Shown here: positions 1-49,595 of the stretch, in pieces | Layout of the letters: the number at the start of each line of letters is the position of its first letter | Numbering within the stretch: position 1 is the stretch's first letter | Assembly: GCA_022572465.1 (NCBI GenBank) | Contig: JACZVV010000007.1 | Location: 1 to 49,595 of the forward strand | Length of the DNA: 49,595 nucleotides | Reading direction: 5' to 3' | Source of the DNA: Chloroflexota bacterium | Lineage (GTDB): Bacteria; Chloroflexota; Dehalococcoidia; SHYB01 | Program-made: the position numbers and the translations under genes | Notes under the pieces: model-generated | Told to the model about the DNA's origin: nothing | The model's input: the letters and a program-made list of their open reading frames with translations, nothing else | Database searches by the model: none

Positions 1-1
1 G

Positions 2-394
2 CATGGCCGAATCGGCCTGGGACATGCCGCCCACAATGGCGTGGGCCCGTCTTTGCGCCTCGTCAAAGCGCGTCCCCGACCTCTCCTGGACGGTCATGCT
101 CGCGGAACGGTCGAGCAGGAGGACATGCCTTCGGCCCCCCAGGACGTCCCGCGCGAAGAGCGGCTGGGCGAGGGCGAGGGTCAACAGGATTACGAAGAGA
201 ATCTGGAGTAGAAGCGAAAGGAGCTTGCGCAAGCGGGCGAAGGAAATGGAACTTTGTTCGTCGTGCAGGACGCTCTCCCAGAACAAGAGCGTCGACACCT
301 CGACCGAGCGTCGGCGCTGCTTCATTAGGTAGAGCATCGCGATGGGGATCGACAGCCCGAGAAAAAGCAAGGCCAGGGGTTGCGCGAAGGCCAT
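2..394 (-). CDS. BatA-like membrane protein with N-terminal double-TM region and start of a vWA domain (partial, runs off left edge)
   Basis: Reverse-strand translation from ATG at 394: MAFAQPLALLFLGLSIPIAMLYLMKQRRRSVEVSTLLFWESVLHDEQSSISFARLRKLLSLLLQILFVILLTLALAQPLFARDVLGGRRHVLLLDRSASM; MIDAS-like DRSASM. Absent from the ORF track because it has no stop in the window. Confidence 0.85.
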   Translation of the reverse strand, partial: MAFAQPLALLFLGLSIPIAMLYLMKQRRRSVEVSTLLFWESVLHDEQSSISFARLRKLLSLLLQILFVILLTLALAQPLFARDVLGGRRHVLLLDRSASMTVQERSGTRFDEAQRRAHAIVGGMSQADSAM

Positions 395-417
395 GGTTCA
401 GGTCGACCACGCGCGCA

Positions 418-2658
418 TCACTGGAGCAACTTCCCGCGCCGCAAGAGTTGTACGACGGTGTCCCGGAAAGGGACATCGGTTCGACAGCGGAAGTACCCGA
501 TCCCTTTGGAATGGCAAAATGATTCGATCGAATCGCAATACCCGTCAAAGGCCGCGCGATAGCGCTCGAGTAAGTTCTCGGTCAGCGTCACGTCGCGCGC
601 GCGCCGGGTCTCCGTATCCATGAGCCGGATATCGCCGGTCAATTCGGGCGCCACCTCCTGAGGCGACACGATCTGAATGACATAGGGGTCGAATTTCTGA
701 AAGCGGAGGGTGTTCAGCGCCTCGGTAAGGCCGGGATCGTCGAAGAGATCCGAAATCAACACGACCAGCCCGCGTTTGTACTTGCTCATCGACAGGGCCG
801 TGAGCGCCGCCTTGAGATCCGTGGGCCCCCGGGCCTGGCGTTCCTCGAGAAAGCTCAAAAGGCGAAACACCTTTCCCTTCCCGCGGAGCCGCAACACGTC
901 CGCCGCCGACCGCGCGAGGGTTTGAGCGAAGGGTATTACCGTGACGCGGTCCAGGCTCACGAGACCTAAGTAGCCAATCGCCGCGGCGAGACGACGGGCG
1001 TAATGAAACTTGTACGGCGCCCCGAAGTCCATGGATTTCGAACAATCCAGGAGAATGTAGATCTGGAGATCTTCCTCTTCCTCGTAGAGTTTCAAAAAGA
1101 GGTGTTCCGTTCGAAAGAACACGCCCCAATCGATATGGCGGAAGTCGTCGCCCGGCGCGTAGGACCGGTGATCGGCGAATTCGACGCCCATCCCCTTCTG
1201 GCGACTGCGGCGCTCGGCGTTCAACTGGCCCGTGAGGATCTTCCGCGCGACGACGTGGAGGTATTCGAGTGTCTCGAGAAAACCCTCGCCGAACAGGGCT
1301 TCGTCCCGTGGCGTTACCGGCGCCTCATAGGCGGCGCACAGGAGGTGCGGTTTCAGGACGTAGGGGTTGGCCGGGGCAATCAGGGCGTTCTCGTGGGACT
1401 TGCCGAAGAAGGCGTTCGGATGCCGCATCAAGTACTGGTCCAGCGGATTGTCCGCGGCGATGAGAATGCTCAAGGACCGCTCGCCGTGCCTGCCGCTGCG
1501 CCCGGCCTGCTGCCACGCGCTGGCCTGGGTTCCGGGATATCCGTTGAGCACCGTGGCATCGAGGTCGCCGATGTCGATCCCCAGCTCCAAGGCGTTGGTA
1601 GCGGAGACCGCGACCAGCGAACCCTCGAAAAGCTCCCGCTCGATCCTGCGCCGGTCTTCCGGCAGGTAACCGGCACGGTAGGGCTTGACTCGCTCCGCCA
1701 AGGCCGCGTCGTCCTCGCGCAGCCGGTCCCGCACGTACACGTAGACCAGCTCGGCCAGCTTCCTCGTGCGGCTGAACGTGATCGTTCGGACCCCTTGGCG
1801 CGCCAGCTCCGACATCGCGTGGGTCGCCTCAGAGTTGTGGCTGCGCCGGGCCGTCTTCGCCTCGTCGATCAGCGGCGGGTTCCACATCACGAAGTCTTTG
1901 CCGCCGTAGGGTGCGCCGTCGTCGTCGATCACCTCAAATGGAAGCCCGGCCAGATTCTCGGCGTGCTCGCCGGGGTTCGCGATGGTCGCCGAACACATGA
2001 CGAATTTGGGAGCGGCGCCATACAGGGCGCAGATGCGGCGCAGGCGCCGAATCACGTTGGCCACGTGGGAGCCGAACACGCCCCGGTAGACGTGGGACTC
2101 GTCGAAGACAACGTACTCCAGGTGGCGAAAGAAGCCTCGCCACATCTGATGGTTGGGCAGAATTCCCAGGTGCAGCATGTCGGGGTTGGTCAGCAGCACC
2201 TGGGCCGACCGCCTCACTTCGCCCCGCTCCTCCGGCGCCGTATCGCCGTCGTAGGTCGCGCACCGGAGGCCGCCTGGCAGAAACGCGCCGAGCTCTTGGA
2301 GCTTGCGGAGCTGGTCCTGGGCCAACGCTTTCGTGGGAAAGACGTACAGGGCGCGGGCGCTGCGGCTTTTCCGCACGGACTCCAGGACCGGCAGGTGGTA
2401 GCACAAGCTCTTCCCGCTGGCGGTGGAGGTCGCCACGATCACGTGGCGGCCGGCGCGCAGCGCGTCGATTGCCCGGGCCTGGTGGCTGTAGAGCGGCAGC
2501 AGACCCAAGCCTTGAAGGTGACGCTCCAGGTCTGGCAGAAGCGGCCGCTCCGAATCGCGATAACGAGCCGGCCGTTCCGGTATATCCTCGACGTGGACGA
2601 CCTGGCCCCGATACCAGTCTTGACTCCGGAGGTGTTGCAGGAACGCGCCGGTGTCCAT
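418..2658 (-). CDS. Fused ORF: MrfA/YprA-type DExH helicase (N-terminal about 460 aa) joined in frame to a DUF58 domain protein (C-terminal about 285 aa)
   Basis: N-term: VATSTASGKSLCYHLPV (Walker A), VVFDESHVY (DExH), FVMCSATIANP, QQAGRSGRHG. C-term: FLETLEYLHVVARKILTGQLNAERRSRQKGMGVEFADHRSYAPGDDFRHIDW...LLDCSKSMDFG (DUF58). Junction near nt 1280. Confidence 0.8.
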   Translation of the reverse strand: MDTGAFLQHLRSQDWYRGQVVHVEDIPERPARYRDSERPLLPDLERHLQGLGLLPLYSHQARAIDALRAGRHVIVATSTASGKSLCYHLPVLESVRKSRSARALYVFPTKALAQDQLRKLQELGAFLPGGLRCATYDGDTAPEERGEVRRSAQVLLTNPDMLHLGILPNHQMWRGFFRHLEYVVFDESHVYRGVFGSHVANVIRRLRRICALYGAAPKFVMCSATIANPGEHAENLAGLPFEVIDDDGAPYGGKDFVMWNPPLIDEAKTARRSHNSEATHAMSELARQGVRTITFSRTRKLAELVYVYVRDRLREDDAALAERVKPYRAGYLPEDRRRIERELFEGSLVAVSATNALELGIDIGDLDATVLNGYPGTQASAWQQAGRSGRHGERSLSILIAADNPLDQYLMRHPNAFFGKSHENALIAPANPYVLKPHLLCAAYEAPVTPRDEALFGEGFLETLEYLHVVARKILTGQLNAERRSRQKGMGVEFADHRSYAPGDDFRHIDWGVFFRTEHLFLKLYEEEEDLQIYILLDCSKSMDFGAPYKFHYARRLAAAIGYLGLVSLDRVTVIPFAQTLARSAADVLRLRGKGKVFRLLSFLEERQARGPTDLKAALTALSMSKYKRGLVVLISDLFDDPGLTEALNTLRFQKFDPYVIQIVSPQEVAPELTGDIRLMDTETRRARDVTLTENLLERYRAAFDGYCDSIESFCHSKGIGYFRCRTDVPFRDTVVQLLRRGKLLQ

Positions 2659-2710
2659 CAGATGCTATCGTTCATGAGCTGGCGAGTCCGTTGACCGGCC
2701 GCCGGTTGCA

Positions 2711-3004
2711 CTAGGGTCCGTCCAGAATCTCGATCTCGTAGTCCAGAATCTCGATCTCGCCGTGAGTCTTCTCGACGAACCGGATCACGCTGGAGATCAT
2801 CGAGTTGGCGTGCCGCCCATCGTTGCTGACACAGGTGACGCCCAACGTGATCCGCTGCCACGAGTCCATGTGGTCGACTTCCGCAACCGACACGTTGAAC
2901 TTGGTCCGGAGGCGTGAGACGACCGAGTGAACGACCCGTCGTTTGCCCTTGAGGTTGTCGTTGCCGGGCAGACGCAGGCTTAGTCGGAGGAGACCGATGT
3001 GCAT
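2711..3004 (-). CDS. DUF503 (YlxP-like) family protein
   Basis: MHIGLLRLSLRLPGNDNLKGKRRVVHSVVSRLRTKFNVSVAEVDHMDSWQRITLGVTCVSNDG matches the DUF503 pattern. Confidence 0.8.
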   Translation of the reverse strand: MHIGLLRLSLRLPGNDNLKGKRRVVHSVVSRLRTKFNVSVAEVDHMDSWQRITLGVTCVSNDGRHANSMISSVIRFVEKTHGEIEILDYEIEILDGP

Positions 3005-3109
3005 GACGCACCATTATAGAGGAGCCTGCACCGTCCGAAGCAAGGCCGCGGCGGCAGTGCCGAGTTCGTGCCGAACGCGCTGTGGAAGAGGGGAGCCGGC
3101 GAGTCTACG

Positions 3110-3138
3110 TTGACGCTCCCGAGGGAAGTCGCTAGAAT
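3110..3138 (+). promoter_or_regulatory. sigma70-like promoter for menG-rex
   Basis: TTGACG (3110-3115), 17-nt spacer, TAGAAT (3133-3138). Confidence 0.6.
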
Positions 3139-3155
3139 TGTGACAACTTTTACAA
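3138..3155 (+). promoter_or_regulatory. Rex-like operator
   Basis: TTGTGA-CAACTT-TTACAA; one base from the Rex consensus TTGTGANNNNNNTCACAA, located upstream of an operon encoding Rex. Confidence 0.7.
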
Positions 3156-3184
3156 TCTTTCGTCTCCTCCCGTCGAATTCATCA

Positions 3185-3934
3185 ATGCAATTTCGCGATC
3201 ACCACGACAAGACCCGCTACGTGAACCGGATGTTCGGTCGGATTGCGTCGCGGTACGACTGGGGAAACCGGGTGCTGAGCCTGGGCCGCGACCAGTCTTG
3301 GCGTCGACGCGCGGTGGACATGTTGGACCCGACACCCGACCACTGGGTCCTCGATGTTGGGGCGGGGACCGGCGACCTTTCACTGTACCTCGCGCGCCGG
3401 GCGGGAGCCGTGGTGGCCCTGGACTTCTCCCAGCGCATGATGGGGATCGGCGTGGGCAAAGCCGCCACGTCGGGTGTCCAAGACAGAGTCTGTTTCGTGG
3501 CCGCCGACGCCTTGCGCCTCCCCTTTGCCGACGATAGCTTCGACGGAACGGCGGTCGCGTTTACGATCCGAAACTTCGTGTCCCTCGACGACGGCTTGGC
3601 TGAGATTCACCGGGTCCTCAGGCCCGGTGGACGCCTGGTGTGCCTGGAGTTCACCCGCCCGCCATCCTCCCTCCTCAACTGGCTGTACCAGCCGTACCTC
3701 AAATATCTCGTCCCCCTCATCGGTGGGGGGATCAGCGGCGATCGCGATGCGTACCGATACCTGGCGGCGTCGATCAATGCCTTCCCGGTGGCGGAAGAGC
3801 TGGCAGGGGCAATGCGCGATGCGGGATTCATGAAGGTGGAGTGGCGTTACCTGAACATGGCGACCGTCGCCATCCACGTCACCCACAAGGATGCCTCGCC
3901 CGTTCCGCAACCGCAGGCAGGGACGCCCTCGTGA
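3185..3934 (+). CDS. menG: Demethylmenaquinone/ubiquinone methyltransferase (UbiE/MenG family)
   Basis: MQFRDHHDKTRYVNRMFGRIASRYDWGNRVLSLGRDQSWRR...VLDVGAGTGDLSLYLA. Start at 3185 preferred over ORF start 3068 because the promoter lies at 3110-3138. Confidence 0.88.
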   Translation: MQFRDHHDKTRYVNRMFGRIASRYDWGNRVLSLGRDQSWRRRAVDMLDPTPDHWVLDVGAGTGDLSLYLARRAGAVVALDFSQRMMGIGVGKAATSGVQDRVCFVAADALRLPFADDSFDGTAVAFTIRNFVSLDDGLAEIHRVLRPGGRLVCLEFTRPPSSLLNWLYQPYLKYLVPLIGGGISGDRDAYRYLAASINAFPVAEELAGAMRDAGFMKVEWRYLNMATVAIHVTHKDASPVPQPQAGTPS

Positions 3935-4590
3935 GCACAGCGGCCGGCGGCGGATCGGTTCCCATCCCGGAGGTGGTGATCGTGCGGCTGCCCCTGTATG
4001 TGCGGGTATTGACCCAGTTGCGAGACGGGGGGACCGAGGTCGTAAGCTCGCGGGAGCTGGGAACGCGGCTGGGGGTAACCCCGGCGCAGATCCGCAAAGA
4101 CCTCAGCTATTTCGGCCGCTTCGGCAAACAGGGCCGCGGGTACAACGTGAGCTTTCTCGTCGGCGAGCTGCGACGGGTCCTGGGCTTGGACCGGGAGTGG
4201 AATACCGCCGTCATCGGCGTCGGCCGGCTAGGACGCGCGATCATCAACTATCCTGGTTTCGAGCCCGAGGGATTCCGGGTCGTCGCCGCTTTCGACGCCG
4301 ATCCAGACCAGGTGGGCCGTCACTTTGGAAACGTGCGAGTCCGGTCGACGTCAGACCTGGATCGAGCGATCGTGGACGAGGCCATCGACATCGCCATCGT
4401 TGCCGTTCCGGCGGCCGAGGCCCAGGACGTCATCGACTCCCTGGTCAAATGCGGCATCAAGGCCATCCTCAACTATGCCCCGATCGCGCCCCAGGTCCCC
4501 GACGAGGTCAAGGTGAGGAACATCGACCCCGTTCTCGGTCTGCAGACGATGACCTACCATCTCAAGACCATGGGGTCTGACCGGACGTAA
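3931..4590 (+). CDS. rex: Redox-sensing transcriptional repressor Rex
   Basis: IPEVVIVRLPLYVRVLTQL...GVTPAQIRKDLSYFGRFGKQGRGYNVSFLVGEL...AVIGVGRLGRAIINY. GTG start overlaps menG stop (GTGA). Confidence 0.95.
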   Translation: MSTAAGGGSVPIPEVVIVRLPLYVRVLTQLRDGGTEVVSSRELGTRLGVTPAQIRKDLSYFGRFGKQGRGYNVSFLVGELRRVLGLDREWNTAVIGVGRLGRAIINYPGFEPEGFRVVAAFDADPDQVGRHFGNVRVRSTSDLDRAIVDEAIDIAIVAVPAAEAQDVIDSLVKCGIKAILNYAPIAPQVPDEVKVRNIDPVLGLQTMTYHLKTMGSDRT

Positions 4591-4612
4591 CCGGCGTGCC
4601 TCCGGAGGACGG

Positions 4613-5059
4613 CTACCCGCCGCGGGAGACGGGCGGGGCGCCTGCGGTCCGGCGCCTGCGGGCTACCTTCACCCGGACCTGGGCCCGATGGAGGGATTGC
4701 ACGGCCCGTTCCAGGTCGACAGCCGAAGCCCGCGACTGAATGCGTTCCCGAGCGAGCGTGACGGCCTCTTCCGCGCGGGCGATGTCGATCTCGTCGTCGC
4801 GCTCGGCGGCGTCGGCGAGGATGATGACCCTGTTGTTTCGTACTTCGAGAAACCCGCCGCTGACAACGATCGTTTCCTCCTCCGCCGCGCCATGCTTGAG
4901 CCGAATCGCGCCCGGCGCCAGCGCGGTGATTAGCGGCGCATGGCGAGGAAGGATGCCCAGCTGCCCCTCGGCGCCGGGCGCGATCACCATGTCGGCCTCT
5001 GTCTCCAGGACCGTCCGCTCGGCCGTCACGATCTCCACTCGAAGCGTTGCCATGATCAA
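4613..5059 (-). CDS. atpC: F0F1 ATP synthase subunit epsilon
   Basis: LRVEIVTAERTVLETEADMVIAPGAEGQLGILPRHAPLITALAPGAIRLK; operon position. Confidence 0.95.
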   Translation of the reverse strand: MIMATLRVEIVTAERTVLETEADMVIAPGAEGQLGILPRHAPLITALAPGAIRLKHGAAEEETIVVSGGFLEVRNNRVIILADAAERDDEIDIARAEEAVTLARERIQSRASAVDLERAVQSLHRAQVRVKVARRRRTAGAPPVSRGG

Positions 5060-5086
5060 CCGTCCCCAGCAGCGTCCGCTGCGCCG

Positions 5087-6517
<1,431 letters not shown>

Positions 6518-6703
6518 TCACCAGAACCCCCTCGTCGCTCCGTCGTCTCAAATAAATCCGATTCTGCGGTTGGCTTTCTTCAACCTTCCCCGGTCTCGAC
6601 CAACGTCTGCTTTCAATCAATCACGATCCATTCGATGGAGAGCCTTTCGGGATCGATGGTTGTCGACGATCGAGCCCCGGCAATATTCTTTCGTCTTCCA
6701 CGC

Positions 6704-7564
6704 CTATCCCTCCAGCGCCGCGACGCCTCCCACGATGTCCAAGAGCTCGCCGGTGATCATCGCCTGCCGCGCTTTGTTCAGCTCCAGCGTCAGGTCTTCG
6801 ACCATCTCGCTGGCGTTGTCCGTGGCGGCGCGCATCGCCACCATGCGGGCCGACTGCTCACTGGCGTTGGCCTCCAGCATCGCCTGATAGATCTGCATGT
6901 CCACGAACCGGGGCAGCAGCGTCGCCAGCACGGCCAGGCTGTCGGGCTCGTAGATGTAGTCGACGCCCGCGCTGGCTTCGTCCTTCGCAGCCTCCACCGG
7001 GATCAACTGACGCAGGGTCGGCTGCTGGTTCATCGTCGAAACGAAGAGGGCGAACATGACGTAGACCCGATCGACAGCGCCGGACGTGTAGTCGTCGACC
7101 ACGAGACGCGAGATGGGCAGGATGTCGCCCACGGTCACGTGATCGGCGAGATCGGTGAACACGGCTCGCACGTCCTGCCCATGGCGCACCATGAAGTCCC
7201 GGCCCTTCTTGCCGATGGTGATGACGTTGACCTTGACCCGTTCTTCCAGGATGAACTGCGTCGACCGCCGGTTCAGGTTGTTGTTGAGTCCGCCGGCGAG
7301 GCCACGGTCCGGCGTGATGTGCAGCAGCTGGATGGTGTTGACCTCGCGCCTCTCCTGCAACGGATGGCTCTCGTCCAGGCCCTGGGTTTGAGCCGTCAGA
7401 TTGCTGAGCACTTGCCGCATCTTCTCCGCGTAGGGCCGGCCGGCCAGCACCTGCTGCTGGGCGCGGCGCATCTTGGACGCCGCGATCATCTCCATGGCCC
7501 GGGTGATCTTGGCGGTGTTCTCGACGCTTCGGACGCGCCGCCGTATGGTCCTGATGTTAGGCAT
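6704..7564 (-). CDS. atpG: F0F1 ATP synthase subunit gamma
   Basis: MPNIRTIRRRVRSVENTAKITRAMEMIAASKMRRAQ. Confidence 0.97.
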   Translation of the reverse strand: MPNIRTIRRRVRSVENTAKITRAMEMIAASKMRRAQQQVLAGRPYAEKMRQVLSNLTAQTQGLDESHPLQERREVNTIQLLHITPDRGLAGGLNNNLNRRSTQFILEERVKVNVITIGKKGRDFMVRHGQDVRAVFTDLADHVTVGDILPISRLVVDDYTSGAVDRVYVMFALFVSTMNQQPTLRQLIPVEAAKDEASAGVDYIYEPDSLAVLATLLPRFVDMQIYQAMLEANASEQSARMVAMRAATDNASEMVEDLTLELNKARQAMITGELLDIVGGVAALEG

Positions 7565-7567
7565 GGG

Positions 7568-9079
7568 CTAGTAGGGCACCGACTCCTTGAACTCGCCGAC
7601 GGCCTTCTTGATGGCCTCTTCGGTCTCGGGAGAAAGGTCGCCGGACTCCTCGATGGCCTGCCGAATCTCAGGGTGGTTGGTGCGCAGGAACTCGGTGAAG
7701 GCGGTGTCGAAAGCGGTGCACTTCTCGATCGGCACGTCGTCCAGATAGCCGTTGACCACCGCATAGAGCAACGAGACCTGGTCCCCCAGGCGGTAAGGAG
7801 CGTACTGCCCCTGCTTCAGAATCTCGGTGATGCGCTGGCCTCGCTCCAGCTGGTTGCGCGTGACGGCGTCCAGGTCGGAGGTGCCGAACTGGGCGAAAGC
7901 CGCCAGCGCCCGGAACTGGGCCAGGTCCAGGCGCAGGCCGCCCGAGACCTTTTTCATCGCCTTGGTCTGGGCCGCGCCGCCGACCCGGGAGACGGACAGG
8001 CCAACGTTCATCGCCGGCCGGATACCGGCGTTGAACAGGTCGGTCTCCAGGTAGATCTGGCCGTCGGTGATGGAGATGACGTTGGTGGGGATGTAGGCCG
8101 ACACGTCGCCGGCCTGCGTCTCGATCACCGGCAGGGCCGTCAGCGAGCCGCCGCCCTCCTCATCGCTCATCCTGGCGGAACGCTCCAGCAGACGGCTATG
8201 GAGATAGAAGACATCCCCTGGGTAGGCCTCCCGGCCCGGCGGACGGCGCAGCAAGAGCGACATCTGCCGGTAGGCCCAGGCGTGCTTGGACAGATCGTCG
8301 TAGATGATCAGGGCGTCCTTGCCCTGCTCCATGAAGTATTCGCCGATGGCGCAGCCGGCGTAGGGCGCCATGTACTGGAGGGCGGCCGACTCCGCGGCGT
8401 TGGCGGTCACGACGATGGTGTGCTCCATGGCGCCGTAACGATCGAGGGTGCCCACCGTCTGGGCGACCTTCGACGCCTTCTGGCCAATGGCCACGTAGAT
8501 GCAGATCAGGTCGCCGCCCTTTTGATTGATGATGGTGTCGATAGCCACGGCGGACTTGCCCGTGGAGCGATCACCGATGATGAGCTCGCGCTGGCCCCGC
8601 CCGATGGGGATCATGGCGTCGATGGCCTTGATCCCCGTCTGGACCGGCTTGTCCACCGCCTGACGCGCGATCACGTTGGGCGCCACGCGCTCCACCGGCC
8701 GCGAGGAGGACGCCTTGATCGGCCCGCGTCCGTCTATCGGTTCACCCAAGGCGTTGACCACCCGTCCGATCAGCTCGTCGCCCACCGGCACCTCGGCGAC
8801 GCGGCCCGTGGTCCGGACCTCGTCCCCTTCCTTCACCTCCTCGTCGGCGCCGAAGATCACCGCGCCGACGGTCTCCTCCTCCAGGTTCAGCGCCATGCCG
8901 ATGATGCCGCCGGCGAACTCCACCAGCTCCCCATAGCGCACGCCGGCAAGCCCGTGAATGCGGGCGATGCCGTCGCCGACCTCGACGACGGCGCCAACGT
9001 CCACCATCGCGGCGGAGACGCCGTAATGCTCGATCTGCTGCTTGATGATCGCAGCGATGTCCTGTCCTTTGACTGCCAT
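7568..9079 (-). CDS. atpA: F0F1 ATP synthase subunit alpha
   Basis: [50 protein letters not shown]. Confidence 0.98.
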
Positions 9080-9117
9080 GACCTTTGCTCCCTCACTCAG
9101 TCCGGGGGCCGCACCGG

Positions 9118-9663
9118 TTACGCCAAATCCTCGACCAGGCTCCGGCGCAGGCCCCGGAGCGTGCTCTGAACGCTCCCATCGAGGACCCGATCGCCGACCC
9201 GGATCACCATCCCTCCCACGATTTCAGGGTCGACCCGCTGGGTGACGCGGACGTCTTTGCCGGTCGCCTCGGCGAGGGCCTTGGTGAGCTGATCGACGCG
9301 ATCCTTGGTAAGCTCCACCGCGGTGACGACGTCCGCCCGCAGGATGCCGTGATGCCCGTCCATCAGCCGGCGGAACTCCTCGGCCACCAGCGGCGCCAAC
9401 ACTTGAAGCCGCCCTTTGACCATGAGGATCGTCGCCAGATTCAACGCGCCGTCGCTGATGCCCGGCAGCGTCTCGGCAACGATCTTGCGCTTCTCCTCCA
9501 CCGCCAGCCGTGGATTCTCCACCAGCGCCAGGAACTCGGCGTTGGCGGCAGCCTCGGCCAGGCTGTCCAGATCGTCCTGCCACTGATCGAAGCGGTCGGC
9601 CTCCTGGGCGATCTCGAAGACCGCCTGAGCGTACCGTTTGGCTGAAGAGCCTCGTGCCGGCAC
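9118..9663 (-). CDS. atpH: F0F1 ATP synthase subunit delta
   Basis: [54 protein letters not shown]. Confidence 0.93.
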
Positions 9664-9747
9664 CAGCTACTCCTTTGCCTTCCCGTTCCCCGGGCTATCC
9701 GCAGATCCGACGGCGGTTCCTCGTTCCGGCTTCTCCGTTCCTCCTCG

Positions 9748-10245
9748 TCAGTTCCTGCCGATGTTGCCGCTCTCCTGCAACACCTCGTCGATGAGCTGCC
9801 GGTGTCGCTCGACATCCAACGACGTCCGGATCACGCGCTCCGCGGCCGAGACCGTGAGGTCGGCAAACTGACGGCGCAGCTCCTCCATGGCCTCATCGCG
9901 CTCTCGCTGCACCTCTGCGCGCCCCCGTTCGATGATCGCATCGGCCTCGGTCCGGGCTTGGGACCGCGCCTCCTCCCGCACTCGGTCGGCCACCTCGGTT
10001 GCCTGAGCAACGATGTTGCGACCTTCCTGGCGGGCGGCGTCGATCTGCTGCTTCACCTGCTCCTCGGCCTGAGCGCTCTCTTGCTGGAGCTGCTCGGCCT
10101 GCTCCAGGCTATCCTTGATCCGCTGCGACCGTTGGTCCAGCATCCGAAGGACCGGCTTGTAGAGGACCACGTACAGGATCCCCAGCAGCAGGCCGAAGTT
10201 GATAATCTGGGCGATCAGGCCCGGAAGGTTAATTCCCAGTCCCAA
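9748..10245 (-). CDS. atpF: F0F1 ATP synthase subunit b
   Basis: LPGLIAQIINFGLLLGILYVVLYKPVLRMLDQRSQRIKDSLEQAEQLQQ. TTG start at 10245 preceded by GGAAAGGGGTG; the ORF-track start 10305 is probably too far upstream. Confidence 0.88.
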   Translation of the reverse strand: MGLGINLPGLIAQIINFGLLLGILYVVLYKPVLRMLDQRSQRIKDSLEQAEQLQQESAQAEEQVKQQIDAARQEGRNIVAQATEVADRVREEARSQARTEADAIIERGRAEVQRERDEAMEELRRQFADLTVSAAERVIRTSLDVERHRQLIDEVLQESGNIGRN

Positions 10246-10319
10246 CGCGCACCCCTTTCCATCCGGACCGAGTTCGGGGCCCAGGGCCTCGAACCGGTTC
10301 GGCAATCATCGCCGGGCCG

Positions 10320-10610
<291 letters not shown>

Positions 10611-10683
10611 CTACAGACTCTTTGCTTCCACGTTCGTTGTGCTCGGAGTGGCTGTCATAGACCGGGCCGGGTTGGACAGGCGC

Positions 10684-11928
10684 CTAGTGGCCCGAAACGC
10701 CCTCCTCCTCCGCCTGTCCATTGTGCGAGGTCACGGCGATGGTGGCAAAGACCACCGTCAGCACGGCGAAGATCACGGCTTGAATGAAGCCCACAAATAC
10801 TTCCAGCAGGAAGGGGAAGACGAAGACGCCGGCCAGAACCGGCAGGAGGAAGACCATGGAAAAGATGAGCACCTCTCCTGCGAACATGTTCCCCAAGAGT
10901 CGGACGGTGAAGCTGATGACCTTGGCGAACTCGCTGATGGCCTCCAGGCCTCCCACAAAGACCCCGATGGGCCCCTGCTTGAAGTTCGCAAAGCGGCCCA
11001 CATAGCTAAAGAAACCGTTGGCCCGAATGCCCCAGAACTCCACCATGAACATGGCGATGAGGGCGATGGCCAGGGGATTCATGATATCGGTGTTCATGCT
11101 GCGAAAGTAGGGAAGCAGAATGCCCACCGTCTTCCCTTCGAGGTCGACCTCGCTTTCGTCCGAGACGACGACTCCTCCGGTGATCTCGGCGCGGGGCCTC
11201 CAAGCATTGAAGTCCCAGTACTCATTCAGCCTGATCTCTTTGACCTTCTTGTAGCCGATGGGAATCATGAGCAAGCTGCCGGAGCCATCGAAGATCGCTA
11301 GCCGGTCGTCGCCCGCCTCGGCGTCCAACACTCGCACGACCTGCTGGAAGATCGCCTCCGGTGGCCTGGGCGGAGCGGCATCTCGCCCGTGGGTCTCTTC
11401 GTGCTCTTCCAGAACGGCCTCATAGGCCACCAGCTCGCTTTCGAGCGCCGGGAAGTCCTCTTTCAGATCGCCAAGAACCTCCCCCAGCTCTTCGGTGAGG
11501 ACGAACTCGGCCGAATCGACCTTGCCGATGGTGCCGAAAATCGGGAGCAGGGAGAGCCAGTTGCCGATGAGGATGAAAAGGAAGATGGTGGCCACCAGGG
11601 GGAAGAAGCGCCGGCCGTGTTCCTTCCCCGCGATGCCCTCGACGAGGCCCAGGAGCCATTCCAGGGATGCCTCGACGAGGTTCTGCATGCCGTGGGGCAC
11701 CAGCGCCATCTTGCGGGTCGCCAGCACCGCCAGCAGCACGATTACGGCCATGGCGACCCAGGCCGCGATCAGGCTGTTGGTGATGTTCCACCAGCCGAAG
11801 ATGTCGTTGCCGACCGTCTCCGCGGCGAACGAAATGTGGGAGATGGGGGCGTTGAGGAAGAGTCGGCCGAGAACCGTCGCCACGAGGGCGACGAGGGCGA
11901 TGAGGATAAACTTCTGCTTACCGGTCAC
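10684..11928 (-). CDS. atpB: F0F1 ATP synthase subunit a with large internal insertion
   Basis: FFPLVATIFLFILIGNWLSLLPIFGTIGKV...GLEAISEFAKVISFTVRLLGNMFAGEVLI; 414 aa. Confidence 0.93.
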   Translation of the reverse strand: MTGKQKFILIALVALVATVLGRLFLNAPISHISFAAETVGNDIFGWWNITNSLIAAWVAMAVIVLLAVLATRKMALVPHGMQNLVEASLEWLLGLVEGIAGKEHGRRFFPLVATIFLFILIGNWLSLLPIFGTIGKVDSAEFVLTEELGEVLGDLKEDFPALESELVAYEAVLEEHEETHGRDAAPPRPPEAIFQQVVRVLDAEAGDDRLAIFDGSGSLLMIPIGYKKVKEIRLNEYWDFNAWRPRAEITGGVVVSDESEVDLEGKTVGILLPYFRSMNTDIMNPLAIALIAMFMVEFWGIRANGFFSYVGRFANFKQGPIGVFVGGLEAISEFAKVISFTVRLLGNMFAGEVLIFSMVFLLPVLAGVFVFPFLLEVFVGFIQAVIFAVLTVVFATIAVTSHNGQAEEEGVSGH

Positions 11929-12206
11929 TCAGACGATCCCGGTGGACCGCCGGTGCGGTGGTCGCGTACGCGGTACAGAGGCATGAGCATCTTGAACAAG
12001 CCGTAGAATCCCGTAATCGTCCCTAGAAGCAAGCCCCCCAGGATGAACCCCGGCTCGGTGTCCAGCCACCGGTCCAGGGCTATGCCGCCGCCGATCCCAA
12101 CGCCCAGACACGCGCCAAAGTACCAACCAAACCCCAAGAGGCGTAGAACATCGACCGTTCGGACGAGCTGCGGACGCTTGCCGGCGGGGCCGTCGGCCTT
12201 GTGCAT
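11925..12206 (-). CDS. AtpZ/AtpI-like F0F1 ATPase-associated membrane protein
   Basis: LLGFGWYFGACLGVGIGGGIALDRWLDTEPGFILGGLLLGTITGFYGLFKM; precedes atpB and overlaps it by 4 nt. Start uncertain. Confidence 0.75.
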   Translation of the reverse strand: MHKADGPAGKRPQLVRTVDVLRLLGFGWYFGACLGVGIGGGIALDRWLDTEPGFILGGLLLGTITGFYGLFKMLMPLYRVRDHRTGGPPGSSE

Positions 12207-12232
12207 TTTATCACAGACCCTTGTGCTGTCAA
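12205..12232 (-). promoter_or_regulatory. Extended -10 promoter of the atp operon
   Basis: Minus strand: TTGACA, 16 nt, TAAAAT preceded by TGA (TGnTAAAAT). Confidence 0.6.
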
Positions 12233-12257
12233 TCGAAGTCACGGGCCGGTTATGAAT

Positions 12258-12283
12258 AATCGCCCCAGGCGTCTGGGGCGATT
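12258..12283 (-). terminator. Hairpin between DUF151 gene and atp operon
   Basis: AATCGCCCCA-GGCGTC-TGGGGCGATT, 10-bp perfect stem. Confidence 0.65.
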
Positions 12284-12385
12284 TGCTCTCGGTGGGGCGG
12301 TGGCCTCGGCGCACCGAGGCCGGGTGATGGCGTGGGGCCAGCCAGCGTTGCGCGCCCCGGTCTGCCCCGCGGGCGGACCCGTTGG

Positions 12386-12991
12386 CTACTTTTCGCTGTC
12401 GCCTTCTTCTTTGTCTTTGTCCTCGCCTTCCCGCTTGCTCCGCTCTTCTTTCCCCAGATCGCTGAGATCGAGGGTGTCGATGAAGTCTTTGAAGGCTGAC
12501 AGGCGCTTGATCTCTTCCTCGTCCATCTTCCCGCCCGCGCGGCCTTCGGCAAGCCGCGTCTCGGCCGCCGTAATCGTCTTGCCCGTTTCCTTGTCCAGGA
12601 AGATGGCGGCTTTGGAGAGCACCGACTCCTCGGCGAAGATCGGGACGTTGACCCGGACCGCCAAAGCCAGAGCGTCGCTGGGCCGGGAATCGATCGTGAT
12701 CGAGGAGCCATTGGCGTCCAGCATGATCTTGGCGAAGAAGGTGTCGTTCTGGAGGTCGCTAACGATGATGGAGCTGACGCTTCCGCCCAGATCGCCGATG
12801 ACCTTGCTGAGGAGGTCGTGGGTAAGAGGCCGGGGCACCGAAACGTCCTGGAGCTTCACGGCGATGGCGTCGGCCTCGGCGGGACCGATCCAGATCGGGA
12901 GATACCGGTCCGCGTCCTTTTCCTTGAGGATGACCACCCGCTGGTAGTTCATCAGGCTCACGCGAATGCTGTCGATCGTCATCTCGATCAT
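12386..12991 (-). CDS. Bifunctional nuclease family protein (DUF151)
   Basis: QRVVILKEKDADRYLPIWIGPAEADAIAVKLQ...RPLTHDLLSKVIGDLGGSVSSIIV...IDSRPSDALALAVRVNVPIFAEESVL. Confidence 0.9.
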   Translation of the reverse strand: MIEMTIDSIRVSLMNYQRVVILKEKDADRYLPIWIGPAEADAIAVKLQDVSVPRPLTHDLLSKVIGDLGGSVSSIIVSDLQNDTFFAKIMLDANGSSITIDSRPSDALALAVRVNVPIFAEESVLSKAAIFLDKETGKTITAAETRLAEGRAGGKMDEEEIKRLSAFKDFIDTLDLSDLGKEERSKREGEDKDKEEGDSEK

Positions 12992-13089
12992 AAAAGCGAC
13001 CGCCTTCTCCTCAAGAGCGTATGGTTGATTCTAAACCACCCTCTTTCCTGGTGTCAATGGAGAGAAACCCGCAACCTGCCAGCCGTCCG

Positions 13090-13302
13090 TTAACCGGCGC
13101 CTGCATCGATGTCCACGCTCTTCACCCGTCGGGCCAGGTCGCTCCGCTGCATCAGCACCCGGCGGCCGCACCCCAGACACTTGATCCCGATGTCGGCGCC
13201 CAAACTCACCACTTCCCAACGATTCGCTCCACAGGGGTGGCCCTTCTTCAGCGTCAAGACCTGGCCCATCCGGACGTCGAGGGTGCGATGGCCCGCAGCC
13301 AC
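13090..13302 (-). CDS. DUF951 family small protein
   Basis: VLTLKKGHPCGANRWEVVSLGADIGIKCLGCGRRVLMQRSDLARRVKSV; GTG start at 13302, 2 nt after the pyrF stop. Confidence 0.85.
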   Translation of the reverse strand: MAAGHRTLDVRMGQVLTLKKGHPCGANRWEVVSLGADIGIKCLGCGRRVLMQRSDLARRVKSVDIDAGAG

Positions 13303-13304
13303 GG

Positions 13305-14129
13305 CTATCCTCCGGCCGAGGCCAGCGCCCGCCGCATCTCGGCGCGAAGATCGGAGGCGGCACGCCGGGCCGCCTCGGCGAAGTCCGGGCCTCGTGACGC
13401 ATACAGAACACCGCGCGAGGAGTTGATAATCGCCATCCGGCCGTTGCCGTCGACCCCGTCGCGGACCGCCTTCTCCAGGGCCCCGCCCTGGGCTCCGACT
13501 CCGGGCACCAGGATCGGCAGATCGGGGCACAGCTCGCGCACGCGGCGCAGCTCGTCCGGATAGGTGGCCCCCACCACCAGTCCCAGATTGCCCGTTGCGT
13601 TGGCGCGCTGGACTCGACGCGCGACCTCTTCGAAGAGCGGCGCCCTTCCCGAGCCAGACGTGCTATCGACGTCGAGCGCCTGGTAGTCGCCGGACCCGGC
13701 GTTCGACGTGCGGCACACCACCAACACGCCCTTGTCTCGATACTCGGTGAAAGGCTCGACGGTGTCCATGCCCAGGTACGGGTTGACCGTGGCGGCATCG
13801 AAGCCCCAGACCTCGAACAGGGAGCGGGCATACATCCTGGCGGTGTTGGGGACGTCGCCCCGCTTGCCGTCGGCGATGACCGGGATGTGGCTGGGAACGG
13901 CGGCCAGCGTCTCTTCGAGGGCGCGCCACCCGTCGATGCCCAACGCCTCGTAGAACGCGAGGTTCGGCTTGTAGGCGCAGACCAGGTCCTGGGTCGCCTC
14001 GATGATGGCCCGGTTGAAAGCGCCGACCTTCATCGCTGGCATCAGCTCCGGGTCGGGGTCGAGGCCGACGCAGAGAAGGCTCTCGTTGCGAGCCGAGGCG
14101 CTCACCAGTTTCGCGACAAAGCCGGTCAC
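13305..14129 (-). CDS. pyrF: Orotidine 5'-phosphate decarboxylase (type 2)
   Basis: LLCVGLDPDPELMP; YKPNLAFYEALGIDGWRALEETLAAVPSHIPVIADGKRGDVPNTARMYA. Confidence 0.95.
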   Translation of the reverse strand: MTGFVAKLVSASARNESLLCVGLDPDPELMPAMKVGAFNRAIIEATQDLVCAYKPNLAFYEALGIDGWRALEETLAAVPSHIPVIADGKRGDVPNTARMYARSLFEVWGFDAATVNPYLGMDTVEPFTEYRDKGVLVVCRTSNAGSGDYQALDVDSTSGSGRAPLFEEVARRVQRANATGNLGLVVGATYPDELRRVRELCPDLPILVPGVGAQGGALEKAVRDGVDGNGRMAIINSSRGVLYASRGPDFAEAARRAASDLRAEMRRALASAGG

Positions 14130-14186
14130 GGGCCAATTATACCGCGTCGCCCATGATTCAACAGGGGTGTGCGGCTCGCCATGAAA

Positions 14187-14216
14187 TTGACCCGCTCAGA
14201 AGCGGCGTGCTACACT
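14187..14216 (+). promoter_or_regulatory. sigma70-like promoter of aroC
   Basis: TTGACC, 18 nt, TACACT. Confidence 0.5.
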
Positions 14217-14246
14217 TTCCAAGAGCAATTCAAAGGTGTAAGCACC

Positions 14247-15413
14247 GTGTCTGGCCTCCGTTTCCTGACCTCCGGCGAGTCCCATGGCAAGGGCCTGACC
14301 ATCATCGTCGAGGGCATCCCCGCTGGCCTTCCGTTGACCGAGGCCTACCTGGCCCGGGACATGGCCCGGCGTCAGAAGGGCTACGGCCGCGGCGGCCGGA
14401 TGAAGATCGAAAAAGACGCGGCAGAGATCCTCTCTGGCGTTCGGCACGGGCTCACCCTCGGCAGCCCCATCGCGCTGTGGGTCCAGAACCGCGACTGGGA
14501 GAACTGGCGCGTCTCCATGAGCGTCGAACCGGTGGACGAGCCGGTGACGCCAGTCACGCGCCTGCGGCCCGGCCACGCCGACCTCCCCGGCGCGGTCAAG
14601 TATAACCATACCGACGTTCGCAACGTGCTGGAGCGCGCCAGCGCCCGCGAGACGGCGGCCCGCGTCGCCGCCGGTGGCGTGGCCCGGCGCTTCCTTGAGG
14701 AGTTCGGCATCGCCGTCCACGCCCACGTCCGCTCGATCGGCAATGTGACGGCCAACGTTCCCGACCCCATCGACTGGGAACGCGTGGAGGCATCGCCGGT
14801 GCGCTGCGCCGACCCCGAGGCAGAGCGACCCATGATGGATGCTATCGACGCTGCCAAGGCGGCCAAAGACACCGCGGGCGGCGTTTTCGAGGTCATCGCC
14901 ACCGGGGCGCCCATCGGCCTCGGCAGTCACATCCAGTGGGACCGGAAGCTGGACGGAAGGATCGCCCAGGGGCTGATGAGCATCCATGCGGCCAAGGGCG
15001 TGGAGATCGGTCTGGGGTTCACCCAGACGACCCTCCCGGGCTCGAAGGTGCACGATATCATCGAGCCGTGGGCCGGGTCGGACCGCCCCAAGTGGCAGCG
15101 CAGGACCAACAACGCCGGCGGCCTCGAAGGCGGCATGACCACCGGCCAGTCCGTGGTGGCCAGAGTCGCGATCAAACCCATCTCCACCCTGATCAAGCCG
15201 TTGCCATCGGTCGACCTGCTCACCGGCGAGGAGGTCCTAGCCCATTACGAGCGGAGCGACGTGTGCCAGGTCCCCCCGGCTTGCGTCATCGGCGAGGCGA
15301 TGATGGCGCTGGCGTTGGCCGACGCGTTTCTGGAGAAGTTCGGTGGCGACCACATGGCCGAGACCCGCCGCAACTACCAGGGCTATTTAAAGCAGAGCGG
15401 GCAAGCAGACTAA
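14247..15413 (+). CDS. aroC: Chorismate synthase
   Basis: [30 protein letters not shown] start at 14247 downstream of the promoter; ORF-track start 14169 too early. Confidence 0.95.
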
Positions 15414-15422
15414 ACTGTCCCT

Positions 15423-17090
15423 ATGCCCAACAACATCATCCTCATCGGCTTCTCCTACACTGGCAAGAGCGTGGCCGGCAAGGCGCTGGCGGTCAAATTG
15501 GGGTGGGAGTACGTCGACACCGACGCCCTCATCGTCGAGGCGGTGGGCAAGTCCATCGAACGAGTATTCGCCGACGACGGCGAGCGGCGCTTTCGCGATC
15601 TCGAAAGGGAGGCCCTCAAGAACGCCTGCGCCCGGCAAGACGCCGTTATCTCCACCGGCGGAGGCGTCGTGATCGTTCCGACCAACCGCTCGCTGATCGT
15701 CAAGTCTGGCTTCGTCGTCTGTCTTGAGGCCTTTCCAGCGACCATCTACAAGCGGCTTCAGGAAAACTCCGACGACGGGGATTCCGAACCGGTGCGGCCG
15801 CTGATCGAGGGCGGCGATTTCCAGGAGAACATCAAGCTGCTCAAAGAGCGCCGCCAGCCCTTATACGCCATCGCCGAGTGGACCGTCCACACCGACAAGC
15901 TGACCATCGACCAGGTTGCCGGCGAGATCGTGCGGGCCTACCGGCTGACGACCCTTGGCACCGCCGAAATCCAAGACACAACCGCCAGCCCGTTTCGAGA
16001 CGCGGACTACACGGTATTCAGCGGCAGCCAGCCCTATCCCGGCTACGTGGGATGGGGCATTCTGGACGAACTGGGCCCCCGGATGCGAGACCTGGGCATC
16101 TCGGGTACGCTCCACCTCATCGCGGACACGCCCGTCTTCGCCCTGTATGGGCAGCGGGTCGTCGCTTCGCTCGAAGAGGCCGGGTTCGACGTCGGCCATC
16201 ACCTGATCCCGCCCGGCGAATCGACCAAGACGCTGGCCACCGCCGAAACCATCTACGCGTGGCTAACGCAGCGGAAGGCGGAGCGGGACGACACCGTGGT
16301 TTGCCTGGGAGGCGGGGTGGCGGGCGATCTGGCTGGTTTTGTCGCCGCCACCTATCTGCGGGGGCTTTCCTTCGTCCAAACGCCAACGACCCTCCTGGCC
16401 ATGGTGGACGCCTCCATCGGCGGCAAGACCGCGGTCAATCTCAAAGCCGGGAAGAACCTGGTCGGCGCGTTCCACCAGCCGCGGCTCGTTTTGGCCGACG
16501 TCGCCACGTTGAAAACGCTACCCCCCCGCCAACGGACCGCCGGCTGGGCCGAGGTCGTCAAGCACGCCCTGATTCTGGACCACATCCTGTTCGCCCACAT
16601 CGAGGCCAACCGCGAAGCGCTCCAGTCGCTGGACGCGGAGATTTCCACCGACGTCATCAAGCAGAGCGCCAACATCAAGGCCCACGTGGTCAGCGCCGAC
16701 GAGCGGGAGACCCTTGGCCCCCGGATGTTGCTCAACTACGGCCACACGGTGGGCCACGCCCTGGAAACAGCCCTGGGCTACGACAGCATCGTCCACGGTG
16801 AGGCCGTGGCCATCGGGATGATGGCCGCCGCCGATATCTCCCACCGCATGGGCATGCTCAGCGCCGAGGGGCTCCAACGGCAGCGCGCGCTGCTGACGTC
16901 CTTCGGCCTGCCGACGAAGGCGCCGCCGGTGGACCCCACCGCGGTGCGCGAGGCCATGGCGTTGGACAAAAAAGTAGCCGGCCGGGTCAACCGCTGGGTC
17001 CTGCTGCAAGACATCGGCGAGGCGACCGTTCGCGACGACGTCCCCGACGTCATCGTGGACGCCGCGCTCAAAGAAGTTCTGTCGGGGTAG
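15423..17090 (+). CDS. Bifunctional shikimate kinase / 3-dehydroquinate synthase (AroK-AroB fusion)
   Basis: IILIGFSYTGKSVAGKALA...VISTGGGVVIV (shikimate kinase) followed by VVCLGGGVAGDLAGFVAATYLRGLSFVQTPTTLLAMVDASIGGKTAVNLKAGKNLVGAFHQP (DHQ synthase). Confidence 0.95.
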   Translation: MPNNIILIGFSYTGKSVAGKALAVKLGWEYVDTDALIVEAVGKSIERVFADDGERRFRDLEREALKNACARQDAVISTGGGVVIVPTNRSLIVKSGFVVCLEAFPATIYKRLQENSDDGDSEPVRPLIEGGDFQENIKLLKERRQPLYAIAEWTVHTDKLTIDQVAGEIVRAYRLTTLGTAEIQDTTASPFRDADYTVFSGSQPYPGYVGWGILDELGPRMRDLGISGTLHLIADTPVFALYGQRVVASLEEAGFDVGHHLIPPGESTKTLATAETIYAWLTQRKAERDDTVVCLGGGVAGDLAGFVAATYLRGLSFVQTPTTLLAMVDASIGGKTAVNLKAGKNLVGAFHQPRLVLADVATLKTLPPRQRTAGWAEVVKHALILDHILFAHIEANREALQSLDAEISTDVIKQSANIKAHVVSADERETLGPRMLLNYGHTVGHALETALGYDSIVHGEAVAIGMMAAADISHRMGMLSAEGLQRQRALLTSFGLPTKAPPVDPTAVREAMALDKKVAGRVNRWVLLQDIGEATVRDDVPDVIVDAALKEVLSG

Positions 17091-17096
17091 CGCCCA

Positions 17097-17432
17097 ATGC
17101 CCCAGATCGTGTACGACGACTTCGCCAAGATCGACATTCGAGTCGGCGTCGTCGTCAAAGCGGAAGCATCGCCCAAGGCTCTCAAACCAGCCTACAAGAT
17201 GTGGATCGACTTCGGCGATCTCGGCGTGAAAACGTCCAGCGCCCAGATCACCACACGTTACAAGCCCGGCGATCTCGTCGGACGCTCGGTCCTCGCCATC
17301 GTCAACCTTCCACCGGCGCAAGTGGCTGATTTCGTGTCCGAAGTCCTGGTGCTCGGAGCGGTCGTCAACGTCGCCGATGTCGTCCTCGTCGGTCCGGACA
17401 CCGACGTCGCCCCCGGGGCCAGGATTTGGTGA
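17097..17432 (+). CDS. CsaA-like tRNA-binding domain protein
   Basis: DFAKIDIRVGVVVKAEASPKALKPAYKMWIDFGDLGVKTSSAQITTRY...GRSVLAIVNLPP. Confidence 0.88.
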   Translation: MPQIVYDDFAKIDIRVGVVVKAEASPKALKPAYKMWIDFGDLGVKTSSAQITTRYKPGDLVGRSVLAIVNLPPAQVADFVSEVLVLGAVVNVADVVLVGPDTDVAPGARIW

Positions 17433-17460
17433 CGCGGCGACCGCCTGGAAACCGGTAGCC

Positions 17461-18624
17461 ATGCTCCGTTTCACTGTCCAGGCCACCGACGCCCGCGCCA
17501 GGGCGGGCGTCATGGAGACGGCCCACGGCCCGATACCCACGCCGGCGTTCATGCCCGTGGGGACCCAGGCCACGGTCAAGGCGCTGAGCCCCGAGGACCT
17601 GCGCGCGACGGGCGCCACAATCGTCCTGTCCAACACCTACCACCTGTACCTGCGGCCCGGCGTCGACCTGATCCAACGCCTGGGCGGCTTGCACCGGTTC
17701 ATGAGCTGGGACGGCCCGATCCTGACCGATAGCGGCGGGTTTCAAGTCTTCAGCCTGGGCCACCTGCGCCAGCTCTCCGACGACGGCGTCCTGTTCCGCT
17801 CCCACATCGATGGCTCGGAGCATCGGTTGACGCCGGAGCTGGCGGTCCGTTGCCAGGAGCAGTTGGGCAGCGACATCGCCATGGTGCTGGACCATTGCCC
17901 CGCCTATGGCGAGTCGGAGGAGGAGATGCGGGCCGCCGTGGAGCGCACCCATCGTTGGGCCGAACGCTCGCTCCAGGCACGCCAACGCTCGGACCAGGTC
18001 TTATTCGGCATCGTCCAGGGTGGCTGGTCCGCCGAGCTCCGGCGCCAGTCGGCGTCGTTCCTCGCGTCGTTGGACTTTCCCGGTTATGCCATCGGCGGCG
18101 TCTCCGTGGGAGAGCCCAAGCGCATGATGTACCAGGTCGTCGATGAGACGGCGCCTCGTCTGCCGCCCGACAAGCCCCGCTATCTCATGGGCGTCGGCTC
18201 GCCGGAAGACCTGGTGCGATGCATCGCGATGGGGATCGACCTGTTCGATTGCGCCCTGCCGACGAGGGTTGCCCGCAACGGCAGCCTGTTCACCCGGCAC
18301 GGGCGGGTGGGCGTGGGAAACGCCCGCTTCCGGGACCTCGACGGACCCATCGAGGAGGGGTGCGATTGCTACACGTGCCGCTCTTTCTCCACGGCGTATC
18401 TCCACCACCTGTTCAAGGCACGCGAGCTGTTGTACTACCGCCTGGGCACGATCCATAACCTGCGTTTCGTTCTCCGCCTGATGGAGCAGGCGCGCGAGGC
18501 CGTGCTCGCCGGAGGCTTCGACGCCTTCGCGGATAGCTTCCTCGACGGCTACCGCTCGACCAACGAGGAGACCAGGCTGGCCCAGCGGCTGAGCCGCGGC
18601 AGCATTTCCGGCACACGCCGCTAA
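17461..18624 (+). CDS. tgt: tRNA-guanine transglycosylase
   Basis: FMPVGTQATVKALSPEDL; LSNTYHLYLRPG; LTDSGGFQVFSLG; Zn site CDCYTCRSFSTAYLHHLF. Confidence 0.96.
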   Translation: MLRFTVQATDARARAGVMETAHGPIPTPAFMPVGTQATVKALSPEDLRATGATIVLSNTYHLYLRPGVDLIQRLGGLHRFMSWDGPILTDSGGFQVFSLGHLRQLSDDGVLFRSHIDGSEHRLTPELAVRCQEQLGSDIAMVLDHCPAYGESEEEMRAAVERTHRWAERSLQARQRSDQVLFGIVQGGWSAELRRQSASFLASLDFPGYAIGGVSVGEPKRMMYQVVDETAPRLPPDKPRYLMGVGSPEDLVRCIAMGIDLFDCALPTRVARNGSLFTRHGRVGVGNARFRDLDGPIEEGCDCYTCRSFSTAYLHHLFKARELLYYRLGTIHNLRFVLRLMEQAREAVLAGGFDAFADSFLDGYRSTNEETRLAQRLSRGSISGTRR

Positions 18625-18794
18625 GCCAGTGGCTGAGCCACATCGGCTTTTCCGGCCCACGCAGGCTGCTGATCAAGGGGGTTCAGCGAGGGGAGGTCCT
18701 TGGGCGTTGGCTGAGGTCGCTGAGCGACATCAGCATCTCCGGCAAATACTGGTGCGGCTCAGCCGCCCGGCCAATATTGCAGCGGCTCAGCCGC
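18585..18794. repeat. Cluster of GGCTGAGCC hairpin repeats at the 3' end and downstream of tgt, both orientations
   Basis: GCGGCTGAGCCGC 18585-18597; GTGGCTGAGCCAC 18629-18641; GTCGCTGAGCGAC 18716-18728; inverted GCGGCTCAGCCGC 18754-18766 and 18782-18794. Confidence 0.8.
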
Positions 18795-18800
18795 CGGGCA

Positions 18801-19079
18801 TCAGCCGCCGGCCACGGCCGGCACGATGCTGATCTCATCACCCTCGCTCAGCGCGGTGGCCAGCCCTTCGAGAAACCGGACGTCTTCGCCGTTGATGTAG
18901 ATGTTGACGAATCGATGGAGCTCTCCCTGGGGATCGATAATGCGCTCCTTGACCCCGGGGAACCGCGCCTCAAGGTCGTCAAGGCCTTCCCCTACCGTGG
19001 TCCCGTTGACATCGACGGTCTCTTGACCGTTGGTGACCCGTCGAAGCGGCGTGGGAATTCGTATGACGCTGGCCATCAA
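18801..19079 (-). CDS. MoaD/ThiS-like sulfur carrier protein
   Basis: VIRIPTPLRRVTNGQETVDVNGTTVGEGLDDLEARFPGVKERI...VNIYINGEDVRFLEGLATALSEGDEISIVPAVAGG; C-terminal GG. Confidence 0.9.
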   Translation of the reverse strand: MMASVIRIPTPLRRVTNGQETVDVNGTTVGEGLDDLEARFPGVKERIIDPQGELHRFVNIYINGEDVRFLEGLATALSEGDEISIVPAVAGG

Positions 19080-19166
19080 GCTCTCCTTGGCGATGCTTCT
19101 TGTCTCGACCGTGCGAGTTGGTCGCGCTCCGATTGACGGAGTCCAGGCGAGCCCGAACCGCGCGTG

Positions 19167-19406
19167 CTAGCTTTCGACAACGTCGCCACCCACGGGGTCG
19201 ACCCGAACGCCACGGTCGCGCACCCAGTCGAGACCCCGGTCGATGTCGTCGTCGTTGCCTTCCAGCTCCATCACCACCCACCCCTGGACATCGGTGACTT
19301 CAGCCCGGCGGATGTTGGTGACGACGTTGTAGTCCTTGCCCAACTGAAAGATGATCGGTTCCTGCACCAAATGGGTGGGAAAGCTGAACTTGACTCGGCG
19401 CTTCAC
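19167..19406 (-). CDS. NIL-domain protein
   Basis: RVKFSFPTHLVQEPIIFQLGKDYNVVTNIRRAEVTDVQGWVVMELEGNDDDIDRGLDWVRDRGVRV. Confidence 0.88.
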   Translation of the reverse strand: MKRRVKFSFPTHLVQEPIIFQLGKDYNVVTNIRRAEVTDVQGWVVMELEGNDDDIDRGLDWVRDRGVRVDPVGGDVVES

Positions 19407-19451
19407 CCTAGCCCTCCTTGGCTGCCGAACTCCGCCTCACCATCATAAACC

Positions 19452-19507
19452 CTCTGCCAACGGCCCTCTACCGACGACTCTCTGCCAACGGCCCTCTGCC
19501 GACGAAT
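19452..19507. repeat. 14-bp unit repeated four times (28-bp period x2)
   Basis: CTCTGCCAACGGCC / CTCTACCGACGACT / CTCTGCCAACGGCC / CTCTGCCGACGAAT. Confidence 0.75.
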
Positions 19508-19535
19508 GGTCACGGCGACCTCGAGCCCAACGCTG

Positions 19536-20762
19536 CTAGCCACGCCGGTCCAGGGCCTCTTTGAACGAATCGAGCGTCGGTTTCACCAGGAGCGGCCGGG
19601 CGTCCTCTTCCACCACCTCCTGGGTTTTCAGTCCGTTCCCGGTGACGTACGCCACCGTCAGCTCTTTGGGTCCAATGGCGCCCGAATGGGCCAGCCGCCT
19701 CAGGGCGGAGACGACGACGCCCGCGGCCGTCTCGGCGAAGATCCCTTCGGTCTCGGCCAACAGCTTGATGCCCTCGATGACCTCCTCGTCGCTCACGGCC
19801 GTCGCCGACCCTTCCGATTCCTTGATCACCTTCAGCGCGTAGTACCCGTCGGCTGGATTGCCGATGGCCAGCGACTTGGCGATGGTGTTGGGCTTGACCG
19901 GCCGAACGTCCATCACCCCCGCGGCATACGCGGTGACCACGGGCGAGCACCCCAGAGGCTGGGCCATGTGCATCTTGGTTTGCACCTGGTCGATGAGACC
20001 CAGGTCACGAAACTCGTTGAGCCCTTTCCAGATCTTGACGTAGAGGGAGCCCGAAGCCACCGGCACCACCGCGTGGTCCGGCGCCCGCCAGCCCAGCTGC
20101 TCCGCCACCTCGTAGCCCAGCGTCTTACTGCCCTCGGCGTAATAGGGGCGGATATTGATATTGACGAAGGCCCAACCGAAGCTGTCGGCCACCTCGCTGC
20201 ACAGCCGGTTGACCTCGTCGTAGCTTCCATCGACGGCGATCACCGTGGGCCCGTAGACCGCCGCGCCGACGATCTTGACCCTTTCCAGATCGGCGGGCAT
20301 GAAGACGTAGGCTTGCATGCCGGCCTTGGCCGCGTGGGCCGCCACGGCGCCCGCCAGGTTGCCCGTGGACGCGCAGGCCAAGGTATCGAAGCCCAGCTCC
20401 TTGGCGACGGTGGCCGCCACCGTTACCACCCGGTCCTTGAACGAGTAGGTGGGATTGACGCAGTCGTTCTTGAGGTAAAGGTTTTGAAGGCCCAGCTCCC
20501 GGCCCAGGTTGTCGGCCTTGATCAGGGGCGTGAGACCGCAGTGCAGGTCGATGACCGGCCCGTCGCCAACGGGAAGCAGATCGCGGTAACGCCACATCGT
20601 CGGCGGCCCCGATTCGATGCGCTCTCGAGTCACCACCGAGGCCATGCGGTCGTGGTCGTACACCACCTCCAAGGGGCCGAAGCACCACTCGCAGATGTTG
20701 ATCGGCTCTTTGGGGTACTCTCTTCCGCATTCCCTGCAGCGGAGCGCCGTTGCGAACCCCAT
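19536..20762 (-). CDS. thrC: Threonine synthase (PLP-dependent, Zn-ribbon N-terminus)
   Basis: LRCRECGREYPKEPINICEWCFGPLEVVYD...LKNDCVNPTYSFKDRVVTVAATVAKELGFDTLACASTGNLAGAVAAHAAKAG. ATG 20762 preferred over 20795. Confidence 0.9.
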   Translation of the reverse strand: MGFATALRCRECGREYPKEPINICEWCFGPLEVVYDHDRMASVVTRERIESGPPTMWRYRDLLPVGDGPVIDLHCGLTPLIKADNLGRELGLQNLYLKNDCVNPTYSFKDRVVTVAATVAKELGFDTLACASTGNLAGAVAAHAAKAGMQAYVFMPADLERVKIVGAAVYGPTVIAVDGSYDEVNRLCSEVADSFGWAFVNINIRPYYAEGSKTLGYEVAEQLGWRAPDHAVVPVASGSLYVKIWKGLNEFRDLGLIDQVQTKMHMAQPLGCSPVVTAYAAGVMDVRPVKPNTIAKSLAIGNPADGYYALKVIKESEGSATAVSDEEVIEGIKLLAETEGIFAETAAGVVVSALRRLAHSGAIGPKELTVAYVTGNGLKTQEVVEEDARPLLVKPTLDSFKEALDRRG

Positions 20763-20793
20763 GGTACCGGCCCGCCCTCCCTTATCGATTGCC

Positions 20794-20827
20794 AAAAAAT
20801 AAGACCGCTTCGGGCAGAAGAGGTCTT
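20794..20827 (-). terminator. Rho-independent terminator-like hairpin in the thrC leader
   Basis: Minus strand: AAGACCTCTTC-TGCCC-GAAGCGGTCTT followed by ATTTTTT, just upstream of the thrC start. Confidence 0.7.
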
Positions 20828-21026
20828 AACGGGTCTGCTCGGTGCTCCGAGAGGCCCTCGTACTAGGGCATGTCTTGTGACGCGCGTAGCTCCATCACGC
20901 AATCATCGTACAAAACCCAAACGCTTTCGTCAATGTCTGCTCGCCTCGGACGCCCTTGACGGTCACGACACGCCAATTTACCATGACTGGCGTGAAGTGA
21001 GGAGGACCTGGAAAGGGGTGAAAACC

Positions 21027-22088
21027 ATGGCCAAGGAGCGGATCATCTCGTCGGACTCTCACATCGCCTTGAAGGACGAAGCGGTCTTTAGCCACCTGCA
21101 GAAAAAGCACCAGGACCAGATCCTGGAGGCCCGCGCCGCGTTCATGGCCCGCATGGGCGGGAAGGGAGGCATGCCCTCCCAGGAGCACAACTGGCCCGCC
21201 TTCGGCCGGGATGGCGAGTGGGACCCCCAGGAACGCTTGAAGGACATGGACATCGACGGCGTGGACGCCGAGGTCCTGTACTCCGCCGCGGATGCCGGCG
21301 CATCCCACAACAAGTTCGACGACGGCGGCCGGTTGGCGGTCTTTCAGGCCTACAACGATGCCGCGTTGGACTTCGCCTCCGCCGACCCCAAACGTCTGCT
21401 GCCCGTCTATATCGTGCCCATCGTCGAGGTGGAGGAGGCGGTGAGCGAGGTGAAGCGGCTTGCCGAAGCCGGGGCGCGCGCCCTGATGATCCCGCCGTAT
21501 CCCCATGACCTAGGCCTCAAACCTTACTGGGATTCGTCCTACGATCCTCTGTGGGCCACGATTGAGGAGACCGGCATCCCCATCAGCCAGCACGTGGGAG
21601 CGAATCAATACCTGTTCCAGCTCATGGCCCACGATCCTACGCCGGCCAAAGGGATCTTCCAGTCGTTGCCCCCCATCTTCATGGCCGAGATCATCGCCAA
21701 CTGGATCGTCTCCGGGCTGCTGGAGCGCTTCCCGGGCCTCAAGATCGTACTCGTCGAGGCGGGGCTGAGCTGGATCCCCTACTACCTCGAGCGCCTCGAC
21801 ACGATGGCCCACCGCCATGGGTGGGACAATCTCAACATGCTTGCGGAGAAGCCCAGCGCTTATTGGCACCGGTCGATGGCGGCGACGTTCGAGGAGGACG
21901 AATTCGGCATCGAAATCCGGCACAGACTCGGCGTCGAAAACCTCATGTGGGCCACGGACTATCCCCACCCTGATTCCACATGGCCCGAGTCGCAGAAGGT
22001 GATCAAGACCCACTTCAAAAACGTTCCGGAAGACGAGACGCGCGCAATAATCGGCGGAAACGCGGCCAGGTTCTACGGGCTGAACTAG
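21027..22088 (+). CDS. Amidohydrolase family protein (PF04909-like)
   Basis: MAKERIISSDSHIALKDEAVF...WDPQERLKDMDIDGVDAEVLY...NLMWATDYPHPDSTWPESQKVI; RBS GAAAGGGGTG; promoter TTGACG-17-TACCAT at 20956-20984. ORF-track start 19506 is artefactual. Confidence 0.92.
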   Translation: MAKERIISSDSHIALKDEAVFSHLQKKHQDQILEARAAFMARMGGKGGMPSQEHNWPAFGRDGEWDPQERLKDMDIDGVDAEVLYSAADAGASHNKFDDGGRLAVFQAYNDAALDFASADPKRLLPVYIVPIVEVEEAVSEVKRLAEAGARALMIPPYPHDLGLKPYWDSSYDPLWATIEETGIPISQHVGANQYLFQLMAHDPTPAKGIFQSLPPIFMAEIIANWIVSGLLERFPGLKIVLVEAGLSWIPYYLERLDTMAHRHGWDNLNMLAEKPSAYWHRSMAATFEEDEFGIEIRHRLGVENLMWATDYPHPDSTWPESQKVIKTHFKNVPEDETRAIIGGNAARFYGLN

Positions 22089-22224
22089 GCGGCTGAGCCG
22101 GTGGCTGAGCCACATCAACTTTACCTCCGGCGGCTGAGCCGGTGGCTGAGCCACATCAACTTTACCTCCGGTGGCTGAGCCGGTGGCTGAGCCACATCAA
22201 CTTTACCTCCGGCGGCTGAGCCGC
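22089..22224. repeat. 41-bp tandem repeat, three full copies plus a partial fourth
   Basis: GGCTGAGCCG at 22091, 22132, 22173 and 22214 (exact 41-nt spacing); unit ggctgagccggtggctgagccacatcaactttacctccggcg. Confidence 0.95.
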
Positions 22225-22332
22225 AGCAACATTCCCGGCCCACGGGGGCGCCAGCAGGCCCCTGCAAGGATAGTCCGGAGGGCAGAGCCCCGGCGTGACG
22301 ATCCTGCCAAGCTCTGAACGGCGAGCTCGCTG

Positions 22333-22653
22333 ATGCCCCAAACGCGACTGCGCATAAGGGTCCAGCCGGGAGCGAGACGCACGGAGATCGTCGGCTTCCA
22401 GAACGAGCGTCTGCGTCTCCGCGTGACCGCGCCTCCCGAGCGTGGCCGCGCTAACGAGGCCGCCATCGAGCTCCTCGCCAAGACGCTGGACGTGCCCAAG
22501 AGCCGGTTCCGGCTGACGAGGGGCGCAACGTCCCGGGACAAGGTCGTCCTGATCGAAGGCATTGGCGACGCGGAAGCGCGGAGGCGGTTAGCCGCTGTCC
22601 AACAGGACTCTGGCGATGACCTGCAGCACGATGATGGCGACCAGCGGCGATAG
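22333..22653 (+). CDS. DUF167 (YggU-like) protein
   Basis: LRIRVQPGARRTEIVGFQNERLRLRVTAPPERGRANEAAIELLAKTLDVPKSRFRLTRGATSRDKVVLIEG. Confidence 0.9.
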   Translation: MPQTRLRIRVQPGARRTEIVGFQNERLRLRVTAPPERGRANEAAIELLAKTLDVPKSRFRLTRGATSRDKVVLIEGIGDAEARRRLAAVQQDSGDDLQHDDGDQRR

Positions 22654-22827
22654 GTCCATCATGCCGAACGTCGGGAGGATTCGACGCAACGGGGCGAGGA
22701 TTGGCTCGGTCACGTTGAACAGGATCACGCCAAGCTGAGACCGCTGAGCGCCGGGGAACCAGGACAGCAAGGCCCTCGCCAGGATGACGAAGACGAATAT
22801 TTGGAGAACGGCGCCCAGCAGTTGCAC
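22588..22827 (-). CDS. YggT family membrane protein
   Basis: LGAVLQIFVFVILARALLSWFPGAQRSQLGVILFNVTEPILAPLRRILPTFGMMDLSPLVAIIVLQVIARVLL. Confidence 0.9.
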   Translation of the reverse strand: MQLLGAVLQIFVFVILARALLSWFPGAQRSQLGVILFNVTEPILAPLRRILPTFGMMDLSPLVAIIVLQVIARVLLDSG

Positions 22828-22836
22828 TTCAGTCGC

Positions 22837-23649
22837 TCACTTTCGAGACTCTTCCCCAAGCTCGATCGCTTTTTCATGGGCCGCCAGGACCGCGGACATC
22901 ACCGTCGCCCGAAAGCCGCCCTCTTCCAGCGCCAGCAGCCCTTCCGCGGTGGTCCCGCCCGGCGAGGTCACCCTGTCCCGGAGCACGGCCGGGTGCTCGC
23001 CCGTCTCCGAGACCATTGTACCGCTTCCCGACACCGTCTGGACGGCCAGCTGTTGGGCCAGCTCCCGCGGCATGCCGAGGTACACCGCGGCGTCGATCAG
23101 CGCCTCGATAAAAAGAAAAACGTAGGCCGGGCCGCTCCCGCTCAGGGCCGTGGCCACGTCCAGCAGCTTTTCGTCGGCCACGTACACCTCGACGCCCAGC
23201 GCCGAGAGCACCGTCCGGACCGCGTCCCGTTGTTTCTCGTCGACGTGCGGCGTTGCCGTCCATGCGGTAATGCCAACGCCAAGCTGACCGGGCGTATTGG
23301 GCATCGCGCGGACGACCGAATCGTGGCCGAGTCCCGATGCGATCGTCTGGGTCGCTACCCCGGCGACGATAGAGAGCACCGCCTGGTCCGGGCCGAGCGA
23401 CCCGCGAAGGCTTTCGGCCACCTCCGGCAGCTGCTGTGGCTTGACGGCCAGGACCACCAGGTCGGCCCCTGCCGCGGCCTTGCGGTTGTCGGCGACGACG
23501 CCGACGCCGTACACCTTCCGCAGGTGGTCGCGCCGCGCCTTGACGACATCGCTCACGGTGACGTCGCCGGCCTCGACGGCCTTCCGCTTCAGCAGCCCGG
23601 CGACCATCGCTTCGGCCATGGTCCCGCCGCCGATGAACCCCAATCTCAT
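22837..23649 (-). CDS. proC: Pyrroline-5-carboxylate reductase
   Basis: MRLGFIGGGTMAEAMVAGLL...LAVKPQQLPEVAESLRG...VVRAMPNTPGQLGVGITAW...ALSGSGPAYVFLFIEALIDAAVYLGMPRELAQQLA. Confidence 0.96.
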   Translation of the reverse strand: MRLGFIGGGTMAEAMVAGLLKRKAVEAGDVTVSDVVKARRDHLRKVYGVGVVADNRKAAAGADLVVLAVKPQQLPEVAESLRGSLGPDQAVLSIVAGVATQTIASGLGHDSVVRAMPNTPGQLGVGITAWTATPHVDEKQRDAVRTVLSALGVEVYVADEKLLDVATALSGSGPAYVFLFIEALIDAAVYLGMPRELAQQLAVQTVSGSGTMVSETGEHPAVLRDRVTSPGGTTAEGLLALEEGGFRATVMSAVLAAHEKAIELGEESRK

Positions 23650-23698
23650 AGCCCAGCCACTCCCTCGCGGTCCCTAGTCACCGAAGCCCTCGCGGTCC

Positions 23699-24358
23699 CT
23701 AGGCACTGAAGATAGCCCTGCCGACCCGCACCATCGTTGCCCCCTCCTCGACGGCCACCTCGAAGTCGTTGGTCATCCCCATCGATAGCTCCGCCAGTCC
23801 CAGGCCCTGGGCCATCTCGCGAAGCCTGCGAAACACCGGCCGAACGTCCTGGGGGTCCGCTGTCATGGGCGCGATGGCCATCAGTCCGCGGATCTCCAGG
23901 TTTCCGCATCGGCGGAGTTCGGCGTAGGCGTCGGCCAGCTCCCCGGGCTGGAACCCTTGCTTGGTCGCCTCTTGAGCGACGTTGACTTCCAGAAGCACAG
24001 TCCTCGGCTCCTCCAGAAAACGGTCCAGTCGCTGACCGAGACGTACCGAGGCCACACTTTGAATTATATCAAAAACCTCGACCGAGATTTTCGCCTTGTT
24101 GCTCTGGAGGTTGCCGATCATGTGCCAGGTGGTCCCAACGCGCAGCGGACCGAGCTCTTGGATCTTGCGCTGGGCATCCTGCACCCGGTTCTCGCCGAAG
24201 TGGACGACGCCGGCCTCGATGGCCGCTCGGATTGCGTCGACATTGGCGGACTTGGCCGCCGCCACCAGGGTAACGGCGGCGGCGGGGCGGCCCGAGCGTT
24301 GGGCTGCCGCGGCGATCCGCTGCCGGACGGCATGAACGTTGGCCTCGATCGACATCAC
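23699..24358 (-). CDS. YggS family PLP-binding protein
   Basis: [38 protein letters not shown]...[13 protein letters not shown]...[29 protein letters not shown]. Confidence 0.94.
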
Positions 24359-24422
24359 AAGTGGGATTATACCCAGGTTGCGTGCCGCGCCGCCCCCGTA
24401 TTACCATGAATCGGTCGTCTGC

Positions 24423-24497
24423 GCCCCTGTAGCTCAGCGGACAGAGCGCCGGCCTCCGGAGCCGGATGCGTGAGTTCGAGTCTCACCAGGGGTACCA
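24423..24497 (+). tRNA. tRNA-Arg (anticodon CCG)
   Basis: Cloverleaf GCCCCTGTAGCTCAGCGGACAGAGCGCCGGCCTCCGGAGCCGGATGCGTGAGTTCGAGTCTCACCAGGGGTACCA; anticodon loop CTCCGGA; encoded CCA. Confidence 0.93.
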
Positions 24498-24539
24498 TAT
24501 GAACGCTAGCCGGCCCATGCGCCGAATGCGAGGGAGCCC

Positions 24540-25703
24540 ATGGAATTCACCTTCACGCCGGAAGAGGAGACCTGGCGAAAGAACGTCCAGGACTTCATCG
24601 TTCGCGAGCTGCCGCCGCGGATCGAAGCGGGGGAGAACCCCTACACCGACGAGAACTGGCCCGCCGCCATGGACTTCCGGAAGAAGATCGGCCGGAACGG
24701 TTGGGTCGGCATCGGCTGGCCCAAGGAATACGGCGGCATGGGCGCCAGCGTCATCATGCAGATGATCTTCAACGAGGAGATGCACTACCACAACGCGCCG
24801 CTGGACCCTCAGGCCTACCAGGTGGGCCCGGCGATCATCACCCACGGGTCCGACGACTTGAAGAAGCGGTTCCTGTCGGCGACGGCGAACCAGGAGATCG
24901 TCTGGTGCCAGGGCTTCAGCGAGCCCAACGCCGGCTCGGACCTGGCGAGCCTCCAGACCAGGGCCGTCGCCGACGGCGACGATTTCCTGATCACCGGCTC
25001 GAAGATCTGGACGTCCTACGCCCATCGCGCCGATTACATCCACATCTTGACGAGGACCGACCCCGACGCGCCCAAGCATCGCGGCATCACCTACTTCATC
25101 CTCGACATGCACAGCCCCGGCATCACCATCAGCCCCCTGGTGAACATGACCGACAACCACGATTTCAACCAGGTCTACTTCGACAACGTCCGGGTCCCCC
25201 GCGAGAACATGCTGGGAGAGGAGAATCGAGGCTGGTACGTCGCCACCACCACCCTGGACAACGAAAGGTCGGGCATCCCCCGCGTCGCTACGGCTCGGCG
25301 CAGAATCGACGATCTTCTGGCGTTCCTGAGAAATGGCGGCTCCGGCCCGGGGATCCGCCACGACCCGATCATCAAGAGCCAGGTGGCCGAGCTGGCGATC
25401 GAACTGGCGTTGGCCCGTAACCTGGCCTATCGGGTGGGCTGGCTCCAGAGCGCGGGCGAGCGTTTCGACATGCCCGCGTCGATCTCCAAGAACTTTTCCA
25501 GCGAGCTGCAGCAGCGCATCGCTCAGACCGTTATGCGCTTGTCCGGGCTCTACGGGCAGTTGCGGGCCGCCAGCCCCAGGGCCGTGATGCGAGGGCAGTT
25601 TCCAGAGCAATACATCGACACCATCGCCCGCACCATTGCCGCGGGATCCTCCGAGATCAACCGGAACATCATCGCCACGCGAGGTCTGGGCCTACCTCGC
25701 TGA
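24540..25703 (+). CDS. Acyl-CoA dehydrogenase family protein
   Basis: WCQGFSEPNAGSDLASLQTRAV; VRVPRENMLGEENRGWYVATTTLDNERSG; GSSEINRNIIATRGLGLPR. Confidence 0.93.
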   Translation: MEFTFTPEEETWRKNVQDFIVRELPPRIEAGENPYTDENWPAAMDFRKKIGRNGWVGIGWPKEYGGMGASVIMQMIFNEEMHYHNAPLDPQAYQVGPAIITHGSDDLKKRFLSATANQEIVWCQGFSEPNAGSDLASLQTRAVADGDDFLITGSKIWTSYAHRADYIHILTRTDPDAPKHRGITYFILDMHSPGITISPLVNMTDNHDFNQVYFDNVRVPRENMLGEENRGWYVATTTLDNERSGIPRVATARRRIDDLLAFLRNGGSGPGIRHDPIIKSQVAELAIELALARNLAYRVGWLQSAGERFDMPASISKNFSSELQQRIAQTVMRLSGLYGQLRAASPRAVMRGQFPEQYIDTIARTIAAGSSEINRNIIATRGLGLPR

Positions 25704-25768
25704 ACGAGCAGACCTTCGTTTGGTCCAGTCCCGTTGCGGCGCAGCGACATCGATGGGAGGACAACCCG

Positions 25769-26329
25769 ATGGCAGACACGACCGACGGAACCGGCGGCAG
25801 CCTGGCTGAGCGGATCGACCGATTGGATGCCCTGGACCAGATACGTCAGCTAGCCTCGCGCTACGCCCTGGCGCTGGACACCCGGAACCTCGACGACATG
25901 GTGGCTCTCTTTATCGACGACGTCCGCGTCGGTCGAGATGGCTCCGGACGCGAGGAGCTGAAGCGATGGTTCACCCAGAGCTTCAGCACCTTCAAGACCA
26001 GCATCCACTTCGTGGGAAACCACGTCATCGACTTCGAGGACGCCGACCACGCCCGGGGTGTGGTCTACTGCCGGGACGAGCTCGACCGGGGCGCCGACGA
26101 GTGGATGGTCGGCGTGATCCAGTATTGGGACGCCTACGTGCGGCGTGACGGCAGATGGTACTTCGTGCGCCGCAGGCTGATGCGGTGGTACGCCGTCGAC
26201 GCGCTGAGCCGGCCCGCCCACGGCGCGGACATGACTCGCAAAGAAGGCGCTCCCCATCTCACGGTCGGCCAGCTGCCCGAGGCGTGGCCCAGCTGGGACC
26301 GCTTCTGGCAGGAGGTGGGCCAGCCGTAG
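25769..26329 (+). CDS. SnoaL-like / NTF2-fold domain protein
   Basis: DRLDALDQIRQLASRYALALDTRNLDDMVALFIDDVRVGRDGSGREELKRWFTQSF. Confidence 0.8.
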   Translation: MADTTDGTGGSLAERIDRLDALDQIRQLASRYALALDTRNLDDMVALFIDDVRVGRDGSGREELKRWFTQSFSTFKTSIHFVGNHVIDFEDADHARGVVYCRDELDRGADEWMVGVIQYWDAYVRRDGRWYFVRRRLMRWYAVDALSRPAHGADMTRKEGAPHLTVGQLPEAWPSWDRFWQEVGQP

Positions 26330-26474
26330 GGCTGGGCTTCGACCATTTCCGGAAAGACGTGGCCCAGTCAGGCTTGAGGCCGGCGCGGCGCCAGCGCCGG
26401 CTTCCGCGCCGGGCGCCAGACCGGGACGCTCGCGCCGCCCGCGATCAGCCGGAGCGGCAGAGCGGCCCCGACGG

Positions 26475-27353
26475 ATGAGCAGCGGCACGATGGGAGGAGA
26501 CGGCATGGACGCTGGCGAGTATCGAGGCTTCACCGTCGAGATGCGTCAACCGGGCATCGCCCTGATTACCTTCAACCGCCCGGAGCGGATGAACGGCATG
26601 GTGCACTCGATGAAGCGCGACCTGATCGAGCTGATGATGCAAGCGCAGATGGACGAAGAGGTCCGCGTCGTGCTCTTCACCGGCTCCGGCCGCGCCTTCT
26701 CCGCCGGCGACGATATCTCCGGCAAGGAGCCCGGGTTCAACGACGCCGAGGCGAGGCTTCCCGACCTGCCTCGCGGAGGCCGGTCGCCCGTACGCACCTA
26801 TGGGGCACTGCGCACCTTCTCCCAGTCGGTGAACCTGGCCGTGCGGCACCTGGACAAGCTGTCGATCGCCGCCATCAACGGCTTCGCAATTCAGACGGGC
26901 CTCTCGCTGGCCCTGGCCTGCGACTTCCGTATCGCCTCCACCGAGGCCCGACTGGGCAGCGCGACCCTTCGGTTCGCCTACCTGCCCGACGAGGGCGGTC
27001 ACGCCTTGCTGGTGCAGATCATCGGCGTCGCCAAGACCATGGACTTCCTCATGCGCAGCCGCATCGTCTCGGCGGAGGAGGCCCTGGAGCTGGGGCTGGT
27101 CCACGAAGTCGTTCCCCACGACGAGCTCATGGAGCGGGCTATGAGCCTGGCCACGGAGCTGGCCAACGGCCCGCAGGTGGCGATGCGCCTGATGAAGCGC
27201 TCGATCTACAACGCCGCGGAGCTCACGCTAGTCCAGGCCATGGATGACATCGCCAGCAAGACGGCGGTCTCCGACTTCCACCCGGACGCCGAGGCGGGCC
27301 GCGCCTCGTTCCGGGAGCGAAGCAAGCCGGAGTTCAACACAGAGCAGCTTTAG
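26475..27353 (+). CDS. Enoyl-CoA hydratase/isomerase family protein
   Basis: ALITFNRPERMNGMVHSM...VVLFTGSGRAFSAGDDISG...LSLALACDFRIASTEARLG. Start may be 26505. Confidence 0.92.
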   Translation: MSSGTMGGDGMDAGEYRGFTVEMRQPGIALITFNRPERMNGMVHSMKRDLIELMMQAQMDEEVRVVLFTGSGRAFSAGDDISGKEPGFNDAEARLPDLPRGGRSPVRTYGALRTFSQSVNLAVRHLDKLSIAAINGFAIQTGLSLALACDFRIASTEARLGSATLRFAYLPDEGGHALLVQIIGVAKTMDFLMRSRIVSAEEALELGLVHEVVPHDELMERAMSLATELANGPQVAMRLMKRSIYNAAELTLVQAMDDIASKTAVSDFHPDAEAGRASFRERSKPEFNTEQL

Positions 27354-27567
27354 AGCAAGCTGGCGCGATGCCTGAACCCACGCTCTGCCCCTTTGACCCG
27401 CCGCATTCGAACGCATCGCGTCTTTCACGTCCCCTCCGCCGGGGTCCGGCCACGATCATCGCGGCGCCCGAGTCGAGCCCGCTCCCGCGCGTGCCGCGGC
27501 ATGGCCTCGGAGATGCAGCCAGCCAAGCACCACGTCGAATGGCAACGATGCGTTGGTCGGAGTTTAA

Positions 27568-28134
27568 ATGGATAACGAATTACGGCGATACATTCGCGAC
27601 GCTCTAGTCTCCGGCGTATTGATTGATCCGGATCAGCGACCGGTGCTTCTCCAGAAACTTTCCGACCGAGGTTTGCTGCGTGCAAACGGAGATCAGCGCC
27701 ATTGCTGCGTTATGTGGATGCCCGTTGATCCCGGGGCTGGCAAGGTCTTCCTCGTGCGTCATCGGCTTGCGGATACCTGGCTGTTCCCTGGCGGACATAT
27801 CGAGCCCGGTGAACTTCCGGAACAAACGCTGAGACGTGAATTCGCGGAAGAGCTTGGTGTCGAGTTGGCGCCTGACAATCATGGGCCGCCCTTCATGATT
27901 ACCGTGATGAGCATTGAAAATCCTCGACAACAATGCCATGCACACTTTGACCTCTGGTTCGCCGTGGCAGTCAGTCAAACTGAGTTCACGATTGATGAAC
28001 GTGAATTTTCTGACGCCCGATGGGCAACGCTGGAGCAAGCTCGGGCTTTGCTAACAGATAGGAATAGCCTTCGAGCTCTGGATTTCATGCCGGGATTCGC
28101 GGCAGGTGACGGTACGCAACCGCCCCCACTCTAA
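27568..28134 (+). CDS. NUDIX hydrolase
   Basis: Nudix box GGHIEPGELPEQTLRREFAEELGVEL. Confidence 0.9.
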   Translation: MDNELRRYIRDALVSGVLIDPDQRPVLLQKLSDRGLLRANGDQRHCCVMWMPVDPGAGKVFLVRHRLADTWLFPGGHIEPGELPEQTLRREFAEELGVELAPDNHGPPFMITVMSIENPRQQCHAHFDLWFAVAVSQTEFTIDEREFSDARWATLEQARALLTDRNSLRALDFMPGFAAGDGTQPPPL

Positions 28135-28277
28135 CAGCTCTCGGTTCAGCGTGGGCTCTCTCCCGGTCCCTCCTCGACACGGAGAGGGCGTTGGGTTTGG
28201 GCGGGCTCACGCCATGGCGCTTCAAATCCAGCCCGAGCGATCGACTCTCGTGACCCAGGCCTGAATGAAGGCTGGGG

Positions 28278-29084
28278 TCAGAGCCCCTTGAACTCCGGAG
28301 GCCGCTTTTCGACGAACGCCCGGGGTCCCTCCTTGGAATCTTCGGTGGCCTGGACGATGGTCATCGCCGCCTGGGCCGCGTCGAGCCCCTCCATGAACGT
28401 GGAGTTGAGTCCGCGGTACACCAGCCGCTTGGTCAGCTGAATCGCGATGGGCGGCCCGGACGCAAGCTTCTTGGCGTATTTCCGCACCTCGTCCATCAAC
28501 TCCTCGTGAGGCACCACCCTCAAGACGTAGCCGATCTCGAGGGCCTGATCGGCGCCGAACAGCTCACCCGACCAGAGCAGCTCCAGGGCCTTCTGGAGGC
28601 CGACCAGGCGCGGCAGGAGCCAAGAGCCGCCATCGCCCGGGATGAGCCCAACGTTGACGTAGGACATGCTGAACCGGGCCTGGTTGGAGGCGATACGAAT
28701 GTCGGCCATCGACGCCATGTCCATGCCCGCCCCGACCGCCGCGCCGTTGATGGCAGCGATGTAGGGTTTATCCAGGAGCTGCAACGCCTGGGCGACCTGA
28801 TGGACGGTAAAGCGCAGCGAGTTTCGCCGGAGCGCGGTTGAAGCGCCCTGCTGAAGAACGGTGTCCTGTTCCGCCCTAGCCTTGAGGTTGGCCCCGGCGC
28901 AGAAGGCTCGTCCGCTCCCCGTGATGATCACGACCCGCACCTCTTCATCCTTCGACGCCCGCCGGATGCCATCGGCCCATCCGTTCAGCAGGCCCTCGCT
29001 AAAGGAGTTCATACGCTCGGGCGCGTTGAGGATGATGGTTGCGATGTGCTCGCTGACGTCGTACAGGACCTCTTCGTTTTGCAT
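28278..29084 (-). CDS. Enoyl-CoA hydratase/isomerase family protein
   Basis: ATIILNAPERMNSFSEGLL...VVIITGSGRAFCAGANLK...AINGAAVGAGMDMASMADIRIASNQARFSMSYVNVGLIPGDGGSWLLPRLVG. Confidence 0.93.
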   Translation of the reverse strand: MQNEEVLYDVSEHIATIILNAPERMNSFSEGLLNGWADGIRRASKDEEVRVVIITGSGRAFCAGANLKARAEQDTVLQQGASTALRRNSLRFTVHQVAQALQLLDKPYIAAINGAAVGAGMDMASMADIRIASNQARFSMSYVNVGLIPGDGGSWLLPRLVGLQKALELLWSGELFGADQALEIGYVLRVVPHEELMDEVRKYAKKLASGPPIAIQLTKRLVYRGLNSTFMEGLDAAQAAMTIVQATEDSKEGPRAFVEKRPPEFKGL

Positions 29085-29349
29085 GCGGCGCCTCCTAACT
29101 TGGTCAAGCGGCCCAATGGGCCGTCAGCTCATCGGCGAACGAAAGGATCGGAAGCTTTACGGTTAGCTTCCCTTCGGCCTCGGCGCTCAACAAGCTGGCC
29201 TGAGGTCGGGCTGATGGTACAAGACCGGGAAGAGTGCTGCAATGGCTCCCGGAGCGGCGGGCGGCATCCCACAGGCCTTGATATCGCGGCTGCGTTCCCT
29301 TAGCTTGGAACGAAGCTCGAGGGGCAAGCGCCCGCCAGGAGTGTCGAAC

Positions 29350-30339
29350 GTGAGGTTATCGCTCTGCATCGTCGGGTGCGGCCGCTACGCCCGGTCGGTT
29401 CTCGAAGAGATTCACGACATGACCGAAGAGCTCCAACTCTTCTTCGCCAGCCGCGATTCCGCCAAGGCGAAGGAGTATTGCGACACCTTCGGCGGCGCGG
29501 GGCACTTCGGCAGCTACGAGGAGGCCGTCAGCGATCCCCGGGTGCAGGCCGCCTACTTCTTCACTCCCCATCACCTTCATCTCGAAAACGCCCGGTTGGC
29601 CGCGCGGCACTCCAAGCACATCCTCATGGAGAAACCCATCGCCCCGACCCTCGACGAATCGAGAGCGATGATTCGGGCAGCCGAGCAGGCGAAGGTCACC
29701 CTCATGGTGGCCGAGAACTACCGCTTCATGCCCACGGTCCAGAAGTGCGGGGAGCTGATCCGGCAGGGCCGTGTCGGCGATCTGAGGCTCGTGGAGATTC
29801 ATCACGAGAGCTACGAGCAACACACCGGCTGGCGGACCAAAAACGAGTATCGAGGCGGAGGTTCATTCATCGATGGCGGGATTCACGCCGTCGACATGAT
29901 GCTCAGCTTCGGCGGCATTCCCGACCGCGTCTATGCCAGCACGCTGCCCCGGCTGTCCGACGACGTCGAGGGCGAGGACGGGCTGCTCATGATGGGCCGC
30001 CTGCCGGGCGCCGCCACCGGCCTGATCTCGTACTCGAGCGCGACCCCTACGGGCAGGCCCCGGCAATCCGTCAGCGTGACGGGCGCGAAGGGACAGCTCA
30101 GGTTCACCCCCTACGGCAACGAGGTGACCCTCGAGACGCCCGACGGCGTGGACGTCTTTCGGACGCCCGGGGCCGGGAGCGGCGTCCCAAGCATGCTACG
30201 CGAGTTCCACGCGAGCATCTTCGAGGGCCGCGCGCCGATCATGTCGAGCCAAGAGGCGCTGAGCGATCTCGCGGTGGTCCTCGCCGCCTATGAGTCGGTC
30301 GCCCAGGGCCAGGCCGTGACCGTCGCGCTGGACCATTAG
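29350..30339 (+). CDS. Gfo/Idh/MocA family oxidoreductase
   Basis: VRLSLCIVGCGRYARSVLEEIHDM...LHLENARLAARHSKHILMEKPIAPTLDESRAMIRAAEQAKVTLMVAENYRFMP; GTG start. Confidence 0.92.
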   Translation: MRLSLCIVGCGRYARSVLEEIHDMTEELQLFFASRDSAKAKEYCDTFGGAGHFGSYEEAVSDPRVQAAYFFTPHHLHLENARLAARHSKHILMEKPIAPTLDESRAMIRAAEQAKVTLMVAENYRFMPTVQKCGELIRQGRVGDLRLVEIHHESYEQHTGWRTKNEYRGGGSFIDGGIHAVDMMLSFGGIPDRVYASTLPRLSDDVEGEDGLLMMGRLPGAATGLISYSSATPTGRPRQSVSVTGAKGQLRFTPYGNEVTLETPDGVDVFRTPGAGSGVPSMLREFHASIFEGRAPIMSSQEALSDLAVVLAAYESVAQGQAVTVALDH

Positions 30340-30713
30340 TGAACCGGCAGTGATCCGGCCCGACGCCGGACGTCTGAGCCAGCGCGATTATCACCCATTG
30401 CAGGTCCTCCCATAACGAGAGCTTTGAGCCTGGCCGGGGCCTCATGGCCTGTTCATTGTCACCCTGAGCCCCACCCTGTCCCGTGGAGCGCGGGGCTTGC
30501 CGGAACGAAGTACGCCGCGTTCGGCGTCGCCGCCGTGATCGCCATCGGGGCGATGCTGTGGCTACGCGCTCAAGCCGACGCCCGCCCGCTCCCCGAAGGA
30601 AGACCGGCTCGATCCCCGGAGGCGTCACAGGAATGATGCGCGGCGCCGGCCCGGCGATATCAAGTTGCACACCCATGTGAGAAGATGGGCCGTGGCTTCA
30701 GGGCGAAAATTCT

Positions 30714-30743
30714 TGACATCTCAAATGGAGCCCCCACATAATG
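30714..30743 (+). promoter_or_regulatory. sigma70-like promoter for padR-arsM
   Basis: TTGACA, 18 nt, CATAAT. Confidence 0.55.
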
Positions 30744-30810
30744 GTCGGAGACCCATCATTGAGCTAGGTATTCGCACCCGAAGCGAGACTATGATTTGGG
30801 AGTTCAATAG

Positions 30811-31200
30811 TTGAGCTGGGACAAACCCGAATATTGGGAGATGCTGATCCGCCGGAGCCTGTCGCGATTCTTCATGCTGCGGGTGCTGTATCAGAATCCC
30901 TGCCATGGCTACCAGCTGAAGGAAGCGGTGCGGGAGGCATGCGGAGGCTGCTGCGACCCCACCGACGCCATGATCTATCCAGCGATAAAAGAGCTGGTCG
31001 AGCAGGGGTACGTCGAGACTCGAATCGAGACGCAGGGAGCTCGGGAGCGCAAGGTCTGCATGCTGACGCCGCGCGGCGTCGATGCGTTCAAGGCCGCCGC
31101 GGCCGCCTGGGGGTCGGTGCTCCCGCATATCAAGTCCGCCGTGAACCTGGCGCGAGAGATCGATTCGAAGCCCAACCGGGAGGAGGTTGTTGCCCAATGA
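30811..31200 (+). CDS. PadR-family transcriptional regulator with CGGCC cysteine motif
   Basis: NPCHGYQLKEAVREACGGCCDPTDAMIYPAIKELVEQGYVETRIETQGARERKVCMLTPRGVDAFK; TTG start. Confidence 0.82.
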   Translation: MSWDKPEYWEMLIRRSLSRFFMLRVLYQNPCHGYQLKEAVREACGGCCDPTDAMIYPAIKELVEQGYVETRIETQGARERKVCMLTPRGVDAFKAAAAAWGSVLPHIKSAVNLAREIDSKPNREEVVAQ

Positions 31201-31979
31201 CCACGTCGAAAGAAGCGGCGGAGTCCAGAAAGATCAAGCTCGCCGTCGTCGAGCAATATAGCGCAGTCGCTCAGCGGGCCGCGTCCTGTTGCGGCCCCAG
31301 CGAGTTTCCAGAGTCCCGAGCAGCCAAGAATTATGCCGATGGGGCGCTGAGCGAGCTCCCGGAGAACTCGGTCGCCGCAGCTGCGGGATGCGGCAACCCG
31401 GTGGCCCTCGCCTCGTTGAAGAAGGGCGAGACGGTCCTCGATCTCGGCAGCGGCGGCGGCGCCGACGCGTTCCTCGCCGCCAAGGCCGTTGGGCCCGAAG
31501 GCCGCGTCATCGGCATCGACATGACGCCGGACATGGTGCTGCTGGCCCGGGAGAGCGCGGCGAAGCTCGGGCAGGAGAACGTCGAGTTTCGCCTGGCCGA
31601 GATCGAGGCGTTGCCCGTGGAAAGCGGCAGCGTCGACGTCATCATCTCCAACTGCGTGATCAACCTCTCGACAGACAAGGACGCGGTGTTCCGGGAGGCT
31701 ATGCGAGTCCTCCGGCCGGGCGGACGCGTGATGGTCTCCGACATCGTCCTGGTCGGCGATCTGCCCCAAGAGGTCGCCGACGATCCCGAGTCCTGGGCCG
31801 CATGCGTCAGCGGGGCGCTGCCGAAGGACGAATACCTGAGCAAGATCGAAGGCGCCGGCTTCAACGGCATCGAAGTCGAGGGCGGCACGCCGCGACCCGA
31901 CGCTGAGGGATGGCGGCAGGCCATCGCGACGATCAACGTCCGGGCGACCAAGCCCGGCGCTGAAGGCTGCTGCGCCTAA
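31197..31979 (+). CDS. arsM: Arsenite methyltransferase
   Basis: VEQYSAVAQRAASCCGPS...VLDLGSGGGADAFLAAKAVGPEGRVIGIDMTPDMVLLAR...VDVIISNCVINLSTDKDAVFREAMRVLRPGGRVMVSDIV; ATGA overlap with upstream gene. Confidence 0.94.
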   Translation: MTTSKEAAESRKIKLAVVEQYSAVAQRAASCCGPSEFPESRAAKNYADGALSELPENSVAAAAGCGNPVALASLKKGETVLDLGSGGGADAFLAAKAVGPEGRVIGIDMTPDMVLLARESAAKLGQENVEFRLAEIEALPVESGSVDVIISNCVINLSTDKDAVFREAMRVLRPGGRVMVSDIVLVGDLPQEVADDPESWAACVSGALPKDEYLSKIEGAGFNGIEVEGGTPRPDAEGWRQAIATINVRATKPGAEGCCA

Positions 31980-32003
31980 CGTCGGCGAACCACGAGTTGC
32001 CAG

Positions 32004-32036
32004 AAAAAAGGGGCCCGCTCGCGGGCCCCTTTTTTT
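32004..32036. terminator. Bidirectional intrinsic terminator after arsM
   Basis: AAAAAA-GGGGCCCG-CTCG-CGGGCCCC-TTTTTTT. Confidence 0.95.
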
Positions 32037-32287
32037 CGTTCGCGCGTCTGTTCGTTCGCGATTCACTCCCGCGGTTGCCCGCCAGCATCCTGCGAGCGAT
32101 CACCATGCGCTGGCCTTCAAGTCCCGGGGTCAATCGACGCCCACGGACCCACCCACTGACGGGTGAATACCTCATTAACCTGGGCGTTAGTATAGGACAC
32201 CTGCTGACGCTGTGAAGGACACGATCGCCTCCTGGGCCGGTCTGACGGGACACGCCGCCGCCGCAGGCGAACTCTATCTGCGAGCGC

Positions 32288-34696
32288 TCAGTTTCGCAGA
32301 GGGCGGCCCGTCTGCATGATGTGCTCCAGGCGCTCCTGCGATTTGGCATGGTGGCACAGTTTCACCAGAGCCTCGCGCTCCAGTTCGAGGAAGTGCTCTT
32401 CGTCCGCTTCACTGCCGGCGGGCCGGTCTCCGCCGGTAAGGACGTACGCCAGCTCGCGGGCGATGGTCAGGTCGTGACCGGTGGCCTGGCCCGCCGACAC
32501 CATCCCCTCCACGGTCTCGATTAACGCCTTTCGCATTTCGGCGCCCACCACCGGCAGACGCGCCGTTGGCGGCGGCCGATAGCCGTCGGCGGCCAGAGCC
32601 AGCGCCCGCTGCTTCGCCTGGTACAGCAGGTGGTGCTGGTTGGGCACGATGGCGTCCTCGGGCCGGAGGAAGCCCAGGGAACGGGCCTCGTGGGCGCTGC
32701 CGGAAGTCTTGGCCAGGCCGATGGTCTCGAACACCCGCCCGACCGCCGTCGCCGGGTCGTCTCCGCGCTCCAGCGCCCGCGCCAGCAGCTCCTTGCATCC
32801 GCCGCCGGCGGGCACGATCCCCGCGCCGATCTCAACCAGCCCCAGGTAGGTCTCCGCGGCTGCGACGACTCGGCTGCCGGCCAGGGCAATCTCGGCGCCG
32901 CCGCCCACCGTTGCGCCGTAGGGCGCGACGACCACCGGAATCGGCAGGCGCTTCAGCGCGAGCAATCCGTATTGGAACACTTTGACCAGCTCGTCGATCT
33001 CGTCCCAGCGCCCCGCCCGGGCCGGGTCCAGCATCAGCGCGACGTTGGCGCCGACACAGAAGTTGGGTGGCACGTCGCTGCCGATGACCAGGCCTCGAAA
33101 GTCTCTCGGCGCCCGGCCGACGGTCTCGTCCAGCATCTCCATGAAGTCCCGGTCGATGGCCTGCTTCGGCGGATGGAAGTCGAAGTACGCGATGCCGTCA
33201 CTCAGGTCATACAACGTCGCCGCCGGCCGATCGACGATGATTCGGCCGGCCTCGCGGAGCTCCGCGAGGGAAATCGTCTCCGGGGACGTGGCGATCGGCG
33301 CATAGCCCGACCGGGGCGTGATTTGGAGGGACTTCCCCTTCGTGCGCCGGTAGAAGCTCTCCCCTTTGGCGGCCATGTCCGTGACCCAGCCGGGAACGTC
33401 GACGCCATCGGCGGCCATGCGCCGGACGCTCTCGGCCACTCCGATGGCATCCCAGGCTTCGAACGGGCCAAGCGCCCAGCCAAACCCCCAACGCATGGCG
33501 CGATCGATGCTTTCGATGTCGTCGCAGACCTCGCCCACCTTTTGGGCGCTGTAGGCCAGCATCTGAGATAGGACCCGCCAGGCGAAGCGGCCGGCGCGGT
33601 CGTCGGCCTCGACCAGGGCGCGAATCCGCGCGCCCACGTCGTCCTGCGCGGCGGCGGCCGCCACCGAAGCCTCCCGGGCGCGGCGTCGCGGGCGATACTC
33701 CATCGTCGCCGGGTCCAGGGTCAGGATCTGGGTCGCGCCGCCCTCCCGCACCCGCTTGTAGAATCCCTGGCCTCCCTTGTCGCCGGTCCACCCATTTTCC
33801 ACGAGCTTCCGAACGTAGCCCGGCACCTGATACGCCTCTTTCTCCCAATCCTCGGTAACGAAGCCCACCGTGTTGTCGCAGATCTGGACGAAGACGTCGA
33901 TGCCCACCAGGTCCAGCGTACGGAACGTGGCGCTGTTGGGCCGGCCCATGGGCGCGCCGGTGATGGTGTCCACCTCGTCCGGCCCCAGCTCGAACTCCTC
34001 CATCGCTCGCAACGACACCGTGAAGCCGTAGCACCCGATCCGGTTGGCGATGAAGTTGGGGACGTCGTGGGCGACGACCACTCCCTTCCCCAGGCCGTGC
34101 TCGGCGAAGCGGGAGATCGCCTCGACCACGGCCGGATCGGTGTCGGCCGTCGGCGTGACCTCCAGCAGCCGGAGGTACCTTGGCGGATTGAAAAAGTGGG
34201 TGCCGACGACCCGTCGCCGGACCGCGAGCGGCAGCTTCTCCACGATGGACCGGATCGGGATGCCCGAGGTGTTGCTGCTGGCGATGACGTCGGGTCGAAG
34301 GTGCTCCGCCACCTGGCCCCAGATCGCTTGCTTCACGTCCAGCCGCTCGACCACCGCCTCGATCACCCAATCGGCTTCTCGCAGGCGCGGCAGATCGTCG
34401 GAGAAGTTACCCGGACGGATGAGGTCCATGACGTCGCGGCCATAGATCGGGGACGGCGTGAGCTTGAGCAGCCGTTCTTTCCCCTCCTCGGCCAGCCGGT
34501 TCCTGGGTTGATCGGCGGCATCGGAGGCCAGGTCCAGCAGGTCGCAGGGGATGCCTTGATTGGCCAACAGCGCGGCGATCTGGGCGCCCATCGTCCCGGC
34601 GCCAAGGACGGCGGCGCGCCGCACGATCCCCGTCGCCGGAAGCGACGCTCGAGCGGCCTGTCGTTGTCTCTCATCGTCTGACATCGCTACCTCCAC
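32288..34696 (-). CDS. 3-hydroxyacyl-CoA dehydrogenase / enoyl-CoA hydratase fusion (FadB/FadN-like)
   Basis: RRAAVLGAGTMGAQIAALLANQGIPCDLLDL...VGTHFFNPPRYLRLLEV...IANRIGCYGF...C-terminal crotonase-like FRGLVIGSDVPPNFCVGAN. Confidence 0.92.
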   Translation of the reverse strand: MEVAMSDDERQRQAARASLPATGIVRRAAVLGAGTMGAQIAALLANQGIPCDLLDLASDAADQPRNRLAEEGKERLLKLTPSPIYGRDVMDLIRPGNFSDDLPRLREADWVIEAVVERLDVKQAIWGQVAEHLRPDVIASSNTSGIPIRSIVEKLPLAVRRRVVGTHFFNPPRYLRLLEVTPTADTDPAVVEAISRFAEHGLGKGVVVAHDVPNFIANRIGCYGFTVSLRAMEEFELGPDEVDTITGAPMGRPNSATFRTLDLVGIDVFVQICDNTVGFVTEDWEKEAYQVPGYVRKLVENGWTGDKGGQGFYKRVREGGATQILTLDPATMEYRPRRRAREASVAAAAAQDDVGARIRALVEADDRAGRFAWRVLSQMLAYSAQKVGEVCDDIESIDRAMRWGFGWALGPFEAWDAIGVAESVRRMAADGVDVPGWVTDMAAKGESFYRRTKGKSLQITPRSGYAPIATSPETISLAELREAGRIIVDRPAATLYDLSDGIAYFDFHPPKQAIDRDFMEMLDETVGRAPRDFRGLVIGSDVPPNFCVGANVALMLDPARAGRWDEIDELVKVFQYGLLALKRLPIPVVVAPYGATVGGGAEIALAGSRVVAAAETYLGLVEIGAGIVPAGGGCKELLARALERGDDPATAVGRVFETIGLAKTSGSAHEARSLGFLRPEDAIVPNQHHLLYQAKQRALALAADGYRPPPTARLPVVGAEMRKALIETVEGMVSAGQATGHDLTIARELAYVLTGGDRPAGSEADEEHFLELEREALVKLCHHAKSQERLEHIMQTGRPLRN

Positions 34697-34749
34697 CGGG
34701 TCGTCCGACCGCGTTCGAATGGCCGGGTCTGCTCACGTGCAGGAATACG

Positions 34750-34920
34750 CTACCGGATTCCCGGCGCGTAGTCCATGGAGATGTGCCCGTCGCGCTCCAA
34801 GGACGCCCGCTCGTCCGCCAGAATCCCCAGGAGCTCTTCATACACGTAGCCGTTGTGCTCTCCCAGCCGGCACGGATTCGCCCGATCAGGGCGCGTCCAG
34901 AGCTTCGTGCACCTCTGAGG
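34750..34920 (-). pseudogene. C-terminal remnant of a CaiB/BaiF (type III) CoA-transferase
   Basis: Reverse strand: PDRANPCRLGEHNGYVYEELLGILADERASLERDGHISMDYAPGIR*; RLGEHNxxVxxELLG is the family's C-terminal signature; no upstream body present. Confidence 0.7.
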
Positions 34921-34997
34921 ACCGGCCATCCGCGTTCGACGTGGCATCGTGAGGGGGCGCCCCGTATAATGGCCGGTATCTGCTGCGGAGGTGATGC

Positions 34998-36101
34998 ATG
35001 GCCGGATACAAGATCGTTTCCGCCGACGACCACATGGATATGAGCGTCATTCCCCCCAAGCTGTGGGAGGAGCGGCTGCCGGCCAAGTGGCGCGACCGCG
35101 CTCCGCGAGTCGTCGACACGCCCGAGGGCGGCTTCTGGCACGTCGACGGCGAGAGCTTCAGCTACAGCGGCAAGCCCAAGAACCGGGCGGTCCCCAACGC
35201 CATCTCAAAGGCCGGCATCGACGACAACGGCTTCCGCCCATCGACGCCCGAGCTTCGGCTCCAGGACATGGACCTGGACGGCATCTACTCCCAGGTGATC
35301 TACGGCCCGCCGATGGGATTCAGAATCGGGGACGCCGCCCTCAAGGCCGAATGCCTCAAGGTTTACAACAGTTGGGCCGCCGAGTTCAGCGCCACCTCGC
35401 CTGACCGACTCACGGTGCTGGCGTATCTGCCGATGCACGACCCGGCGGCCGCGACCGCCGAGCTCCGCCGCGTCGCCGGGATCGGCCACAAAGGCGCCGT
35501 CGTCAGTATGTTCGAGACCAACACTCCCATCTACGAGCCGGACTGGGACCCGCTGTGGGCCGCGGCCCAGGAGGTGGGCCTGCCGCTGAGCTTCCACCTG
35601 GGCGGCGGCTGCCACACCGTTGTGCCGGTTCCCCAGTCGTGGAAGATCGAGGCCTTCGCCGCCGTGGCCCCGATGCAGCTCGACGAGGCGCTGGTCGTCA
35701 TGGTCTTCTGCGGCGCCCTGGACCGGCATCCCGGCATGAAGCTCGTCCTGGGCGAGTCAGGCCTCGGCTGGATTCCCTACGTCATCGAGCGGATGGAGCT
35801 GGAGGCCAGGAACCACGGCCCGTCGGTCAAGGACGTCACGCTGCGGGCCACGCCCCGGGAGATCTTCGATCGCCAGATCTTCGCCACCTTCGAAGAGGAC
35901 CGCCTGGGGGTCGAGCTGATTCCCCATATCGGCGTGGACAACGTCATGTGGGCCTCGGACTATCCGCACCCCGACAGCACCTTCCCCCGGTCTCGGGAGG
36001 CTATCGAAGACGTCTTCAAGGATGTCGACGCCGACACCGTTCGAAAGGTCACCTGCGACAACGCCGCCAAGCTCTACCACGTACAGCACGTAGCGGCCTG
36101 A
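34998..36101 (+). CDS. Amidohydrolase family protein (PF04909-like)
   Basis: YKIVSADDHMDMSVIPPKLWEERLP...NVMWASDYPHPDSTFPRSREAIEDVF; TATAAT at 34965-34970; RBS GGAGGTGATGC. Confidence 0.93.
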   Translation: MAGYKIVSADDHMDMSVIPPKLWEERLPAKWRDRAPRVVDTPEGGFWHVDGESFSYSGKPKNRAVPNAISKAGIDDNGFRPSTPELRLQDMDLDGIYSQVIYGPPMGFRIGDAALKAECLKVYNSWAAEFSATSPDRLTVLAYLPMHDPAAATAELRRVAGIGHKGAVVSMFETNTPIYEPDWDPLWAAAQEVGLPLSFHLGGGCHTVVPVPQSWKIEAFAAVAPMQLDEALVVMVFCGALDRHPGMKLVLGESGLGWIPYVIERMELEARNHGPSVKDVTLRATPREIFDRQIFATFEEDRLGVELIPHIGVDNVMWASDYPHPDSTFPRSREAIEDVFKDVDADTVRKVTCDNAAKLYHVQHVAA

Positions 36102-36149
36102 CCGCCGCCGCGACCGGCCTCGAAGAGGCAGATCAGCGCCCAAGAAGCA

Positions 36150-36180
36150 GGCCCCGCGCCGATCGGTGCGGGGCCTTTCG
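36150..36180 (+). terminator. Intrinsic terminator after amidohydrolase
   Basis: GGCCCCGC-(GCCGATCGGT)-GCGGGGCC-TTTCG; inner CCGATCGG can extend the stem. Confidence 0.8.
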
Positions 36181-36203
36181 TTGGGTCCTGGTCGAGGGCG
36201 TGA

Positions 36204-37287
36204 TTACAGATCCATCCGGTACAGATCGACGGCGTTGGAGTAGACGATCTTGCGCCGGTCCTCGTCGGCGATGCCCTGGAACATCTCGTCGATGATCCGC
36301 TGCGACTCGGGCCAGGTGCTGTCATCGTGGGGATAGTCCGACGCCCACATCAAGACCTCGGACCCGACGAAGCCGAGGGTGCGCATACCCACGGCGTCCT
36401 GCATGAACGTGCACACCACGTTGCGGCGGAACTGCTCGCTGGGCAGCAGGCCCGACTCGAACCGCTCGAAATGGCGCGGCCCCTTGCGCAGGTAGCCATA
36501 GTCCATTCGCTGAAGCAGGTACGCGACCCAGCCCACGTCGTTCTCAGCGGAGACCAGCCGCAGCCGAGGGAACCGCTCCAGCACCCGGGAGAAGATGATG
36601 TCGGCGATCGACTCCTGCACTCGCTGGGTGACGCAGGTGTAGCGGGCCAGGAAGACATCGTTCATCTCGCGGTTCCTGCCGGTGAACGTGTGCAGGCTCA
36701 CGGGCATCTGGCGGTCCTGGGCCTCGGCCCAAAACGCGTCCTGCCGCTGATCGAGAAACGTTGTCTGCTCGGGAGGGTCGGCCCAGATAGCGGCCCCGAT
36801 CAGTCCCATCTCGTTGGCCCTGGCCAGCTCCGCGACGGCGCCCTCGATGTCGTACAACGAGATCAAGGCGACGCCGTACAGCCGTTTGGGATGGGCCGCG
36901 CAATACTCGGCCAGCCAATCGTTGTACGCCCGGAAGCAAGCCGCCTGGAGGCCCTGGTCCTGCAATCCGTAGAGGCGCATGGCCAGGTTGGGGTACAGCA
37001 CCTCCGCCTCGATGCCATCGACGGCCATGTCGTCGATCCGGGCGTCGGGGTCCCACCCACCGCGCTGCCCCTCTTCGAATCGCTGCGCGAAGGGCTCCTT
37101 GCGGAAGAAGGGCGTGACGAAGGTGCCGATACGGTCGGGCTTGCGGTCCTCACAGATGAAGACGTCGCCTCCGGGCTCGGAGACAATGCGCGGCGCCCGG
37201 TCCCGGTAGCGTGCGTCGATGCGCTTGACCCAAAGGTCGGGGGGCTCGATGATGTGCGAGTCTGCGGAAACGGTGCGTCTATCCATA
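36204..37287 (-). CDS. Amidohydrolase family protein (PF04909-like)
   Basis: MDRRTVSADSHIIEPPDLWVKRIDARYRDRAPRIV...VLMWASDYPHDDSTWPESQRIIDEMF. ORF-track start is 37325. Confidence 0.92.
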
Positions 37288-37423
37288 GTTCGCCAGCAAG
37301 CTAGGATTCGCCCGCAAGCTAGCACCGCTCTGGAACCATGTCAAGGATCGAGACGTTGCGTCGACAATCGTTGGCGGTGACGGCCCCGCGCCGCCAGAAT
37401 AGTGCCACGCGAAGGAGGAGCGC

Positions 37424-38128
37424 ATGATCTACATCCACGAGAGCCATCACGTGATCGGCGGCCACATGGAGGCCTTTCTCGAGTCCTGCAAGACGGAGTG
37501 GAAGCCCCTGATCGAGGCTGACGGATCGGCCCGGCTGCTCTGGTTCTGGCTCTGGGCCCACGGCACCGGCCCCGGCTACCGGGCCGCCTCGATCATCCAA
37601 GTGGAGGACTGGAACGCCTGGGGCGAGCTGGTCGACCGGTACCAGAGGAAAGGGTCGGACCTCCACGATTGGTACGAGGGGGCCTGGAAGCACCGGCGCA
37701 AGGTCGAGAGCAAGGTCACGACGCCGGTGGAATGGTCGCCGATACCGGAGCCTCCCGCCGCGGGCCAGGTGGCGGAACACCCGTCTTCGATCTACCTCCA
37801 CGACGTCGCCTACCCCTACTCCGGCGGCGTCGAGAAGTACATCGAGACCTTGGGCAAGCACTACTACCCGTTCCTGGGCCCGGATCGCCTGCTGTCGATG
37901 GAGCTGTGTCTCCGGCTCGCGCCGGGCGCCGGCGAGCCCCACGAGGTGACGTTGGTGCAAAAAATCAACGATGCCGATGCCTTCGGCCGGCTTCTTACCC
38001 ACGGCGAGGCGGCCCACGTGGGGGCTGACGAGGCGAGAGCCACCAACTGGATGGAGGTGGGTCTCACGGTGCGAGACCAGTGGCTGAGCCAGGTCTTCCG
38101 CACCGTGCCCTGGTCACCGCTCCACTAA
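37424..38128 (+). CDS. NIPSNAP-like / dimeric alpha-beta barrel protein, two repeats
   Basis: MIYIHESHHVIGGHMEAFLESCKTEWKPLIEADGSARLLWFWLWAHGTGPGYRAASIIQVEDWNAWGELVDRY; similar pattern in the second half. Confidence 0.65.
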   Translation: MIYIHESHHVIGGHMEAFLESCKTEWKPLIEADGSARLLWFWLWAHGTGPGYRAASIIQVEDWNAWGELVDRYQRKGSDLHDWYEGAWKHRRKVESKVTTPVEWSPIPEPPAAGQVAEHPSSIYLHDVAYPYSGGVEKYIETLGKHYYPFLGPDRLLSMELCLRLAPGAGEPHEVTLVQKINDADAFGRLLTHGEAAHVGADEARATNWMEVGLTVRDQWLSQVFRTVPWSPLH

Positions 38129-38133
38129 CGACG

Positions 38134-39195
38134 TCAGTTCAGAATCCCCACGTCGCGAAGCAGGTCCAGCGTGCCCCGAAGGTCGGCCAGGTTGCTCAGG
38201 TCGATGTCCGGCGGGTCTAGCTGTTGCAGCGACGGCACGCCCTCGGGCGACGGGACGTTGGCCGCCAACGGGAACTCGTGGGTCTGGGTGGCGAAGTAGG
38301 TCTGCGCATCGACGCCCAGCATGTAGTCGATGAACCGTCGCGCCGCCGCCTTGGCATCGGACGATCGGAGAATGCCCACACCGGCCACGTTGACCAGCGC
38401 TCCAGGGTCGCCGCCGGTGTAGTAGTAGTTCCGGGCTTTGAACCCCTCGCCGCGCTCGTCGAGGAAGCGGTGGAGATAGTAGTGATTGACGAATCCCACG
38501 TCGATCTCTCCAGCCTCGACGGCGGCCACGATGGGCGTGTTGCTCGAAAACGCTTTCGGCTTGTTCGCTTTGACGCCCTTGAGCCACGCGCGCGCGCCTT
38601 CCTCGCCGAGCTGGACGCGCAGAGCGGTGACGAACGCTTGGAACGAGCCGTTGGTGGGCGCCCAACCGATACGCCCCTTCCACTTGGGGTCGGTGAAGCC
38701 CAGGATGGAGTCGGGCAGGTCGGTCTCCGGGTCGATGGCCTCGGTATTGTAGATCACCGTTCGCGCCCGGCCCGACGTCCCCACCCACAGACCCTCGGGT
38801 GAACGGAACTTCGCATCGACCCGGCCCAGGAGCTCGTCGTCCAGCCGGTCCAGCACCCCTTCCCCGGCCAACGCGCCAAGAGCGCCGGCGTCCTGAAGCA
38901 GCACCACGTCGGCGGGGCTGTTCCTCCCCTCCTCAAGGATGGTGGCCGCGATGGCGGCGCTGCTGGCGTACCGCACCTTGACCTTGATGCCCGTTTGCTC
39001 CTCGAAGGCGTCCAGCGCCGGCTGTACCAGGTTCTGGTTGCGGCCCGAGTACAACAGCAGCTCGGCGCCACGCAGCGAATCGCCTTCGCCGGTGGGTCCC
39101 GCGTCATCTCCGTTGCCACCGCACGCGGCGGCAAGCAGGGCCACCGCCAGCGCCAGCACGCCGAATCCTCCGAGCCGATGGAGAGTCAAGTTCAC
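38134..39195 (-). CDS. Iron(III) ABC transporter substrate-binding lipoprotein (FutA/FbpA-like)
   Basis: Signal and lipobox LLAAACGG; LLLYSGRNQNLVQPALDAFEEQTGIKVKVRY; NHYYLHR and YYYTGGDPGALVNVAGVGILRSS. Confidence 0.9.
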   Translation of the reverse strand: MNLTLHRLGGFGVLALAVALLAAACGGNGDDAGPTGEGDSLRGAELLLYSGRNQNLVQPALDAFEEQTGIKVKVRYASSAAIAATILEEGRNSPADVVLLQDAGALGALAGEGVLDRLDDELLGRVDAKFRSPEGLWVGTSGRARTVIYNTEAIDPETDLPDSILGFTDPKWKGRIGWAPTNGSFQAFVTALRVQLGEEGARAWLKGVKANKPKAFSSNTPIVAAVEAGEIDVGFVNHYYLHRFLDERGEGFKARNYYYTGGDPGALVNVAGVGILRSSDAKAAARRFIDYMLGVDAQTYFATQTHEFPLAANVPSPEGVPSLQQLDPPDIDLSNLADLRGTLDLLRDVGILN

Positions 39196-39233
39196 CGCCT
39201 GGCCTCCTTCGCCAATGCTTTGTTATGAATGTT

Positions 39234-39264
39234 GTGCATGCATAGCTAATTACTACGTATGCAC
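39234..39264. promoter_or_regulatory. 31-bp interrupted palindrome upstream of iron-binding lipoprotein gene
   Basis: GTGCATGCATAG-CTAATTA-CTACGTATGCAC; arms pair at 10 of 12 positions. Confidence 0.6.
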
Positions 39265-39441
39265 GTTGTCTGCGTCGGCGAGTATACGAGGCGCGTCAAT
39301 GCCAGTCAAGAGCCCAGAGCGAAGTGCCTGGCCCCGTTCGAACTCCAAAGCCCGCTTGGCTCCTGGGCAAACGGCCTCACGCTCCTTGACCCTCGCCTCG
39401 ACCCACGGGTATGCTGAACAAGTCGACAGCAGTCCTTCCCT

Positions 39442-39518
39442 CGGGGCGTAGCGCAGCTTGGTAGCGCGCCACGTTTGGGACGTGGAGGTCCCGGGTTCGA
39501 ATCCCGGCGCCCCGACCA
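39442..39518 (+). tRNA. tRNA-Pro (anticodon TGG)
   Basis: CGGGGCGTAGCGCAGCTTGGTAGCGCGCCACGTTTGGGACGTGGAGGTCCCGGGTTCGAATCCCGGCGCCCCGACCA; anticodon loop TTTGGGA; encoded CCA. Confidence 0.96.
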
Positions 39519-39905
39519 GCCCGACTCTACCGGGCGAAATCCCTCGCCCACCACGCAGCTCGCATCGCCCTCGGCAAGCCGGCCGCCGCTGCATAATGCT
39601 CCGTCGCCGACCCCCGCCGTCGCCCGAGCGAGGCCAATCACGTCCACCACGGAGCTCGCGAACGTCTACAGGACCTACGCCGGTCTGCTCTCCAGCGTCG
39701 AGCAGGAGTTCAACCGAGTCCGCGACATCTTCATTGACCGGATGGAGTGCAGGAAGGGCCACAGATGGCACTGGACTACCGTTGGCTGGAGTTCAGGACC
39801 GGCGTCCGCCAGGCCCTCGACCCGACCGGCGTGGTCGCCACCGCGGCCTCGGCCATCGTGTTCGACTACGAGGCGCTGCTACAAGAGAAGGTCGATTCGA
39901 AGCCG

Positions 39906-39976
39906 GTGGCTGAGCCGCAGCAACATATTCGGCCCACCCTGTCAGCGGCTGAGATGGCTGAGGCGGCTCAGCCGCC
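39906..39976. repeat. GGCTGAGCC-type hairpin repeat copies near the SDR gene 3' end
   Basis: GTGGCTGAGCCGC 39906-39918 followed by agcaacatattcggcccacc; GGCGGCTCAGCCGCC 39962-39976. Confidence 0.75.
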
Positions 39977-39980
39977 GGCG

Positions 39981-40742
39981 TTAGGTCCCAGGCATCTTTG
40001 AGGTCAGGCCCCCGTCGACGAACACCAGCTGGCCCGACACGTACTCGGCATCGTCGGAGGCCAGCATCAGGATGACGTTGGCGATGTCGCGTGGCTGAGC
40101 GATCCGGCCCCAAGGCAAGTTTTTCTCCATTGCCGCGACCTGCTCCGGGTCCTGGAACGCTTCGGTGATGTTGGTCTGCGTCCCGCCTGGACCCACGGCA
40201 TTCACGTTGATCCGATACGGGGCCAGCTCCACCGCCGCGGCGCGGGTGAACATCTTCACGGCGCCTTTAGCCGCCGAGTAGTGGGCGTTGCCCGGGATGG
40301 CGTAATCGGAGTTCACCGAGCCCAGGTTGACGATCCGGCCCTTGCGTTTCTCCCGCACCCAGTAGCGAGCGGCCTCCTGGGTGCACAGGAACATGCTCTT
40401 GAGGTTGACCTCCAGCATGCGGTCCCACATCTCCTCCGTGATCTCCAACAGCGGCGCCCAGGTGAGAATGCCGGCGTTGTTCACCAAGATGTCGAAGCCG
40501 CCGAAGGCGGAAAGCGCCTCGGAGAACAGACGCTTCACGTCGACCCCTTTTGAGACGTCGGCGGTGACGGCGACGGCGTTGCCACCAGCCTCGCCGACCA
40601 GCGCAACGGTCTCCGCAGCCCTGGGCCCATCGATGTCGGCGACCACGATGCTGGCCCCCTCTTCCGCGAAACGCAGTGAGACCCCCCGGCCAATCCCGCT
40701 GCCCGCACCGGTGACGATGGCAACCTTGCCTTCCAGCCGCAT
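39981..40742 (-). CDS. SDR family oxidoreductase
   Basis: MRLEGKVAIVTGAGSGIGRGVSLRFAEEGASIVVADID...NNAG...YSAAKGAVKMFTRAAAVELAPYRINVNAVGPG; start at 40742. Confidence 0.95.
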   Translation of the reverse strand: MRLEGKVAIVTGAGSGIGRGVSLRFAEEGASIVVADIDGPRAAETVALVGEAGGNAVAVTADVSKGVDVKRLFSEALSAFGGFDILVNNAGILTWAPLLEITEEMWDRMLEVNLKSMFLCTQEAARYWVREKRKGRIVNLGSVNSDYAIPGNAHYSAAKGAVKMFTRAAAVELAPYRINVNAVGPGGTQTNITEAFQDPEQVAAMEKNLPWGRIAQPRDIANVILMLASDDAEYVSGQLVFVDGGLTSKMPGT

Positions 40743-41058
40743 AGCTTGTGTCCCTCCCTGGTCGGTTACGGCGTGTAGGGTACCGTGTTCCTGCGTCCCT
40801 GTCCAGGCAGGTCCGTTCACGACCAGGGCCTCTCATCGCCACCCCTTCGGCACGAGTAACGCCGCGACTCGTCCCGCTTCGGGAGGCCCGGGACGGCATC
40901 GGGACTCCGTCGAATCCCACTCGCAGCCCCGACGGGTCGGGATCAGGAAAACGAAATGACCCTGGGCGGGGTGGACAATTGTTGACAAATATATTAAACT
41001 TAGTTTTGAACTAAATCCATATCGAACATCCCGTCCCTTTTAGGGCCCTCCTCCAGGT

Positions 41059-41088
41059 CAGGCCCCTCGTCAAACAACGAGGGGCCTG
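41059..41088. terminator. Strong isolated hairpin
   Basis: CAGGCCCCTCGT-CAAACA-ACGAGGGGCCTG, 12-bp perfect stem followed by TTCCTTTC. Confidence 0.7.
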
Positions 41089-41219
41089 TTCCTTTCAATG
41101 ACAGGCCCTGTGCACGGCCTCGAAGGCAACCCATCGCTCGCCCTCCTCGAAACCCGAGAAACCCGGCCCGACGTATGCCCATATAGGCAGAACGCAAGAA
41201 ATTCGCTAGAATCGAGTCG

Positions 41220-41765
41220 ATGCTTTCACTTCGCTTCCCCCGCGTCGTTCCCTACGCCGCCGTGAGCCTGGTCGCTCTGCTCGCGTTGGCGGCCTGCTCC
41301 TCAGACCCGGACGGGATTGCGTTCCAGGGCGTCCAGCGGGGTAACTCGCTGTGGGTCCAGGTGCACAGCATCCAGATCATGGACGCCGTCTACTACGAGC
41401 AGGACGACGTTTCCTACGTCATCAGACCATCGGATCCAGCCAACAAGCTGGCCGTCGTCGACGCCTCGGTGGGCAACAACAGGTCGACGACCGTGCTCAT
41501 GGACGTCCGCGACGGCGGCTTCACGCTGCTGACCGCAAGCGGCGACACATACCAGCCCATCAACCCGTTCGAGGTCAGCGAGCTGGAGCCGAACCCTCCG
41601 CTCGGCGAGCCGCTGGGCATCTTCATCTGGGGCAACTTCGAGATCCCAAGAGATTACGCCATCAGGGCGTGGGCGCTGTTCGAGGTCCCCGAGGACATCG
41701 AGCCAACCCAGTTCAGGTGGGACACCGTCGAGACGGTGTTCGTCCGCAACCAGATCAAGCGGTAA
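41220..41765 (+). CDS. Putative lipoprotein of unknown function
   Basis: Signal peptide and lipobox SLVALLALAACSS; no recognised domain. Confidence 0.7.
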   Translation: MLSLRFPRVVPYAAVSLVALLALAACSSDPDGIAFQGVQRGNSLWVQVHSIQIMDAVYYEQDDVSYVIRPSDPANKLAVVDASVGNNRSTTVLMDVRDGGFTLLTASGDTYQPINPFEVSELEPNPPLGEPLGIFIWGNFEIPRDYAIRAWALFEVPEDIEPTQFRWDTVETVFVRNQIKR

Positions 41766-41793
41766 TACCGGCGTCCCCCTCCCTGAACGTCGG

Positions 41794-41823
41794 TTGACAC
41801 CGTTGTCAGCCCCTGGCTATGAT
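41794..41823 (+). promoter_or_regulatory. sigma70-like promoter for enoyl-CoA hydratase/ligase cluster
   Basis: TTGACA, 18 nt, TATGAT. Confidence 0.6.
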
Positions 41824-41874
41824 TGGGCGGCACTCCCCCTCCTCATTCTTGGAATACGCTTGCGCCGAAGACCC

Positions 41875-42633
41875 ATGACCCGAAGTTCGGTCCTCCTGGA
41901 AAAACGCGACGCCATCGCCCGCATCGTCTTGAACCGGCCGGCGATGGGCAACGCCATCGACTCGGCGTTGGCCCATGAGCTGCGAGACGCCTGTCGCGAC
42001 GTCGTCGAAGACGACGATGTGACCGTCGCGGTCATCACGGGCGCCGGCCAGTCGTTCTGCCAGGGCAGCGCCGGCTTCTCGGGCCTGACGCCCGGCGTGA
42101 TCGCCGAACGCCAGGTCGCCTGCGCGATCGCGGACATCCCCAAGCCCACCATCGCCGCGATGAACGGCGACGCTTTGGGCCAGGGCCTTGAGCTGGCCCT
42201 GGCCTGCGACCTTCGCGTCGCCGCGGAAGGCGCTCGCTTGGGCCTCACCCAGATTCTGGAAGGAACGATGCCGTGGGACGGCGGGACCCAGCGGCTGCCC
42301 CGTGCCGTCCCCAGAGGCATCGCCCTGGAAATGATCCTGACCGGCAAGACCATCGACGCCCGCGAGGCGCTGGCCATCGGCCTGGTGACGCGGGTCGCGG
42401 CGCCGGGAGAGCTGGACGCAACGGTTGGTGAGCTGGCGGCGAAGCTGGCGGCCTCCGCGCCCATCGCGGGCCGCTACGCCAAGGAGGCGATCCACCAGGG
42501 CATGGACCTCCCACTGAGCCACGCCCTGCGGCTGGAGGCCGATCTGGCCGTCTTGCTGCACACCTCCAGCGATCGCTCGGAAGGCATTCGGGCCTTCCTC
42601 GAAAAACGAACGCCCCGGTTCAAGGGCGGATAG
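41875..42633 (+). CDS. Enoyl-CoA hydratase/isomerase family protein
   Basis: ARIVLNRPAMGNAIDSALAHELRDACRDVVEDDDVTVAVITGAGQSFCQGS...LGQGLELALACDLRVAAEGARLG; ATG 41875 is downstream of the promoter. Confidence 0.92.
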   Translation: MTRSSVLLEKRDAIARIVLNRPAMGNAIDSALAHELRDACRDVVEDDDVTVAVITGAGQSFCQGSAGFSGLTPGVIAERQVACAIADIPKPTIAAMNGDALGQGLELALACDLRVAAEGARLGLTQILEGTMPWDGGTQRLPRAVPRGIALEMILTGKTIDAREALAIGLVTRVAAPGELDATVGELAAKLAASAPIAGRYAKEAIHQGMDLPLSHALRLEADLAVLLHTSSDRSEGIRAFLEKRTPRFKGG

Positions 42634-42641
42634 CCGGAGCA

Positions 42642-43376
42642 ATGAGCGCCTTCGAAACGATCCTGTTCGAATCGAAAGACGGCGTCGCCTTGGTGACGCT
42701 CAACCGGCCAAAGGTCCTCAACGCCTACAACGTCCAGATGCGCGACGATCTGTACGAAGCGCTGGGCCTCATCGACGCCGACGACGAGATTCGCGTCGTG
42801 GTCTTTCGCGGCGCCGGCGACCGGGCCTTCTGCGCCGGGGCCGACCTGACCGAGTTCGGCACCGCGCCGTCCCAGGCCATCGCCCGCCAGGTCCGTTTCG
42901 AGCGGGACGTGTGGGGCCGCCTCCTGGGCCTCCGCCAGCCGGTCATCGCGGCGGTCCATGGGTATTGCCTCGGCTCGGGTATGGAGATCGCCCTCGCGTG
43001 CGACCTCCGAATCGCCTCGGCCGACGCCCGGTTCGGACTGCCCGAGACGAGCCTTGGCATGATCCCCGCAGCCGGCGGCACCCAAACGCTGCCCCGCATC
43101 GTTGGCCCGTCCTGGGCCCTGGACGCCCAGCTCACCGGGCGCACGATCGACGCTCGAGAAGCGCTCCGCATCGGACTGGTCAACCGGATCGTCGACCAGG
43201 GCGGCCCTTTCGACGAGGCGGCGCGACTCGCCGCACACCTGGCATCGCGGGACCCGGCGGCCGTGCGGACGGCCAAGGAGGCCGTCGTCCGCGGCCTGGA
43301 CACCACTCTGGACCGTGGACTCGACATCGAGCGCCGCCTGGCCCTCCGAATGGCCCTTCGGAGCGCTGAAAACTAG
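42642..43376 (+). CDS. Enoyl-CoA hydratase/isomerase family protein
   Basis: VALVTLNRPKVLNAYNVQM...GAGDRAFCAGADLTEFG...GYCLGSGMEIALACDLRIASADARFGLPETSLGMIPAAGGTQTLPRIVG. Confidence 0.94.
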   Translation: MSAFETILFESKDGVALVTLNRPKVLNAYNVQMRDDLYEALGLIDADDEIRVVVFRGAGDRAFCAGADLTEFGTAPSQAIARQVRFERDVWGRLLGLRQPVIAAVHGYCLGSGMEIALACDLRIASADARFGLPETSLGMIPAAGGTQTLPRIVGPSWALDAQLTGRTIDAREALRIGLVNRIVDQGGPFDEAARLAAHLASRDPAAVRTAKEAVVRGLDTTLDRGLDIERRLALRMALRSAEN

Positions 43377-43563
43377 GGACGAGCAGCCGGGAGCGAGGGA
43401 CAAGAAGACCGCAATCGACGACCACCAAGAACCAGAGGGCCGTTCGACTCGGCGGCCCGGCGCCAGTGTGACGGACGTTGAGGGACCGGCTAAACTGTAT
43501 CGCGGTCTGGAGCCGGGCAAAAGGGAGCCTGTGACGACGCTGGCCCGATTCAAGGAGGCTTGA

Positions 43564-45129
43564 ATGAACACTACCGAGTTCCTCATGGTGACCAACGCGA
43601 TCGCGCCCGACCGCGAAGCAATCGTCTTTGAGAACAACCGGCTGACCTACGGCGATCTGAACGCGCGATCGAACCGGCTGGCCAACGCCCTGACGGGCAT
43701 GGGCGTTCAGCAAGGCGACCGGGTCGCCTTCATCGAGGTCAATACGAACCATTGCATCGAGACCTACTTCGCCTGCGCCAAGCTGGGCGCCATCTATGTG
43801 CCGCTCAACTTTCGGGCCAAGGCCGACGAGCTAACCTACATGATCCAGGACTCCGGGGCGTCGGTGGTGCTGGCCGGCGGGCGCTACGTGTCGACGGTCC
43901 AGGACATCAAATCCGAGATCGGCGCTGTCAAGCACTTTATCAGCTTGGACGACAAGTTCGATGGGTGGCTCGACTACGAACAACTCCTGGCGAGCGCCCC
44001 CGACGACGATCTGTTCACCGAGATCGACGACTCCGATATGACCATCCTGCTCTTCACCGCGGGCACCACCGGCAAGCCCAAGGGCGTGATGCTGCTGCAT
44101 CAGAACTTCTCCGAGTACGTGATCAATAACGTCACGCCGGCGGAGCCCGACGTGGCGGAGAAGAACATCCTCACCGTTCCCATGTACCACATCGCGGGCA
44201 TCCAGGCCGTCATCTCCTCCGTCTACGGCGGGCGCACGGTGGTCATCCAGCGCCAGTTCGACGCGGAGGACTGGATGCGGCTGGTCCAGGAGGAGCAGGT
44301 CGACCGGGCGATGATGGTCCCCACCATGCTGAAGCAGCTCATGGACGACGAGAAGTTCCAACAGTACGACCTGAGCAGCCTGAAAGTCATCACCTACGGA
44401 GCGGCGCCCATGCCCCTGGAGGTGATCAAGCGCGCCATCGAGGCATTTCCGGGCTGCCACTTCATCAACGCCTTCGGCCAGACGGAGTCGGCCGCCACCA
44501 TCACCATGCTGGCGCCGGAGGACCACGTCATCGAAGGGACCGCCGAGGAGAAGGAGAAGAAGCTCAAGCGCTTGGGCTCCATCGGCAAGCCGCTGGCCGA
44601 CGTCGAGGTCAGGATCATGGACGAGGAGGGCAGCTTGGTGGGCGCCGGCGAGGTTGGGGAGATCGTGGCGCGGGGCGCCCGCATCATGAAGGGCTACTGG
44701 AAGCAAGAGGAGGCTACCAGCGCCACCATCGACAAAGACGGCTGGCTCCACACCGGCGACCTCGGCTACCAGGACGAGGACGACTATATCTTCCTGGCCG
44801 GACGGGCCAAGGACATGATCAAGCGCGGCGGCGAGATGATTTCTCCTGAAGAGGTGGAGAACGTCATCCTGACGCACCCGAAGGTCGAGGACTGCGCCGT
44901 CATCGGCGTGCCCGACGAGACCTGGGGAGAGAGGGTACGTGCCGTGCTCGTCCTCAAGCCCGACGAAACGGTTGACGAGGAGGAGATCGTGGAGCTCTGC
45001 CGCTCTCGCCTGGCCAGCTTCAAGAAGCCCGAGTCGGTGGTCATCACCGATGAGATCCCGCGCAATCCCATGGGCAAGATCCTGAAGCGCGTCCTGCGCG
45101 ACCAGTTCAAGGAGCCCATCACGGCGTAG
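43564..45129 (+). CDS. AMP-dependent acyl-CoA synthetase/ligase
   Basis: LLFTAGTTGKPKGVMLLHQN; GWLHTGDLGYQDEDDYIFLAGRAKDMIKRGGEMISPEEVE; PRNPMGKILKR. Confidence 0.96.
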   Translation: MNTTEFLMVTNAIAPDREAIVFENNRLTYGDLNARSNRLANALTGMGVQQGDRVAFIEVNTNHCIETYFACAKLGAIYVPLNFRAKADELTYMIQDSGASVVLAGGRYVSTVQDIKSEIGAVKHFISLDDKFDGWLDYEQLLASAPDDDLFTEIDDSDMTILLFTAGTTGKPKGVMLLHQNFSEYVINNVTPAEPDVAEKNILTVPMYHIAGIQAVISSVYGGRTVVIQRQFDAEDWMRLVQEEQVDRAMMVPTMLKQLMDDEKFQQYDLSSLKVITYGAAPMPLEVIKRAIEAFPGCHFINAFGQTESAATITMLAPEDHVIEGTAEEKEKKLKRLGSIGKPLADVEVRIMDEEGSLVGAGEVGEIVARGARIMKGYWKQEEATSATIDKDGWLHTGDLGYQDEDDYIFLAGRAKDMIKRGGEMISPEEVENVILTHPKVEDCAVIGVPDETWGERVRAVLVLKPDETVDEEEIVELCRSRLASFKKPESVVITDEIPRNPMGKILKRVLRDQFKEPITA

Positions 45130-45142
45130 GAGACCCCACGGG

Positions 45143-45325
45143 GAGCAAAGATCGATCAGCGAAGCGGCGGGCGCACTCGAAAGCCAGCGCCTAGCCTTGG
45201 GCCGGAAGCCAACCCTGGGCCACGTTCCCTACGCGACGATCAAGGTCAACAAGCGCCGCCTGGCGCTCTTCGCACAAGAGGTGATGCCGCATTTCAGGAA
45301 GAATCCGGTGCTCGCGGACCGGTAG
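45143..45325 (+). pseudogene. C-terminal remnant, probably of a luciferase-like (LLM) flavin-dependent monooxygenase
   Basis: In frame from 45143: EQRSISEAAGALESQRLALGRKPTLGHVPYATIKVNKRRLALFAQEVMPHFRKNPVLADR*; LxLFAxEVMPHFR resembles the LLM C-terminus; no upstream body. Confidence 0.55.
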
Positions 45326-45420
45326 GCGCGCCGTTGGCCTGAGGAGGCTGCGCGGCGAGTGGGCGGAACAGGACAAGCCATTCCAGTTCCCGCGTTGATG
45401 AAGCGCCGGCGGCACATATC

Positions 45421-47259
45421 TCAGTGGTTTTCCCGGAGATACCGGACAATCTCCAACATGACCTTACAATCGACCTCATTGTACTTTGCGATGTCTTGCA
45501 TAAGTTCGATATCTTGAAGTTTAACGCCGTCCTTCGCTGCTTCCCCTGCACACCACCATGCGCCTGCCATTGCCCCGGTGCCATCTGCCGGGCCCTCCTT
45601 CCACCCGGTTTCAACTAAACCAAGTGACCTCATCGCCCTTGCGAAATCTTTGAGGCCAGTTTTGAAAGCGCCGCGGACGACAATCGGCTCTATTTCAACC
45701 ACTTGCAAAAGAAAATCGAACCACGGGAGAGGAGTCCAATTGTGTCCGCGTTGTCTGTTGAATGCCGATTCATCGTTGCTCTCAAGGACACCAGGTTCAT
45801 GACGAAACCAATGTATGAGCCTTGGCTCAAATTCGTGAGGACACAGGCGCTCTTTTACAAACCTCATATGTTCATACCATTCGTCAATGATCATTCTCTC
45901 TGCGGACTCAGTCAGTGAGTCAGCGATGAAACAACGGAATACCCACTGCTCATTTTCTACATGTCCGCATCCGATCATGAATATCAGCGGCTGGCCACCC
46001 ATGTCTGGGATGTTTGCGAATTCGTCTGCCTGGTTGTCTACGGTCTCGAAATCGACATAGAACTCCAACGGTGGGATTTGGTGCCATTCAGACCGGAGAG
46101 TGTTGATCATTGCTGGCCGAACCGGCTTATTATCGTCCGACCTGTTGACGTCCAAGATACGCTGCACAACATTTTGCCGGGAAGATCCACTAACCCCAAG
46201 AATCTGTGCACTCGCTTGTGGGTCGTCCCAAGATTCAACACCTTGCTGATGTGCAGTTACCCGACCTTCCGGGCCGACCCACCACAACTTCGTAAGCTCG
46301 CGTAGCGAATCCGCGATCTCGCCTTTCGCTTTGTGCCACGGGAAGTCTTCTTCATTACTCATATTGGGCCAAAGTTCAGGCACGGACGGTTTGGGCAATA
46401 CTTGCCAATTCGAACCCTGGCCACGCAACCGCCTTAGCCAATCAATCGCGTTTTTGACTCGATCTTCAAGCTGACCCTCAGGCAGCGACTCAGAGTTCGC
46501 TACTGACGCCAACCTTTCCATGCAATTGTGGCCCTTTAATGGGCTACCCCTAATGCGCTGCTGCCAACCTCTACCTAACAAGAATGAGTGGCTCGGCAAG
46601 TATCCCTGGAGTCTCCCAAGGGCCTGGTTGTACAAGAAAACTTGCCCCTTACCTGCCCTGGCTGAACCGCTGTTGAGAAGACCACCTTTCGCGTTCAGCG
46701 ACAAGCGTTGAAACTTAATATCAACCACAACATAGTGCCACGATGCGCTCTCCAAGTCACCCCCTGGAATCGACGCTTCACCCTCAGTCATGACTCCCGG
46801 GAAAAGCTTGTCGAACATGTCGCTGCGAACCAGCAGATCTGGAATTCCATATGTTTGGCTCTCGGCATTCCAGATTACGCCCCGATGAACAATAGGCGCG
46901 CCTCGCTGCATTGCCTCGAAGGTTGCTTCAGCCGTTGCCAGTTGGCGCGTTTGATCAGGTCTAGCATCCATTCGCTCTACACTAATCAAGCTACCCAAGT
47001 GATTCACCACCGCATCTTGGAATGCGGCGCTCTGCCCGAAGATGAAAAGAGTTAGGTTGGTTCTCTTGTCATATGTTGGAAGGGCCGTGTCACGCAAAAA
47101 CCCTGCTTGCTCTCCAAACCGATCCAGCCAATCAAGCAACGGATCTCTAATCAAGTAATTGCGGATGTCCGTTGCCGCGATCCATTGGTCCCAGTCTGCC
47201 TCAGACGTGGGCTTCATCAGAGTTCCATCGTCTCGGTGCGTCAACGCTTGTAAACCCAT
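45421..47259 (-). CDS. Putative dual nuclease: PD-(D/E)XK-like region plus C-terminal RNase H-like (PF13482/TM0106-type) exonuclease region
   Basis: GIPDLLVRSD...WHYVVVDIKFQRL (PD-DxK pattern); LEFYVDFETVDN (DxE) and YNEVDCKVMLEIVRYLREN (C-terminal DEDD-like motif). RBS AAAGGTGG before ATG 47259. Confidence 0.65.
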   Translation of the reverse strand: MGLQALTHRDDGTLMKPTSEADWDQWIAATDIRNYLIRDPLLDWLDRFGEQAGFLRDTALPTYDKRTNLTLFIFGQSAAFQDAVVNHLGSLISVERMDARPDQTRQLATAEATFEAMQRGAPIVHRGVIWNAESQTYGIPDLLVRSDMFDKLFPGVMTEGEASIPGGDLESASWHYVVVDIKFQRLSLNAKGGLLNSGSARAGKGQVFLYNQALGRLQGYLPSHSFLLGRGWQQRIRGSPLKGHNCMERLASVANSESLPEGQLEDRVKNAIDWLRRLRGQGSNWQVLPKPSVPELWPNMSNEEDFPWHKAKGEIADSLRELTKLWWVGPEGRVTAHQQGVESWDDPQASAQILGVSGSSRQNVVQRILDVNRSDDNKPVRPAMINTLRSEWHQIPPLEFYVDFETVDNQADEFANIPDMGGQPLIFMIGCGHVENEQWVFRCFIADSLTESAERMIIDEWYEHMRFVKERLCPHEFEPRLIHWFRHEPGVLESNDESAFNRQRGHNWTPLPWFDFLLQVVEIEPIVVRGAFKTGLKDFARAMRSLGLVETGWKEGPADGTGAMAGAWWCAGEAAKDGVKLQDIELMQDIAKYNEVDCKVMLEIVRYLRENH

Positions 47260-47284
47260 GATGCAGCCACCTTTGCTTCTTCTG

Positions 47285-48328
47285 TCACCCCGTCGTCACG
47301 CCGTCCCACTCGGGCTTGGGGGAGCGGGCCATGAGCTCGGTCACCGCCTGCTCCGGCTCCATCCCCTCGAACAGCACCTTGTGGGTGTAGGTCGTGATGG
47401 GCATCTCCACGCCCAGGTCGGCGGCCATACGCAGCGCCGCTACCGTCGTGTCGACCCCCTCGGCGACGTTGCGCATGTTTCCAAGGATCGCCTTCAGCGG
47501 CCGGCCCTTGGCCAGCTGCTCGCCGACGTAGTAGTTGCGGCTCAGCCGGCTGCTGCACGTGGCGATGAGGTCGCCGAGGCAGGCCAGGCCAGCGAAGGTC
47601 AGCGGCCGAGCCCCGGCGGCGACGCCCAGGCGGGTGATCTCCACCAGGCCGCGGTTGATGAACGCCGCCTTGGCATTGTCGCCGAAGCCCAGGCCGTCGC
47701 TCATACCGGCGCCGATGGCGACGACGTTCTTCAGCGCGCCGCCGAGCTCGACGCCGATGACGTCGGTGTTGGTGTACGCCCGAAAGAGGGGCGACATCAC
47801 GACCTCCACGACCCGGGCTGCCGTCGGTTCGTCGGCCGCCGCAACGACGGTGGACGCCGGATGCCCGTCGACGATCTCCCGCGCCAGGTTCGGCCCTGAC
47901 AGCACGCAAATGTTGCGGCGCATCCCCTCGGTCAGCTCCTCGGCCAACACCTGGCTCATCCGCTTGGACGTGTCGCGCTCCAGGCCCTTGGTCGCGCTCA
48001 CGATCAGCATCGAATCGTCCAGGCGCTCGCGCACGGCCCGGACGTTCTCTCGAAGCGAGCGGGAGGGGACCGCGAACAGGACGATCCCCGCGCCGGCCAG
48101 CGCCTCCTCGGCCGACGCCGTGACCCGCATAGCGGGCGGGAAGTCGTAATCGGGCAGGCGCAGGACGTTCTGCCGGTCGCGCGCCAGGGTCTCCGCCTCG
48201 CCGGCCGTGCGAGCCCACAGCGTCACCGGGACGTCCCGCCGGGCCAGCACGATTCCCAGCGTCGTGCCCCAGGTGGTGGTGCCGATGATGGCGACCTTCG
48301 TCTCCGGCCCCGATGCGACCGCGCTCAT
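47285..48328 (-). CDS. gpsA: Glycerol-3-phosphate dehydrogenase [NAD(P)+]
   Basis: VAIIGTTTWGTTLGIVLARRDVPVTLWAR...VSATKGLERDTSKRMSQVL...VLSGPNLAREIVDGHPASTVVA...GGALKNVVAIGAGMSDGLGFGDNAKAAFINRGLVEITRLG. ATG at 48328. Confidence 0.96.
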   Translation of the reverse strand: MSAVASGPETKVAIIGTTTWGTTLGIVLARRDVPVTLWARTAGEAETLARDRQNVLRLPDYDFPPAMRVTASAEEALAGAGIVLFAVPSRSLRENVRAVRERLDDSMLIVSATKGLERDTSKRMSQVLAEELTEGMRRNICVLSGPNLAREIVDGHPASTVVAAADEPTAARVVEVVMSPLFRAYTNTDVIGVELGGALKNVVAIGAGMSDGLGFGDNAKAAFINRGLVEITRLGVAAGARPLTFAGLACLGDLIATCSSRLSRNYYVGEQLAKGRPLKAILGNMRNVAEGVDTTVAALRMAADLGVEMPITTYTHKVLFEGMEPEQAVTELMARSPKPEWDGVTTG

Positions 48329-48954
48329 CGTTTCGTTGGCTCCCGGACCTCGGCCGGTTGACCGAGACGTCGCTCCTCGCCCCGGGCCAGCCGCTGCATG
48401 TTGCCCCAATGCTGGAAATAGATCAGCGTGACGACGGCAACGGCGTAGCCGGCATACTCCCAGGGCCCGTGGCCTGTCGCCGCCAGCACCAGGAGCGCCA
48501 CCAGCCCGAACGTCGCCCCCGTCAGCGATCCCAGCGACACGTACCGCGTCAGGCCGATCACCAGAATACCGGCGCCGACGGCCCCGGCCGCCCACAACGG
48601 CGCCATGGCGAAGAGCCCGCCGAGGCCGGTGTTGACGCCCCGGCCGCCGGTGAAACGGATGAATACCGACCAGTTGTGCCCCGCGAACGCGGCGCCGGCC
48701 GCGAGCACTTCGACGTAGGTCGCGTCGCCCATCCCTCTGGCGATGAAGACGGCGGCTACGCCCTTGCCCAGGTCGAACGCGAAGACCACCGCGGCGGCCT
48801 TCACCCCGACCGTGCGCAGCACGTTGGTGGCGCCGATCTTCCCGCTGCCGTAGTCCCGGATGTCGATCCCTTTCAGCGCCTTCGCCATGATCAGTCCCAG
48901 CGGTATGGCGCCGATCAGGTAGCCCAACAGAACGGCCAGGACGTTGCCGATCAT
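48325..48954 (-). CDS. plsY: Glycerol-3-phosphate acyltransferase PlsY
   Basis: LLGYLIGAIPLGLIMAKALKGIDIRDYGSGKIGATNVLRTVGVKAAAVVFAFDLGKGVAAVFIA. Confidence 0.96.
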   Translation of the reverse strand: MIGNVLAVLLGYLIGAIPLGLIMAKALKGIDIRDYGSGKIGATNVLRTVGVKAAAVVFAFDLGKGVAAVFIARGMGDATYVEVLAAGAAFAGHNWSVFIRFTGGRGVNTGLGGLFAMAPLWAAGAVGAGILVIGLTRYVSLGSLTGATFGLVALLVLAATGHGPWEYAGYAVAVVTLIYFQHWGNMQRLARGEERRLGQPAEVREPTKR

Positions 48955-49595
48955 TCCTCGCCGCGCTTCCGAAAGACGAACTTCAAGGGCGTGCCGGTGA
49001 AGGCGAACATCTCCCGCAACCGGTTCTCGAGATATCGCCGGTACGAAAAATGCAGCAGCTTGGGATCGTTGACGAAGAACACGAACGTCGGCGGGTTCAC
49101 CTCCGCCTGCGTCACGTACAGAATGTGGAGACGGCGCCGGCCCACCATCCGGGGCAGATGGTCGCCAACGGCCCGCTCGATCACCTTATTGAGATCGCCG
49201 GTGCTGATGCGCAGGTTCCGCTGCTGATAGACTTGCTGAGCGGCGTCCATCAGCTGCCGCAGTCCTTCGGCCTTCGTCGCCGTGGTGTAGACGATCGGGA
49301 CGTAAGGCGCGAACCTGAACTGGTAGCGCAGGTGCTCCTCACAGGCCTCCTTGGTCAGATCCCGGCTTGGGGCCAGATCCCATTTGTTGACCACGAGGAC
49401 GAGCCCCTTATCGGCCTCCAGAACGTACCCGGCGACGTGGGCATCCTGGGCCGCTCCGAAATCCGAGGCGTCGAGCATCAGCAGCGCCACGTCCGACCGC
49501 TCGATGGCCCGCAAGGCCCGCAGCGTGCTGAACCGCTCGACCCCTCGCTCGATGCGCCCGCGCCGCCGGATCCCCGCCGTGTCGATGAGCGTGAC
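48951..49595 (-). CDS. der: Ribosome biogenesis GTPase Der, C-terminal part (partial at right edge)
   Basis: VTLIDTAGIRRRGRIERGVERFSTLRALRAIERSDVALLMLDAS...VNKWDLAPSR...KH-like domain to the end. The frame extends past the ORF-track limit 49514 to the window edge. Confidence 0.94.
   Translation of the reverse strand, partial: VTLIDTAGIRRRGRIERGVERFSTLRALRAIERSDVALLMLDASDFGAAQDAHVAGYVLEADKGLVLVVNKWDLAPSRDLTKEACEEHLRYQFRFAPYVPIVYTTATKAEGLRQLMDAAQQVYQQRNLRISTGDLNKVIERAVGDHLPRMVGRRRLHILYVTQAEVNPPTFVFFVNDPKLLHFSYRRYLENRLREMFAFTGTPLKFVFRKRGEE

What the first reader, a model, noticed from the sequence alone, without database searches (positions are those of the whole stretch)
45400..47275. Low-GC gene with two nuclease signatures: candidate defence or repair protein
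Hand-counted rows 45661 and 46681 are 45% G+C, against 65% in row 44041. The gene sits between a truncated remnant and the der-plsY-gpsA block. The protein combines GIPDLL...VVVDIKF (PD-(D/E)XK nuclease-like, as in RecB/Cas4) with FYVDFET and YNEVDCKVMLEIVRYL (RNase H-like exonuclease of the PF13482/TM0106 type). Known: TM0106-type proteins join RecB-like and RNase H-like domains but their function is poorly defined. The long N-terminal and central regions here look divergent. Inference: a horizontally acquired single-gene nuclease system, possibly anti-phage.
Basis: partly seen in the sequence, partly recalled or inferred. Interest (0 to 1): 0.7.

Follow-up and report, generated by a model that had tools for sequence, protein, structure and literature searches.

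The report
Iron-sulfur-free relative of TM0106 nucleases
A bacterium has acquired, at an otherwise empty spot between two ordinary genes, a single gene for a probable two-active-site DNA nuclease that belongs to an unannotated, helicase-free branch of a known but unstudied nuclease family; one relative is fused to the cutting subunit of a plasmid-defence system and another sits on a giant-virus-like contig, which makes a role against foreign DNA testable but not shown.

Summary
Window 45421-47259 (-) encodes 612 aa at 52% GC (third positions 55%; 33 other window genes average 86%). In a relative of the same family the flanking CoA-ligase and gpsA genes abut, so about 2.2 kb was inserted here, next to a remnant of a luciferase-like oxidoreductase gene. 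The protein alone hits no Pfam family. Homologues occur in about 65 genomes of its phylum (probably Chloroflexota), one Armatimonadota genome and one giant-virus-like contig. They align end to end with TM0106/COG2251 proteins (profile E 3e-23) and conserve both active sites: PD-(D/E)XK and a strictly invariant DEDDy exonuclease site. They lack the four invariant cysteines and the C-terminal helicase of the TM0106 proteins in this phylum. So this is an unannotated, iron-sulfur-free, helicase-free branch of a known kind. Defence is not shown: neighbours are neither conserved nor enriched in defence genes. But one homologue is fused in frame to JetD, the nuclease of a Wadjet type III operon. The window copy carries Gln at position 81, Glu in 27 of 28 aligned members, so its first active site may be weakened. 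Structure prediction failed. Most likely: a mobile, stand-alone DNA exonuclease.

The parts
45421..47259 (-). CDS, 612 aa, iron-sulfur-free TM0106-like dual nuclease
   Evidence: ORF; homologues; TM0106 homology
46615..47031 (-). PD-(D/E)XK (RecB/Cas4-like) core, residues 77-215: Q81 (Glu in 27/28), D141 (46837-46839), D180/K182 (46714-46716), Q206, Y210
   Evidence: conservation; alignment to TM0106
46144..46347 (-). middle region, residues 305-372, aligned with the TM0106 'LVAGxxxxQRRxLxxxGIxT' segment (helix-hairpin-helix-like, inferred)
   Evidence: one search gives only a chance-level match of the TM0106 segment to the RNA polymerase alpha C-terminal domain
45433..46065 (-). RNase H-like DEDDy 3'-5' exonuclease domain, residues 399-609: D403 (46051-46053), E405, H483-W484, D515 (45715-45717), Y593, D597 (45469-45471)
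   Evidence: 28/28 conserved; 10 of 28 family members hit PF13482
45125..47297 (.). inserted segment: replaced by 14 bp in the relative G001, where CoA ligase and gpsA abut
45194..45322 (+). C-terminal remnant of a luciferase-like (LLM) oxidoreductase gene, inside the inserted segment
   Evidence: 53-57% identity to longer frames in the same genome and in relatives; the LLM family name is from my reading of the sequence, not from a family search

Best explanation
The gene encodes a stand-alone dual nuclease: an N-terminal RecB/Cas4-like PD-(D/E)XK domain, a middle DNA-binding-like segment and a C-terminal DEDDy 3'-5' exonuclease. It is a branch of the TM0106/COG2251 kind that lacks the iron-sulfur cysteines and works without the fused helicase. 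Shown: homology, conserved active-site residues, purifying selection in relatives, insertion of the gene in this genome. Inferred: it acts on DNA ends or single strands, the DEDDy domain removes nucleotides 3' to 5' and the PD-(D/E)XK domain (if active) nicks or trims the other strand, so that linear or damaged DNA is degraded or processed. It is kept as an accessory gene that moves between lineages. In one lineage the same module was joined to JetD, where it would degrade the plasmid that Wadjet linearises. In the window copy Gln81 may weaken the first active site, leaving the exonuclease as the main activity.
For: Full-length collinear profile match to TM0106 proteins; 17 of 28 members hit TIGR03491 (best 5.9e-18) and 10 of 28 hit PF13482 (best 2e-9). 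DEDDy residues invariant in 28/28, PD-(D/E)XK residues in 26-28 of 28. dN/dS 0.06-0.20 in nine close pairs. PF13482/COG2251 and DUF2779 are placed in the 3'-5' exonuclease clade of the RNase H-like superfamily (PMC3985635). Insertion at an empty site and composition. Homologues in 35 of 393 genomes of the class and 33 of 399 of the phylum, with no common neighbour. JetD fusion.
Against: No structure: both AlphaFold jobs gave low confidence (mean pLDDT 34 and 41), so neither fold is confirmed. No solved relative by sequence. No biochemistry of a COG2251/TM0106 protein turned up in the library searched, so polarity and substrate (DNA or RNA) rest on the wider superfamily. Gln81 could mean that the PD-(D/E)XK half is dead in this copy. 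The window protein pairs with the homologue of a same-family relative (96/94), which leaves open an old family gene that moved rather than a gene from outside.
Confidence: 0.6

Rival explanations
1. A single-gene defence effector against plasmids or phages: it degrades invading DNA (or DNA opened by another system) and moves between genomes as defence genes do.
For: Sporadic presence and recent insertion. In-frame fusion to JetD3 in an operon with JetA3 and JetC3; JetD is the nuclease of the Wadjet plasmid-restriction complex (PMC10586767). One homologue lies next to a restriction-enzyme/helicase-like protein (L067).
Against: PADLOC hits near the gene are not above a control set from the same genomes. 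No PADLOC model hits the protein. Within genera the gene stays at one place next to ordinary genes. JetD3 was found in only 2 of 399 genomes of the phylum and 0 of 393 of the class, so one fusion cannot explain the family.
Confidence: 0.25
2. A DNA-repair or recombination nuclease (end resection or strand removal), a helicase-independent counterpart of the TM0106-helicase fusions.
For: Stable location and purifying selection within genera. Full-length homology to the front part of long TM0106 proteins. A homologue on a giant-virus-like contig next to a HhH-GPD-type repair gene.
Against: No conserved linkage to repair genes and absence from about nine tenths of the genomes searched.
Confidence: 0.3
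3. A decaying or inactive copy: recently inserted beside a gene remnant, with Gln instead of Glu in the first active site.
For: Gln at position 81 where 27/28 members (all but the window) and all 13 TM0106 proteins have Glu; the LLM gene in the same inserted segment is a remnant.
Against: The frame is intact over 612 codons and every DEDDy residue is kept.
Confidence: 0.15

Closest known systems
TM0106 family RecB-like putative nuclease (TIGR03491; COG2251)
   Same: Same order of domains along the whole length; same PD-(D/E)XK and DEDDy motifs.
   Different: No cysteines at the four positions C11, C208, C211, C217 that are invariant in the TM0106 proteins compared; below the TIGR03491 cut-off (16.8 against 97.45 bits for the window); no helicase part, whereas 21 of the best 22 TM0106 hits here lie in open frames of 1108-1450 aa.
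RNase_H_2 / YprB-type exonucleases (PF13482)
   Same: C-terminal DEDDy domain; 10 of 28 family members hit PF13482.
   Different: The window protein itself does not; it carries an extra N-terminal nuclease domain.
DUF2779 proteins (PF11074; DUF83 plus RNase H-like)
   Same: By the literature also combine a DUF83 (PD-(D/E)XK-like) domain with an RNase H-like exonuclease domain (PMC3985635).
   Different: No hit to PF11074 in any of 28 members.
Wadjet JetD3 (DUF2220)
   Same: In G725 a JetD3 protein continues in frame into a member of this family.
   Different: Different fold family (Toprim); the window gene has no Wadjet neighbour.

Membership tests
TM0106 / TIGR03491 | Score above the curated cut-off (97.45 bits) | tested here: not met
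   16.8 bits; 17 of 28 relatives match at E<=0.01
TM0106 / TIGR03491 | PD-(D/E)XK plus DEDDy domains in this order, collinear over the whole module | tested here: met
   (E 3.3e-23, 472 columns)
TM0106 / TIGR03491 | Four-cysteine (iron-sulfur-type) site, invariant in the 13 proteins compared | tested here: not met
   no matching cysteine columns in the 28-member alignment
PF13482 RNase_H_2 | Match to the Pfam model | tested here: inconclusive
   window protein none; 10 of 28 relatives, up to 2e-9
RNase H-like DEDDy exonucleases | D-x-E, D, Y-x3-D residues | tested here: met
   28/28
RNase H-like DEDDy exonucleases | RNase H-like fold | tested here: inconclusive
   AlphaFold mean pLDDT 41
PD-(D/E)XK, RecB/Cas4 type | D, (D/E)xK, QxxxY and the upstream Glu | tested here: inconclusive
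   D, DxK and QxxxY present; the upstream Glu is Gln in this copy
Known anti-phage defence system | Match to a PADLOC model or enrichment of defence genes nearby | tested here: not met
Wadjet | JetABCD operon at the locus | tested here: not met
   no JetD3 match in the window genome; met only in G725
TM0106 / COG2251 and DEDDy exonucleases | Nuclease activity | not testable with these tools
   needs a biochemical assay

The most novel reading that the evidence does not exclude
This is an unrecognised family of mobile, iron-sulfur-free dual nucleases that serve as DNA-degrading effectors against foreign DNA. It usually acts alone, but has been recruited once as the second nuclease of a Wadjet complex (JetD fusion), so that the plasmid cut by JetD is degraded from its new ends; a giant-virus-like element also uses it.
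Probability: 0.2. Interest if true: 0.75.

Novelty: new variant of a known kind. Interest (0 to 1): 0.45.

Why it matters
TM0106/COG2251 proteins are widespread, and a full-text search of the paper library found no functional study naming them. A branch that carries neither an iron-sulfur site nor a helicase should be simpler to express and assay than the long fusions. The JetD fusion gives a concrete hypothesis (degradation of linearised plasmid after Wadjet cleavage) that can be tested by deleting one half of one protein.

Tried and rejected
Family scans of the window protein alone: no Pfam or PADLOC hit, only weak TIGR03491 and a chance-level PHROG. Plasmid and phage searches with the window protein: nothing; with the viral homologue in phages: nothing. 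With the JetD fusion, plasmid records match only in the JetD half. Sequence search of solved structures: nothing. A conserved operon partner: none; apparent 18-20-locus clusters appear to be shadow reading frames of the gene itself. A translin-like gene that overlaps the start in L005 (family name from reading the sequence) was not seen in other lineages. Defence-island enrichment: rejected with a 126-gene control. Direct repeats at the insertion edges: none of 8 bases or more. Other phyla could hardly be sampled: the one genome-contig scan used patterns from the window protein only, so the family may be wider than reported.

Full report
Observation. The window encodes a 612-aa protein at 45421-47259 on the minus strand. 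Its GC content is 51.9% (55.3% at third positions) against 65.9 +/- 2.3% (86.2 +/- 2.9%) for 33 other genes in the window, and the windows over it are the lowest-GC stretches of that length in the 49.6 kb. Both nuclease signatures are there.

Where it sits. On its left an acyl-CoA-ligase-like gene ends at 45129; on its right are gpsA, plsY and der. In G001, a genome of another genus of the same family, the orthologous ligase and gpsA abut: blastn pairs window 43551-45124 with L130 3963-5536, and window 47298-48299 with L130 5551-6552, so 2.17 kb in the window stands against 14 bp. The inserted segment also holds a remnant (45194-45322, +) of what looks like a luciferase-like oxidoreductase gene. 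No direct repeats of 8 bases or more were found at the edges. G001 has its own homologue elsewhere (51% identical, 70% GC). In the tree the two pair with support 96/94 but with long branches (0.66 and 0.59), while gpsA is 70% and the ligase 74% identical between the two genomes. Composition, site and divergence together point to acquisition in this lineage. An old family gene that moved is less likely, because its composition would then be expected to follow the host; in all four relatives measured, the gene's GC is at or above that of its surroundings.

Who has it. A profile of four members finds it in 35 of 393 genomes of the class and 33 of 399 of the phylum (some hits are fragments at contig ends). 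One further copy is in an uncultured Armatimonadetes genome. One is on a 54.7-kb IMG/VR contig of 32% GC that also carries an intein-bearing AAA protein, a Tet/JBP oxygenase, a glutamine-amidotransferase/SIS protein and a helicase, which looks like a giant virus. It conserves the same motifs at 36% identity. None was found in plasmid or phage records with the window protein.

What it is. The single sequence has no Pfam match, but 17 of 28 members match TIGR03491 and 10 of 28 match PF13482. A profile-profile alignment with TM0106 modules gives probability 99.5%, E 3.3e-23, over 472 columns from end to end. The DEDDy residues D403, E405, D515, Y593, D597 are invariant in 28 of 28; H483-W484, E488 and K537 are too. 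The PD-(D/E)XK residues D141, D/E180, K182, Q206, Y210 are kept in 26-28 of 28. Nine pairs of close homologues show dN/dS of 0.06-0.20, so the gene is under selection as a protein.

How it differs. The 13 TM0106 modules compared have four invariant cysteines (C11, C208, C211, C217 of the first row), the usual sign of the iron-sulfur site of Cas4/AddB/Dna2-like nucleases (from general knowledge); this family has no conserved cysteine at those positions. In this phylum the TM0106 modules are nearly always the front part of open frames of 1108-1450 aa (21 of the best 22), in line with the AAA repeats reported for COG2251 (PMC3985635); members of this family are mostly about 600 aa and alone. The window copy also has Gln at position 81, where the other 27 members and all 13 TM0106 proteins have Glu. 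By position this is the upstream acidic residue of the RecB-type site, so the PD-(D/E)XK half of this copy may be weak.

Defence or not. Among 126 neighbouring genes from 23 loci, 17 PADLOC models are hit at 1e-10, each by one protein (JetC of L121 was left out of that set); among 126 control genes from the same genomes 61 models are hit. Many PADLOC models are generic (kinases, helicases), so this shows no enrichment rather than a depletion. Neighbours are ordinary genes, shared essentially only within a genus apart from common enzyme families. There is one striking exception. In G725 (L121) a single open frame of 993 aa holds a full-length JetD3 (residues 38-372, E 3.5e-80) followed by a member of this family, directly after JetC3 and JetA3; a JetB-like frame lies between JetA and JetC (the stretch tested, read in one frame, had no PADLOC hit). 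JetD is the Toprim nuclease that cuts plasmids with JetABC (PMC10586767). JetD3 of this type was found in only 2 of 399 genomes of the phylum and 0 of 393 of the class, so the fusion is a single event and cannot speak for the whole family.

Mechanism. I commit to a stand-alone DNA exonuclease of the TM0106 kind. Shown: homology, conserved catalytic residues, selection, insertion. Inferred: 3'-to-5' polarity (from the superfamily), DNA as substrate, and a role in clearing or processing linear DNA, with defence as one possible use. Neither fold is confirmed: only two or three sequences could be given to the structure predictor and the models had mean pLDDT 34 and 41.

Verdict. A real, horizontally acquired gene; a new variant of a known but unstudied kind; defence possible, not shown.

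Noticed in passing
L121:1068-4049 (-) (G725:C46): In-frame fusion of Wadjet JetD3 with a member of this nuclease family, directly downstream of JetC3 and JetA3.
   Followed up: partly
L104:7944-9932 (+) (IMGVR_UViG_3300003890_000058): A giant-virus-like contig carries a homologue at about 33-36% identity, near a helicase, an intein-bearing AAA protein and a Tet/JBP oxygenase.
   Followed up: partly
window 45194-45322 (+): Remnant of the C-terminus of what looks like a luciferase-like oxidoreductase gene inside the inserted segment.
   Followed up: partly
L005:3315-3965 (-): In G001 a 216-aa gene that reads like translin overlaps the start of the homologue by a few bases; not seen in other lineages, family not tested.
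   Followed up: no
L059-L062 (genus g252, about 6 Mb genomes): A more distant group of about 555 aa (25-27% identical) with the same motifs; one of these genomes (G639) has a second, still more divergent copy.
   Followed up: no
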